48,260 nucleotides of DNA from an uncultured Oscillospiraceae bacterium (GTDB lineage Bacteria > Bacillota > Clostridia > Oscillospirales > Oscillospiraceae): the NCBI GenBank assembly GCA_905236515.1, contig CAJOQP010000120.1, positions 1 through 48,260 on the forward strand, read 5' to 3'. Positions 1 to 48,260 of the stretch are shown piece after piece. Below the pieces are notes generated by a model, which saw only the letters and a list, made by a program, of their open reading frames with translations, had not been told where the DNA came from and did not search any database. Within the stretch, counting starts at the first letter, position 1. The number at the start of each line of letters is the position of its first letter. The translations under genes and the position numbers were made by a program.

Positions 1-285
1 ACCGCATTCGATGTGGCCTAGTTCGCGGTATAGATCAAATAATGCAATGTCATCATCCTGCTGCAATGCTTCCAGCATATCTTTGGTGATATAGATTACC
101 GCCTTGTCAGGGTACATCGTAGTGGCACAGGTGATGAAACCTGCTTCATCCACTTTTGCATCGTTCATGATAATGTCACAGGTAAAGCTGTCATCATTTT
201 TCTTGCGGAATGAGCCTACCAGACTGTTTGGCATCATCAAACTGCCGATGGCAATATATTTTTTGTAATTCTTGGTATCAACCAT
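1..285 (-). CDS. Unrecognised protein, C-terminus cut by window edge
   Basis: The reverse strand is open for exactly 95 codons from an ATG (MVDTKNYKKYIAIGSLMMPN) to the first base of the window, so the gene continues outside. A GGGAGTG ribosome binding site lies about ten bases before the ATG. I do not recognise the family. The visible part has no membrane segment or signal peptide. It ends in LYRELGHIECG, which resembles a zinc-protease helix (HExxH) but has Arg where the first metal-binding His would be, so a protease call is not supported. It is divergent from the phosphodiesterase at 429 and was absent from the ORF track because it is open-ended. Confidence 0.7.
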   Translation of the reverse strand, partial: MVDTKNYKKYIAIGSLMMPNSLVGSFRKKNDDSFTCDIIMNDAKVDEAGFITCATTMYPDKAVIYITKDMLEALQQDDDIALFDLYRELGHIECG

Positions 286-372
286 TACTATAATCACTCC
301 CGGTTATCTCTCTAATATCTTCATAATCATAACATATTATTCTGTATTTTCCATGAAAAATATTACATATGT

Positions 373-401
373 TTGAAACTGATTATGATTTATGGTTTAA
401 T
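373..401 (+). promoter_or_regulatory. Promoter for the YfcE-type phosphodiesterase
   Basis: TTGAAA, a 17-base spacer, then TTTAAT, with TGG directly before the -10 box (extended -10). Transcription would start near 408. That is downstream of the 369 start in the ORF track, which supports the ATG at 429 instead. Confidence 0.65.
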
Positions 402-428
402 GAAAACAACCCATGTTATGGAGGGCTT

Positions 429-887
429 ATGAAAGTCGCTGTGATTTCCGATACCCATGGCCTATTGCGTCCGGAGGTACTGGAAAAGATTATGGATTGC
501 GAACTGATCCTTCACGGTGGTGATATCAATCGACAGGATATTATCGATTCGTTAAAGCAGATCGCTCCGTTGATAGTTGTTCGAGGGAATAATGATAAGG
601 AATGGGCAGAAGCCGTTCCGTTGTTTGAATCCTTTTCTATCGGTGGTGTCAAGGTATATATGACACATAAGAAGAAGGATCTTCCGGAAGATCTGTCCTC
701 ATATGATCTGATTATCACCGGCCATACTCATAAGTATGAATATAAAACTATCGGAGATCAGGTTTTTCTTAATCCCGGTAGTTGTGGACCCAGAAAGACG
801 ACTCAGCCCATTACCATGGCTGTCCTTTATGTGGAAGAGGACGGGTTTACGGTAGAAAAGATTGATATTCCGCACCCAGATGCATAA
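429..887 (+). CDS. YfcE/MJ0936-type metallophosphoesterase
   Basis: This is a small calcineurin-fold phosphodiesterase of about 152 residues. From the new start it reads MKVAVISDTHG (metal site 1), then HGGD, GNND and the C-terminal GHTH, which form the dinuclear metal site. The family hydrolyses phosphodiesters, but the natural substrate is often unknown, so I give none. I move the start from 369 to the ATG at 429. GGAGGG precedes it, homologues begin at this MKV..SDTHG segment, and a good promoter lies inside the proposed 20-residue extension. A HAD phosphatase follows 47 bases downstream, probably in the same transcript, since the next terminator lies after it. Confidence 0.88.
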   Translation: MKVAVISDTHGLLRPEVLEKIMDCELILHGGDINRQDIIDSLKQIAPLIVVRGNNDKEWAEAVPLFESFSIGGVKVYMTHKKKDLPEDLSSYDLIITGHTHKYEYKTIGDQVFLNPGSCGPRKTTQPITMAVLYVEEDGFTVEKIDIPHPDA

Positions 888-934
888 ATAACTTCCATTG
901 GAAGAAAGAGATAATAATTAAAGGTGGTATAAGA

Positions 935-1738
935 ATGGATTACACGAAAATCAGAAACTGCAAACTGTTCCTTCTTGATATGGATGGAACTCTTTATCTT
1001 GGTGATGAAGTATTCAAAGGTGCAATCGAGTATATCAATACATTGTCGGAAACCGGAAGAAAGTATATCTATCTTACGAACAACTCTTCCCGTGCAGGCG
1101 TTGACTATGTCGGACGTCTGAACAGACTCGGTTTTCCGTGTGAGATGGAAAATGTTTTTACCTCCGGAATGGCCACCGGTCTTTATCTCAATGAAAAATA
1201 CAAAGGGAAGAAGATCTATCCTGTTGGTACACGTGCATTCCTTCGAGAGCTGGAAAGCTACGGTGTAGAGTTCTCTGAAACGGACGCTGATGTAGTTGTT
1301 GTCGGTTTTGATACGGAGCTGTATTACGAGAAACTGGATAAAGCGGTTCATTTCCTGCGCCGCGGATGCGACTTTATTGCAGCCAACCCGGACTGGGTAT
1401 GCCCAATGCCTGCGGATGAGGTTTTACCGGACTGTGGCAGTATCTGTGCGCTGTTAACCGCTGCATCCGGTGTGGAACCGGTCTTCATCGGTAAACCGAA
1501 CCGTAATATGGTCGATATCATCTCCGGATATACCGGAATCCCCAACGAGCAGATCTGCTGTGTGGGTGACCGCCTTTATACTGATATTGCCGTTGCTCAG
1601 AATGCTGGTGCCGTATCCTGCTTGGTGTTGTCCGGTGAGACTTCCGTTGATATGGTGGAAGAGGCAGAAAGAAAGCCGGATTATGTTCTTCAGGATGTGG
1701 ATCAACTGGCTCATATTCTACTGGGAGAAGATCTCTGA
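935..1738 (+). CDS. HAD-IIA family phosphatase (NagD/AraL-like)
   Basis: A haloacid-dehalogenase-type hydrolase of 267 residues. HAD motif I is LDMDGTLYLGD near residue 15 (two Asp, the first the nucleophile). Motif II is LTNNSS near residue 47, the motif III Lys is in GKPNRNMVD, and motif IV is GDRLYTDI, which binds Mg. The large cap between motifs II and III and the LTNNS sequence place it in subclass IIA, with NagD, AraL and nitrophenylphosphatases, which dephosphorylate small sugar or nucleotide phosphates. The substrate cannot be read from sequence. AAAGGTGG precedes the ATG. A hairpin terminator follows. Confidence 0.9.
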   Translation: MDYTKIRNCKLFLLDMDGTLYLGDEVFKGAIEYINTLSETGRKYIYLTNNSSRAGVDYVGRLNRLGFPCEMENVFTSGMATGLYLNEKYKGKKIYPVGTRAFLRELESYGVEFSETDADVVVVGFDTELYYEKLDKAVHFLRRGCDFIAANPDWVCPMPADEVLPDCGSICALLTAASGVEPVFIGKPNRNMVDIISGYTGIPNEQICCVGDRLYTDIAVAQNAGAVSCLVLSGETSVDMVEEAERKPDYVLQDVDQLAHILLGEDL

Positions 1739-1757
1739 TACTTAATAACAGAAATAT

Positions 1758-1790
1758 AAGGCAAGCGTTTGTGCTTGCCTTTTATTTTTA
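1758..1790 (+). terminator. Intrinsic terminator after the HAD gene
   Basis: AAGGCAAGC pairs with GCTTGCCTT across a six-base loop, followed by TTTATTTTTA. It lies at the convergent junction with gluQ. The T tract suits the plus strand better than the minus strand. Confidence 0.85.
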
Positions 1791-2720
1791 TATACTGATG
1801 AGGATATCATCTTTATAAATACGTTTCCATGAGAACTCCTGGCACAGTTCCAATGCAGTGCATTCCCGATAGGTATCTAAAAGTCCGCACATTTCACCCA
1901 GGTGCCCAAGCAGTTGCTCCGGTGTATACTTTTTCCTCAGAGTTTCCATATTCAGATCCCCTTCGCGTTTTGACAGTTTTCTTCCTTCTTCTGAAACAAG
2001 AAGAGGGGAGTGCGCATATTCAGGTATATTTCCGCCAAGCGTCCGGATGAGCCAGATCTGCTTGAAAGTTGAGGACATCAGATCTCTTGCACGTACCACG
2101 GAAGAAATATTCATTGCAGCGTCATCAACGGAGACAGCCAGTTGATATGCATAAACTCCATCCGAGCGTCGAACAATAAAATCTCCCTGTGTTTTCAAGT
2201 TTTCGCTCTGCACACCGTAATGGGCATCGTTAAACTCGATTACTTCATCGGGAACAATTACTTTCCAGGCCGGTTTTCTTCCTTTGGCTTCTATTTCTGC
2301 TCGCTGGAGGTCGGTCATATACCTGCAGGAACAGCTGGAGTCTCTTTCCTCGCCGGGATGAGGTGCCGATGCGGCAAGCCGCTGGGATCGGCTGCAGTAA
2401 CAGGGATACAGCAGCCCTTTCTCATCAAGAACCTGAAAGGCAGCATCATAGAGTCGTGTCCTGGCACCCTGTGTGTATTCCGATCCGTTTCCAGGGAACC
2501 AGCCTTCGTCCCAATACAGCCCAAGCCATTGGAGATCTTCCGCCATAAGAGCTGCGTATTCATAATCGCTCCGATCCGGATCCAGATCTTCCAGACGGAA
2601 AACGAGCGTGCCGTCATGACTTCTTACGTCCAGCCAAGCCAGAAGACTGGACATAATATTGCCGATATGAAGTCGGCCGCTGGGACTAGGTGCATAACGA
2701 CCGATGAATGAATGACTCAT
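1788..2720 (-). CDS. gluQ: Glutamyl-Q tRNA(Asp) synthetase
   Basis: A GluRS-like enzyme of 310 residues. It lacks the anticodon-binding domain of real GluRS (about 480 residues) and should attach glutamate to the queuosine base of tRNA(Asp). The N-terminus has GRYAPSPSGRLHIGN with the class I HIGH motif. A Cys pair CYC with a later CSCRY resembles the zinc site of this family. YAYQLAVSVDD is typical of GluQ, and KLSKR (GRKLSKREGD) is the second class I motif. The start is supported by AAGGAAGTG upstream. It is transcribed against its neighbours, possibly from a weak promoter with TATAAT at 2742-2747 (minus). No queuosine genes are in the window. Confidence 0.88.
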   Translation of the reverse strand: MSHSFIGRYAPSPSGRLHIGNIMSSLLAWLDVRSHDGTLVFRLEDLDPDRSDYEYAALMAEDLQWLGLYWDEGWFPGNGSEYTQGARTRLYDAAFQVLDEKGLLYPCYCSRSQRLAASAPHPGEERDSSCSCRYMTDLQRAEIEAKGRKPAWKVIVPDEVIEFNDAHYGVQSENLKTQGDFIVRRSDGVYAYQLAVSVDDAAMNISSVVRARDLMSSTFKQIWLIRTLGGNIPEYAHSPLLVSEEGRKLSKREGDLNMETLRKKYTPEQLLGHLGEMCGLLDTYRECTALELCQEFSWKRIYKDDILISI

Positions 2721-2790
2721 GGAATCACTTCCTTTTCAATGATTATACTTGCATTCCATCAAAAAAGCGACTGCTTATAGAAAATAAACA

Positions 2791-2819
2791 TGGATTAGGT
2801 GTATATGTTGTTGTATAAT
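2791..2819 (+). promoter_or_regulatory. Likely promoter of the ybaK-uvrA-recD2-mreB run
   Basis: TGGATT, a 17-base spacer and TATAAT lie 41 bases before the first start codon. The -35 box is imperfect. Confidence 0.5.
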
Positions 2820-2859
2820 AATAAAATACGATCTATATATTGCGGTTTTGGGGGATCTG

Positions 2860-3351
2860 ATGGCTAATGTAAAAACCAATGCGGTCCGTATTCTTGAACG
2901 GGCTGATATCCGTTTCAATATGCTTAGCTATGATTGGGACGGGAAAAATGCACCGGATGGGAATTCGGTAGCTGCAATGCTAGGTCAGGATCCGGGCCAA
3001 GTGTTCAAGACCCTTGTGGCAAGGGGAGCGTCCGGAGAATATTATGTATTCGACATACCGGTTTCCGGGTCTCTGGACTTGAAAAAAGCCGCAAAAGCGG
3101 TAGGTGAAAAGAGCATTGCAATGATTCATTTAAAGGAACTGTTCCCACTTACCGGATATGTTCACGGAGGCTGTTCTCCCATCGGGATGAAAAAACAGTT
3201 TTCGACTGTGATCGATGAAACCTGCATATTATATGATACTATCTTTATCTCTGCCGGAAAGATCGGACTTCAGATCGAATTGAATCCGGACGACTTGATC
3301 ACTCTCATCAGCGGAAGCACGGCAGATCTTGTATTTGAGGAAAATTCATGA
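2860..3351 (+). CDS. ybaK: Cys-tRNA(Pro)/aminoacyl-tRNA deacylase, YbaK/EbsC family
   Basis: A single-domain YbaK-like trans-editing protein of 163 residues. The family hydrolyses mischarged tRNAs, classically Cys-tRNA(Pro), in the cytosol. Typical sequences are [10 protein letters not shown] near residue 47 (with the conserved Lys) and [15 protein letters not shown] near residue 105, matching the family signature GY..GG.SPiG.KK. The track start at 2848 is a TTG overlapping the GGGGGA ribosome binding site, so I use the ATG at 2860 (MANVKT). Its stop overlaps the uvrA start in ATGA, so translation of the two is probably coupled. This is an unusual partner for uvrA. Confidence 0.9.
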
Positions 3352-6170
3352 AAGAAAACATTGAAGTAAAAGGTGCTCGCACCAATAATCTGAATAACGT
3401 GAGTGTCACCATTCCGAGAGATAAACTGGTAGTCATGACCGGACTGTCCGGTTCGGGCAAATCCAGCCTGGCATTTGATACGATCTATGCGGAAGGGCAG
3501 AGAAGATATGTGGAATCTCTCAGTTCCTATGCACGACAGTTTCTCGGTCAGATGGACAAGCCGGATGTGGATTATATCGAGGGACTGTCTCCAGCAATCT
3601 CTATTGATCAGAAGACGACTTCCCGAAATCCCAGATCTACGGTCGGTACCGTTACGGAGATCTACGATTATCTGCGTCTTCTTTGGGCTCGGATTGGAGT
3701 GCCGCACTGTCCTAACTGCGGAAAGGAAATCAAAAAGCAGACGATCGATCAGATCGTGGATCAGATCATGTCATACCCGGAACGGACCAGAATCCAGATT
3801 CTTTCTCCTGTTGTCCGCGCAAAAAAAGGAGAACATGTTAAGATCTTTGAAGATGCTCAGCGTTCCGGATATGTACGTGTTCGTGTGGACGGCATCATTT
3901 ATGATCTGTCGGAAGAGATCAAGCTGGAAAAGAACAAAAAGCACAGCATTGAGATCGTAGTGGATCGTCTGGTGATAAAACCTGATATCGTACGCCGTCT
4001 GACAGACAGCATAGAGACCGCGGTATCGCTATCGGACAATCTGGTTATTATCAATATCCTGGATGAAGACCGTGATGTGCTGTATTCTCAGAATTTTGCC
4101 TGCGAAGACTGTGGGATCTCCATTGAAGAGCTAGCTCCCAGAAGTTTTTCTTTCAACAATCCGTTCGGCGCCTGTCCTAAATGTTCCGGTCTTGGTGTTC
4201 AGATGCTGATCGATCCAGCACTGATCGTTCCGGATGAAGACAAATCCATTCAGGATGGCGCGATCACTGCAACCGGATGGAGCAACATGAAGGATGACAG
4301 CATCGCGAAAATGTATTTTGATGCCATGAGCAAGAAGTATCATTTTCGACTGGATGCTCCTTTTCGTTCATTAAGCAAGGACGTTCGCAAAATCATTTTT
4401 TACGGCACCGGAGAAGAGAATCTTGAGCTGAAATTTGACGGAAGAAGAGGAACCGGTGTTCTTCATCAGCCCTTTGAGGGGATCGTCAATAATATGGAAC
4501 GAAGATATCGCGAATCCACCAGTGAATCTGTGAGATCTGATATCGAAGACTGTATGTCTCCCATCCCTTGCCCCGAATGCGATGGACGACGGCTGAAAAA
4601 GGAGATACTTGCAGTCACTGTAGGAGATCTGAACATATCCCAGTTTTCGGATTACTCCGTCAATGACGCACTGGAGTTCATGAAACATCTTTCCCTTAGT
4701 GAACGGGATCAGATCATTGCTAAGCAGATCCTGAAGGAAATCATCAACCGTCTGCAGTTTCTATCCAGTGTCGGGCTCGGCTATCTGAATCTTTCCCGTG
4801 CCGCAGGAACTCTGTCAGGAGGGGAGAGTCAGCGGATTCGGCTGGCGACCCAGATCGGTTCCAGTCTTATGGGCGTGCTGTATATTCTGGATGAACCCAG
4901 TATCGGTCTTCATCAGCGTGACAATGCCAAACTGCTTGCCACATTAAAACAGCTACGGGATATTGGTAATTCTCTGATCGTGGTCGAACACGATGAAGAA
5001 ACGATGCGGGAAGCTGATTATATCGTGGATATTGGGCCTGGAGCAGGAATACATGGTGGTAATATTGTCGCAGCAGGCACAGTGGATGATATCTGCAATT
5101 GCAAGGAGAGTGTGACAGGACAGTATCTTTCCGGAGCTAAATATGTTCCGGTGCCTTCCCAGCGGAGAACCGGCAATGGAAAAACAATCCGTGTGATTGG
5201 CGCGCAGGAAAACAATCTAAAGAACATCGATGTGGAATTTCCACTGGGCACATTCATTTGTGTTACCGGCGTTTCCGGAAGCGGAAAGTCCTCCCTGGTC
5301 AATGAGATCCTTTATAAGACACTGGGCGCAAAGAAAAACCATATGAAACTGCGCCCGGGCAAATATGATCGAATGGAAGGGCTTGAATATGTGGATAAAG
5401 TCATTGCGATCGATCAGAGCCCCATCGGACGCTCACCGCGTTCAAATCCTGCGACTTATACCGGACTGTTTAATGATATTCGGGATCTTTTTGCCAATTC
5501 CAATGATGCGAAACTCCGTGGATATGACGCCGGTCGGTTTTCCTTCAATGTAAAAGGCGGTCGCTGTGAAGCCTGTTCTGGAGACGGTTTGGTCAAGATC
5601 GAAATGAACTTCCTTTCCGATGTTTACGTTCCATGCGAAGTCTGCGGAGGAAAACGCTACAACCGCGAGACTCTGGAAGTCCGTTATAAAGGAAAGAACA
5701 TCGCAGATGTATTGGATATGACGGTGGAGGAGGCATTGTCCTTCTTTGAGAATCATACCAAGATCCGTAATCGGCTTCAGGTCATTTTTGATGTCGGACT
5801 CGGTTATATCAAATTGGGGCAGTCCAGTACGACCCTATCCGGAGGCGAAGCGCAGCGCATTAAACTTGCAACGGAACTGTCCAAGAAATCTACCGGATCT
5901 ACGGTATATATTCTGGACGAACCGACTACCGGTCTTCATGCTGCAGATGTCCATCGCCTTATCAACATTCTTGGGAGGCTTGCTGATGCCGGCAACACGG
6001 TAGTCGTGATCGAGCATAACCTGGATGTTATCAAAACAGCGGACAGTATAATCGATCTCGGACCGGAAGGCGGAGACGGCGGCGGTGAACTGGTCTTTAC
6101 CGGAACTCCGGAAGAATGTGCAAAATGTGAAACCAGTTTTACCGGTCAGTTTTTGAAGAAAATTCTTTGA
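3348..6170 (+). CDS. uvrA: Excinuclease ABC subunit A
   Basis: The damage-recognition ATPase of nucleotide excision repair, 940 residues, the usual full length. The first ATPase half has Walker [10 protein letters not shown] near residue 32, a zinc module starting CPNCGKE, a second Cys set CEDCG...CPKCSG, and the ABC signature [14 protein letters not shown]. The second half repeats this with GVSGSGKSS, zinc module CEACSGDG...[10 protein letters not shown] and [14 protein letters not shown]. UvrA dimers hand damaged DNA to UvrB, and uvrB is not in the window. It overlaps ybaK by four bases and is followed 17 bases later by recD2. No frameshift or missing motif was seen. Confidence 0.98.
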
Positions 6171-6187
6171 TTTGAGGTTTATATCGA

Positions 6188-8458
6188 ATGGATAACCTGA
6201 ATTCGAGTTATGAAATGGAATTTGATAACTTTCAGGAAGAATCGGAACTGGATATTGTTTCAGGAACGATACAGACAATTCTATATAACAATGATTCCAA
6301 TGCATACACGGTTCTGAAACTTCTCTCGGATTCGGGCAATACCATTACGGCAGTCGGCTATCTTCCTTATGCATATCCCGGGGAGTGGCTTTATGCGGAA
6401 GGTAAATGGACCAATTATAAAACCTATGGGGCCCAGTTTAATATTGAGCAGTACGATCTCGTTATGCCGAAAACAAAGGAAAACCTGTTCCTTTATCTTT
6501 CCAGCGGTGCTATTAAGTATATTGGTGCGGCTACGGCAGCTCTTCTCGTGAATAAATTCGGGGAAAGTGTTCTGGATATTTTGGAAAACAATCCGGAACA
6601 GCTTTCGCAGATCAAAGGCATCTCGCCACAACGAGCTGTGGAGATCTCTCAGTCATTTCATTCTCAGATGATCCTTCATCGGATTGTAGATTACCTCTCC
6701 ATTCGCGGACTTCGTCCGATTCTTGCTGTTCGGCTTTATCGCTATTACGGTGAAAAGGCGATGGAACGGATTCAGGAAAACCCGTATCTTCTTTGCTCGG
6801 AACGGATCGGCGGTTCATTTCACGAAGCGGATTCTTTTGCTTCCAGTATCGGAATTGAAAGAAACAGTATTGATCGGGTCAAGGCCGCAATTCTGTTTGA
6901 GCTGAAGCATAATCTGAATAACGGACATTGCTTTATTTCCAAGAACAAGCTCTGTGAAGCATGTTCTATGCTGCTCTCATTGGAACTGGACCGATGCGAA
7001 CAGGGTCTTGCCAGCCTGGAGGATGACGGTGAGATCATTGTGGAACCGATCGGTAATGTTACAGGATGCTATCTTTCTGATATTTATGAGGCGGAAACAT
7101 ATACCGCCGAGCGAATATATGAGATGTCCAACAACCGGCTCTCCATTCGCATGGATCCAACTAAGATCATTGAACAGGTGGAACGGGAGCAGGGGATCAC
7201 TTATTCGGAGGATCAAAAAGTCATCCTCGGCATCGCACTCAACCATCAGATCGCGGTCCTGACTGGAGGTCCCGGCACCGGAAAAACTACTTCCATCTGT
7301 GCAATCCTAGCCGCATTTGAGACCATTGGGCTTGATACGAAGCTTTGTGCACCCACCGGAAGAGCAGCAAAACGGATGACGGAACTCACCGGAAGAGAAG
7401 CATATACACTTCATCGGCTGCTGGGAGCCCAAATGTCTGAAGCGGAGGAAAAAACGGTATTTAGTTTTAACGAGGAAGAACCGCTTAAATGTGATGCCGT
7501 GATTGTCGATGAATGTTCCATGGTTGATATCACTTTGATGAAGGCTCTGTTATGTGCATTGCCGGATACCTGCAGAGTTGTGCTGGTAGGGGATGTGGAT
7601 CAGCTTCCCTCGGTCGGCCCTGGCAAGGTTTTTGCTGATATCATTAACAGTAAGGTAGTACCGACTGTCTATCTGAATCAAATATTCCGGCAGAAACAGG
7701 ACAGCAGAATCGTTCGTTTCGCTCATGAAATCAATATCGGAAAGATCCCTAATTATACGGAAAATAAAGGAGATTTCTTCCGACTGTCCAGGATCGATCC
7801 GCAGGAGTGCGCGAATACAGTCGCAGAACTGTGCTCGGAACGTCTTCCCAATAACATGAATATTCCTTCGGATAGAATCCAGATCCTGTCACCCACAAAA
7901 AAGGGGGAGACCGGTACGGTCAGTCTGAACAAACTGCTTCAGAATACACTGAATCCGGCAGATCCCACCAAAATGGAAAAAGCATTCGGTGATATTATTT
8001 TCCGTGAAGGCGACAGGGTAATGCAAACGCGGAACAATTATGATATAATGTGGAGCGACTCAAAGGGGATTCAGTCCGGTCAGGGTATTTATAACGGTGA
8101 TATCGGAGTTATCCGTTCCATCGATCCTGGCAACCGGATCATCACGGTGGATTTTGATGACCGATATGTGAAATACGAGTATGACGCACTGGATGAGCTG
8201 GAACACGCATGGGCTTTGACGGTTCATAAATCTCAGGGCAGTGAGTTTCAGGCTGTTATCCTTGTTTTGAATTCCTGCGCAAAATCTCTCATGAATCGCG
8301 GTATTCTATATACGGCGATCACAAGGGCAAAGCAACTGTTGATTATCGTCGGCGTGGACGAGATCATACATGCCATGATCCAGACGGATCGTGTATCGAA
8401 ACGATACAGCGGGCTTCGGCTTCGGCTGAAAGCCTATCAGGAAATAGGAAAAGAGTGA
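6188..8458 (+). CDS. recD2: RecD2-type 5'-3' DNA helicase
   Basis: A superfamily 1B helicase of 756 residues. It has the long N-terminal region of stand-alone RecD2 proteins, not the RecD of RecBCD. Helix-hairpin-helix repeats lie around residues 100-200 (for example IKGISPQRAVEIS). Walker A GGPGTGKTT is near residue 360, Walker B VIVDECSMVD follows, then GDVDQLPSVGPGK (motif III). The C-terminal motifs are LTVHKSQGSEF and YTAITRAKQLL. Such helicases act in replication-fork maintenance and mismatch or recombination repair. GAGG lies ten bases before the ATG. It sits between uvrA and an mreB homologue in one forward run. Confidence 0.95.
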   Translation: MDNLNSSYEMEFDNFQEESELDIVSGTIQTILYNNDSNAYTVLKLLSDSGNTITAVGYLPYAYPGEWLYAEGKWTNYKTYGAQFNIEQYDLVMPKTKENLFLYLSSGAIKYIGAATAALLVNKFGESVLDILENNPEQLSQIKGISPQRAVEISQSFHSQMILHRIVDYLSIRGLRPILAVRLYRYYGEKAMERIQENPYLLCSERIGGSFHEADSFASSIGIERNSIDRVKAAILFELKHNLNNGHCFISKNKLCEACSMLLSLELDRCEQGLASLEDDGEIIVEPIGNVTGCYLSDIYEAETYTAERIYEMSNNRLSIRMDPTKIIEQVEREQGITYSEDQKVILGIALNHQIAVLTGGPGTGKTTSICAILAAFETIGLDTKLCAPTGRAAKRMTELTGREAYTLHRLLGAQMSEAEEKTVFSFNEEEPLKCDAVIVDECSMVDITLMKALLCALPDTCRVVLVGDVDQLPSVGPGKVFADIINSKVVPTVYLNQIFRQKQDSRIVRFAHEINIGKIPNYTENKGDFFRLSRIDPQECANTVAELCSERLPNNMNIPSDRIQILSPTKKGETGTVSLNKLLQNTLNPADPTKMEKAFGDIIFREGDRVMQTRNNYDIMWSDSKGIQSGQGIYNGDIGVIRSIDPGNRIITVDFDDRYVKYEYDALDELEHAWALTVHKSQGSEFQAVILVLNSCAKSLMNRGILYTAITRAKQLLIIVGVDEIIHAMIQTDRVSKRYSGLRLRLKAYQEIGKE

Positions 8459-8468
8459 GGTTGAATCG

Positions 8469-9500
8469 ATGCTGATATTTGAAAGAGATATGGCTATTGA
8501 TATGGGAACATCGGAAACTCTTGTCTATGCACAGGATTCCGGGTTGGTTCTCCGTGAGCCTACTGTTGTGGCAGTGGACAAGTTTTCCGGAGAAATGCTG
8601 AAGACCGGACAGGAAGCGGAGAAGATGCTTGGTCGTACACCTGCTAATATCGTTTCCATTCATCCCATTCAGTCTGGTGTCATTAACGATTATGATATGA
8701 CGGCGCAGATGCTGCGTGAGTATATCAACCGCAACACCTCCTTCAGTTTGTTTAAACCTCGCGTTCTGATGTGTGTCCCAAGCAGCATTTCCGGAGTAGA
8801 AGAGCGCGCTATCTGTGATGCAGTGATTGAAGCCGGTGCCAGAAAGGTGTATCTGCTTGAAACTGCTGTTGCTACCGCTATGGGCGCCGGTATCGACATT
8901 TCTCTGCCGGATGGACATATGGTTATCGACATTGGCAGCGGAACAACGGAAGTGGCAGTGATCTCCATGGGGGGAGTGGTGGAATGTGAATCCATCAAAA
9001 CTGCTGGTGATGCCTTTGATGACTCCATTGTCCGTTACGTACGCCGCAAGTACAATCTCATAATTGGTCAACGCACCGCAGAAGAATTAAAGTGCAGTAT
9101 CGGATGTGTTATGAAACGGCCTACGGACAGCGTGGATGAGATTAAAGGAAGAGATGTGGTCACAGGCCTGCCCAAGGTGATCAAGATCCATTCTTCTGAA
9201 CTGCTTGAAGTATTCCGCGAGCCTGTGGTCTCCATTATGGAAGCTGTTCACAATACACTGGAGCGTACTCCTCCGGAATTGGTCGGCGATCTTTCTGCGA
9301 ACGGCATTGTTATGTCCGGGGGCGGCAGCCTGTTGTTCGGATTGGATCAGCTTATTGAGCGTTCTACCGGTATTCGGACGGTGGTCGTTGATGATGCTGT
9401 TTCCTGTGCCGCATATGGCGCCGGAAAGATGCTGAAGCATCTGAACGACATGCCTGAGGGAATGGTAAACTTCGCCAGAAAACGGCAGTTGAAAAAATAA
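8469..9500 (+). CDS. mreB: MreB-type bacterial actin
   Basis: An actin-like ATPase of 343 residues, the usual MreB length. Nucleotide-binding motifs are DMGTSETLVY near residue 12, DIGSGTTEVAV near residue 155 and IVMSGGGSLLFGL near residue 283. MreB filaments guide lateral wall synthesis in rod-shaped cells. No mreC or mreD follows; the gene closes the uvrA-recD2 run and ends at terminators. It may therefore be a paralogue (Mbl/MreBH-like) instead of the main mreB, which sequence alone does not settle. GAGG lies eight bases before the ATG. Confidence 0.92.
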   Translation: MLIFERDMAIDMGTSETLVYAQDSGLVLREPTVVAVDKFSGEMLKTGQEAEKMLGRTPANIVSIHPIQSGVINDYDMTAQMLREYINRNTSFSLFKPRVLMCVPSSISGVEERAICDAVIEAGARKVYLLETAVATAMGAGIDISLPDGHMVIDIGSGTTEVAVISMGGVVECESIKTAGDAFDDSIVRYVRRKYNLIIGQRTAEELKCSIGCVMKRPTDSVDEIKGRDVVTGLPKVIKIHSSELLEVFREPVVSIMEAVHNTLERTPPELVGDLSANGIVMSGGGSLLFGLDQLIERSTGIRTVVVDDAVSCAAYGAGKMLKHLNDMPEGMVNFARKRQLKK

Positions 9501-9510
9501 AAAATAAAGA

Positions 9511-9549
9511 ATCGCGTCATATCATCAAAAGCTGGTATGACGCGATCTT
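9511..9549 (+). terminator. Hairpin terminator after mreB
   Basis: ATCGCGTCATA pairs perfectly with TATGACGCGAT across a 14-base loop, followed by CTTTTA. The T tract is short. Confidence 0.65.
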
Positions 9550-9570
9550 TTACTAGTTTACGGAAAAACA

Positions 9571-9600
9571 AAAGGCGGAACTTTCGTTCCGCCTTTAAAC
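9571..9600. terminator. Bidirectional terminator between mreB and the hydrolase
   Basis: AAAGGCGGAAC and GTTCCGCCTTT form an 11-bp stem with a TTTC loop. On the minus strand it is followed by TTTTGTTTTT, a strong terminator for the hydrolase gene. It also backs up mreB on the plus strand. Confidence 0.85.
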
Positions 9601-9611
9601 TATTGATTTAA

Positions 9612-10550
9612 TCAACCGACTTTAGCCTGAATCCATTTCAGGATATCTTCATAGACCTGCTCTTTGTTGATCTCGTTGAGCATCTCATGTCTTCCACCGG
9701 GATAAAGGGTGAGAGTAACATCTTTTACACCGGCCTTTTTGTATGCTTTGTAAGCTTTCTTCGGGCCTTTGCCTTTTTCGCCGACAGGATCTTGATCTCC
9801 GGAGAAGATTAGGATGGGCATGTTTTTGTTGACTTTGGCGATGTTTTTCTTGTCGGTAACAAGCTTGATGCCGCCAAGCATATCACGGTATACACTGCAG
9901 CAAGCAACATAACCATAATCCGGATTGGCATCATATGCAGTAACGACGTCCTGGTCGCGGGTCAGCCATGCGCTGGGGCCGTTTTTCGGACCAAAGCCCT
10001 TGTTATATCCGCCCATGGAGAGGTTGTTGATGGTAGTGCCGTCACCTCTGGGGCCGAGTCTGTTGACCAAGTTCTGAGCAACAGCATAGCCGGTTGCGAC
10101 AACGATCTTTGCCTGGTTGCCTGTACCACTGATAATGCAAGCATCAAAATCATTCGGGTATTTGATGATATAAGTTCTGGCAAGGAAGCTGCCCATGCTG
10201 TGTCCCAGAAGGACATGGGGAAGATCAGGGAAGAGCTCTTTGACCTGATTATAGATTCCTTTCAGGTCTGCTACGACATATGCCCATCCGTTTTCCTCAG
10301 CAAAGAAGCCTTTGTCTTTCGGATCCTGAACAGATTTGGCATGTCCAAGATGGTCGTTTCCAATAACGACATAGCCGTTTCTAGCCAGGAACTGAGCGAA
10401 GTCATCATAACGGTCGATGCCCTCAGCTATACCATGAGATAACTGAACGGTTGCCTTGATATCCGTAGCGGCATCGGGTATCCACATGCGCACATAGATC
10501 TGATTTTTCCCTGTGGAAGAAGGAAAATAAAATTCTTTCTGTTCAGGCAT
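9612..10550 (-). CDS. Alpha/beta hydrolase, monoacylglycerol lipase/lysophospholipase-like
   Basis: A serine hydrolase of 312 residues. The nucleophile elbow is GHSMG with Ser near residue 118. The acid is probably in IFSGDQDPVG and the His in GGRHEMLNE, completing the triad. The oxyanion region is LSHGIAEG, and NDHLGHAKS matches the NDH.GHG segment of monoglyceride lipases (PldB/COG2267). It has no signal peptide, so it is probably cytosolic. It likely cleaves monoacylglycerols or lysophospholipids; the exact substrate is inferred. GGGAGGAA precedes the ATG. It is divergent from glpK, which would use the glycerol released. Confidence 0.85.
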   Translation of the reverse strand: MPEQKEFYFPSSTGKNQIYVRMWIPDAATDIKATVQLSHGIAEGIDRYDDFAQFLARNGYVVIGNDHLGHAKSVQDPKDKGFFAEENGWAYVVADLKGIYNQVKELFPDLPHVLLGHSMGSFLARTYIIKYPNDFDACIISGTGNQAKIVVATGYAVAQNLVNRLGPRGDGTTINNLSMGGYNKGFGPKNGPSAWLTRDQDVVTAYDANPDYGYVACCSVYRDMLGGIKLVTDKKNIAKVNKNMPILIFSGDQDPVGEKGKGPKKAYKAYKKAGVKDVTLTLYPGGRHEMLNEINKEQVYEDILKWIQAKVG

Positions 10551-10591
10551 GGTAAATTCCTCCCACTTATGTTAATATAATCTTAACTTAC

Positions 10592-10620
10592 ATATTAATT
10601 CTGAATTAAAAATATGTCAA
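10592..10620 (-). promoter_or_regulatory. Strong promoter of the hydrolase gene
   Basis: On the minus strand there is a consensus TTGACA, a 17-base spacer and TAATAT, with a leader of roughly 35 bases to the ATG. It occupies most of the 88-base gap to glpK. I see no equally good forward promoter for glpK. Confidence 0.8.
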
Positions 10621-10638
10621 CAGAAAGGTAAATGTGAT

Positions 10639-12153
10639 ATGGACGGATATATTCTTGCATTCGATCAAGGCACAACCAGTTCAAGAGCAATCATTTTTGA
10701 TGCCCTTGGAAAACCTGTTACCGTTGCACAGTATCCATTCCCGCAGATCTATCCTCATCCCGGTTGGGTAGAGCACGATCCCATGGTCATTCTGAACACT
10801 GAGATCGAAGCTGCGGGTGAAGCATTTGAAAAGAGTGGTCTGTCTCCAACGGATATCGCAGGCATCGGTGTTACAAACCAGCGTGAAACCACTATCATCT
10901 GGGACAAGAAAACCGGTCAACCGATCTATAATGCTATCGTATGGCAGTGCCGGAGAACCGCTCCCATCTGTGATGAGATTATTGCTGCTGGAATGGAAGA
11001 TTATATCAGAGAGAAAACCGGTCTTCTCATCGATGCTTACTTCTCCGGAACCAAAATTAAATGGATCCTGGATAACGTTCCTCATGCTCGTGAAAGGGCA
11101 GAAGCCGGAGAGCTTCTTTTCGGAACGATTGATACCTGGCTCATCTGGAATCTGACAGGCGGAAAAGCGCATGTATCCGATTATTCCAACTGTTCCAGAA
11201 CCATGCTGTTCGATATCAATGAACTGAAGTGGGATGAAAAGATCTGCAACTTCCTTGATATCCCCATGTGCATGCTTCCGACTCCGGTACCGTCTTCTCA
11301 GGTTTATGGTACTGTCGCTCACGATGTCAAAGGACTGGAAGCTCTTGAAGGAGTTCCTGTATGCGGCAGCGCTGGCGACCAGGCCGCAGCCCTTCTCGGG
11401 CAGGCCTGCATCGAACCCGGTTCTGCCAAAAATACTTACGGCACCGGCTGCTTTACTCTGATGAATACCGGTGAAGAGTCCACACGTTCCAAAAACGGCA
11501 TGCTTACCAGTGTTGCCTGGAATGTAAACGGCAAGACAACATATGCTCTGGAAGGCAGTGTGTTTAACGCCGGAAGCTCCATCCAGTGGCTTCGTGATGA
11601 ACTTGAACTGATTGGAACTGCACGGGAATGTGATCTGCTGGCAGAGAGCGTTCCTGACAATGGTGGCGTCTATCTTGTCTCTGCATTTACAGGTCTTGGC
11701 GCACCGCACTGGGATATGTATGCCAGAGGTGCTATCGTTGGTCTGACCCGTGGCTCCACCAAAGCTCATATAGCCAGAGCTACGCTGGAAGGCGTAACCT
11801 ATCAGGTCAAGGATCTTCTGGTCGCCATGGAGCATGATTGTGGTCATGAACTGTCAGAACTGAAAGTCGACGGCGGCGCTTCCGTGAGCAACTTCATGAT
11901 GCAGTTCGAATCGGATCTGCTTCGTAAACCCATTGATCGGCCGAAAATGGTCGAAACCACTGCTTTCGGTGCTGCTTTCCTGGCCGGACTTGCCGTTGGC
12001 GTATGGAATGATATTTCTGATATCAAAAAAATCCGCCAGTCTGACAAGATCTTCACTCCGCAGATGGATAAAGCACTTGCCGATCATTACTACAGAAAAT
12101 GGAAAAAAGCTGTAGAAAGAGCAAAGAACTGGGAAACGGATGACGAGGATTAA
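10639..12153 (+). CDS. glpK: Glycerol kinase
   Basis: A FGGY-family kinase of 504 residues that makes glycerol 3-phosphate from glycerol and ATP. It has AFDQGTTSSRAIIFD at the N-terminus, TNQRETTIIWDK, GSAGDQAAALLGQ, KNTYGTGCF and the C-terminal FGAAFLAGLAVG, all typical. The loop that in many Firmicutes holds a His phosphorylated by HPr (YHFYGQ in Bacillus and Enterococcus enzymes) is replaced here by a different, longer segment (HDVKGLEALEG), so PTS control may be absent or altered. No glpF or glpD is adjacent. AAAGG precedes the ATG, and a good terminator follows. Confidence 0.97.
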   Translation: MDGYILAFDQGTTSSRAIIFDALGKPVTVAQYPFPQIYPHPGWVEHDPMVILNTEIEAAGEAFEKSGLSPTDIAGIGVTNQRETTIIWDKKTGQPIYNAIVWQCRRTAPICDEIIAAGMEDYIREKTGLLIDAYFSGTKIKWILDNVPHARERAEAGELLFGTIDTWLIWNLTGGKAHVSDYSNCSRTMLFDINELKWDEKICNFLDIPMCMLPTPVPSSQVYGTVAHDVKGLEALEGVPVCGSAGDQAAALLGQACIEPGSAKNTYGTGCFTLMNTGEESTRSKNGMLTSVAWNVNGKTTYALEGSVFNAGSSIQWLRDELELIGTARECDLLAESVPDNGGVYLVSAFTGLGAPHWDMYARGAIVGLTRGSTKAHIARATLEGVTYQVKDLLVAMEHDCGHELSELKVDGGASVSNFMMQFESDLLRKPIDRPKMVETTAFGAAFLAGLAVGVWNDISDIKKIRQSDKIFTPQMDKALADHYYRKWKKAVERAKNWETDDED

Positions 12154-12176
12154 AGACTATTATCTCTCTTAAATTT

Positions 12177-12216
12177 AATAGGAGTGCTGATTTGTACGAC
12201 AGCACTCCTATTTTAA
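12177..12216 (+). terminator. Terminator after glpK
   Basis: AATAGGAGTGCTG and CAGCACTCCTATT form a 13-bp stem with a ten-base loop, followed by TTTTAAAA. It lies before sstT, so sstT is probably transcribed separately. Confidence 0.8.
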
Positions 12217-12252
12217 AACTATAATTAACTCTTTTAAATGAGGTAAAAAATT

Positions 12253-13473
12253 ATGAGTGTCATTAAAAAGTACAGCGAAACCAGCCTGGTGCTGCGTATC
12301 GTGATTGGTCTGATCATTGGCCTTGTTCTGGCTCTGGTCTTTCCGAAAGCACAGTGGATCTCCATGTTTGGTACGATCTTTGTCGGTGCTCTGAAAGCAG
12401 TTGCTCCGGTATTGGTATTCGTGCTGATCTCCAGTGCACTGTGTCAATCCAGGGAGAAGATGGGAAAACAGTTCATTACGATTATTTTCCTCTATCTGAT
12501 CTCTACATTTATAGCGGCTTTTGTCGCTGTTATCGCCAGTGAGATCTTCCCGGTAACCCTGTCTCAGCTTGGCTCCGCTGTGGAAGAAAGCGCCCCTCAA
12601 TCTCTGGGTGATGTATTCTCCACACTGCTTCAGAGCATCGTTGCGAACCCGGTGGGGGCAATTGTCAACGGCAATTATCTTGGCATCCTTTTCTGGTCGG
12701 TTATCTTTGGTATAGCAATGAAGAGTGCATCGGAAAGCTCCAAGAATTTCCTGAATGACGTATCCGATGCTGTAACGAAAATGATCCGCTGGGTCATCAA
12801 TTTTGCACCGTTCGGTATCATGGGTCTGATGTATAACGCGATCTCTACCAGCGGTATGTCGATCTTTACTGATTACGGCAAGCTGGTTCTTCTGCTTGTA
12901 GGGTGTATGCTGGTTTCCGCACTGGTCATCAATCCGATCATTGCTTTCATCTGTATTCACAGGAATCCGTATCCTCTTGTTTTCAAATGTCTGAAGAACA
13001 GTGGTATCACCGCATTCTTTACAAGAAGTTCAGCGGCAAACATCCCGGTGAACCTTGAACTCTGTGAGGACCTCGGGCTTAACAAGGAGATTTATTCCGT
13101 TTCCATTCCGCTTGGTGCAACAATCAACATGGACGGCGCAGCCATCACCATTACAGTAATGACCCTTGCAGCTGCACACACGCAGGGGATCCATGTGTTT
13201 CTGCCGGTTGCCGTACTGCTCAGCATCATGGCAGCACTTGGCGCTGCGGGTACTTCCGGTGTCGCCGGCGGTTCGCTTCTTCTGATTCCGATGGCTTGTT
13301 CGCTGTTTGGGATCTCCACTGACGTTGCCATGCAGGTCGTCGGTGTCGGTTTCATAGTTGGTGTTATCCAGGACTCCATGGAGACAATGATCAACTCTTC
13401 CTCGGATGTTCTGTTTACCGCTGTTGCGGAATACCGTCAGAAACGGCTTCGCGGAGAAGACTTTCATTTCTAA
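12253..13473 (+). CDS. sstT: Sodium/serine-threonine symporter
   Basis: A dicarboxylate/amino acid:cation symporter (DAACS) family membrane protein of 406 residues with about eight to nine membrane segments. It follows E. coli SstT closely in order: TLFVGALKAVAPVLV-like (here TIFVGALKAVAPVLV), FFTRSSAANIPVN, SVSIPLGATINM, ASGVAGGSLLLIP-like (TSGVAGGSLLLIP) and QDSMETMINSSSDVLFTAV. It imports serine and threonine with sodium. GAGG lies nine bases before the ATG. A TATAAT at 12220-12225 lacks a clear -35 box. The transcript ends at the hairpin at 13481. Confidence 0.95.
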   Translation: MSVIKKYSETSLVLRIVIGLIIGLVLALVFPKAQWISMFGTIFVGALKAVAPVLVFVLISSALCQSREKMGKQFITIIFLYLISTFIAAFVAVIASEIFPVTLSQLGSAVEESAPQSLGDVFSTLLQSIVANPVGAIVNGNYLGILFWSVIFGIAMKSASESSKNFLNDVSDAVTKMIRWVINFAPFGIMGLMYNAISTSGMSIFTDYGKLVLLLVGCMLVSALVINPIIAFICIHRNPYPLVFKCLKNSGITAFFTRSSAANIPVNLELCEDLGLNKEIYSVSIPLGATINMDGAAITITVMTLAAAHTQGIHVFLPVAVLLSIMAALGAAGTSGVAGGSLLLIPMACSLFGISTDVAMQVVGVGFIVGVIQDSMETMINSSSDVLFTAVAEYRQKRLRGEDFHF

Positions 13474-13480
13474 ATCATCT

Positions 13481-13512
13481 GGTGCTGTCAATCCAGACAG
13501 CACCATTTTTTT
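13481..13512 (+). terminator. Terminator after sstT
   Basis: GGTGCTGTC and GACAGCACC form a 9-bp stem with a six-base loop, followed by ATTTTTTT. Confidence 0.9.
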
Positions 13513-13528
13513 GATTTGAATATTGAAA

Positions 13529-13561
13529 CGCTCCTTTGAAATGAGAGATTTCAAAGGAGCG
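13529..13561 (-). terminator. Hairpin at the convergent junction, probable terminator of the membrane protein gene
   Basis: CGCTCCTTTGAAAT and ATTTCAAAGGAGCG form a perfect 14-bp stem with a five-base loop. Neither flank has a long T run; the minus-strand side (GCGTTTCAATATT) is slightly better. Confidence 0.55.
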
Positions 13562-13573
13562 TGAATAATATAT

Positions 13574-14062
13574 TCAGTTTTTGAATTCTGGTATCAGAAT
13601 TGTTTTATCAAGATTCATGTCGTTCATTCTGTTTTTCATTGCTGGAATTTTGCTGTTATACATTGCGGTACGCAACTCATCATCAAAAACGAACCGGTAA
13701 TAGGTTGAACAGAAGTCCTTGAAATTACGCTCTGTGTATTCGCTGTATCGCCCAAGGAATGTGATCACGCCAACTGCTCCGCCGACCAGAAATGAAATGA
13801 AAAGATAAAGATGATTCCGGCAGAGATAATATGCCAGGAAGCAGAGACCAAAGCTGATCAGGATCCATACGATGATATTGATCGTAAGATAACGGAATGA
13901 ATTGATGGAGATAATCTTCTCCCAGTCATCCGATAGTTTTTTGAACCGTTTCAGCATTGGGTGTACGGTTGTAAAGTTAAATACAAACTGACGGACAACT
14001 AAGAAATACCATAGCCATCCAACCAGAAACATAAGAGCAACATACAAAACTTGATTGGCCAT
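13574..14062 (-). CDS. Unrecognised small membrane protein
   Basis: A 162-residue protein that I do not recognise. Three hydrophobic stretches are visible: near residues 4-28 (YVALMFLVGWLWYF), around 60-82 (IIVWILISFGLCFLAYY) and around 87-107 (YLFISFLVGGAVGVITFLG). A polar C-terminal part of about 50 residues would face one side of the membrane. There is no catalytic motif and no cleavable signal. GGAG lies about ten bases before the ATG. It is transcribed alone, convergent with sstT and divergent from the Asp23 gene, so context gives no function. Confidence 0.8.
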   Translation of the reverse strand: MANQVLYVALMFLVGWLWYFLVVRQFVFNFTTVHPMLKRFKKLSDDWEKIISINSFRYLTINIIVWILISFGLCFLAYYLCRNHLYLFISFLVGGAVGVITFLGRYSEYTERNFKDFCSTYYRFVFDDELRTAMYNSKIPAMKNRMNDMNLDKTILIPEFKN

Positions 14063-14089
14063 AATTCCATCTCCAAGATGTTTTTTACC

Positions 14090-14118
14090 ATACTATCATC
14101 ACTCGAAGTCAGAAGCAA
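14090..14118 (-). promoter_or_regulatory. Promoter of the small membrane protein gene
   Basis: On the minus strand TTGCTT, a 17-base spacer and TAGTAT, about 30 bases before the start codon. Confidence 0.6.
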
Positions 14119-14206
14119 TAATTCGAATGTGATAATTGTCTAATTCCGCATCCTTAAATGAGCATAAAATGATACTGTTTTACGCTTTATTTTTTCCTTA
14201 TTGCAT

Positions 14207-14214
14207 GGTAAAAT
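14207..14214 (+). promoter_or_regulatory. Extended -10 promoter of the Asp23-nusB operon
   Basis: TGGTAAAAT carries the TGn extension. The -35 position (TTTATT at 14186) is poor. It heads the long forward run that starts with the Asp23 gene. Confidence 0.6.
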
Positions 14215-14245
14215 TACGTGAAAATGTATTTGGAGGCTGATATTT

Positions 14246-14608
14246 ATGGCTGATAATTATATTACGCTTCAGGAAGAGAAGGGCAGCATCAATGTTTCTG
14301 AGGATGTGATCATTTCTCTCGTGAATAAAGTCGTCAATGAGATCGACGGCGTCGCTGGTCTTGCCACAACCGCAGGTTCTGAACTTGCGGAACTGATTGG
14401 CATCAAGAATGTCAACAAGGGTACAAAAGTTCAGATTAAGGAAGACTCCTTTATCGTTGACGTGTTGATCCTTGTAAAATATCATTATAATCTTGTAGAC
14501 GTCGCAAAGAAGGTACAGGATGCCATCTATGACGGAGTCATTTCCGTGACCGGAGTCGAGACTGCACAGGTTAATGTTCATGTCTCCGGAATCGCATTTG
14601 AGAAATAA
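14246..14608 (+). CDS. Asp23/Gls24 family protein (YqhY/YloU-like)
   Basis: A 120-residue protein of the alkaline-shock (Asp23/DUF322) family. Recognisable parts are GSINVSEDVIISLVNKVVNEIDGVAGL at the start, EDSFIVDVLILVKY in the middle and the C-terminal VTGVETAQVNVHVSGI. In B. subtilis, YqhY sits next to accBC and nusB and affects acetyl-CoA carboxylase; here nusB follows but acc genes do not. It is cytosolic or membrane-associated through partners. GGAGG lies nine bases before the ATG. The precise biochemical role is unknown in the family. Confidence 0.92.
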   Translation: MADNYITLQEEKGSINVSEDVIISLVNKVVNEIDGVAGLATTAGSELAELIGIKNVNKGTKVQIKEDSFIVDVLILVKYHYNLVDVAKKVQDAIYDGVISVTGVETAQVNVHVSGIAFEK

Positions 14609-14625
14609 CCTTTTTGGAGAAAAAT

Positions 14626-15087
14626 ATGACTAGATCACGAGCCAGACAAATCGCGTTGCAGATTTCCTTTGCCGCATCATCCTCTCAGCAAGAACCCTCC
14701 GAACTCTGTGATGAGATTCTGACCGAAGAATATTTTGCAAGACTATCTGAGGAAGACGATATCTTCAAAGAGAATCCCGGGGCTCAGGAATCCTATATCC
14801 GCCAGCTCACAGCACTTGTAGCGGAACATCGGGAACAGCTGGATAATATCATCTCCAGCTATTCCAGCAGCTGGAAGATCCATCGGATCTCTCCCATGAC
14901 TAAGGAGATCCTACGATGTGCCATCTGCGAGATCCTTTATGTGGAGGACGTTCCGGAGAGCGTTGCAATCAATGAAGCAGTGGAACTGACGAAACGTTTT
15001 GCTGAGGAGGATTCCGGATCCTTTGTCAATGGCATTCTGGGTAAATATGTAAAGGATATGAAGGAGCAGTCCAAGTCCGATGAATGA
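14626..15087 (+). CDS. nusB: Transcription antitermination factor NusB
   Basis: A NusB of 153 residues. It has the helical fold and the family's C-terminal core (IHRISPMTKEILRCAICEIL, SVAINEAVELTKRFAEEDS, FVNGILGK). NusB with NusE binds boxA RNA in rRNA leaders and prevents early termination. The track start at 14614 is a TTG that overlaps the TTGGAG ribosome binding site, so I place the start at the ATG at 14626. The middle part is longer than in E. coli NusB. The stop overlaps the xseA start (ATGAATGA), suggesting coupled translation. Confidence 0.92.
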   Translation: MTRSRARQIALQISFAASSSQQEPSELCDEILTEEYFARLSEEDDIFKENPGAQESYIRQLTALVAEHREQLDNIISSYSSSWKIHRISPMTKEILRCAICEILYVEDVPESVAINEAVELTKRFAEEDSGSFVNGILGKYVKDMKEQSKSDE

Positions 15088-16285
15088 AATGTATTTATCC
15101 GTTTCTGAAGTAAATGAAATAATTAAAAATATGTTAGATAATGAACCCCGCTTTTCCAGTATTATGGTTTGCGGGGAATTATCTAATTATAAGGTCTATC
15201 CGTCCGGTCATCACTATTTTACGTTGAAGGATGCGGAAAGCAGCCTGAAATGTGTGATGTTTCGCAGCAATTCGTCCAGACTTCGGTTTCGTCCTGAAAG
15301 CGGGATGAGCGTTACTGCGATAGGGCGGATTTCTGTCTATCCCCGTGATGGCGTTTATCAACTGTACGTGAATCATATGATTCCGCAGGGGGAAGGGGAT
15401 CTTCAGTTTGCTTTTGAACAGCTGAAGGAAAAACTGGAAAAAGAAGGTTTATTTGATGAACGACACAAAAAACCGCTTCCGGTTTACCCATCCAGAATCG
15501 CACTGGTTACATCCTCAGCAGGCGCTGCAGTTCATGATATGATCCGGATTCTCGGTGAACGCTGGCCGGCTGCGGAGATCCTGCTGGTACCGGTTCGTGT
15601 GCAGGGGGAGGAGGCACCGGGAGAGATAACAAGAGCAATACAATATGTCAATCAGCATCAGCTTGCCGATGTTATCATAACGGGACGCGGCGGAGGTTCT
15701 GCGGAAGATCTCTGGGCGTTTAATGATGAGAATGTTGCACGAGCGATCTTTGCATCTCATATACCTGTCATCTCAGCAGTAGGCCATGAGCCCGACGTTA
15801 CGATATCCGATTATGTTTCCGATTTCCGAGCCTCTACACCGTCCAATGCTGCCGAGATCGTAGTTCCGGATCAGCATGATATCCGACACCGTGTTCGGAT
15901 CCTGTCCAGCCGTCTTGGGCTTTCTATGAATAACATTGTGTCTTCCCGTAGGGAACTTGTATTGAAACTGTCTTCGCGAAAAGTATTGCAGTCACCCTAT
16001 GAGTATCTGAACAACAGAAGTCTGGAGATCGATCGAATGACGGAACGCCTTCTTAATTCTATGAATGGGACGATACGGGATAAAAAAGAGCGTTTTATCC
16101 GAAATGCCGCTTTGCTTGATGCTATGAGTCCATTGGCAGTAATTTCGCGAGGTTATCTCATTGCACAGAATAAGGATAAGGTAATAAGATCGGTAAACGA
16201 TACGAAAACAGGTGACAGCATTCAGCTTCGTCTTTCAGACGGTAGAATCGACTGTACGGTTGATCACATAAATAATGAGGATTAA
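15080..16285 (+). CDS. xseA: Exodeoxyribonuclease VII large subunit
   Basis: The catalytic subunit of exonuclease VII, which degrades single-stranded DNA to acid-soluble oligonucleotides. It has 401 residues. An N-terminal OB-fold (residues about 5-100, with CGELSNYKVYPSGHHYFTLKD) is followed by the catalytic domain with LVTSSAGAAVHDMIR, ITGRGGGSAEDLWAFNDE and SAVGHEPDVTISDYVSD-like segments. A coiled-coil helical arm binds XseB. It overlaps nusB by eight bases; xseB starts five bases after its stop. Confidence 0.95.
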   Translation: MNEMYLSVSEVNEIIKNMLDNEPRFSSIMVCGELSNYKVYPSGHHYFTLKDAESSLKCVMFRSNSSRLRFRPESGMSVTAIGRISVYPRDGVYQLYVNHMIPQGEGDLQFAFEQLKEKLEKEGLFDERHKKPLPVYPSRIALVTSSAGAAVHDMIRILGERWPAAEILLVPVRVQGEEAPGEITRAIQYVNQHQLADVIITGRGGGSAEDLWAFNDENVARAIFASHIPVISAVGHEPDVTISDYVSDFRASTPSNAAEIVVPDQHDIRHRVRILSSRLGLSMNNIVSSRRELVLKLSSRKVLQSPYEYLNNRSLEIDRMTERLLNSMNGTIRDKKERFIRNAALLDAMSPLAVISRGYLIAQNKDKVIRSVNDTKTGDSIQLRLSDGRIDCTVDHINNED

Positions 16286-16289
16286 TTAT

Positions 16290-16523
16290 ATGGATAAGAA
16301 AGAATATAGCTTTGAAGAATCTCTTGAAAAACTGGAATCTATCGTCTCTTCGCTGGAAAAAGGCGATGTTCCTCTGGATGAATCCATTAAACTTTTCGAA
16401 GAAGGTACCGCAATGATCGCTAATTGCAATAAACTTCTGGAAAACGCTGAACAGAAAGTTAAAATGCTTCAGATCGACGAAAATGGAGATCCGAACGAAG
16501 TGCCGTTTGACGAAGGAGAATAA
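16290..16523 (+). CDS. xseB: Exodeoxyribonuclease VII small subunit
   Basis: A 77-residue protein with YSFEESLEKLESIVSSLE and LDESIKLFEEGTAM, the typical two-helix XseB pattern. It binds the helical arm of XseA in a multi-copy complex. The track start at 16275 would put the ATG inside xseA; the ATG at 16290 has GAGG nine bases upstream and gives the normal family length. The next gene, ispA, starts four bases after the stop. Confidence 0.93.
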   Translation: MDKKEYSFEESLEKLESIVSSLEKGDVPLDESIKLFEEGTAMIANCNKLLENAEQKVKMLQIDENGDPNEVPFDEGE

Positions 16524-16527
16524 CCAA

Positions 16528-17388
16528 ATGACTGATTATAAAACAATGATCAATCACGCATTGAATTCTTATTTTCAGGATGCAGGTGTTTCATATCATA
16601 CACTGACGGAATCCATGCGATACAGCCTTCTTGCTGGAGGAAAACGGCTACGCCCTATCCTTGTCCTTGAGTTCTGCCGCATTTCTGGAGGAGACGTCGA
16701 AAAGGCCCTTCCTGTCGCCTGTGCGATTGAAATGATCCATACCTACAGCCTCATCCATGATGACCTGCCCTGTATGGATAATGATGATCTGCGTCGCGGG
16801 AAACCAACCAATCATATCGTGTACGGAGAATGCACTGCTACTCTTGCCGGTGATGCTTTGCAGGCAGAGGCATTTCATTCTATCCTTTCATCGGATCTTC
16901 CTGTGGAAAGGAAAGCAGCGTGTGCGCTGTTCTTGTCGGAGGCAGCAGGTGTAAACGGCATCTGCGGCGGACAGATCCTTGATATTGAAGGAGAGGGAAC
17001 GATCCTTACCACCAAACAGCTGGATGAGATCAACCGCTTGAAGACCAGCGCTCTTCTGATCGCCGCCTGCAAAATGGGTGTCGCTGCAGGAGGCGGTACT
17101 GAACTTCAGATGAAAGCAGCAGAGCAGTTCGGACGGGATCTTGGACTGGCATTTCAGATTCGGGATGATGTTCTGGATGTTCTGAGTACAGAAGAAGAAT
17201 TGGGGAAACCCATCGGATCAGATGAGGAAGAGGGGAAGAATACTTATATGGCTCTTCTCGGACAGGAACAGTGTGAGCAGAAAATCACAGAACTTACGCT
17301 TTGCGCCAAGCATACACTGTCTTCCAATTTTGAAGATTGTGAATTCCTGATGGATCTGGCTGACAGTATGGCGATTCGCCGCAACTGA
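16528..17388 (+). CDS. ispA: Polyprenyl synthetase (farnesyl diphosphate synthase type)
   Basis: A trans-prenyltransferase of 286 residues that condenses IPP with allylic diphosphates. Visible motifs are GGKRLRP near residue 34, the first Asp-rich motif HDDLPCMDND near residue 77 (two extra residues between the Asp pairs, as in bacterial FPP synthases), KTSALL, and the second Asp-rich motif FQIRDDVLDV. The lid segment is GKPIGSDEEEGKNTY. The start at 16483 in the track lies in xseB; the ATG at 16528 has AAGGAG nine bases before it. It lies between exonuclease VII genes and dxs, as in many Firmicutes. Confidence 0.94.
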   Translation: MTDYKTMINHALNSYFQDAGVSYHTLTESMRYSLLAGGKRLRPILVLEFCRISGGDVEKALPVACAIEMIHTYSLIHDDLPCMDNDDLRRGKPTNHIVYGECTATLAGDALQAEAFHSILSSDLPVERKAACALFLSEAAGVNGICGGQILDIEGEGTILTTKQLDEINRLKTSALLIAACKMGVAAGGGTELQMKAAEQFGRDLGLAFQIRDDVLDVLSTEEELGKPIGSDEEEGKNTYMALLGQEQCEQKITELTLCAKHTLSSNFEDCEFLMDLADSMAIRRN

Positions 17389-17418
17389 ATTTTATTCACA
17401 AAATCAATGAATATTCAA

Positions 17419-17458
17419 AAATCACGCTCTTGTTGTGTTGTAAAACAGAGCGTGATTT
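17419..17458. terminator. 12-bp hairpin between ispA and dxs
   Basis: AAATCACGCTCT pairs perfectly with AGAGCGTGATTT across a 16-base loop. The plus-strand flank is only TTTGATATT, while on the minus strand it is followed by TTTTTG. It could be a weak terminator or an attenuator, and it overlaps the candidate dxs promoter. Confidence 0.5.
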
Positions 17459-17466
17459 GATATTAT
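17438..17466 (+). promoter_or_regulatory. Candidate dxs promoter
   Basis: TTGTAA, a 17-base spacer and TATTAT, about 30 bases before the TTG start. The -35 box lies in the loop of the preceding hairpin. Confidence 0.4.
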
Positions 17467-17496
17467 TACTATGATTTTTTTGCCGAGGTTTTTGTC

Positions 17497-19335
17497 TTGA
17501 GTATATTAGATACAATAAATAATTCCGCAGATATAAAGAAGATTCCGGAAGAGCAGCTCCCCCAGCTGTGTAACGAACTGCGGAATATGATTATAGAGAA
17601 TGTTTCCAGGACAGGAGGCCATCTGGCTTCTAATCTTGGGGCTGTGGAACTCACGGTAGCGCTGCATCGTGTCTATGATTCCAGCAAAGACCGCATCGTA
17701 TTTGATGTCGGTCATCAATGTTATGCCCACAAAATCATTACCGGCAGACGGGATCAGATGCATACACTCCGACAGTTCAACGGGCTTTCCGGCTTTCCGA
17801 AGCCATATGAATCGGCCGATGATGCTTTTATTGCCGGACATGCTTCCGATTCCGTAGCCATTGCTTTGGGTATGGCAAAAGCAAGATCGATTCAGGGTGA
17901 GAATTATGATGTTGTTGCTGTTATAGGTGATGGAGCTTTAACTGGGGGACTGGCTTATGAAGGTCTCGAAAATGCCGGTGTCAGCGGTGAACCTATGGTC
18001 ATTGTTCTTAACGATAATGCCATGTCAATCAGCGGCAATGTAGGCTCCATGGAACGGGTACTTTCTAAAGCCCGTGTACGCCCGGAGTATTTAGAATTTA
18101 AACGAAACTACCGAGCAACTATCGGAAGGTTGCCAAAGCTTTATAATTTCAATCACGAGCTTAAGGAAAGCATTAAACGTCGTATCCTCCCATCTACAAT
18201 GTTCGATGATTTCGGACTGTATTATCTTGGACCTATTGACGGACATGATATTCGTCAAGTTGAGACCGCTCTTAATTGGGCAAAACAGATGAAGGTTCCA
18301 GTTCTTCTTCATGTTTTGACCACTAAGGGAAAAGGATACCCGTATGCAGAACAGTCTCCTGAACGATACCACGGAGTAGGACCGTTTGATATTGAGACCG
18401 GCGTTGTAGACAGCGGTTCTACATCCTATTCATCCGTCACCGGGTATACGCTGTGCGAGATTGCACAGAAGAATTCCAAAGTGGTTGCGATTACCGCAGC
18501 TATGTCGGATGGCACCGGACTGGACACTTTCTCGAAGAAGTTTCCCAGCAGGTTTTTTGATGTAGGTATTGCTGAGGGCTGCGCTGTATCCATGGCTGCC
18601 GGTATGGCCAAACAGGGGCTCATCCCGGTGTTCTGTGTCTATTCAAGCTTCTTCCAGAGAAGTTATGATATGCTTTTGCATGACATTGCCCTTCAGAATC
18701 TCCATGTTGTGTTCTGTGTGGATCGATGTGGTTTGGTGGGAAGTGACGGAGAGACGCATCATGGACTGTTTGATGTTTCTTATTTGAGAACAGTACCCGG
18801 TATCACAATCCTTTGTCCATCTGATTTTGCGGAGCTGAAGGATATGATTTATACTGCCGTCTATCAAATTGACGGACCGGTTGCAGTGCGTTATCCGAGA
18901 GGCGGAGAACCCAAGAGCTATAACCCATCCGACAAAGAAGACCAGCTCAGTGAGAACGCTTCGGTCACACTGGTATCCTACGGAAATATGTTCTGGGAAG
19001 TATTAAAGGCACAACGTCTGCTGAAAGAAAAGGGGATTGATGCGGATCTGATTCGCCTGAAGACCATTGAACCGCTCGATGTTTCAAGGATCAGGGAATC
19101 GGTTTCCCGTACCGGCAAGCTGATCGTTGCGGAAGAAACCTGTCGTTCCGGTTGCGTTGGGGAGGCTGTTATTGCCAGATTGGAAGAAAAGGAAAGTGTC
19201 CCTTGCTGCTCCAGGCTGATCAATCTCGGAGATGGAATCGTTACCCATGGAACGGTCTCTGAACTGATGGATTTATGCAACATTGACTGCAGGTCTATTG
19301 CTTCTGCTGCAGAGGAGCTGGTGCATCATGGCTAA
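17497..19335 (+). CDS. dxs: 1-deoxy-D-xylulose-5-phosphate synthase
   Basis: First enzyme of the MEP isoprenoid pathway, joining pyruvate and glyceraldehyde 3-phosphate with thiamine diphosphate. It has 612 residues. It shows FDVGHQCYAHKIITGR near residue 68, the thiamine-binding GDGALTGGLAYEGL...NDNAMSIS, a transketolase-like middle with VGIAEGCAVSMAAGMA, and RYPRGGEP in the C-terminal third. The start is a TTG with GAGG eight bases upstream, and the N-terminus SILDTINNSADIKKI fits the family. It overlaps tlyA by eight bases. With ispA and the distant ispH it covers early and late isoprenoid steps. Confidence 0.96.
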   Translation: MSILDTINNSADIKKIPEEQLPQLCNELRNMIIENVSRTGGHLASNLGAVELTVALHRVYDSSKDRIVFDVGHQCYAHKIITGRRDQMHTLRQFNGLSGFPKPYESADDAFIAGHASDSVAIALGMAKARSIQGENYDVVAVIGDGALTGGLAYEGLENAGVSGEPMVIVLNDNAMSISGNVGSMERVLSKARVRPEYLEFKRNYRATIGRLPKLYNFNHELKESIKRRILPSTMFDDFGLYYLGPIDGHDIRQVETALNWAKQMKVPVLLHVLTTKGKGYPYAEQSPERYHGVGPFDIETGVVDSGSTSYSSVTGYTLCEIAQKNSKVVAITAAMSDGTGLDTFSKKFPSRFFDVGIAEGCAVSMAAGMAKQGLIPVFCVYSSFFQRSYDMLLHDIALQNLHVVFCVDRCGLVGSDGETHHGLFDVSYLRTVPGITILCPSDFAELKDMIYTAVYQIDGPVAVRYPRGGEPKSYNPSDKEDQLSENASVTLVSYGNMFWEVLKAQRLLKEKGIDADLIRLKTIEPLDVSRIRESVSRTGKLIVAEETCRSGCVGEAVIARLEEKESVPCCSRLINLGDGIVTHGTVSELMDLCNIDCRSIASAAEELVHHG

Positions 19336-20125
19336 GAAAAGACTGGACCAGCTTGTTTTTGAACGCGGACTGACCGAGAGCAGAGAACGGGCAAAAACGA
19401 CGATCATGGCAGGTCAGGTGTTTGTAAACGGTCAGCGGTCGGATAAACCCGGCACTCCAGTGCCGGAAGATGCAAAAATTGAGATTCACGGTGAAACCAT
19501 GCCTTTTGTAAGCCGTGGAGGCTATAAGTTGGATAAGGCGCTGAAAGTATTTCCCGTAGATCCTGCCGGTTCCCACTGTATTGATTGTGGTGCATCCACC
19601 GGTGGTTTTACTGACGTTCTCTTACAGCATGGCGCATCTCTTGTTTATGCTGTGGATGTCGGATATGGACAGCTGGCATGGAAACTCCGTGAGGATAATC
19701 GTGTAGTATGTATGGAGCGTACTAACGTCCGGTATATCAGCGGCGAACAGATTCCGGAACTGCTGGATATTGCAGTTATGGATGTCTCTTTTATTTCGAT
19801 TAAACTGATTCTTCCAGCGTTAAAAGGAATCCTGAAACCGGATGCCGATATTATTTGCCTGATCAAACCTCAGTTTGAAGCCGGCAAAGATAAGGTCGGC
19901 AAAAAAGGTGTCGTCCGCGATATTGGTGTTCATCGTGAAGTGGTTCGCGATATTCTTGATTTTTGCAGAGAGCACCAGCTTTCCTGTCATGGCCTTGATT
20001 ATTCCCCCATCCGGGGGCCGGAAGGAAATATCGAATTCTTACTTTGGCTTAAGAATTCAGACAATAATGCTCTGGAACCAGATGTCGATGCTGTGGTAGA
20101 TGCAGCTCACAAACATATTTCATAA
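19328..20125 (+). CDS. tlyA: TlyA-family rRNA 2'-O-methyltransferase/hemolysin-like protein
   Basis: A two-domain protein of 265 residues. An N-terminal S4 RNA-binding domain (RLDQLVFERGLTESRERAK, residues 3-60) is joined to an FtsJ/RrmJ-like methyltransferase. The SAM-binding motif is DCGASTGGFTDVLL, and KPQFEAGKDKVGKKG lies near the end. TlyA of Mycobacterium methylates 16S and 23S rRNA riboses; the old haemolysin label is probably misleading. The track start at 19283 lies in dxs; the ATG at 19328 has AGAGGAG ten bases upstream. It matches B. subtilis YqxC, which has the same neighbours. Confidence 0.93.
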   Translation: MAKKRLDQLVFERGLTESRERAKTTIMAGQVFVNGQRSDKPGTPVPEDAKIEIHGETMPFVSRGGYKLDKALKVFPVDPAGSHCIDCGASTGGFTDVLLQHGASLVYAVDVGYGQLAWKLREDNRVVCMERTNVRYISGEQIPELLDIAVMDVSFISIKLILPALKGILKPDADIICLIKPQFEAGKDKVGKKGVVRDIGVHREVVRDILDFCREHQLSCHGLDYSPIRGPEGNIEFLLWLKNSDNNALEPDVDAVVDAAHKHIS

Positions 20126-20151
20126 CGGAGAGTTTTTGAGGAGAGTCAATT

Positions 20152-21015
20152 ATGGGCGATCGTGTATTGCTTTGTCCCAATCCATATCGTGATGTGGATT
20201 TGGACGTCACACTGTACGTACAGGATCTTTTGGAAAAACACGGGTATAAGACTTATATCTGCCCTATCTTTGATGAGGTGGAAGATAGTGCTATTCCCGA
20301 AAACATTGAGAAGCATCGACTTCGCGATGTAATCGATGAGGCCTTTTTTGTTGTCGCAATCGGCGGTGACGGAACGATCCTTCACTGCGGAAAATGTGCT
20401 GCGATCCATAAAGTCCCTGTCATCGGAATCAATGCCGGAACCAAAGGTTTTATGGCAATTCTGGAAAAGAGTAATGCTGATCAGGTTTTGCGTGCGGTTT
20501 CCGGCGATTACTTGGAAGAACGCAGAATGATGCTGGATGTCAGTCTCATCCGTGACGGTGAGATCATTATGGAAAACAGTGCCATCAATGATATCGTCGT
20601 CAATGGATTTGGTGACTGCATCGGCCTGACTGCCTGGTGTGACGGGGATAAGATGACAAAGTATTTCGGGGATGGTGCTGTGTTTGCCACTCCGACCGGA
20701 TCCTCTGCCTATTCGTTGTCAGCAGGCGGGCCTCTTGTGGAGCCGACCGCACAGGATATCATTTTCACACCGATCTGCGTTCATGGTATGAGTGCCAAAT
20801 CTTTTGTGTTAAGTCCTGATCGCATTCTTTCCGCACGTGCCGAATGCCATTATGGGAAACAGGCATTTATGAAAGTCGATGGTTCCGATCTTATTGAACT
20901 TGAAAATGATGATATTATAAAGGTTAAAAAATCCAACCTTGAACTGATCATGGCAAACTTAGGGCAGAAGAGTTTTTATGATATCGCTTTCGAAAAACTG
21001 ATCGAGGGTTATTAA
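20152..21015 (+). CDS. nadK: NAD kinase
   Basis: Phosphorylates NAD to NADP; 287 residues. The family's GGDGTILH motif is near residue 67, followed by GINAGTKGFMAIL, with NDIVVN and TPTGSSAYSLSAGGPLVEP in the C-terminal domain. The N-terminal part is short, as in Gram-positive NAD kinases. GAGGAGAG precedes the ATG. argR follows 11 bases after the stop, the usual Firmicutes order. Confidence 0.95.
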   Translation: MGDRVLLCPNPYRDVDLDVTLYVQDLLEKHGYKTYICPIFDEVEDSAIPENIEKHRLRDVIDEAFFVVAIGGDGTILHCGKCAAIHKVPVIGINAGTKGFMAILEKSNADQVLRAVSGDYLEERRMMLDVSLIRDGEIIMENSAINDIVVNGFGDCIGLTAWCDGDKMTKYFGDGAVFATPTGSSAYSLSAGGPLVEPTAQDIIFTPICVHGMSAKSFVLSPDRILSARAECHYGKQAFMKVDGSDLIELENDDIIKVKKSNLELIMANLGQKSFYDIAFEKLIEGY

Positions 21016-21026
21016 AGGGTAGAAGA

Positions 21027-21476
21027 ATGAAATCAAAGAGACAAAGTGTAATTTTAGAGATCATTGAAGAGGAAAATATTGAGACACAGAACCAATTGAT
21101 GGATGCACTGGCCCGCCGTGGAATTCAGTCCACACAGGCTACGCTTTCCCGTGATATCAAGGATCTGCATCTTGTTAAGGGTCCGGGCGGCAAAGATAAA
21201 TACAAATATGTAATCGGTGATGTCAGAGAGATTCCCAATCCGGATGATAAACTGACTAAAATTTTCAAAGAGTGTGTCACATCTGTTCATACAGCACAGA
21301 ATATTATCGTGATCAAAACGCTTCCCGGTCTGGCTGACGCAGCATGTTCTACTTTGGATTCCATGAATATTCCGGAACTGGTGGGTTCCCTTGCCGGGGA
21401 TGATACTGCTTTTCTGGCGATGAAAGACAATCCTTCTGCACAGAGACTGTGTCAGGAGATCAGCGCGATGCTGTAA
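21027..21476 (+). CDS. argR: Arginine repressor ArgR/AhrC
   Basis: A 149-residue hexameric regulator of arginine synthesis and breakdown. The N-terminal winged helix (residues about 1-65) has the recognition segment STQATLSRDIKDLHLVK. The C-terminal domain binds arginine and forms hexamers, with GSLAGDDTAFLAM matching the usual GT.AGDDT. In B. subtilis the homologue is also placed before recN; no arginine genes are here. AAAGGG lies before the ATG. Confidence 0.95.
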   Translation: MKSKRQSVILEIIEEENIETQNQLMDALARRGIQSTQATLSRDIKDLHLVKGPGGKDKYKYVIGDVREIPNPDDKLTKIFKECVTSVHTAQNIIVIKTLPGLADAACSTLDSMNIPELVGSLAGDDTAFLAMKDNPSAQRLCQEISAML

Positions 21477-21496
21477 CACGGTTTGGAGTGTAGTGA

Positions 21497-23197
21497 ATGT
21501 TAAGTGAACTGCATATTAAGAATATTGCGGTCATTGAGGAAGCCAGCATTGAATTTGAACCCGGTCTGAATGTTCTGACTGGCGAGACTGGTGCTGGCAA
21601 ATCCATAGTAATTGACGCTCTTGGAGCTGTAATTGGTACTAGAGTTGGTAGAGATATGCTTCGTACTGGTTCTGATAAAGGCTCCGTTACGGCGGTTTTT
21701 CGTTCTTTGGAAGCTTCCCGATGGCTGGAAGAAAATGATATTGATATTGACGATGATGATATCATTATTCAACGGAAGATCACCTCAGACGGAAAGAATA
21801 CCTGTCGTGTCTGTGGTCAGCCGATTACAGTGACCCAGCTGAAAGAACTTGGGACCTATCTGCTGGATATCCACGGACAGAATGACGGTCGGCTTCTTAT
21901 GGATGAAAGTAATCATCTTGGGTATCTGGATTCATTTGGCGACTATAAGGATCTGTTGGATCAGTTTCACAGCGAATACCATACCTGTACGGAGATCTAT
22001 CAGAAGATGAAACGCCTGAGCATGGACGAAGCAGAGCGTCAGCATCGTCAGGAAATGCTTCGTGCGACGATTCAGGAACTGACGGATGCGAATCTTGTCT
22101 TAGGTGAGGAAGCGGAAAAGACGGAGCGGCGTGATTTGCTTCATAATTCCGAAAAAATCTCCGAATACATCAATAATGCTTATGATGATATCACTGGCGC
22201 GGAGATCAATGCTCTCGATCTGGCTGGAGATGCGGAAAATCTTCTTGCAAGAGCTGGAATGATGTCAGAGGAGATGGAACAGGTCTCACGTATCGTAAAA
22301 GATGCGGAGAACCTTCTCAATGATGCTGCAGAGCGCCTTGCGGATTTCAGGGCTTCACTGGATTATTCTCCTCAGGAATACGATGAGCTGGAGAGCCGCC
22401 TTTCTTTTCTGCGGAGATTGCAGCGAAAGTATATGACGGATGAAGAAGGTCTGATTCAAAAACTGGAGACCAGCGTCAAAGAGCTGGAAGAACTGGATTT
22501 TTCTCACGATATTTCTGAAAAGCTTCAGTTGGAACTTGAAAGCCAGATTCAGGTTTGTCAGAGTACTGCAGCCAAGCTGACGGAGAGAAGAGTTAAGGCC
22601 GCTGAGGAACTTGAGAGCAGTATTGAACGGGAATTGAAGGATCTGAACATGCCTTCCGTTCGCTTCAAAGTGCAGATTGAGCCTGTTGGCAAACGATACG
22701 GATTCGATAAAAACGGAGGAGATTCCGTTGCTTTTATCATGTCCGCGAATGCTGGTGAGAAGATGGATCGCATTTCTAAAGTCGCTTCCGGCGGTGAACT
22801 CAGTCGTATCATGCTGGCTATGAAAAATGTATTTGCTCAAAATGACATCGTGGAAACCATGGTGTTTGACGAAATTGATGCCGGCATCTCCGGAATCGCA
22901 GCTCAGAGAGTGGGTGAGAAGCTCTCGGATGTCGCAGATCACAAGCAGGTGATCTGTGTGACTCATCTGTCACAGATCGCCGTAATGGGTGACTGTCATT
23001 TCCGTATCGAGAAATCGGAAACGGAAGGCCGAACCTTTACAAATATTAAAAAGTTAAACATGGAAGACCGAAAGTGGGAGATCGCTCGTCTCCACGGAGG
23101 GGTTCATATCACGGACCTCACTTTGGCTAGCGCGCAGGATCAGCTGGAATCTTCCTTGGAATACAAACGCAAACACAGAAGAATTAAGGAGAATTAA
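21497..23197 (+). CDS. recN: DNA repair protein RecN
   Basis: An SMC-like double-strand-break repair ATPase of 566 residues. The N-terminal Walker A is TGETGAGKSIVID near residue 30. Long coiled-coil helices fill the middle. The C-terminal ABC signature ASGGELSRIMLA is followed by Walker B MVFDEIDAGISG. It binds DNA ends and acts early in recombination. GGAG lies about ten bases before the ATG. tyrS starts five bases after the stop. Confidence 0.96.
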   Translation: MLSELHIKNIAVIEEASIEFEPGLNVLTGETGAGKSIVIDALGAVIGTRVGRDMLRTGSDKGSVTAVFRSLEASRWLEENDIDIDDDDIIIQRKITSDGKNTCRVCGQPITVTQLKELGTYLLDIHGQNDGRLLMDESNHLGYLDSFGDYKDLLDQFHSEYHTCTEIYQKMKRLSMDEAERQHRQEMLRATIQELTDANLVLGEEAEKTERRDLLHNSEKISEYINNAYDDITGAEINALDLAGDAENLLARAGMMSEEMEQVSRIVKDAENLLNDAAERLADFRASLDYSPQEYDELESRLSFLRRLQRKYMTDEEGLIQKLETSVKELEELDFSHDISEKLQLELESQIQVCQSTAAKLTERRVKAAEELESSIERELKDLNMPSVRFKVQIEPVGKRYGFDKNGGDSVAFIMSANAGEKMDRISKVASGGELSRIMLAMKNVFAQNDIVETMVFDEIDAGISGIAAQRVGEKLSDVADHKQVICVTHLSQIAVMGDCHFRIEKSETEGRTFTNIKKLNMEDRKWEIARLHGGVHITDLTLASAQDQLESSLEYKRKHRRIKEN

Positions 23198-23202
23198 GTT
23201 CG

Positions 23203-24429
23203 ATGGGAATTTATGAGGAACTGCAAGAAAGAGGTTTGATTGCACAGGTTACAGATGAACCGGAAATCAGAGAACTGATCAATTCCGGAAAAGCTGTTTT
23301 CTATATTGGCTTTGACCCAACTGCTGACTCGCTTCATGTCGGTCATTTTATGGCTCTCTGCATTATGAAACGTCTTCAGATGGCTGGAAACCGTCCGATC
23401 GCTCTGATCGGCGGCGGTACCGGTTATATTGGAGATCCTTCTGGTCGTACTGACATGCGATCCATGATGACACCTGAGACTATCCGTCACAACAGTGAGT
23501 GTTTCAAAAAGCAGATGGAACGTTTCATAGAATTTGGCGAAGGCAAAGCCATTATGATCAACAATGCAGACTGGCTTCTGGACTTGAATTACGTAGAGCT
23601 TCTTCGCGAAGTCGGAGCCTGTTTCTCTGTCAACAACATGCTTCGTGCGGAATGCTACAAACAGCGCATGGAAAAAGGTCTGTCCTTCCTTGAGTTTAAC
23701 TACATGATCATGCAGTCCTATGATTTCTATCATATGTACCAGACCCTTGGATGCAACATGCAGATGGGCGGAAACGATCAGTGGAGCAATATGCTTGGCG
23801 GTACGGAGCTTATCCGCAGAAAACTGAACAAAGATGCCTATGCCATGACGATTCCTCTGCTTCTTAACTCCGAAGGAAAGAAAATGGGCAAGACCGCATC
23901 GGGTGCTGTATGGCTGGATCCGGAAAAGACTTCTCCTTATGAATTCTATCAGTACTGGAGGAACGTGGACGATTCCGATGTAATCAAATGCATCAAGATG
24001 CTCACATTCCTTCCAATGGAACAGATTCGAGAGATGGAAGGATGGAAAGATCAACAGCTTAACCGTGCCAAAGAGATTCTGGCGTATGAGCTGACTAATC
24101 TCGTTCACGGTGAAGAAGAGGCAAAAAAGGCGGAAGAAGCTGCCAAAGCACTCTTTTCCGGCTCCGGGAATCTGGATAACATCCCTACGACGGAACTGAC
24201 GGAAGAAGATTTTACCGATAATAAAATCGATATCATCAAAATGCTGACGAAGAGCGGACTGTGCAGCAGCAACGGTGATGCCCGTCGTACTATTACCGGT
24301 GGCGGTGTTAGTGTTAATAACGAAAAGATCACTGAATTTTCTCAGCAGTTTGAAAAGGAACAGTTCGGCGAAGGACTGATCCTGAGAAAAGGGAAGAAGA
24401 ATTATCATAAATTGGTATTCAAATCATAA
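23203..24429 (+). CDS. tyrS: Tyrosyl-tRNA synthetase
   Basis: A class I synthetase of 408 residues. The HIGH motif is HVGH in YIGFDPTADSLHVGHFMAL and the KMSKS motif is KMGKT. The residues around IMQSYDFYHMY and GGNDQWSN form the tyrosine and ATP pocket. A C-terminal S4 RNA-binding domain ends the protein. This is the TyrZ-like KMGKT variant. AAGGAG lies upstream of the ATG. There is no T-box leader, since recN is only five bases away. Confidence 0.96.
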   Translation: MGIYEELQERGLIAQVTDEPEIRELINSGKAVFYIGFDPTADSLHVGHFMALCIMKRLQMAGNRPIALIGGGTGYIGDPSGRTDMRSMMTPETIRHNSECFKKQMERFIEFGEGKAIMINNADWLLDLNYVELLREVGACFSVNNMLRAECYKQRMEKGLSFLEFNYMIMQSYDFYHMYQTLGCNMQMGGNDQWSNMLGGTELIRRKLNKDAYAMTIPLLLNSEGKKMGKTASGAVWLDPEKTSPYEFYQYWRNVDDSDVIKCIKMLTFLPMEQIREMEGWKDQQLNRAKEILAYELTNLVHGEEEAKKAEEAAKALFSGSGNLDNIPTTELTEEDFTDNKIDIIKMLTKSGLCSSNGDARRTITGGGVSVNNEKITEFSQQFEKEQFGEGLILRKGKKNYHKLVFKS

Positions 24430-24449
24430 GGATACAAGGATTGATTAAT

Positions 24450-24980
24450 ATGCCGAAATACGGATTTATTCATGATAAACTTGATATCAAACTTCTCATT
24501 CTGTATGTTCTGAGTCGTTTACCTGGACCGGTGGACTATTCAACACTGGGAGATCTGGTCAACAACCTTGATGACGGCATCGATTATTTTGATTATACGG
24601 AATGTGTGCATGACCTGATTCAAAATGGTCATATCCTGGACGATGACGGCTTTTATTCCATTACGGATAAGGGAATCAAGAATTCCGAGTCTGTGGAGAG
24701 CAGCATTCCGTATACTGTACGGATGCACGCAAAAACTGAGCTTATCCCATTTGTGGAAGAGATGCGCCGTCAGGGAATGATCAGTGCGGAAAGGGAAGAG
24801 AAAGACGGATGCAATTATGTATCTTTGTCCTTAAATGACGGTGCCGGAGATATTCTGAATATGAAGCTTCTGGTATCCGATGATGAGCAGGCGAAGCAGA
24901 TTAAACGTAATTTTCGTCTTCATGCCGAACAGCTGTATAAGGATATTATTGAAGTATTAACCGAAGAAAGTGTGAATTGA
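24450..24980 (+). CDS. DUF4364 family protein
   Basis: A 176-residue soluble protein matching the DUF4364 pattern seen in Clostridia (start with KYGFIHDKLDIKLLILYVLSRL, then FDYTECVHDLIQNGHI). The first half looks like a winged-helix module, so DNA binding is possible but unproven. I use the ATG at 24450 because AAGGA lies nine bases before it; the track start at 24441 is a TTG. Its stop is followed directly by asnA, so the two are probably co-translated. The function of the family is unknown to me. Confidence 0.82.
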   Translation: MPKYGFIHDKLDIKLLILYVLSRLPGPVDYSTLGDLVNNLDDGIDYFDYTECVHDLIQNGHILDDDGFYSITDKGIKNSESVESSIPYTVRMHAKTELIPFVEEMRRQGMISAEREEKDGCNYVSLSLNDGAGDILNMKLLVSDDEQAKQIKRNFRLHAEQLYKDIIEVLTEESVN

Positions 24981-24981
24981 T

Positions 24982-25995
24982 ATGAGTGTTTATATTCCAG
25001 AGAACTACAACAGCCTGTTAAGCATTTACGATACGCAGAAGAGCATTGGACTTCTGCATCGTATCTTCGAAGATAATCTGGCAGCGAATCTCAATCTGAA
25101 CCGCGTGTCGGCACCTCTGTTTGTGCGAAAAGATTCCGGAATCAATGACAACCTAAACGGTTATGAACGGCCGGTTGAATTTGAGATCCTCCACGCAGAC
25201 GGCACTGCGCAGATCGTTCATTCCCTCGCTAAATGGAAACGTCTGGCTTTGAAACGGTATAATTTCTTCCCTGGAAAGGGATTGTACACCGATATGAATG
25301 CTGTTCGCCGGGACGAGGAGATTTTGGATAATCTACATTCTGTTTACGTGGATCAGTGGGATTGGGAAAAGGTAATTCTTCCCAGCGACCGCAATCTCGA
25401 TTATCTGAAATCCACAGTTATGGATATTGTACAGGCACTGAGCGATACGCAGAAGACCATGAAATCCATTTATCCTGCGCTGAACCGTGTTCCCGATATC
25501 TCCACGGAGGTTTCGTTTATCACCTCACAGGAACTGGAAGATATGTATCCGGACCTCACCCCAAAAGAACGGGAACATGAGTATGTAAAAGATCATGCAA
25601 CCACATTTATCATTGGGATCGGCGGAAAGCTGGCATCGGGCAAACCCCATGATGGGCGTGCCCCTGATTATGATGACTGGGATCTGAACGGTGATATCAT
25701 CGTTTGGGATTCTCTTCTTGATTGTCCGCTGGAGCTTTCCTCCATGGGAATCCGTGTTGATCCTGAAGCCCTTGACCGACAGCTTTCTCTCGCAGGATGC
25801 GATGACCGTCGGGAGCTGCCCTATCATCAGATGTTGCTTAACGGAGAACTTCCTCTGACGATTGGCGGTGGAATAGGTCAGTCCCGTGTGAGCATGCTGC
25901 TCTTAGGGAAAGCACATATCGGGGAAGTGCAGGCTTCGATATGGGATAAAGAAACTCAGGATGAGTGCCGTGAGCACAATATTATGCTTCTGTAA
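24982..25995 (+). CDS. asnA: Ammonia-dependent asparagine synthetase (aspartate-ammonia ligase)
   Basis: Makes asparagine from aspartate, ammonia and ATP; 337 residues. It aligns by eye with E. coli AsnA: VHSLAKWKR, GLYTDMNA, HSVYVDQWDWE, LKSTV, FIIGIGGKL, RAPDYDDWDLNGDI, SSMGIRVD and TIGGGIGQSR. AsnA is related to class II aminoacyl-tRNA synthetases. The ribosome binding site is weak (GAAAGTG), so translation may depend on DUF4364. A strong terminator follows. Confidence 0.97.
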   Translation: MSVYIPENYNSLLSIYDTQKSIGLLHRIFEDNLAANLNLNRVSAPLFVRKDSGINDNLNGYERPVEFEILHADGTAQIVHSLAKWKRLALKRYNFFPGKGLYTDMNAVRRDEEILDNLHSVYVDQWDWEKVILPSDRNLDYLKSTVMDIVQALSDTQKTMKSIYPALNRVPDISTEVSFITSQELEDMYPDLTPKEREHEYVKDHATTFIIGIGGKLASGKPHDGRAPDYDDWDLNGDIIVWDSLLDCPLELSSMGIRVDPEALDRQLSLAGCDDRRELPYHQMLLNGELPLTIGGGIGQSRVSMLLLGKAHIGEVQASIWDKETQDECREHNIMLL

Positions 25996-26010
25996 GTAAA
26001 AACAAAAAAA

Positions 26011-26044
26011 GAAGGTTGAATGAAATATCTTCAACCTTCTTTTA
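26011..26044. terminator. Bidirectional terminator between asnA and tRNA-Gly
   Basis: GAAGGTTGAA and TTCAACCTTC form a 10-bp stem, followed by TTTTA on the plus strand and TTTTTTTGTTTTT on the minus strand. It serves both asnA and the convergent tRNA gene. Confidence 0.9.
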
Positions 26045-26118
26045 TGGAGCGGATAAAGGGAGTCGAACCCTCCTTTCAGGCTTGGGAAGCCGGCGTTCTA
26101 CCGATGAACCATATCCGC
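26045..26118 (-). tRNA. tRNA-Gly (anticodon CCC)
   Basis: A 74-base tRNA including an encoded CCA. The acceptor stem GCGGATA pairs with TATCCGC, the D arm is GTTC/GAAC, the T loop is TTCGACT and the anticodon loop is TTCCCAA, giving CCC. The anticodon stem CCGGC/GCCTG contains one C-U mismatch (position 28-42). It reads GGG codons. It has its own promoter and shares a terminator with asnA. Confidence 0.93.
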
Positions 26119-26127
26119 ATGTTCTGT

Positions 26128-26156
26128 ATAATAGCATACCGGGTTTTTGTTTTCAA
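26128..26156 (-). promoter_or_regulatory. tRNA-Gly promoter
   Basis: On the minus strand TTGAAA, a 17-base spacer and TATTAT, with TGC before the -10 box. It lies nine bases before the tRNA. Confidence 0.8.
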
Positions 26157-26248
26157 GTTCTTTCCAATGACCATCAGGGTTCTTCAAACTCTCTGATCGT
26201 TATGTTTTTATTGTAAAAAACACGTTTTAAAGATTCAATTTTATATTC

Positions 26249-26277
26249 TTGACAATGTGCTATGTGCGGATTATAAT
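26249..26277 (+). promoter_or_regulatory. tRNA-Pro promoter (consensus)
   Basis: Perfect TTGACA and TATAAT boxes with a 17-base spacer, 12 bases before the tRNA. It is the strongest promoter by sequence in the window. Confidence 0.92.
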
Positions 26278-26289
26278 AATCAAGCATTT

Positions 26290-26365
26290 CGGGGTGTAGC
26301 GCAGATGGTAGCGCGCTTGGTTCGGGACCAAGAGGCCGGGAGTTCAAGTCTCCCCACTCCGACCA
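26290..26365 (+). tRNA. tRNA-Pro (anticodon CGG)
   Basis: A 76-base tRNA including CCA. The acceptor stem CGGGGTG/CACTCCG begins with C1-G72, as in bacterial tRNA-Pro. The D arm is GCGC/GCGC, the anticodon stem CTTGG/CCAAG encloses TTCGGGA, and the T arm is GGGAG/CTCCC with loop TTCAAGT. It reads CCG codons. It is divergent from tRNA-Gly. Confidence 0.95.
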
Positions 26366-26400
26366 ATCACCGCAAACGGCATGTTTGCGGTGATTTTTTT
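26365..26400 (+). terminator. Terminator after tRNA-Pro
   Basis: AATCACCGCAAAC pairs with GTTTGCGGTGATT across GGCAT and is followed by a run of T. The stem begins at the last base of the CCA end. It may also leave some read-through into the next gene, which starts 18 bases later. Confidence 0.88.
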
Positions 26401-26417
26401 ATTTGAGGTTGAATTAT

Positions 26418-28256
26418 ATGGATTCTCGTCTGGAACGAATACTGATGCAGGTAGAAAAGCCTGCCCGTTATACTGGTGGCGAAGTAAACCAGATCATAAA
26501 GAATAAAGACAATATTGATCTTCGAGTAGCTTTCTGCTTTCCTGATACCTATGAGATCGGAATGTCCAATCTCGGAATGAGTATTCTCTATCACACGATG
26601 AACAGTTTGGATTACGTTTGGTGTGAACGGGTATTTGCACCTTGGGGTGACATGGCAAAAGCTATGACTGATGCACAGATACCTTTATATGCGTTGGAAA
26701 GCGGAGATCCCATCAGTGACTTTGATGTGCTTGCTTTTTCCATCGGATATGAGATGGCTTATACTACGGTTTTGGATATGCTCTCCATGGCTCATTTGCC
26801 GCTGCGAAGCAAAGAGCGAAACGATTTGACTCCACTGGTCATCGCCGGAGGAAGCGCTTGTGTAAATGCCGAACCAATTGCAGATTTTATCGATCTTGCC
26901 ATTATAGGGGAAGGGGAAGAAGTCAACAATGAACTGCTTGCGCTTCTTCATCAGGCAAAGGCATCGGGGTGGTCCAAGGATCAGTTTCTCCGTAGCGCAT
27001 CGGATATCCAGGGAATCTATGTTCCAGGTCTTTATGAGCCGGTCTACCGTGATGATGGACTTATTGATCACATTGAACCAAAAGACGGTACTGTATATCC
27101 CGTGAAAAAACGCATCATTCAGGATCTTGATCATGTGGATTTTCCGGTGGAACCTGTAATTCCGACAACGGAAATTGTTCAGGACCGTGTCAGTCTTGAA
27201 CTGTTTCGCGGATGTGTCCGCGGTTGTCGATTCTGTCAGGCTGGGTATATTTATCGTCCGATTCGAATGAAACAATCAGACCGGCTGGTGGAACAGGGGA
27301 AAGAACTGCTGGAAAATACCGGCTATCAGGATTGCACTCTTCTTTCTCTCAGCACCAGCGATTATCGTGAATTGATGCCTCTTCTTAACGGCCTGCTCGA
27401 GTACTGCGAACCGAAGAGCATCGGCTTGTCTCTTCCATCACTTCGGGCAGATAATTTTTCAATGGATATCATGGATCGCATTCAAAGAGTACGAAAAAGC
27501 GGCCTGACCTTTGCCGTTGAGGGCGGCAGTCAGCGTCTTCGCGACGCAATCAATAAGAATGTTACGGAAGAGGATCTGTTAAACACATGTAAGATCGCAT
27601 TTTCCGGCGGATGGAACACAGTAAAGCTTTACTATATGCTGGGACTTCCTACGGAGACGGATGAGGATATTCTCGGTATTGCTCAGATGGCCAATGCCGT
27701 TCTGCACTGTTGGAGAGAAAATGCTAAAAACAAAAACAGAGGTGTAAAAATCACCATTTCCACATCTTGTTTCATCCCTAAGCCGTTTTCTCCTTTCCAG
27801 TGGGAACAGCAGATCTCTATGGATGAGTACCGACGCAGAGTGAATCTTCTGAAAAATTCGATTACTGCCAAAAATGTTACTTACAAATGGCATGATCCAG
27901 AGACAAGCTTCATTGAAGCTGTCCTTTCCCGAGGCGATCGCAGGCTTGCAGATGTCCTGGAATATGTGTGGAAGCATGGAGGACGCCTGGAGGCATGGGA
28001 AGACTATTTCAATTACGATCTGTGGATGGAAGCCTTTTCTCAGTTTGGTATCGATCCTTCCTTCTATGCTAACCGTGAGCGCACTTTTGAAGAGACGCTT
28101 CCTTGGGATGTGATTGATGTAGGTGTATTCAAGAAGCACTTGTGGAATGAGCGTGAAATGTGCTATCAGTCCACATTATCTCCGGACTGCAGGAAACAGT
28201 GCAGTGCGTGCGGCGCTGCTCGCCTGTTGAAGAAAGGGTGTGTCTGCGATAGTTAA
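26418..28256 (+). CDS. TIGR03960-type radical SAM protein with B12-binding-like N-terminus
   Basis: A 612-residue protein that fits the TIGR03960 radical SAM family of unknown function. The N-terminal 180 residues resemble a B12-binding Rossmann fold (CFPDTYEIGMSNLGM, FSIGYEMAYT, IIGEGEE) but show no DxHxxG cobalamin motif. The radical SAM cluster Cys are C266, C270 and C273 in GCVRGCRFCQAG. The C-terminus adds another Cys group (CRKQCSACGA and GCVC). The track start at 26403 is a TTG next to the GAGG site; the ATG at 26418 is better. The next gene, DUF2344, overlaps it, as is common for this pair, often near ribosomal protein genes. Confidence 0.9.
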   Translation: MDSRLERILMQVEKPARYTGGEVNQIIKNKDNIDLRVAFCFPDTYEIGMSNLGMSILYHTMNSLDYVWCERVFAPWGDMAKAMTDAQIPLYALESGDPISDFDVLAFSIGYEMAYTTVLDMLSMAHLPLRSKERNDLTPLVIAGGSACVNAEPIADFIDLAIIGEGEEVNNELLALLHQAKASGWSKDQFLRSASDIQGIYVPGLYEPVYRDDGLIDHIEPKDGTVYPVKKRIIQDLDHVDFPVEPVIPTTEIVQDRVSLELFRGCVRGCRFCQAGYIYRPIRMKQSDRLVEQGKELLENTGYQDCTLLSLSTSDYRELMPLLNGLLEYCEPKSIGLSLPSLRADNFSMDIMDRIQRVRKSGLTFAVEGGSQRLRDAINKNVTEEDLLNTCKIAFSGGWNTVKLYYMLGLPTETDEDILGIAQMANAVLHCWRENAKNKNRGVKITISTSCFIPKPFSPFQWEQQISMDEYRRRVNLLKNSITAKNVTYKWHDPETSFIEAVLSRGDRRLADVLEYVWKHGGRLEAWEDYFNYDLWMEAFSQFGIDPSFYANRERTFEETLPWDVIDVGVFKKHLWNEREMCYQSTLSPDCRKQCSACGAARLLKKGCVCDS

Positions 28257-28905
28257 GCTACGACTTGTTTTTTCAAAGAAGGGACGTGCTGTTTATATCT
28301 CTCAGCTCGATCTGATGCGCACCCTGCAGCGCTCGTTTCAACGGGCCGGGTATCCATTGAAGTACTCGGAGGGATTCAATCCACATCCGCTGCTTTCCGT
28401 TGCACTTCCTATGTCTGTCGGTATTTCCAGTGATTGTGAGATTCTGGATTTTAAAATGGATAATGAGCCTTCGGATCTTGAACTTGCCGCACAGTCTGTG
28501 ACACGAGCACTTCCGGAAGGACTTATGATTCATGAAATCTATCATCCCGAAGTTAAAGTGACCGCTATTAAGTGGCTGCAGATCGAAGGTATCCTGGACT
28601 ATGATACCGGCGTATCCGACGATCTGATCTCCAACCTGAATGATGTTTTTCAACAGGACAGCATTGAAGTGCTGAAAAAAACCAAAAAAGGGGAGCAGAT
28701 GTTTGACTGTAAGCCTCATTTGAGGAACCTGATGATACAGCCTTTCGATGATCAAAAGGTGAAGATGACCGGTATGATTTCTGCGCAGAACCCTACTGTG
28801 AATCCGAACTTGCTTATCAAGGCAATCCCAGAGGAATGGAAACCGGATTTTTCACGTTTCCACCGAATTGAAGTCTTTGATGAGGAAATGAATATTTTCC
28901 GATAA
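28240..28905 (+). CDS. DUF2344/TIGR03936 radical-SAM-linked protein
   Basis: A partner protein of the radical SAM enzyme upstream, about 218-221 residues, with the family's FSKKGRAVYISQLDLMRTLQRSFQRAG start and EGFNPHPLLSVALPMSVGISS. Its biochemical role is unknown. It overlaps the upstream gene by 17 bases, so translation is probably coupled. The start is uncertain. The GTG at 28240 sits inside the AAAGGGTG ribosome binding site, while an in-frame ATA at 28249 has the right spacing and gives the usual family N-terminus (M-V-K-L-R-L). rplS follows after a promoter. Confidence 0.88.
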   Translation: MSAIVKLRLVFSKKGRAVYISQLDLMRTLQRSFQRAGYPLKYSEGFNPHPLLSVALPMSVGISSDCEILDFKMDNEPSDLELAAQSVTRALPEGLMIHEIYHPEVKVTAIKWLQIEGILDYDTGVSDDLISNLNDVFQQDSIEVLKKTKKGEQMFDCKPHLRNLMIQPFDDQKVKMTGMISAQNPTVNPNLLIKAIPEEWKPDFSRFHRIEVFDEEMNIFR

Positions 28906-28912
28906 AAATGTC

Positions 28913-28941
28913 TTGAAATTCAATTTTCGTTGTGGTATTGT
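28913..28941 (+). promoter_or_regulatory. rplS promoter
   Basis: TTGAAA, a 17-base spacer and TATTGT, with TGG directly before the -10 box. It gives an rplS leader of roughly 95 bases. Confidence 0.7.
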
Positions 28942-28947
28942 ATTAAA

Positions 28948-29042
28948 GCTTATGTACTAAGGTACATTTACTAAGGCGGTCCTATGTCATTCTTTTAATT
29001 CTATACATGATACGAACGTCTAAATAAAGGAAGGGTATTATT
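28948..29042 (+). promoter_or_regulatory. rplS 5' leader, candidate L19 autoregulatory RNA
   Basis: The leader holds a hairpin ATGTAC-TAAG-GTACAT (28952-28967) and a second copy of ACTAAGG 14 bases on. TTCTTTT at 28990 could pair with AAAGGAA at 29026, which is part of the ribosome binding site. L19 leaders are known in Firmicutes; whether this one matches that motif needs a covariance search. Confidence 0.45.
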
Positions 29043-29387
29043 ATGGATTTAGTAAAGACTTTATCCGAGCAGTACTTGAAAGAAGACAAACCCAGTGTCA
29101 GCATTGGTGATACTGTACGCGTAACCGTCAAGGTTAAAGAGGGAAACCGTGAGCGTACTCAGGCATTCGAAGGTACTGTTATTGCTAAGAAGCATGGCGG
29201 AATCAACGAGACCATTACCGTAAGACGTATTTCCTACGGTGTAGGTTGTGAAAAGGTATTCCCGGTTAATTCTCCGTCTATCGTATCCATCGATACGGTA
29301 CGCAGAGGTAAAGTTCGCAGAGCTAAACTGTATTACCTGCGTGATCGCGTTGGTAAGGCAGCTAAGGTCAAAGAGCAGCTTAAATAA
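29043..29387 (+). CDS. rplS: 50S ribosomal protein L19
   Basis: A 114-residue L19 with [19 protein letters not shown]-like N-terminal sequence, [32 protein letters not shown] and the basic C-terminus [22 protein letters not shown]19 lies at the 30S-50S interface. It has its own promoter, leader and terminator. rimM and trmD, its common neighbours, are not here. GGAAGGG precedes the ATG. Confidence 0.98.
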
Positions 29388-29401
29388 TTTAAAATTAACT
29401 G

Positions 29402-29435
29402 ACACGCTTCCTTTCAAAAGGAAGCGTGTGTCTTT
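29402..29435 (+). terminator. Terminator after rplS
   Basis: ACACGCTTCCTT and AAGGAAGCGTGT form a 12-bp stem with a TCAA loop, followed by GTCTTTATA. Confidence 0.8.
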
Positions 29436-29452
29436 ATACATGGCAAAATTCA

Positions 29453-29482
29453 TTGCTATTATGTCCATTTTTATTGTATAAT
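29453..29482 (+). promoter_or_regulatory. Promoter of the lepB-rbgA-rnhB run
   Basis: TTGCTA, an 18-base spacer and TATAAT, 32 bases before the lepB ATG. Confidence 0.65.
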
Positions 29483-29514
29483 AATATATTCTATTTTGAT
29501 CTGAGGTATTAATC

Positions 29515-30063
29515 ATGGACGAGACCCAGAAAAAAACAACCAATAGTTTATCCGAAGTATACGACTGGATCCAAAGCATCCTTTTTGCGCTTGTTTTTTG
29601 CGTGCTTCTGTTCGTTTTTGTTGTCCGGCTCGTTGATGTCGTAGGAACATCTATGGTACCTACACTGCAGGACAGTGATAAAATGGTCGTCTCTAATCTT
29701 TTTTATAACCCGAAGCAGGGTGACATTATCATATTCAAAAAGACTGAATTCAAGGATGAAGCGCTTGTCAAACGTGTAATCGCAACAGAGGGGCAGACAA
29801 TTGACATTGACTTCAGCAAAGGAATCGTCTATGTCGATGGTGTCGCAATGGATGAACCCTACATTGCGGAACTCACACAAAACCGAATCGATTTTGACGG
29901 CGCGCAGGTCGTTCCGGCCGGATGTGTATTTGTCATGGGAGACAACAGGAATAATTCTTCGGATAGCCGTGATTCCCGCATCGGCATGGTGGACAAACGC
30001 CTGATTATCGGGAAAGTCCTTCTGAGGGCATTTCCGTTTTCCTCCTTTGGAAGCGTTTACTGA
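29515..30063 (+). CDS. lepB: Signal peptidase I
   Basis: A 182-residue type I signal peptidase that removes signal peptides outside the membrane. A single N-terminal membrane segment lies around residues 17-40. The nucleophile Ser46 is in GTSMVPTL, the general base Lys86 is in LVKRVIA, and GDNRNNSSDSRDSRIG forms box E. The size is typical of Gram-positive SipS enzymes. It precedes rbgA and rnhB, the usual order after rplS in Firmicutes. GAGG lies upstream of the ATG. Confidence 0.96.
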   Translation: MDETQKKTTNSLSEVYDWIQSILFALVFCVLLFVFVVRLVDVVGTSMVPTLQDSDKMVVSNLFYNPKQGDIIIFKKTEFKDEALVKRVIATEGQTIDIDFSKGIVYVDGVAMDEPYIAELTQNRIDFDGAQVVPAGCVFVMGDNRNNSSDSRDSRIGMVDKRLIIGKVLLRAFPFSSFGSVY

Positions 30064-30081
30064 ACACAGGAGATCTGATTT

Positions 30082-30957
30082 ATGGCAGAGATACCCTATG
30101 AATCGATGAATATACAATGGTTTCCAGGGCATATGACAAAAGCGAAGCGGGAGATGCAGGAAAGTCTTCAGCTCGTGGATGTTGTATGTGAAATTCTGGA
30201 TGCCCGCATCCCTTATTCCAGCCGGAATCCCGAAATCGATGATCTGCGCGGAGACAAACCAAAACTGGTTCTATTGAACCGCACGGATCTTGCCGACCCC
30301 AAGGTAACGGAAGAATGGATCCGATACTGGGAAGAAAAGGAGACCCCGGTCCTTCCGATCTGCGGAAAGAGCGGAAAAAATATCAACCGCATCGTTCCAG
30401 AGGTTAAAAAGCTGATCAGCGAAAAGCTGGAAGCATACAAAGCTAAAGGACAGGCCGGTCGTACGATACGCATCATGATTCTGGGAATACCCAACGTAGG
30501 AAAATCCACCGTGATCAATCAGTTGGCACATCGTAAAGTCAGTGCTGTCGGAAACCGTCCCGGCGTTACGAGAGGCCGGCAATGGATCAAGATCGACAAC
30601 AGCACGGAACTGTTGGATACACCGGGTATTCTCTGGCCGAAGTTTGAGTCTCAGGAAGTAGCCGAAATGCTTGCGGTTACGAGTGCGATTAAAACCGAGG
30701 TGCTGGATGTGGAAACTCTTGCTGCTAACTTTATTTTACGGCTTAGAGAATACTATCCTGACGCAATTCGAAATCGTTATAAATTTGATCCTCCTGCTGA
30801 CGCAAATGGATTCGAACTATTGGAATTGGCGGCAAGAAAACGCGGTTTTCTTGTGAGCGGAGGAGATCCGGATTATGAACGCATGGCCCATACTCTTCTC
30901 AGTGAATACCATGACGGTAAACTTGGGAATATGACGCTGGAGAAACCGCATGATTGA
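30082..30957 (+). CDS. rbgA: Ribosome biogenesis GTPase RbgA (YlqF)
   Basis: A circularly permuted GTPase of 291 residues that completes late 50S assembly. It starts with the family's IQWFPGHMTKAKREM. The G4 motif LNRTDLAD comes before G1 GIPNVGKSTVIN and G3 DTPGI, which is the permuted order. The C-terminal helical domain binds rRNA. It overlaps rnhB by eight bases. AGGAGA precedes the ATG. Confidence 0.96.
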   Translation: MAEIPYESMNIQWFPGHMTKAKREMQESLQLVDVVCEILDARIPYSSRNPEIDDLRGDKPKLVLLNRTDLADPKVTEEWIRYWEEKETPVLPICGKSGKNINRIVPEVKKLISEKLEAYKAKGQAGRTIRIMILGIPNVGKSTVINQLAHRKVSAVGNRPGVTRGRQWIKIDNSTELLDTPGILWPKFESQEVAEMLAVTSAIKTEVLDVETLAANFILRLREYYPDAIRNRYKFDPPADANGFELLELAARKRGFLVSGGDPDYERMAHTLLSEYHDGKLGNMTLEKPHD

Positions 30958-31549
30958 TCTGCTGACTAAAGAGAAATCCTTTTATAACGACTCTGTTCAA
31001 ATTCTGTGCGGCGTCGATGAGGCAGGAAGAGGCCCGTTAGCCGGACCGGTTTGTGCTGCAGCCGTAATACTTCCAAAAGAAACGGTGATTGAGGGTCTGA
31101 ATGACTCCAAAAAGCTTTCGGAAAAGAAACGCGAACAATTGTATGATGTGATCTGCGAAACTGCGGTCAGTTATGCGATCTCATTTGCGACGGTTGCCGA
31201 GATTGAAGAGCTGAATATTCTGCATGCAACTCAGCTTGCCATGATCCGAGCAATCAACGAATTGGATCCGGTTCCGGATCTTGCACTTATTGACGGAAAT
31301 CAGGCAGGGGATATCAAATTTCCTCATGAGACTGTGATCAAAGGAGATGCCAGCTGCGTCAGCATTGCCGCTGCATCGATACTTGCAAAAGTAACTCGAG
31401 ACCGTTTTATGGTGGAAATGGCAGAACAGTACCCCAATTATCATTTTGAAAAACATAAAGGGTATGGCACCAAAGACCATTACAATGCTTTGCGTGAATT
31501 TGGTCCTTGTCCCATACATCGCCCCAGCTTTTTGAAAAAAATACACTGA
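30950..31549 (+). CDS. rnhB: Ribonuclease HII
   Basis: Cleaves RNA in RNA-DNA hybrids and starts removal of single ribonucleotides; 199 residues. The active-site segments are GVDEAGRGPLAGPV near residue 23, LNDSKKLSEKKRE, an Asp in LIDGNQ and KGDA...AAASILAKVTRD. GGAG lies before the ATG, within the end of rbgA, so translation is probably coupled. Confidence 0.97.
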   Translation: MIDLLTKEKSFYNDSVQILCGVDEAGRGPLAGPVCAAAVILPKETVIEGLNDSKKLSEKKREQLYDVICETAVSYAISFATVAEIEELNILHATQLAMIRAINELDPVPDLALIDGNQAGDIKFPHETVIKGDASCVSIAAASILAKVTRDRFMVEMAEQYPNYHFEKHKGYGTKDHYNALREFGPCPIHRPSFLKKIH

Positions 31550-31565
31550 TCCGAGGAGATTTGTT

Positions 31566-33050
31566 ATGAACTATATCAGTACCAGAAACAAAGGCTATAA
31601 AGTAAGCGCCGCAGAAGCCATTGCGCGCGGACTTGCTCCGGACGGCGGATTGTTTGTTCCGGAGACGATTCCGGCCATCTCCATGGATGAGATTCGTGAA
31701 ATGGGAAACAAGTCCTATCAGGAAAGGGCTTTTGTGATTCTGAAAAAATACCTTTCGGATTTTACCGAAGATGAATTAAAAGAGATCATTTCTGCATCCT
31801 ATGGTTCGAATTTCGATCATGAAGACATCACTCCGCTCCATTTTATTGATAACAATACTGCCTGCCTGGAACTCTGGCATGGTCCGACATGCGCATTTAA
31901 GGATCTGGCTCTTCAGATGCTTCCGCATCTTCTTACAAGATCACTGAAAAAATGTGGAGAGACCAGAGAAGTATGCATTCTGGTTGCTACCAGCGGAGAT
32001 ACAGGAAAAGCTGCTTTGGACGGATTCGCAGATGTTGATGGAACAAAGATCATTGTGTTTTATCCGGATGATGGTGTTTCCAATGTCCAGAAACTCCAGA
32101 TGGTAACGCAGATTGGTGACAATGTGCTTGTTTATGCGGTCAAAGGCAATTTCGATGACGCACAGACTGGTGTTAAGAAGATCTTTGGCGATAAGGAATT
32201 TGCTGGTATCCTTTCGGATCGTGGTTATTTCCTTTCTTCTGCCAATTCCATTAACTGGGGCAGACTCCTTCCTCAAATCGTATATTATTTCAGCGCCTAC
32301 TGTGATTTTGTCAATTCCGGTAATATCGGATGGGGAGATCTGCTGGATTATGCCGTTCCCACCGGAAACTTCGGAGATATTCTTGCCGGCTGGTATGCCA
32401 AGAAGATGGGGCTTCCTGTAGGAAATCTGATTTGCTGCAGCAATGCCAACAATGTTCTCACTGATTTTCTCAATACAGGAAAATACAACAAGAATCGTCC
32501 GTTCTATACCACAATATCACCGTCCATGGACATTCTTGTTTCCAGCAATCTGGAGCGTCTGTTGTTTACAGTGTCAAGTGATGATGCGCTTGTGAGCAAT
32601 CTGATGCAGCGGCTATTCGCTGAGGGCTCCTATCAGGTAGATGAATCAGTCATTTCCGAGATTCGCACAGATTTCCGTTCCGGATGCTGTGACGATACCG
32701 AAACGAAGGATATGATCCGCAAATCCTATCAGGAAGAAAACTATCTGATTGATACCCATACAGGAGTTGCATTCCGTGTTCTTGAACACTATAGGAAAGA
32801 GAATGATACTGTTCCCACTGTCGTTCTGTCTACGGCAAGCCCGTACAAGTTCTGTGACAGCGTTCTCAGCGCACTTGGAAAGAATGTGGAGAACTGTCCG
32901 GGTGCAGAGCTGATCAATGCATTGCATGAAACCACTGGGGTAAAAGCTCCGGAACCGCTGAAAGATCTGGACAAGAGGGAAATACGCTTTACCGGTGTAA
33001 CGGAAAAAGAAAACATGATCAATGTTGTTGATCAGTTCTTATCGAAGTAA
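31566..33050 (+). CDS. thrC: Threonine synthase
   Basis: A PLP enzyme that converts O-phosphohomoserine to threonine; 494 residues, the long class shared with yeast and E. coli type enzymes. It begins NYISTRNKGYKVSAAEAI. PLP binds Lys112 in GPTCAFKDLALQ, with TSGDTGKAA following and AVPTGNFGDILAGWYA later. GAGGAG precedes the ATG. It shares a tight run with rnhB and a phosphoesterase; no hom or thrB is nearby. Confidence 0.96.
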   Translation: MNYISTRNKGYKVSAAEAIARGLAPDGGLFVPETIPAISMDEIREMGNKSYQERAFVILKKYLSDFTEDELKEIISASYGSNFDHEDITPLHFIDNNTACLELWHGPTCAFKDLALQMLPHLLTRSLKKCGETREVCILVATSGDTGKAALDGFADVDGTKIIVFYPDDGVSNVQKLQMVTQIGDNVLVYAVKGNFDDAQTGVKKIFGDKEFAGILSDRGYFLSSANSINWGRLLPQIVYYFSAYCDFVNSGNIGWGDLLDYAVPTGNFGDILAGWYAKKMGLPVGNLICCSNANNVLTDFLNTGKYNKNRPFYTTISPSMDILVSSNLERLLFTVSSDDALVSNLMQRLFAEGSYQVDESVISEIRTDFRSGCCDDTETKDMIRKSYQEENYLIDTHTGVAFRVLEHYRKENDTVPTVVLSTASPYKFCDSVLSALGKNVENCPGAELINALHETTGVKAPEPLKDLDKREIRFTGVTEKENMINVVDQFLSK

Positions 33051-33059
33051 GAGGTTAAT

Positions 33060-33749
33060 ATGTCATTATTCGCAATTGGAGATCTGCATTTGTCTCTGGG
33101 AAGCGAAAAACCAATGGATGTTTTCGGGGGACGATGGCAGGATTACGTGGATAAAATCCGCGAAGGTTTTCATGCCGTCGTGACTGAAGAAGACTGGACG
33201 GTTCTTTGTGGTGACATATCCTGGGGCATGTCTCTGCAGGAATCTCTGCCGGATTTCCAGTTTATCAACGACTTGCCAGGGAAGAAGATTATCCTCAAGG
33301 GAAACCATGACTACTGGTGGTCGACCGCAAAGAAAACTGATACTTTCTTTGCGGACAACGGACTGGATTCCATCTCGATCCTTCACAATAACAGTTTCGT
33401 TTTCGAAGACCGCTATGCGATTTGCGGAACAAGAGGATGGTTCTATGAGGAAGAATCCGATCCACATCATGAAAAGATACTGAACCGGGAATGCATTCGA
33501 CTCGAAACATCAATTAACAGTGCAGGGGACAGGGAAAAGATCGTTTTTCTTCACTATCCTCCAAAGTATAATGCATATGAATGTACAGAGATCCTGGATA
33601 TTCTGAAAAAGCATTCCATTCGGCACTGTTATTATGGTCATATCCACTCCAAAGCATGTACATCTGCTTTTAACGGTGAACTGAACGGAACTATGTTTCG
33701 GCTTATCTCGGCAGATTACTTGAATTTTGTTCCGTTTAAGGTTTTATGA
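33060..33749 (+). CDS. Metallophosphoesterase (COG1768-type)
   Basis: A calcineurin-fold phosphohydrolase of 229 residues. Metal-binding motifs in order are GDLHLSLG near residue 7, LCGDISWG, KGNHDYWW, LHYPP and YGHIHSKA. The WG, DYWW and YPP context matches a group of uncharacterised bacterial phosphohydrolases (COG1768), not the YfcE type at 429. Its substrate is unknown. It starts ten bases after thrC with GAGG before the ATG. Confidence 0.88.
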   Translation: MSLFAIGDLHLSLGSEKPMDVFGGRWQDYVDKIREGFHAVVTEEDWTVLCGDISWGMSLQESLPDFQFINDLPGKKIILKGNHDYWWSTAKKTDTFFADNGLDSISILHNNSFVFEDRYAICGTRGWFYEEESDPHHEKILNRECIRLETSINSAGDREKIVFLHYPPKYNAYECTEILDILKKHSIRHCYYGHIHSKACTSAFNGELNGTMFRLISADYLNFVPFKVL

Positions 33750-33777
33750 GCATTGTAGCAAATGCCATATTTTTAGA

Positions 33778-33806
33778 TTGATTTTAAGATTATAATCTGA
33801 TAAGAT
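33778..33806 (+). promoter_or_regulatory. Promoter of the tig-clpP-clpX run
   Basis: TTGATT, a 17-base spacer and TAAGAT, 44 bases before the tig ATG. I see no CtsR or CIRCE operator next to it. Confidence 0.6.
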
Positions 33807-33850
33807 ACCTTGGTGTATGTTTACGATAACATAAGAAGGAGTTTATACCA

Positions 33851-35308
33851 ATGATAGTCAAAAACGTTGAGGAAAAAGACAAGAAAGCTACAATCGAAGT
33901 AGAAGTTGATGCAGAAGCGTTTGAAGCTGCAGTCAATAAAGCATACTTAGCAAATCGTGGAAGCATCTCCATTCCTGGTTTCCGCAAAGGGAAAGCTCCG
34001 CGTTCTGTTATTGAAGGCATGTATGGCAAAGAAGTATTCTATCAGGATGCTCTGGATGCTCTTGGAAATGATGCATTCCGTTTTGGCATTACTGAATCCA
34101 ACACCAGATATGTGGGAACCCCGCAGCTGGTAGATGTAAATGTTAATGAAGACGCAACTGCAACTTATAAGTTTACCGTAGAGCTCTATCCTGTTGCCGA
34201 GCTCGGTCAGTACAAGGAAATTGAACTTGAGAAGCCGGAAGCAGAAGTAACAGAAGAGCAGCTTGATGAGCAGCTGAAGAACGTCCAGAAACGCAATGCT
34301 CGTATGGTCTCTGTTGACCGTGCAGCAGAGATGGGCGATACTGCCAATATCGACTTTGACGGTTACCTGGATGGCGAACCGTTTGAAGGTGGCAAAGCTG
34401 AAGGTTACAGCCTGGAACTGGGTTCCAACTCCTTTGTTCCCGGTTTTGAGGAGCAGGTCTGCGGCATGAAAGCCGGTGAAGAGAAAGATCTCGACATCAC
34501 TTTCCCTGAGGACTATGTGGAAGATCTTGCTGGCAAGGCAGTTGTTTTCAAAGTTAAGCTGAATTCTCTGACTGCTCCGGAATATCCCGAGCTGGATGAT
34601 GAGTTTGCTAAAGACGTGTCCGAATTTGACACTCTTGCAGAGTACAAAGAGGATCTGAAGAAGACCATGCTGGAATCCCTGCAGAAGGAAATCGACAGCA
34701 CTTATCGCTCCAACCTTCTTAAGATTGCTTCCGATAATATGACCGTTGAGCTTCCCGAAGTCATGGTTGCAGATAAAGCGGATGATATGATTCGCAATCA
34801 GGCTGCCAACTACGGTGTTCGCGGTGCTGATATCACTACGGAACAGCTCGCATCCATGATGGGAATCGACGAAGATACCATGGAGAACGTCATTAAGCCG
34901 GCTGCTGATTTCCAGTGCCGTGTCGACGTACTTCTGGAAACAGTTGCAAAACAGGAAAATATTGAAGTATCGGATGAAGAAGCCGACAAATACATCAAAG
35001 ATATCTGCGATGGATACGGCGGAACTCCCGAGGATCTGCTGAGTGCTTTCAGCCGTGACTTCATTATCAATGAATACAAAAAAGAAAAAGCTGCAGATAT
35101 GATCGAAGAATCTGCCAAGAACGTTAAAGGCAAGAAGTTCGAAGATTATGTCAAGGAAGAAGCTCCGGCAGAAAAAGCAGAGGAAAAAGCGGAAGAGAAA
35201 CCGAAGAAAAAAACTACCCGTAAATCCACTAAGAAAGCCGCTGCCAAGGAAGAGGCTCCTGCCGAATCCAAAGAGGAAGCTCCTGCCGAAGAGGAAAGCA
35301 AGGAATAA
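33851..35308 (+). CDS. tig: Trigger factor with a charged C-terminal tail
   Basis: A ribosome-bound chaperone of 485 residues. The N-terminal ribosome-binding domain has the signature GFRKGKAPRSVIEG near residue 43. The FKBP-like prolyl isomerase domain spans about 145-240 (MGDTANIDFDGYLDGEPFEGG, VPGFEEQVCGMKAGE), and the helical chaperone domain runs to about residue 433. A low-complexity Lys/Glu/Ala/Pro tail of about 50 residues follows (PKKKTTRKSTKKAAAK between KEEAPAE repeats); most trigger factors end without it. GGAG lies before the ATG. clpP follows, as in most bacteria. Confidence 0.96.
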   Translation: MIVKNVEEKDKKATIEVEVDAEAFEAAVNKAYLANRGSISIPGFRKGKAPRSVIEGMYGKEVFYQDALDALGNDAFRFGITESNTRYVGTPQLVDVNVNEDATATYKFTVELYPVAELGQYKEIELEKPEAEVTEEQLDEQLKNVQKRNARMVSVDRAAEMGDTANIDFDGYLDGEPFEGGKAEGYSLELGSNSFVPGFEEQVCGMKAGEEKDLDITFPEDYVEDLAGKAVVFKVKLNSLTAPEYPELDDEFAKDVSEFDTLAEYKEDLKKTMLESLQKEIDSTYRSNLLKIASDNMTVELPEVMVADKADDMIRNQAANYGVRGADITTEQLASMMGIDEDTMENVIKPAADFQCRVDVLLETVAKQENIEVSDEEADKYIKDICDGYGGTPEDLLSAFSRDFIINEYKKEKAADMIEESAKNVKGKKFEDYVKEEAPAEKAEEKAEEKPKKKTTRKSTKKAAAKEEAPAESKEEAPAEEESKE

Positions 35309-35340
35309 TTGACCTTTTATCGATTGGGAGGTAATACGTT

Positions 35341-35922
35341 ATGAGTCTTATCCCATATGTTGTTGAACAGACCAGCCGCGGTGAGCGCAGCTATGATATT
35401 TTTTCCAGATTGCTCAGCGACCGCATCATCATGCTTTCTGAAGAAGTGAATGATGCATCTGCAAGCGTGATTGTTGCTCAGCTTCTCTTCCTGGAAGCTC
35501 AGGATCCGGATAAGGATATTCAGTTCTATATCAATTCACCTGGTGGCAGTGTAACTTCCGGTCTGGCAATCTATGACACCATGCAGTATATCAAGCCGGA
35601 TGTTTCCACAATCTGTATTGGTATGGCTGCATCTATGGGCGCATTTCTGCTCTCTTCCGGTGCAAAAGGAAAACGTATTGCTCTTCCGAATTCGGAAATT
35701 ATGATCCATCAGCCGTCCGGCGGAAGCCAGGGACAGGCTACGGATATTCAGATCCAGGCGGAACATATTCTGAAGATCAAGAAGAAACTCAATGAGATCT
35801 TAGCTGACAATACTGGAAAATCCATCAAGGAAATTGAAAAGGATTGTGAGCGTGATCACTTCATGAGTGCTGAAGAAGCCAAAGAGTATGGTCTGATCGA
35901 TAAAGTTATCTATAAAAGATGA
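35341..35922 (+). CDS. clpP: ATP-dependent Clp protease proteolytic subunit
   Basis: A 193-residue serine protease subunit that forms the double-heptamer barrel. The triad is Ser98 (AASMGAF), His123 (MIHQPSGG) and Asp172 (CERDHFM). The N-terminus [24 protein letters not shown] is the usual start after the propeptide. It works with ClpX, encoded next. GGGAGG lies before the ATG. Confidence 0.98.
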
Positions 35923-35930
35923 TTAGTATC

Positions 35931-35958
35931 AGGGGGAACAGAAATCGTTCCCCCTTTA
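35931..35958 (+). terminator. Hairpin between clpP and clpX
   Basis: GGGGGAAC pairs with GTTCCCCC across a seven-base loop and is followed by TTTACG. The stem is strong and the T run short, so partial termination or transcript-end protection of clpP is possible. Confidence 0.55.
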
Positions 35959-35983
35959 CGCAATATAGATAGGATGTGAATAA

Positions 35984-37249
35984 ATGGCAAAATCGGACGA
36001 TAAGAAAAGCATAAAATGTTCATTTTGCGGTAAACCGCAGTCTCTGGTGAACCGTTTGATTGCCGGCAATGGCTCCTATATCTGTGATGAATGTGTTCGT
36101 CTCTGTACGAGCATCATCGAGGAAGGATATGAGCCTACGCTGGAAGGAGCAAACGGGGAAGCGATCAGCTTTGATGAGCTTCCGAAACCGATGGACATCC
36201 GTAAAAGGCTGGATGATTATATCATCGGGCAGGAAAAGGCAAAGATAGTTCTTTCTGTCGCTGTCTACAATCACTATAAACGTATCCTGCATAATCATGA
36301 AAATGATGTGGAACTGCAGAAGTCCAATATCCTTCTGATCGGTCCCACCGGCAGTGGTAAGACCTTGTTTGCCCAAACCCTTGCCAAGATGCTGGATGTG
36401 CCCTTCGCCATAGCAGACGCTACGACGCTGACTGAAGCCGGTTATGTTGGTGAGGATGTGGAAAATATCCTTCTCAAACTGCTTCAGGCCGCTGACTTTG
36501 ATGTTGAACGCGCAGAAAAGGGTATTATCTATATCGATGAACTTGATAAGATCGCACGTAAGAGCGAAAACACTTCTATTACCCGCGATGTTTCCGGTGA
36601 AGGTGTTCAGCAGGCACTGCTGAAACTGCTGGAAGGCACTGTAGCCAATGTGCCTCCGCAGGGTGGGCGAAAACATCCGCACCAGGAGTTTATTCAGGTC
36701 GACACGACCAATATTCTCTTTATATGCGGCGGTGCTTTCGACGGTTTGGACAAGATTATTGAGAAGCGGATGGATAAAAAATCCATGGGCTTTGAAGCGG
36801 AAATTAAGAGTAAGAAGGATCAGGACCTTGGCGCGTTATTTGCCAATGTTCAGCAGCACGACCTTCTACAGTTTGGGATTATCCCCGAACTGATTGGACG
36901 ACTGCCTGTGATAGCGTCTCTCAATTCTCTTTCCAGAGAAGACCTGGTGCGAATCTTGACTGAACCCAAAAATGCGATGACGAAGCAGTACAAGGCTCTT
37001 ATGGACTTTGATAATGTGGAACTTGATTTTGAACCAGCTGCTTTGGATGCCATTGCAGACAGTGCTCTTGCAATGGAGATCGGAGCCCGTGGTCTTCGCA
37101 GCGTGATGGAACGTACCATGACGGATATCATGTATCGTGTTCCTTCCGATGATGAGATTGAAAAAGTCGTTATCACTGAGGATTCCGTAAAACAGCTGTC
37201 GGAACCTGTTGTGGTACGCAAAAAAAACAAGGGGCGTAATGTTTCTTGA
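35984..37249 (+). CDS. clpX: ATP-dependent Clp protease ATP-binding subunit ClpX
   Basis: A AAA+ unfoldase of 421 residues. The N-terminal zinc domain has CSFCGKPQ...CDECV (four Cys). Walker A is [11 protein letters not shown], the pore loop is AGYVGEDVE, Walker B is [11 protein letters not shown], the ClpP-binding loop lies in [15 protein letters not shown], and GARGLRSV is the sensor 2 Arg segment. It feeds unfolded proteins to ClpP. AGGATG lies before the ATG. Confidence 0.98.
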
Positions 37250-37262
37250 TGAAAGACTATTT

Positions 37263-37290
37263 AAGACAGAGCGTTTGCTCTGTCTTATTT
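37263..37290 (+). terminator. Terminator after clpX
   Basis: AAGACAGAGC and GCTCTGTCTT form a 10-bp stem with a GTTT loop, followed by ATTTAAT. Confidence 0.7.
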
Positions 37291-37332
37291 AATCCATCCG
37301 TTGTATTTACCACAGGCCAAAGTTTGGCTTGA

Positions 37333-37341
37333 TGGTATAAT
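37333..37341 (+). promoter_or_regulatory. Extended -10 promoter of lon
   Basis: TGGTATAAT (perfect -10 with TGn) lies 31 bases before the lon ATG. There is no good -35 box. It falls inside the N-terminal extension shown in the ORF track, which argues against that start. Confidence 0.65.
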
Positions 37342-37372
37342 ATTTTCACTTTTAATTCGGAGGTGTGGTCCT

Positions 37373-39772
37373 ATGACGAATACTACTAGAGGACTTCCGA
37401 TGATCGCAATGCGCGGGATGACTGCATTTCCTGGCATGCTTCTGACATTTGATATTGAACGTTCAGCCTCTATGGCTGCGCTGAATTTTGCCATGGGTGC
37501 TGATCAGATCATCTTTCTCGTGACTCAGAAGGATATCCTGAAGGACATTCCTTCTGCAGATGATGTTTATACAGTGGGAACAGTCTGCCGCATTCGGCAG
37601 CAGCTTCGCCAACCAAACGGGTCTTCTGCAAGAATCATGGTGGAAGGTCTTTATCGCGGACAGATTATATCCGTAGTTTCCGAATCACCCAGTTTCTATG
37701 TTGACGTGGAAAAGCTTCCGGATAAACCGGACCGCGTCAGCGAAGCCAGAAAGGAAGCTCTCGTTCGTAATAGTGTAGAACTGTTTGAGGAGTATGTTCA
37801 TATTACTAATTCCGTTGCTCCCGAAACTGTTCTGAACATTTTTGCAAGCAAAGATCCCGGATATGTATCTGACTTTATCGCCAACCATATTAATTTCAGA
37901 TTTGGCGATAAACAGAAGCTTTTGGAGGAACTGGTACCCAGCAAACGTCTTGCCATGCTCAATGGAATGCTGGTTCAGGAACTTGCCGTATTGTCTATCG
38001 AGCAGGAACTCGTGGAAGCGACTAATGAGCAGATGAATAAAGCACAGCGTGAGTACTTCCTTCATGAAGAATTGAAGATCATTCACAAAGAACTGGGTGA
38101 TGAAGAAGATCTTCTTACGGAAATCGATGAATACAGGCAGAAGATCTCAGATCTTGAGCTTGAGGATGAAGAGACCAAGGAAAAACTTCTGAAAGAAGTC
38201 AATTCTCTTTCCAAACAGCAGCCCGGCTCTGCGGAAGCCGCTGTAATTCGAGGCTATCTCGATACCTGTTTATCCCTTCCGTGGAATGAGCGCATGGAAG
38301 AAACTCTGGATCTGGATAAAGCAAGAACTATTCTGGATGAAGATCATTATGGTCTTGATAAGATAAAAGAACGTATCGTGGAATATCTTGCCGTACGAAA
38401 ACAGACAGACAAGATCACTGGCGGTCTGTTATGTCTTGTCGGGCCTCCGGGAACTGGCAAGACCAGTATTGCAAAGTCCGTAGCTAGAGCAACGAACCGC
38501 AAACTGATCCGGATCTCTCTGGGCGGTGTAAGTGATGAAGCGGAGATCCGTGGACATCGAAAGACCTATATCGGTGCTATGCCGGGAAGGATTATTACCG
38601 GAATTATTCAGGCAAAAAGCAAAAATCCTCTTATTGTTTTCGATGAGATCGATAAACTGGGACACGATTTCCGTGGCGATCCGTCCTCAGCGCTTCTGGA
38701 AGCGTTGGACGCAGAACAGAATAATGCTTTCCGTGACCGTTATCTTGAGATTCCCTGGGATCTTTCCGAAACCATGTTTATCATGACCGCAAATACGGTG
38801 GATACTATTCCGCGCCCGCTTCTGGACCGTATGGAAGTAATCGAACTCAGCAGCTATACGGACAGGGAGAAAATCCATATCGCACAAAACTATCTTATAC
38901 CGAAACAGCGGGAAAAGCACGGATTGTCCGCCAAGCAGCTGAAGATCAATGATAAAGCGTTGGATCAGATCATTTCCATGTATACCCGTGAATCCGGTGT
39001 TCGTGTACTGGAACGGCATATCGGATCCATTTGCAGAAAAGCAACGACTCACATTGTAGACGGAGATTATAAGACGATTACCATCAACAGCAAAAACCTG
39101 TCGGATTATCTTGGCCCTGTCCGTTATAAACGAGAACCGAATGTCAAAAAAGATACCGTCGGTTTGGTGCACGGACTTGCCTGGACTCAGGTCGGCGGGG
39201 AAGTGCTGGATGTGGAAACTGCAGTTGTCCCCGGAAACGGATCTCTGGAACTTACAGGTAATCTGGGGCAGGTCATGAAGGAATCCGCCAAAGCTGCCCT
39301 GACCTATATCCGCAGCCGCACGGACGTACTTGGTATTGATCCGGAATTCTATAAAGCAAAAGATATCCATATTCATTTCCCGGAAGGTGCCGTTCCGAAA
39401 GACGGTCCCTCTGCAGGAATCACCGTTTGCATGGCGCTCATCTCTTCTTTGACAAAGACTCCGGTCCGTCATGACGTCGCCATGACTGGCGAGATCACTC
39501 TTCGAGGCAGGATCCTTCCTATTGGAGGGCTTCGTGAAAAGACCATGGCAGCACTGCGAAACGGAATTAAGACCGTTATTATTCCGCAGGATAATGTTGC
39601 CGATTTGGAGCAGATCGATCCTGAGGTCAGAAATGCTTTGGAATTTATTCCCGCCAATCATGTTGACAGTATTCTGGATATTGTTTTGCCGACATTGAAA
39701 AAACAAAACAACAGAACCGCGGTGATCCCGGCACAGTCGAAAAGCAAGAAGTCCACACGTCTTTCTCAGTGA
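37373..39772 (+). CDS. lon: ATP-dependent protease Lon
   Basis: A 799-residue LonA protease. The N-terminal substrate-binding domain (GLPMIAMRGMTAFPGM onwards) and a coiled-coil region up to about residue 300 are followed by the AAA+ module, with Walker A GPPGTGKTS near residue 357 and Walker B IVFDEIDKLG. The C-terminal protease domain has Ser680 in KDGPSAG and Lys723 in GLREKT. The start is the ATG at 37373 after CGGAGG, not 37301, because the promoter lies between them. engB follows 13 bases after the stop, as in B. subtilis. Confidence 0.97.
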   Translation: MTNTTRGLPMIAMRGMTAFPGMLLTFDIERSASMAALNFAMGADQIIFLVTQKDILKDIPSADDVYTVGTVCRIRQQLRQPNGSSARIMVEGLYRGQIISVVSESPSFYVDVEKLPDKPDRVSEARKEALVRNSVELFEEYVHITNSVAPETVLNIFASKDPGYVSDFIANHINFRFGDKQKLLEELVPSKRLAMLNGMLVQELAVLSIEQELVEATNEQMNKAQREYFLHEELKIIHKELGDEEDLLTEIDEYRQKISDLELEDEETKEKLLKEVNSLSKQQPGSAEAAVIRGYLDTCLSLPWNERMEETLDLDKARTILDEDHYGLDKIKERIVEYLAVRKQTDKITGGLLCLVGPPGTGKTSIAKSVARATNRKLIRISLGGVSDEAEIRGHRKTYIGAMPGRIITGIIQAKSKNPLIVFDEIDKLGHDFRGDPSSALLEALDAEQNNAFRDRYLEIPWDLSETMFIMTANTVDTIPRPLLDRMEVIELSSYTDREKIHIAQNYLIPKQREKHGLSAKQLKINDKALDQIISMYTRESGVRVLERHIGSICRKATTHIVDGDYKTITINSKNLSDYLGPVRYKREPNVKKDTVGLVHGLAWTQVGGEVLDVETAVVPGNGSLELTGNLGQVMKESAKAALTYIRSRTDVLGIDPEFYKAKDIHIHFPEGAVPKDGPSAGITVCMALISSLTKTPVRHDVAMTGEITLRGRILPIGGLREKTMAALRNGIKTVIIPQDNVADLEQIDPEVRNALEFIPANHVDSILDIVLPTLKKQNNRTAVIPAQSKSKKSTRLSQ

Positions 39773-39785
39773 TTGAGGTGATGAT

Positions 39786-40373
39786 TTGATCAATTTTAAT
39801 AACGTTGAATTTGTGACTTCCGTAGCACAGCCGAACAAGTTTCTCCATGATGAAAAGGTCAGTATTGTGTTTTCCGGAAAATCCAATGTCGGAAAATCTT
39901 CCGTAATCAACAAACTTCTGAACCGGAAAAACTTTGCTCGTGTCAGCTCTGTTCCAGGCAAAACGATTCATGTTAATTATTTCCTTGTTGATAAGAAGTT
40001 TTATCTTGTGGATCTGCCCGGATATGGATATGCCAAGGTCTCCCAGTCTGAGAAGGAACGATGGAACAAATTGATGGAATCTTATTTTTCCGATCTGAAT
40101 CGCTTCGATCTCGGGGTTCTCATTCTGGACTCCAGGCATAAGCCAACAGCGGATGATCGTCAGATGAAGGAGTGGTTTGATTATTCGGGAAAGCCCTATA
40201 TCATTCTGCTTAACAAGTGCGACAAGCTGAATAAAACAGAATCCCGTGAGAATCCCAAAATGATTCGAGATGAGCTTAATCTGGCAGAAGATTTTCCGTG
40301 TATTCTTTTCTCTGCCATGAAGGGTACCGGAAAAAATGAACTGATCAATGCCATTGTGCCTTATATCAAGTAA
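39786..40373 (+). CDS. engB: Ribosome biogenesis GTPase EngB/YsxC
   Basis: A 195-residue GTPase required for 50S assembly. G1 is GKSNVGKSSVIN near residue 31, G3 is DLPGYGYAKVS and G4 is LLNKCDKLN. The start is a TTG with GAGGTG five bases upstream. Order lon-engB is the Bacillus order. A terminator follows. Confidence 0.96.
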   Translation: MINFNNVEFVTSVAQPNKFLHDEKVSIVFSGKSNVGKSSVINKLLNRKNFARVSSVPGKTIHVNYFLVDKKFYLVDLPGYGYAKVSQSEKERWNKLMESYFSDLNRFDLGVLILDSRHKPTADDRQMKEWFDYSGKPYIILLNKCDKLNKTESRENPKMIRDELNLAEDFPCILFSAMKGTGKNELINAIVPYIK

Positions 40374-40379
40374 CTGCAT

Positions 40380-40412
40380 TACCGGCAGCATCTGCTTGCC
40401 GGTATTGTTTTT
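40380..40412 (+). terminator. Terminator after engB
   Basis: TACCGGCA pairs with TGCCGGTA across nine bases and is followed by TTGTTTTTG. The T tract overlaps the -35 region of the next promoter. Confidence 0.8.
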
Positions 40413-40434
40413 GCCTGTCTTGATATGGTAAAAT
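40405..40434 (+). promoter_or_regulatory. Promoter of the M50 protease-scpAB run
   Basis: TTGTTT, an 18-base spacer and TAAAAT with TGG before the -10 box. The -10 region lies in an inverted repeat, TATGGTA (40424) and TACCATA (40441). Transcription would begin near 40441, so the 40435 start in the track is unlikely. Confidence 0.6.
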
Positions 40435-40479
40435 GTGCAATACCATAAGGTGGAAATTATACGTCCACGGAATCGGAAG

Positions 40480-41175
40480 GTGACACCTATCAATACAGTT
40501 CAGACTATATGGAACGGTTTAAACTGGAACTATCTCTTGGAAATGATCTTTGGCGTCATTCCGGCGCTTCTTTGCATCACGCTGCATGAACTGAGCCATG
40601 GTGCAGTCGCGTATTCTCTGGGAGATGATACCGCCAAACGGCAGGGAAGACTGACATTAAATCCCATTCGCCATATTGATATAATGGGTCTTTTAATGAT
40701 GGTGTTCTTCCGTTTCGGCTGGGCAAAACCGGTTCCCGTCAATATGAATCGTTTTAAGAACCCGAAAAAGGGAATGGCCATAACGGCGCTGGCTGGTCCC
40801 GTTTCCAACGTGATCATTGCAATCGTTTTTCTTTTTCTTTATGGTTTTTTCTTTCCGATTCTCAATGGCAAGAGCGAGATCGCAGGGATTGTTTTAGACA
40901 TGCTGCAGATTACGGCATATATGAGCCTTGGTTTTGCTGTGTTTAATATTCTTCCCATTCCGCCGCTGGATGGTTCCAAGGTGCTTTTTTCCTTGATGTC
41001 GGATGAACAATACCGCACCTTGATGCGTTATGAGCGGTACGGCATGATGATTTTGCTTCTTCTGGTTGCATCCGGACTGCTTGGACGTCCGTTGTCATCT
41101 GCCACTCAGTATTTGCTGAATAAACTGTTTTTCCTTGCGGAATCCGGATATCAATTATCGTTGAGGTTGTTTTAA
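40480..41175 (+). CDS. Site-2-type membrane metalloprotease, peptidase M50
   Basis: An integral membrane zinc protease of about 229-232 residues with roughly five hydrophobic segments. The zinc motif is HELSHGAVAYSLGDDTAKRQGRLTLNP, with both His and the Glu in place, and the second motif is LPIPPLDGSKVL. RFGWAKPVPVN is typical of the short, PDZ-less M50 group. The target is unknown. The start is uncertain: GTG at 40480 lies in the GGAAGGTG site, and the in-frame ATC at 40489 has the best spacing. It overlaps scpA by one base (TAATG). Confidence 0.9.
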   Translation: MTPINTVQTIWNGLNWNYLLEMIFGVIPALLCITLHELSHGAVAYSLGDDTAKRQGRLTLNPIRHIDIMGLLMMVFFRFGWAKPVPVNMNRFKNPKKGMAITALAGPVSNVIIAIVFLFLYGFFFPILNGKSEIAGIVLDMLQITAYMSLGFAVFNILPIPPLDGSKVLFSLMSDEQYRTLMRYERYGMMILLLLVASGLLGRPLSSATQYLLNKLFFLAESGYQLSLRLF

Positions 41176-41966
41176 TGGAAGATCTTACATACCATCTAGA
41201 AGGTATACTGAAAACTAAAGATGATATTCAGGATTTTGAAGGTCCTCTGACTCTGATTCTCATGCTGCTGCAGAAGAACAAGATCGAAATCCGTGATATC
41301 GTGATCTCAGATATTCTGGATCAGTATACAGATTATCTTAACCAGATGGAAAAGATGGATCTGGAGATCGCAAGCGAGTTTGTTCAGATGGCGGCTTATT
41401 TGCTGTACATCAAAACAAAAATGCTCCTTACGGAAGAGAAGGAAGTTACTGAATTGGAGCTTCTGATCCAGTCTCTGGAACAGATGAAAGCCAAAGACAT
41501 TCAAAATACCTTGCAGCAGATCGTCCCCGAGATCAAAGAACGGTACGATCGGGGTGTGCTATATTTCTCAAAACAGCCGGAACCGATCAAAATCGGAAAT
41601 CGGCAGTACGAATATCATCATGAAAGCGTTGACCTGCTGTCCTCCATCCTGGATGTATTTACCCGTGGAAGCAGCACGCCTGCGATTCAGTCCATTACTG
41701 ATGCGGCACCTAAATATACACCATATGGTGTTCGGGAGAAGAGCAAGGAACTCATTACAAAGCTGAAAAGCAGCAAACATGTTAATCTGAATACGCTTTA
41801 TTCCGATTGTTCCACCAAATCCGAAGTTGTAGCAACATTTATTTCCGTATTGGAACTGTGCAGTATGGGGAGTCTTCTGGTCACCAGAGATGATAATGAG
41901 GAATACATCCTGACTTTTGTCGGCGGAAATATAGACAGCATCTTGGACAAGATCGAGATTGAATAA
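41175..41966 (+). CDS. scpA: Segregation and condensation protein A
   Basis: The kleisin subunit of the bacterial SMC condensin, 263 residues. The N-terminal half has LEGILKTKDDIQDFEGPLTLILMLLQKNKIEIRDI and SEFVQMAAYLLYIKTKMLL, typical of ScpA; the C-terminus is a winged helix that binds the SMC head. smc is not in the window. GAGG lies ten bases before the ATG. Confidence 0.96.
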   Translation: MEDLTYHLEGILKTKDDIQDFEGPLTLILMLLQKNKIEIRDIVISDILDQYTDYLNQMEKMDLEIASEFVQMAAYLLYIKTKMLLTEEKEVTELELLIQSLEQMKAKDIQNTLQQIVPEIKERYDRGVLYFSKQPEPIKIGNRQYEYHHESVDLLSSILDVFTRGSSTPAIQSITDAAPKYTPYGVREKSKELITKLKSSKHVNLNTLYSDCSTKSEVVATFISVLELCSMGSLLVTRDDNEEYILTFVGGNIDSILDKIEIE

Positions 41967-41980
41967 TTGAAGCATGAAGA

Positions 41981-42019
41981 AGGAGGATAACGGAAATCCT
42001 TTCTGTTACACATAGAATG
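41981..42019 (+). promoter_or_regulatory. Split ribosome binding site of scpB folded by a hairpin
   Basis: AGGAGG (41981-41986) is 30 bases before the scpB ATG, far too distant. Between them TAACGGAAA and TTTCTGTTA (41988-42008) can form a 9-bp stem with a UCC loop and one G-U pair. Folding it leaves about nine unpaired bases between AGGAGG and the ATG, the normal spacing. Confidence 0.65.
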
Positions 42020-42718
42020 AACGAGTTATTACAGGAAAAAATAGAGGCGATATTATTTGCCGCAGGGGATACGGTTCGGATCGACAGGATTTCGCTGATT
42101 TTGGGAGTGGATCCCAGCGATATTATCGAGGCATCCGAAAAGCTTTCGGAGATGTACGAAGCCGGGAATCGCGGAATACGGATCGTACGTATCGGTGACA
42201 AACTGCAGATGGTTTCCAACCCGGATTTCGCATCCGATATCATTAAAGTTTTGGAACACCGCAAACCTCCCAGACTCTCTGCTCCGGCACTGGAGACATT
42301 ATCCATCGTTGCATATTATCAGCCGGTTACTCGTGCATATATCGACCAGATTCGAGGTGTGGACAGTTCCTACACGGTCAGTGTTCTGATGGATAAGGGT
42401 CTGATTGACAAACAGGGATATCTGAATGTGCCCGGCCGTCCAGCACTTTATGGAACTACGGATCTTTTTCTTCGCACAATGGGTATTACAAATCTGGATG
42501 AATTACCGGAGCTTCCTGATGTCAGCACATCAGAGGGTGTTCTGAAACTTCAGGAGCAGATCGAACAGATCAAAGAAAATCAGCAGATAGAAGGCCAGTT
42601 GAGTCTGTACGATTCCGCAGAACATGAAGAACCCGGAGAAGAACATAAACCGGAGGAAGAAAACGAAGGAACCATCAATACTGTCAGCGAACAGGAAGAA
42701 ACGAGAGAGGAATCCTGA
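42017..42718 (+). CDS. scpB: Segregation and condensation protein B
   Basis: The winged-helix partner of ScpA in condensin, 233 residues. It starts near KIEAILFAAGDTVR, with LSAPALETLSIVAYYQPVTRAYID and GVDSSYTVSVLMDKGLI as the usual ScpB core, and ends in an acidic tail of about 40 residues. An in-frame ATC at 41996 lies nine bases after AGGAGG and would be an alternative start, adding seven residues. I prefer the ATG because of the hairpin. Confidence 0.94.
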   Translation: MNELLQEKIEAILFAAGDTVRIDRISLILGVDPSDIIEASEKLSEMYEAGNRGIRIVRIGDKLQMVSNPDFASDIIKVLEHRKPPRLSAPALETLSIVAYYQPVTRAYIDQIRGVDSSYTVSVLMDKGLIDKQGYLNVPGRPALYGTTDLFLRTMGITNLDELPELPDVSTSEGVLKLQEQIEQIKENQQIEGQLSLYDSAEHEEPGEEHKPEEENEGTINTVSEQEETREES

Positions 42719-42750
42719 TTTAGAATATTTATCGTACAGTAGGGTTTGAT

Positions 42751-43413
42751 ATGAAAGCTATAGTTATTCTTAGTTTAATACTGCTTGCCCTGATATTGTT
42801 TAACATGCTTCGAGTTGGAGTGTTCGCATCCTATGTTTCCGGCGAAGCAGCCAGAATATCACTAGTTCTGGGCGCTGTTCATATTCCTATTCTTCCGAAA
42901 AAGAAGAAAAAGAAGAAGGATAAGAGGCCGAAGGAAAAAAAGGAGAAGGAACCCAAGAAGAAAAAACCGGAGCGAGTTCCGATAACGCATAAAATCACAT
43001 TCGAAGATATCAGCGATGTTCTTCATGCAATTGGGAAGGCCATTCATCGTTTTCGCTCTAAGATTGTGATCCACCGCTTTAAGTTCTGGTTTATATCCTC
43101 CAATGAGGATCCTTATAAGACCGTCAAGACTTATAATCAGATCAACAACGCTCTTTGTATACTGGGAACCTGGACGGATCCCAACCTTGTCATACGCAAA
43201 TCGGATATAAAAACCGCAACTGATTTTAATGTTGGCAAGAATTATCTTGATTTTGAACTGAAAATGACCATTCGTATTGGACAGATTATAGCGATAGGGT
43301 TTATACTGATAACAAAGCTGCTGAAAGTTCTTTTCCGCTTCCTCCGAAGAAGCCGAAAGATGAACAAACTCAGCGAAGTCCTTGACCCAGGGAAAGGAGT
43401 GCCGATACCGTGA
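42751..43413 (+). CDS. DUF2953 family membrane protein
   Basis: A 220-residue protein fitting the DUF2953 pattern seen next to gerW/ytfJ in spore formers. A single membrane segment opens it (VILSLILLALILFNML). A strongly basic stretch around residues 50-74 has KKKKKKKDKRPKEKK and KKKKPE. The region after it carries KIVIHRFKFWFISSNEDPYKT and the tail has a second hydrophobic stretch (IIAIGFILITKLLKVLF). Function is unknown. It overlaps the next gene by four bases. AGGG lies before the ATG. Confidence 0.8.
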   Translation: MKAIVILSLILLALILFNMLRVGVFASYVSGEAARISLVLGAVHIPILPKKKKKKKDKRPKEKKEKEPKKKKPERVPITHKITFEDISDVLHAIGKAIHRFRSKIVIHRFKFWFISSNEDPYKTVKTYNQINNALCILGTWTDPNLVIRKSDIKTATDFNVGKNYLDFELKMTIRIGQIIAIGFILITKLLKVLFRFLRRSRKMNKLSEVLDPGKGVPIP

Positions 43414-43778
43414 CTACAAATTTCGAAGGTCTTGTGGAAAACACAATGCACAGCATTAAAGGGCTGATGGATTCCAACACCATTATTGGTGAACCGATCT
43501 ATACACCGGATGGAATGACACTGATCCCGATATCCCGTGTTTCCATGGGTTATGGCGGAGGCGGTGCCGATTTTGCTCAGGCAAAAGGATACGGCGGTGG
43601 CACTGCATATGGTGTTAAGATTGAACCTACTGGCATTTTGATAATCAAGGACGGTAATGTACGTCTAATGAACGTACTTCCGCCTGCAAGTAATACATTG
43701 GATCGTATCATTGATATGACACCGGATATGATGGAAAAAGTTGATCAGCTTATCGACAAGATCGTGAATAAAAAATAA
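43410..43778 (+). CDS. ytfJ: GerW/YtfJ sporulation-family protein
   Basis: A 122-residue protein of the GerW family. It has NTMHSIKGLMDSNTIIGEPI, ISRVSMGYGGGGADF and the glycine-rich GYGGGTAYGVKIEPTGILII. In Bacillus the homologue localises to the spore and affects germination or lysozyme resistance. The start is GTG with AAAGGAG upstream, overlapping the DUF2953 stop. It suggests a spore-forming lineage but does not prove sporulation. A terminator follows. Confidence 0.93.
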   Translation: MTTNFEGLVENTMHSIKGLMDSNTIIGEPIYTPDGMTLIPISRVSMGYGGGGADFAQAKGYGGGTAYGVKIEPTGILIIKDGNVRLMNVLPPASNTLDRIIDMTPDMMEKVDQLIDKIVNKK

Positions 43779-43787
43779 AGAATTATC

Positions 43788-43827
43788 CGCACTACCTTTC
43801 CGATCCGATAGGTAGTGCGATTTTTTT
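43788..43827 (+). terminator. Terminator after ytfJ
   Basis: CGCACTACCT and AGGTAGTGCG form a 10-bp stem with a 12-base loop, followed by ATTTTTTT. Confidence 0.92.
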
Positions 43828-43845
43828 GACCAGAAGGAATTAGAT

Positions 43846-44577
43846 ATGGAGATTAAAATCCAAAAGATACTTTCGGATTATGGCATCTGCTCCAGAAGAG
43901 CCGGTGAAGAATTGATTCAGCAGGGGAAGATCACTGTCAACGGTTCTGTTGCACAGATTGGACAGCGTGCAGATCCGGATAAGGATGTTATCTGTGTAGA
44001 AGGGAAAACTCTTTCTGCAAAACCGGAGGATACCTATATATTGCTGAATAAACCGAAAGGTTATGTAGTTACTCTAAATGATGAGAAGGGAAGACGAAAT
44101 GTAACGGATCTTCTTCAGGATCTTCCGATACGCGTCTATCCGGTGGGAAGACTGGATATCAATTCCGAGGGTCTTCTGATCTTAACTAACGATGGACAAT
44201 TCAGCAACATGTTGACGCACCCGTCCAAAGAGATTGAGAAGGAATACTATGTTTGGGTACGGGGGCAGAAGCTGGACAAAAGCATCGATCGTCTTTCTCT
44301 CCCCATGATGATCGACAATTACAGGATCAAACCTGCGAAAGTCCGTGTGATTGAGCAGGATGAAAAAGGTGCACAGCTGAGCATTATCATCCACGAAGGA
44401 CGCAATCGTCAGATCAGAAAGATGTGTGAGAACTGCGGCCTTTATGTAACGAGACTGAAACGTATTCGGGAAGGATCCCTGACACTTGGAAGACTTGCCA
44501 CCGGACAGTGGCGTTATCTTTCCCCGAAAGAAATTGAGAAACTTCGCAGGGAGGCAGGCTCTCCTTCTTCAAAATGA
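43846..44577 (+). CDS. rluB: 23S rRNA pseudouridine synthase RluB type
   Basis: A pseudouridine synthase of 243 residues. An N-terminal S4 domain (KILSDYGICSRRAGEELIQQGKI) precedes the RsuA/RluB catalytic domain, with Asp104 in VGRLDINSEGLLILTNDG and the closing GRNRQIRKM. It should modify U2605 (E. coli numbering) in 23S rRNA; RluE/F or RsuA type specificity cannot be excluded. GAAGGA lies before the ATG. Confidence 0.92.
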   Translation: MEIKIQKILSDYGICSRRAGEELIQQGKITVNGSVAQIGQRADPDKDVICVEGKTLSAKPEDTYILLNKPKGYVVTLNDEKGRRNVTDLLQDLPIRVYPVGRLDINSEGLLILTNDGQFSNMLTHPSKEIEKEYYVWVRGQKLDKSIDRLSLPMMIDNYRIKPAKVRVIEQDEKGAQLSIIIHEGRNRQIRKMCENCGLYVTRLKRIREGSLTLGRLATGQWRYLSPKEIEKLRREAGSPSSK

Positions 44578-44597
44578 ATGAAATCCTGCATTTTACC

Positions 44598-44626
44598 TTG
44601 ATGTTTTGCAACTTAGTTTCTATAAT
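44598..44626 (+). promoter_or_regulatory. Promoter of the rpiR-type gene
   Basis: TTGATG, a 17-base spacer and a perfect TATAAT, 32 bases before the GTG start. Confidence 0.75.
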
Positions 44627-44658
44627 GAATTAAACCATTTAGAAGGGTCGCGAATACC

Positions 44659-45522
44659 GTGAAAGATATTGATATATTGAATCTTCTTTCCGATGACCGG
44701 AAGTTTTCCAAAGGACAGAAGCTGATTTCCCGTTTTATCATCAACAATTACGATAAGGCTGCTTTCATGACAGCGGGCAAACTTGCTGCAGAAGTCGGTA
44801 TCAGTGAATCTACTGTCGTTCGCTTTGCCTCGGAACTTGGATTTAAGGGATATCCGGAAATGCGCAAGGCAATTCAGGATATGATCCGTAATCGTCTTAC
44901 CAGTGTGGAGCGGATCGAGGTTGCCAGGAGAATGATCGATGAACGTGAGATCTTAAAATCCGTACTCTCATCTGACGTGGAAAACCTTCATACAACGTTA
45001 AATGAAATTGATCAGGAAAAATTTGATCTTGTTGTTAACCGGATTCTGAACTCTGAGAATGTATATATCGTAGGGATGCGTACATCCACATCACTGTCTT
45101 CTTTTCTCGGATCGTATTTGAAACTGATTCGCAGAAATGTATTTGTCGTTCAGGACACTATGGCTTCGGAAGTGTTTGAACAGCTTATTCGCATCGGGAA
45201 GAACGATCTGTTTATCGGAATCAGTTTTCCGAGATATTCCAAGCACACGGTTGATGCCATGACTTTCTCCAAAAGCCGCGGAGCATATACCGTCGCGATC
45301 ACAGATGGAAAGCACTCTCCCTGTTATGATGTGGCAGATGTATGTCTGTTCTCCAAAAGCGATATGGTTTCATTTCTTGATTCTCTTGTGGCCCCTATGA
45401 GCCTTATCAATGCGCTGATCGTTGCCGTTGGGTCCCGCTCACCTGACAACAGTCTTGAGACCTTCAAGCAATTGGAACATATCTGGGAGGAATATGATGT
45501 CTACGAAACCTATCCTCGCTGA
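44659..45522 (+). CDS. MurR/RpiR family transcriptional regulator
   Basis: A 287-residue regulator. The N-terminal HTH (residues about 1-75) has AAEVGISESTVVRFASELGFKGYPEMRK, the RpiR signature, and the C-terminal SIS domain (about 120-250) senses a phosphosugar (VYIVGMRTSTSLSSFL). The start is GTG with AGAAGGG 11 bases upstream. No sugar gene is next to it; the partner may be the overlapping flavoprotein, or the regulator acts elsewhere. It overlaps the next gene by 26 bases. Confidence 0.92.
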   Translation: MKDIDILNLLSDDRKFSKGQKLISRFIINNYDKAAFMTAGKLAAEVGISESTVVRFASELGFKGYPEMRKAIQDMIRNRLTSVERIEVARRMIDEREILKSVLSSDVENLHTTLNEIDQEKFDLVVNRILNSENVYIVGMRTSTSLSSFLGSYLKLIRRNVFVVQDTMASEVFEQLIRIGKNDLFIGISFPRYSKHTVDAMTFSKSRGAYTVAITDGKHSPCYDVADVCLFSKSDMVSFLDSLVAPMSLINALIVAVGSRSPDNSLETFKQLEHIWEEYDVYETYPR

Positions 45523-46732
45523 TGCGGTTATTATCGGCGGAGGAGCAGCCGGTTCCTTTTGCGCAATCACGGCCGCCAGGCGGGGACTTTCTGTCATTGT
45601 ACTGGAGCCAAATGAAAAGATCGGCCGAAAACTGAGGATTACCGGCAAGGGAAGATGCAATGTCACAAATAACAGCGATATCAGAACGGTAATGAATCAC
45701 ATTCCGGATCACAGTCGTTTCCTTTACGGAGCGTTAACACGGTTTTCTCCAGAAGATACGATGCAGTTCTATGAAGATCTCGGTATTCCGCTGAAAACCG
45801 AAAGGGGAAATCGCGTATTTCCTGTGTCGGATAATGCAAACGATATAGCGGATGCTCTTCAAAATGAACTTCGTCGTCTTGGAGTAACTATAATTCACGA
45901 AAAAGCGGTGGATCTCATCACGGAGGATGGTAGGATCTGCGCTGTTGATACGTCCAATCAGCGCATCCGGACTGATCGCTGTGTGATTGCGACTGGCGGG
46001 AAATCCTATCCAAAGACCGGATCGGAAGGGAGCGGTTACTGCCTGGCATCTAAACTTGGTCATTCCATCGTTTCTCCGCTGCCGTCTCTTGTGCCGTTGG
46101 TCAGTGATGACAGGTGCTGCGCGGAACTGCAAGGGCTATCACTCAGAAACATCGAGCTTTCTGCGTTTGAAGATGACAAATCAATCTACAGGGAACGTGG
46201 TGAAATGCTGTTTTCACATTTCGGGATCACCGGCCCTCTTGTCTTATCTGCAAGTGCACACATGCGCCATTTCGGAACCGCAGAATATAAGGTGATCCTG
46301 GATCTGAAACCGGCACTGGATGAAAAAACACTGGATCTGCGTATTCTTCGGGATTTCAGCAAATACCAAAACAAAGCGATACGAAACGCGCTTGGAGATC
46401 TTCTTCCAAAAGCAATGATTCCGGTCATCCTTTCCAGGATTGCTGTCCCTGGTGGAAAACCGGTTCATGAAATTACAAAAGAAGAGCGCAAGAAACTGGT
46501 TCATGAACTGAAAAACTTCACCATTACCATTAACGGAACCAGGCCGATCGAGGAAGCCGTTGTTACGGCCGGCGGTGTATCTACTGATGAGATCAATCCA
46601 AGAACCATGGAGTCCAAACTCGTTTCCGGTCTGTATTTTGCAGGGGAAATTATGGATCTGGATGCCTACACCGGCGGATATAATCTTCAGATCGCATGGT
46701 CTACTGCCAATCTGGCAGGAAATTCTTTATAA
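45497..46732 (+). CDS. BaiN/HI0933-family flavoprotein
   Basis: A 411-residue NAD(P)/FAD-dependent oxidoreductase-like protein. The FAD-binding Rossmann motif is VIIGGGAAGSFCAITAARRG, followed by EPNEKIGRKLRITGKGRCNVTN, the family hallmark, then FGITGPLVLSASAH, TAGGVSTDEINPRTMESK and GLYFAGEIMDLDAYTGGYNLQ. One member (BaiN) was linked to bile acid 7-dehydroxylation, but most have no known substrate. The GGGAGG site supports ATG 45497 over 45494 or the track start at 45422. It overlaps the regulator. Confidence 0.92.
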   Translation: MSTKPILADAVIIGGGAAGSFCAITAARRGLSVIVLEPNEKIGRKLRITGKGRCNVTNNSDIRTVMNHIPDHSRFLYGALTRFSPEDTMQFYEDLGIPLKTERGNRVFPVSDNANDIADALQNELRRLGVTIIHEKAVDLITEDGRICAVDTSNQRIRTDRCVIATGGKSYPKTGSEGSGYCLASKLGHSIVSPLPSLVPLVSDDRCCAELQGLSLRNIELSAFEDDKSIYRERGEMLFSHFGITGPLVLSASAHMRHFGTAEYKVILDLKPALDEKTLDLRILRDFSKYQNKAIRNALGDLLPKAMIPVILSRIAVPGGKPVHEITKEERKKLVHELKNFTITINGTRPIEEAVVTAGGVSTDEINPRTMESKLVSGLYFAGEIMDLDAYTGGYNLQIAWSTANLAGNSL

Positions 46733-46748
46733 ACAGAAAGGTATGAAT

Positions 46749-47438
46749 ATGAGTAAAACCATCTCTATCGCTATCGACGGCCCTTCCGGTGCAGGTAAAA
46801 GCACGATTGCCAGAGCTGCTGCGGAACATTTTGGATTTATCTATGTAGACACAGGCGCTCTCTACCGCACACTGGGCCTTGGTGCTGTTCGAAACAACAT
46901 TGATATTTCGGATGCAGATGCGGTCAAGGCTTTTCTTCCCTCCGTACATGTGGAGATGAAACATGACGAAAAAGAAGGGCAGAGGATGTATCTTAACGGG
47001 GATGATGTGACTGGAGAAATCCGTTTTCCGGAGATTTCGCAGGCTGCATCCAAGATATCTGCGATTCCCTGCGTAAGAGAGCATCTTCTCCAAATGCAGA
47101 GAGATATGGCAGAAAAATATAATGTCATCATGGACGGACGGGATATTGGTACTGTTGTCCTGCCGGATGCGGAGATCAAGATCTTTCTTACTGCATCTCT
47201 GGAGGATCGAGCCAAACGTCGTTACGAAGAACTTGTGGAAAAAGGAATGGATGTAACATATCCCAAGATATATGAAGATATGAAAAAAAGGGATGCACAG
47301 GATTCCAATCGTGCCGTTGCTCCACTAAAGCCTGCGGAAGATGCGGTACTGGTGGATACCAGTGGCAATACTCTTCAGGAGAGTATCGATATGATCTGCA
47401 GCGTAATTGAACAGTCATTGGAGAAATCACGTGGATAA
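46749..47438 (+). CDS. cmk: Cytidylate kinase
   Basis: Phosphorylates CMP and dCMP; 229 residues. It has IAIDGPSGAGKSTIARAAAEHF (P-loop) at the start, YVDTGALYRTLG, IMDGRDIGTVVLPDAEIKIFLTAS and RDAQDSNRAVAPLKPAEDA. The track start at 46560 would lie far inside the flavoprotein; the ATG at 46749 has AAAGG seven bases upstream and gives the family length. The cmk-ispH order is common in Clostridia. Confidence 0.96.
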   Translation: MSKTISIAIDGPSGAGKSTIARAAAEHFGFIYVDTGALYRTLGLGAVRNNIDISDADAVKAFLPSVHVEMKHDEKEGQRMYLNGDDVTGEIRFPEISQAASKISAIPCVREHLLQMQRDMAEKYNVIMDGRDIGTVVLPDAEIKIFLTASLEDRAKRRYEELVEKGMDVTYPKIYEDMKKRDAQDSNRAVAPLKPAEDAVLVDTSGNTLQESIDMICSVIEQSLEKSRG

Positions 47439-48260
47439 AATAGTAATTGCAAAAACTGCAGGTTTCTGTTTCGGAGTCAGCCGCTCGGTAAAGATGGCGG
47501 AGAATCTGTTGCAGGAACATGAACATTGCTTCAGCTACGGTGAACTGATCCATAATGCGGACGTGGTGTCACGCTTAGAGGACAAAGGACTTGCGGTAGC
47601 GCATGATATAGAAAGTATTCCCAACGGAAGTGCCGTTCTGATTCGTTCCCACGGAATATCAAAACAGGATTTTGATTTACTGAACACTTTTGACAGAATC
47701 GTAGTGGATGCGACTTGCCCAAAAGTAAAAAAGATCCATCATATCGTTTCCGATGCATCGGAACGAAATCGTTTTGTGATAATCATCGGCGTAAAAGGGC
47801 ATCCGGAAGTATCTGCAATTGAAGGTTGGTGCAACACTCATATCGTCATTCAAAATCCTCAGGAACTTCAGAATGCTATTGAACAGAAGGCTCTGGATTT
47901 AAAAAAACCCATAACTGTCGTTTCACAAACTACGCAAACTCACGACAATTTTATTCAATGCACAAATATTCTAAAAAAATTATGTACAAATTCGGAAATA
48001 TTTGATACAATATGCGATGCTACCTTTACAAGACAGGAAGAAGCGAAAAAATTGTCTTCTGATTGCGATGCAATGGTAGTAATCGGGGGAAAGCATAGCG
48101 CAAACAGTGTCCATTTGTCACAAATTTGCGAAGAGCATTGCAATAATGTTCAGTTTATTGCAAATGCCAGTGAATTAAATTTGGAAGCATTAACAACTGC
48201 CAAAACTGTCGGAATCACAGCTGGAGCGTCGGCACCCGCGTGGATAATCAAGGAGGTAAT
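47431..48260 (+). CDS. ispH: 4-hydroxy-3-methylbut-2-enyl diphosphate reductase, 3' end outside window
   Basis: Last enzyme of the MEP pathway, an iron-sulfur reductase giving IPP and DMAPP. It is open to the window edge (276 codons seen), so it was missed by the ORF track. It has the three cluster Cys: Cys13 in AGFCFGVSRSV, one in VVDATCPKV and one in FDTICDAT. YGELIHN and KGHPEV carry the conserved His and the acid Glu, and GGKHSANSVHL is the substrate Ser/Asn site. The GTG start has TTGGAG seven bases upstream and overlaps cmk by eight bases. In many Clostridia this protein is fused to ribosomal protein S1; the window stops just where that would show. Confidence 0.95.
   Translation, partial: MDKIVIAKTAGFCFGVSRSVKMAENLLQEHEHCFSYGELIHNADVVSRLEDKGLAVAHDIESIPNGSAVLIRSHGISKQDFDLLNTFDRIVVDATCPKVKKIHHIVSDASERNRFVIIIGVKGHPEVSAIEGWCNTHIVIQNPQELQNAIEQKALDLKKPITVVSQTTQTHDNFIQCTNILKKLCTNSEIFDTICDATFTRQEEAKKLSSDCDAMVVIGGKHSANSVHLSQICEEHCNNVQFIANASELNLEALTTAKTVGITAGASAPAWIIKEV

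Follow-up and report, generated by a model that had tools for sequence, protein, structure and literature searches.

A candidate hairpin-bridged ribosome binding site at scpB and similar layouts at other genes of an uncultured Oscillospiraceae bacterium

Known split initiation sites and the scpB leader

Structure-bridged translation initiation is usually cited from two genes of phage T4. In gene 38, RNA structure shortens the distance between Shine-Dalgarno sequence (SD) and AUG from 22 to 5 nt, while in gene 25 an intercistronic hairpin shortens the spacing from 27 to 11 nt (PMC3014915). Destabilising mutations reduce initiation at both genes; the arrangement at gene 25 is additionally supported by lacZ fusions and DMS probing, and its structure is conserved only in close T-even phages (PMC3014915).

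The locus described here is located in a window of 48,260 nt, the whole stretch of DNA that was analysed, which represents contig 120 of the fragmented 1.84-Mb genome (219 contigs) of an uncultured Oscillospiraceae bacterium. It was compared with one close relative, genome G002, whose ScpB is 89% identical. The features of the locus, given in window coordinates, are as follows:

41175..41966, forward strand: scpA, an open reading frame with a Pfam SMC_ScpA match (E 3e-15), whose TAA stop lies 50 nt 5' of the scpB ATG
41980..41986, forward strand: SD AAGGAGG (AGGAGG at 41981-41986), seen in the sequence 30 nt 5' of the ATG; identical in G002
41988..41996, forward strand: 5' arm TAACGGAAA of the putative bridging hairpin, from the fold; two changes in G002, pairing kept in both
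41997..41999, forward strand: hairpin loop TCC, from the sequence; ACC in G002
42000..42008, forward strand: 3' arm TTTCTGTTA of the putative bridging hairpin, from sequence and fold; identical in G002
42009..42016, forward strand: tail CACATAGA of 8 nt from hairpin to start codon, from the sequence; identical in G002
42017..42718, forward strand: scpB coding sequence with ATG start at 42017-42019, an open reading frame with a Pfam SMC_ScpB match (E 3.5e-49) from residue 8

A sequence-only reading of the window had pointed out a perfect AGGAGG 30 nt before the scpB ATG with no other ribosome binding site nearby, as well as a 9-bp stem with one G·U pair in the gap, which on folding takes out 21 nt and leaves nine. 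Coordinates and counts of both statements proved right on recounting. No SD-like match of at least 5 nt is present at normal distance from the scpB ATG, and excision of the 21-nt hairpin from the linear gap of 30 nt leaves A41987 plus the tail, giving an effective spacing of 9 nt. Several features of starts of the T4 gene 38/25 type are found at scpB as well, namely a strong SD that is linearly too distant with none closer, a stable hairpin between SD and AUG leaving a normal effective distance, and, with G002, conservation of the structure in a close relative.

The two T4 genes had also been named as precedents for scpB, and this comparison is correct (PMC3014915). The same analysis applied to T4 gene 38 returns the arrangement seen at scpB: in both genes AAGGAG is directly followed by a small hairpin, a short tail and ATG. 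Gene 38, however, is a phage gene with a UUCG hairpin, whereas scpB is chromosomal and has a 9-bp, A+U-richer stem with a 3-nt loop. With gene 25, scpB has in common an intercistronic hairpin which would shorten the spacing and which is absent outside close relatives. In contrast, gene 25 belongs to a phage and carries a weaker SD (GAGG), while several genes of one bacterial genome are concerned here. A further point of reference is thrS of E. coli, whose hairpin is positioned 5' of the domain comprising SD and AUG rather than separating the two, and belongs to an autoregulatory operator. At this split ribosome binding site, the ribosome accommodates a folded hairpin inside its binding region (PMC3936740), as is proposed for scpB.

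Conservation and folding of the scpB hairpin

The scpB leader of G002 comprises AAGGAGG, a 30-nt gap containing GTAGCAGAAA-ACC-TTTCTGTTAC and an identical tail, and scpA stops at the same codon, there TGA. Only four differences to the window are present, two of them in the stem, one adding a tenth pair and one in the loop. Both stem changes preserve pairing, since one converts A-U into G·U and the other G·U into A-U. The folding energy of the gap amounts to -10.8 kcal/mol in G002 versus -6.3 kcal/mol in the window's genome, and random mutants with four changes match the G002 value in 0.5% of trials.

The expectation that the stem is kept in relatives was borne out for G002, with its SD, gap length, stem and two pairing-preserving changes, and failed outside this pair. 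The GTDB genus is represented by a third genome, G001 (ScpB 45%), in which scpA continues into scpB and no AGGAGG is found at the site. At this G001 locus (L013 near 1501), where scpA extends past the scpB ATG, the upstream bases include GAAAC-GAG-GTTTC. The split layout is absent from all inspected scpB leaders of other genera, and the loci sampled in other genera of the family have ordinary SD spacing or gene overlap. Judged by these leaders, the scpB stem belongs to the two-species pair and not to scpB generally.

The gap was folded with an RNA program, as had been suggested. The 31-nt segment, the edges of which were chosen, folds with -8.0 kcal/mol (z -3.26; one shuffle in 200 does as well), and the 81-nt context fold is unremarkable (z -1.07). 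Mononucleotide shuffles of the gap yield a bridging stem of at least 9 bp in 0.125% of cases, and the hairpin reaches a predicted mean pairing probability of 0.71-0.74 in context. The scpB AUG of the window's genome is predicted to be mostly paired with nearby bases, its probability of being unpaired being 0.06 compared to 0.71 in G002. Compared with these chance-fold statistics, conservation in G002 and recurrence at other genes are the stronger arguments. An intrinsic terminator or attenuator, i.e., a hairpin followed by a U run, is not found at scpB, as can be seen from the tail CACATAGA, and the hairpin tails of folD, the aroE-type fusion, glnS and the lipase gene (see below) contain no run of at least 4 T.

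Recurrence of the layout at other genes

Within the 987 kb surveyed, corresponding to 54% of the window's genome, the layout AAGGAG, 0-3 nt, hairpin, 8-11 nt, ATG recurs at five further genes:

L231:1715: folD, 15-bp stem; SD, hairpin and ATG conserved in G002
L136:15348: chorismate mutase-shikimate dehydrogenase-shikimate kinase fusion (aroE-type), 9-bp stem; SD, hairpin and ATG conserved in G002
L157:255: glnS (tRNA-synt_1c), 6-bp stem; SD, hairpin and ATG conserved in G002
L129, minus strand, ATG at locus position 4038: SLH-domain GDSL lipase gene; SD, hairpin and ATG conserved in G002
L152:1936 or 1945 (region 1890-1950): topoisomerase gene, 11-bp hairpin directly adjoining AAGGAGGT

Four of these five loci were found in G002, and the arrangement is conserved in all four. 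The topoisomerase locus, at which two ATGs in the same frame follow the hairpin at 2 and 11 nt, gave no match in G001 or G002. In glnS of G002, altered and inserted loop bases lengthen the stem by a G-C pair, and the tail is one base shorter. Considering all loci, pairing survives about seven stem changes in G002 and is lost in three, each of them at a helix end. For the four loci without length change, random mutation would preserve the stem energies less well than is observed in G002 (Fisher P = 5.6e-4). This pattern of changes is consistent with selection and is not proof by covariation; covariation is limited, with changes mostly one-sided or to G·U, because the layout occurs in two species only.

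For the hairpins at five loci, mean formation probabilities of 0.67-1.0 are predicted, and the effective spacings, 7-13 nt across loci, overlap with the range in which direct SDs peak (7-9). The start codons of the genes with this layout match those of their homologues. In other genera, the genes related to folD and glnS mostly carry an ordinary SD a few bases 5' of the ATG, so that the pattern looks as if a hairpin had been inserted between SD and AUG in the lineage of the window's genome and G002.

Genes for the survey were called with a simple, home-made codon model under two gene-calling schemes. Under the strict geometry, which was fixed after examples had been seen, 17 ATG starts that lack a direct SD are preceded by a hairpin whose end is 7-11 nt away, and six of the 17 carry AAGGAG 0-3 nt 5' of this hairpin, while 300 permuted motifs gave a mean of 0.21 and a maximum of 2. 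Likewise, the layout is over-represented among genes having only a distant SD, six of which are bridged out of 16-19, with 1.2-1.4 expected from dinucleotide-preserving shuffles (P ~1e-6). When the real hairpin density is used instead (7% of the 30-nt stretches 5' of SDs contain a hairpin), the bridging P becomes 0.0016-0.005; this value is more cautious, since shuffles underestimate how often hairpins occur upstream of genes. A loose survey (SD of at least 5 nt plus any structure) revealed no enrichment, with 89 genes versus a decoy mean of 113, and when no gene filter was applied the enrichment was not clear, with 13 versus a decoy mean of 7.8 for decoys that are somewhat rarer; both looser surveys are dominated by false starts. 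In 703 kb of other genera, one of 31 distant-SD genes is bridged with 0.58 expected, compared to 6/19 here (Fisher P = 0.009). A 50-kb control from E. coli contained no distant-SD genes.

Two additional sites passed the shuffle surveys. The one on the minus strand of L120 at 2046 was set aside, having an effective spacing of 14 nt and probably lying inside coding sequence, and the one at L119 3586 was left out of the gene list. A third site, L138:2160-2225, displays AAGGAG, a 13-bp hairpin and GGTGGGAGAACTT-ATG and was set aside on account of a weaker near SD, GGTGGGAG, by the ATG at 2225.

Interpretation and alternative explanations

The scpB element is probably a hairpin-accommodated (split) ribosome binding site of a kind used at several genes of one lineage. 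The earlier proposal of a hairpin-bridged site thereby gains support from the SD, gap and stem kept in G002 and from the recurrence of the layout at other genes. Here, AAGGAGG would pair with the 3' end of 16S rRNA, and the hairpin, adjoining the SD on its 3' side, would keep its fold on the 30S subunit and stand away from the mRNA path at the platform. Because the hairpin would stay folded on 30S, the path from SD to AUG would measure about 9 instead of 30 nt, making initiation at AUG 42017 possible, and this codon would reach the P site as with an ordinary short spacer (7-13 nt across loci). We infer that in the cell the hairpin forms, that the ribosome accommodates it and that translation depends on it. 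The earlier suggestions that it might tune ScpB output against ScpA, or make it temperature-sensitive, are conjectural. The lineage of the window's genome and G002 would reuse the same layout at folD, the aroE-type fusion, glnS, the SLH lipase gene and, probably, the topoisomerase gene.

Rather unlikely, in our estimation, is the hairpin being a regulatory site through which a protein, a small RNA or temperature acts on initiation, with SD-AUG bridging as its mechanism or side effect. A common response is conceivable, because several genes share the SD-hairpin-AUG order, and their loops are short and often pyrimidine-rich. Their stems differ, however, and no stem or loop sequence is held in common, as a specific binder would need; moreover, scpB, folD, the aroE fusion, glnS and the lipase gene have no obvious functional link, and a search of 41150-42750 against the covariance models of Rfam 15 gave no match up to E = 1.

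It is likewise improbable that the arrangement is a coincidence, the hairpin being neutral and ribosomes reaching scpB through coupling to scpA, through reinitiation after it or by a route that needs no SD. The end of scpA 50 nt upstream, the scpA-scpB coupling by overlap in many family members and the unremarkable 81-nt fold would fit such a situation. Reinitiation over 50 nt is far, though, the conserved strong SD of scpB would be useless without bridging, and the layout recurs above chance and is retained in G002.

Initiation at the in-frame ATC 41996, which lies at normal distance from the SD (9 nt 3' of AGGAGG) and had been put forward as the start that would speak against the hairpin, is very hard to credit, as is a 13-codon leader ORF MKKEDNGNPFCYT (41974-42015), an open frame with its stop 1 nt 5' of the scpB ATG, handing ribosomes to scpB: in G002 the ATC is AAC and the leader ATG (41974) is ATA, and both alternatives are therefore weak. 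Furthermore, the first in-frame gap codons change non-synonymously in G002, the leader frame changes amino acids there and lacks a good SD of its own, and ScpB homologues from the family, whose genes overlap with scpA or follow it after a short gap, start at the position equivalent to ATG 42017 and not at the ATC.

The split ribosome binding site invokes a mechanism already known from phage T4. Within the open-access literature searched, the presence of several conserved cases on one bacterial chromosome is new, and no further report of split or hairpin-bridged sites beyond T4 was found. If true, a set of at least five conserved cases among ordinary cellular genes would mean that bridging can be used in place of linear SD spacing on chromosomes. 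These genes would then be natural test cases for the amount of folded RNA that the 30S platform can take up between SD and AUG, and gene finders scoring linear spacing alone would be blind to hairpin-bridged starts. Further reaching, and doubtful at present, is the idea that hairpin-bridged SDs are recurrent in this lineage (~10 genes per genome, by extrapolation) and co-regulated, with stem stability, depending on temperature, ions, a helicase or an initiation factor, setting translation.

A separate observation concerns denA of phage T4 (L299, NC_000866.4 110000-159900, minus strand, locus 27928-27958), which has AAGGAG[TGGGCCGCAAGGCCCA]TTTTATT-ATG upstream. In T4, denA is annotated to start at a GTG that overlaps the SD, while in the relatives (L300-L302) the annotation begins at the ATG; these relatives keep a hairpin, altered by paired changes, between the ATG and a weaker SD. 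Judging from the sequences, denA is possibly a third hairpin-bridged start of T4, or the hairpin is the nrdB terminator.
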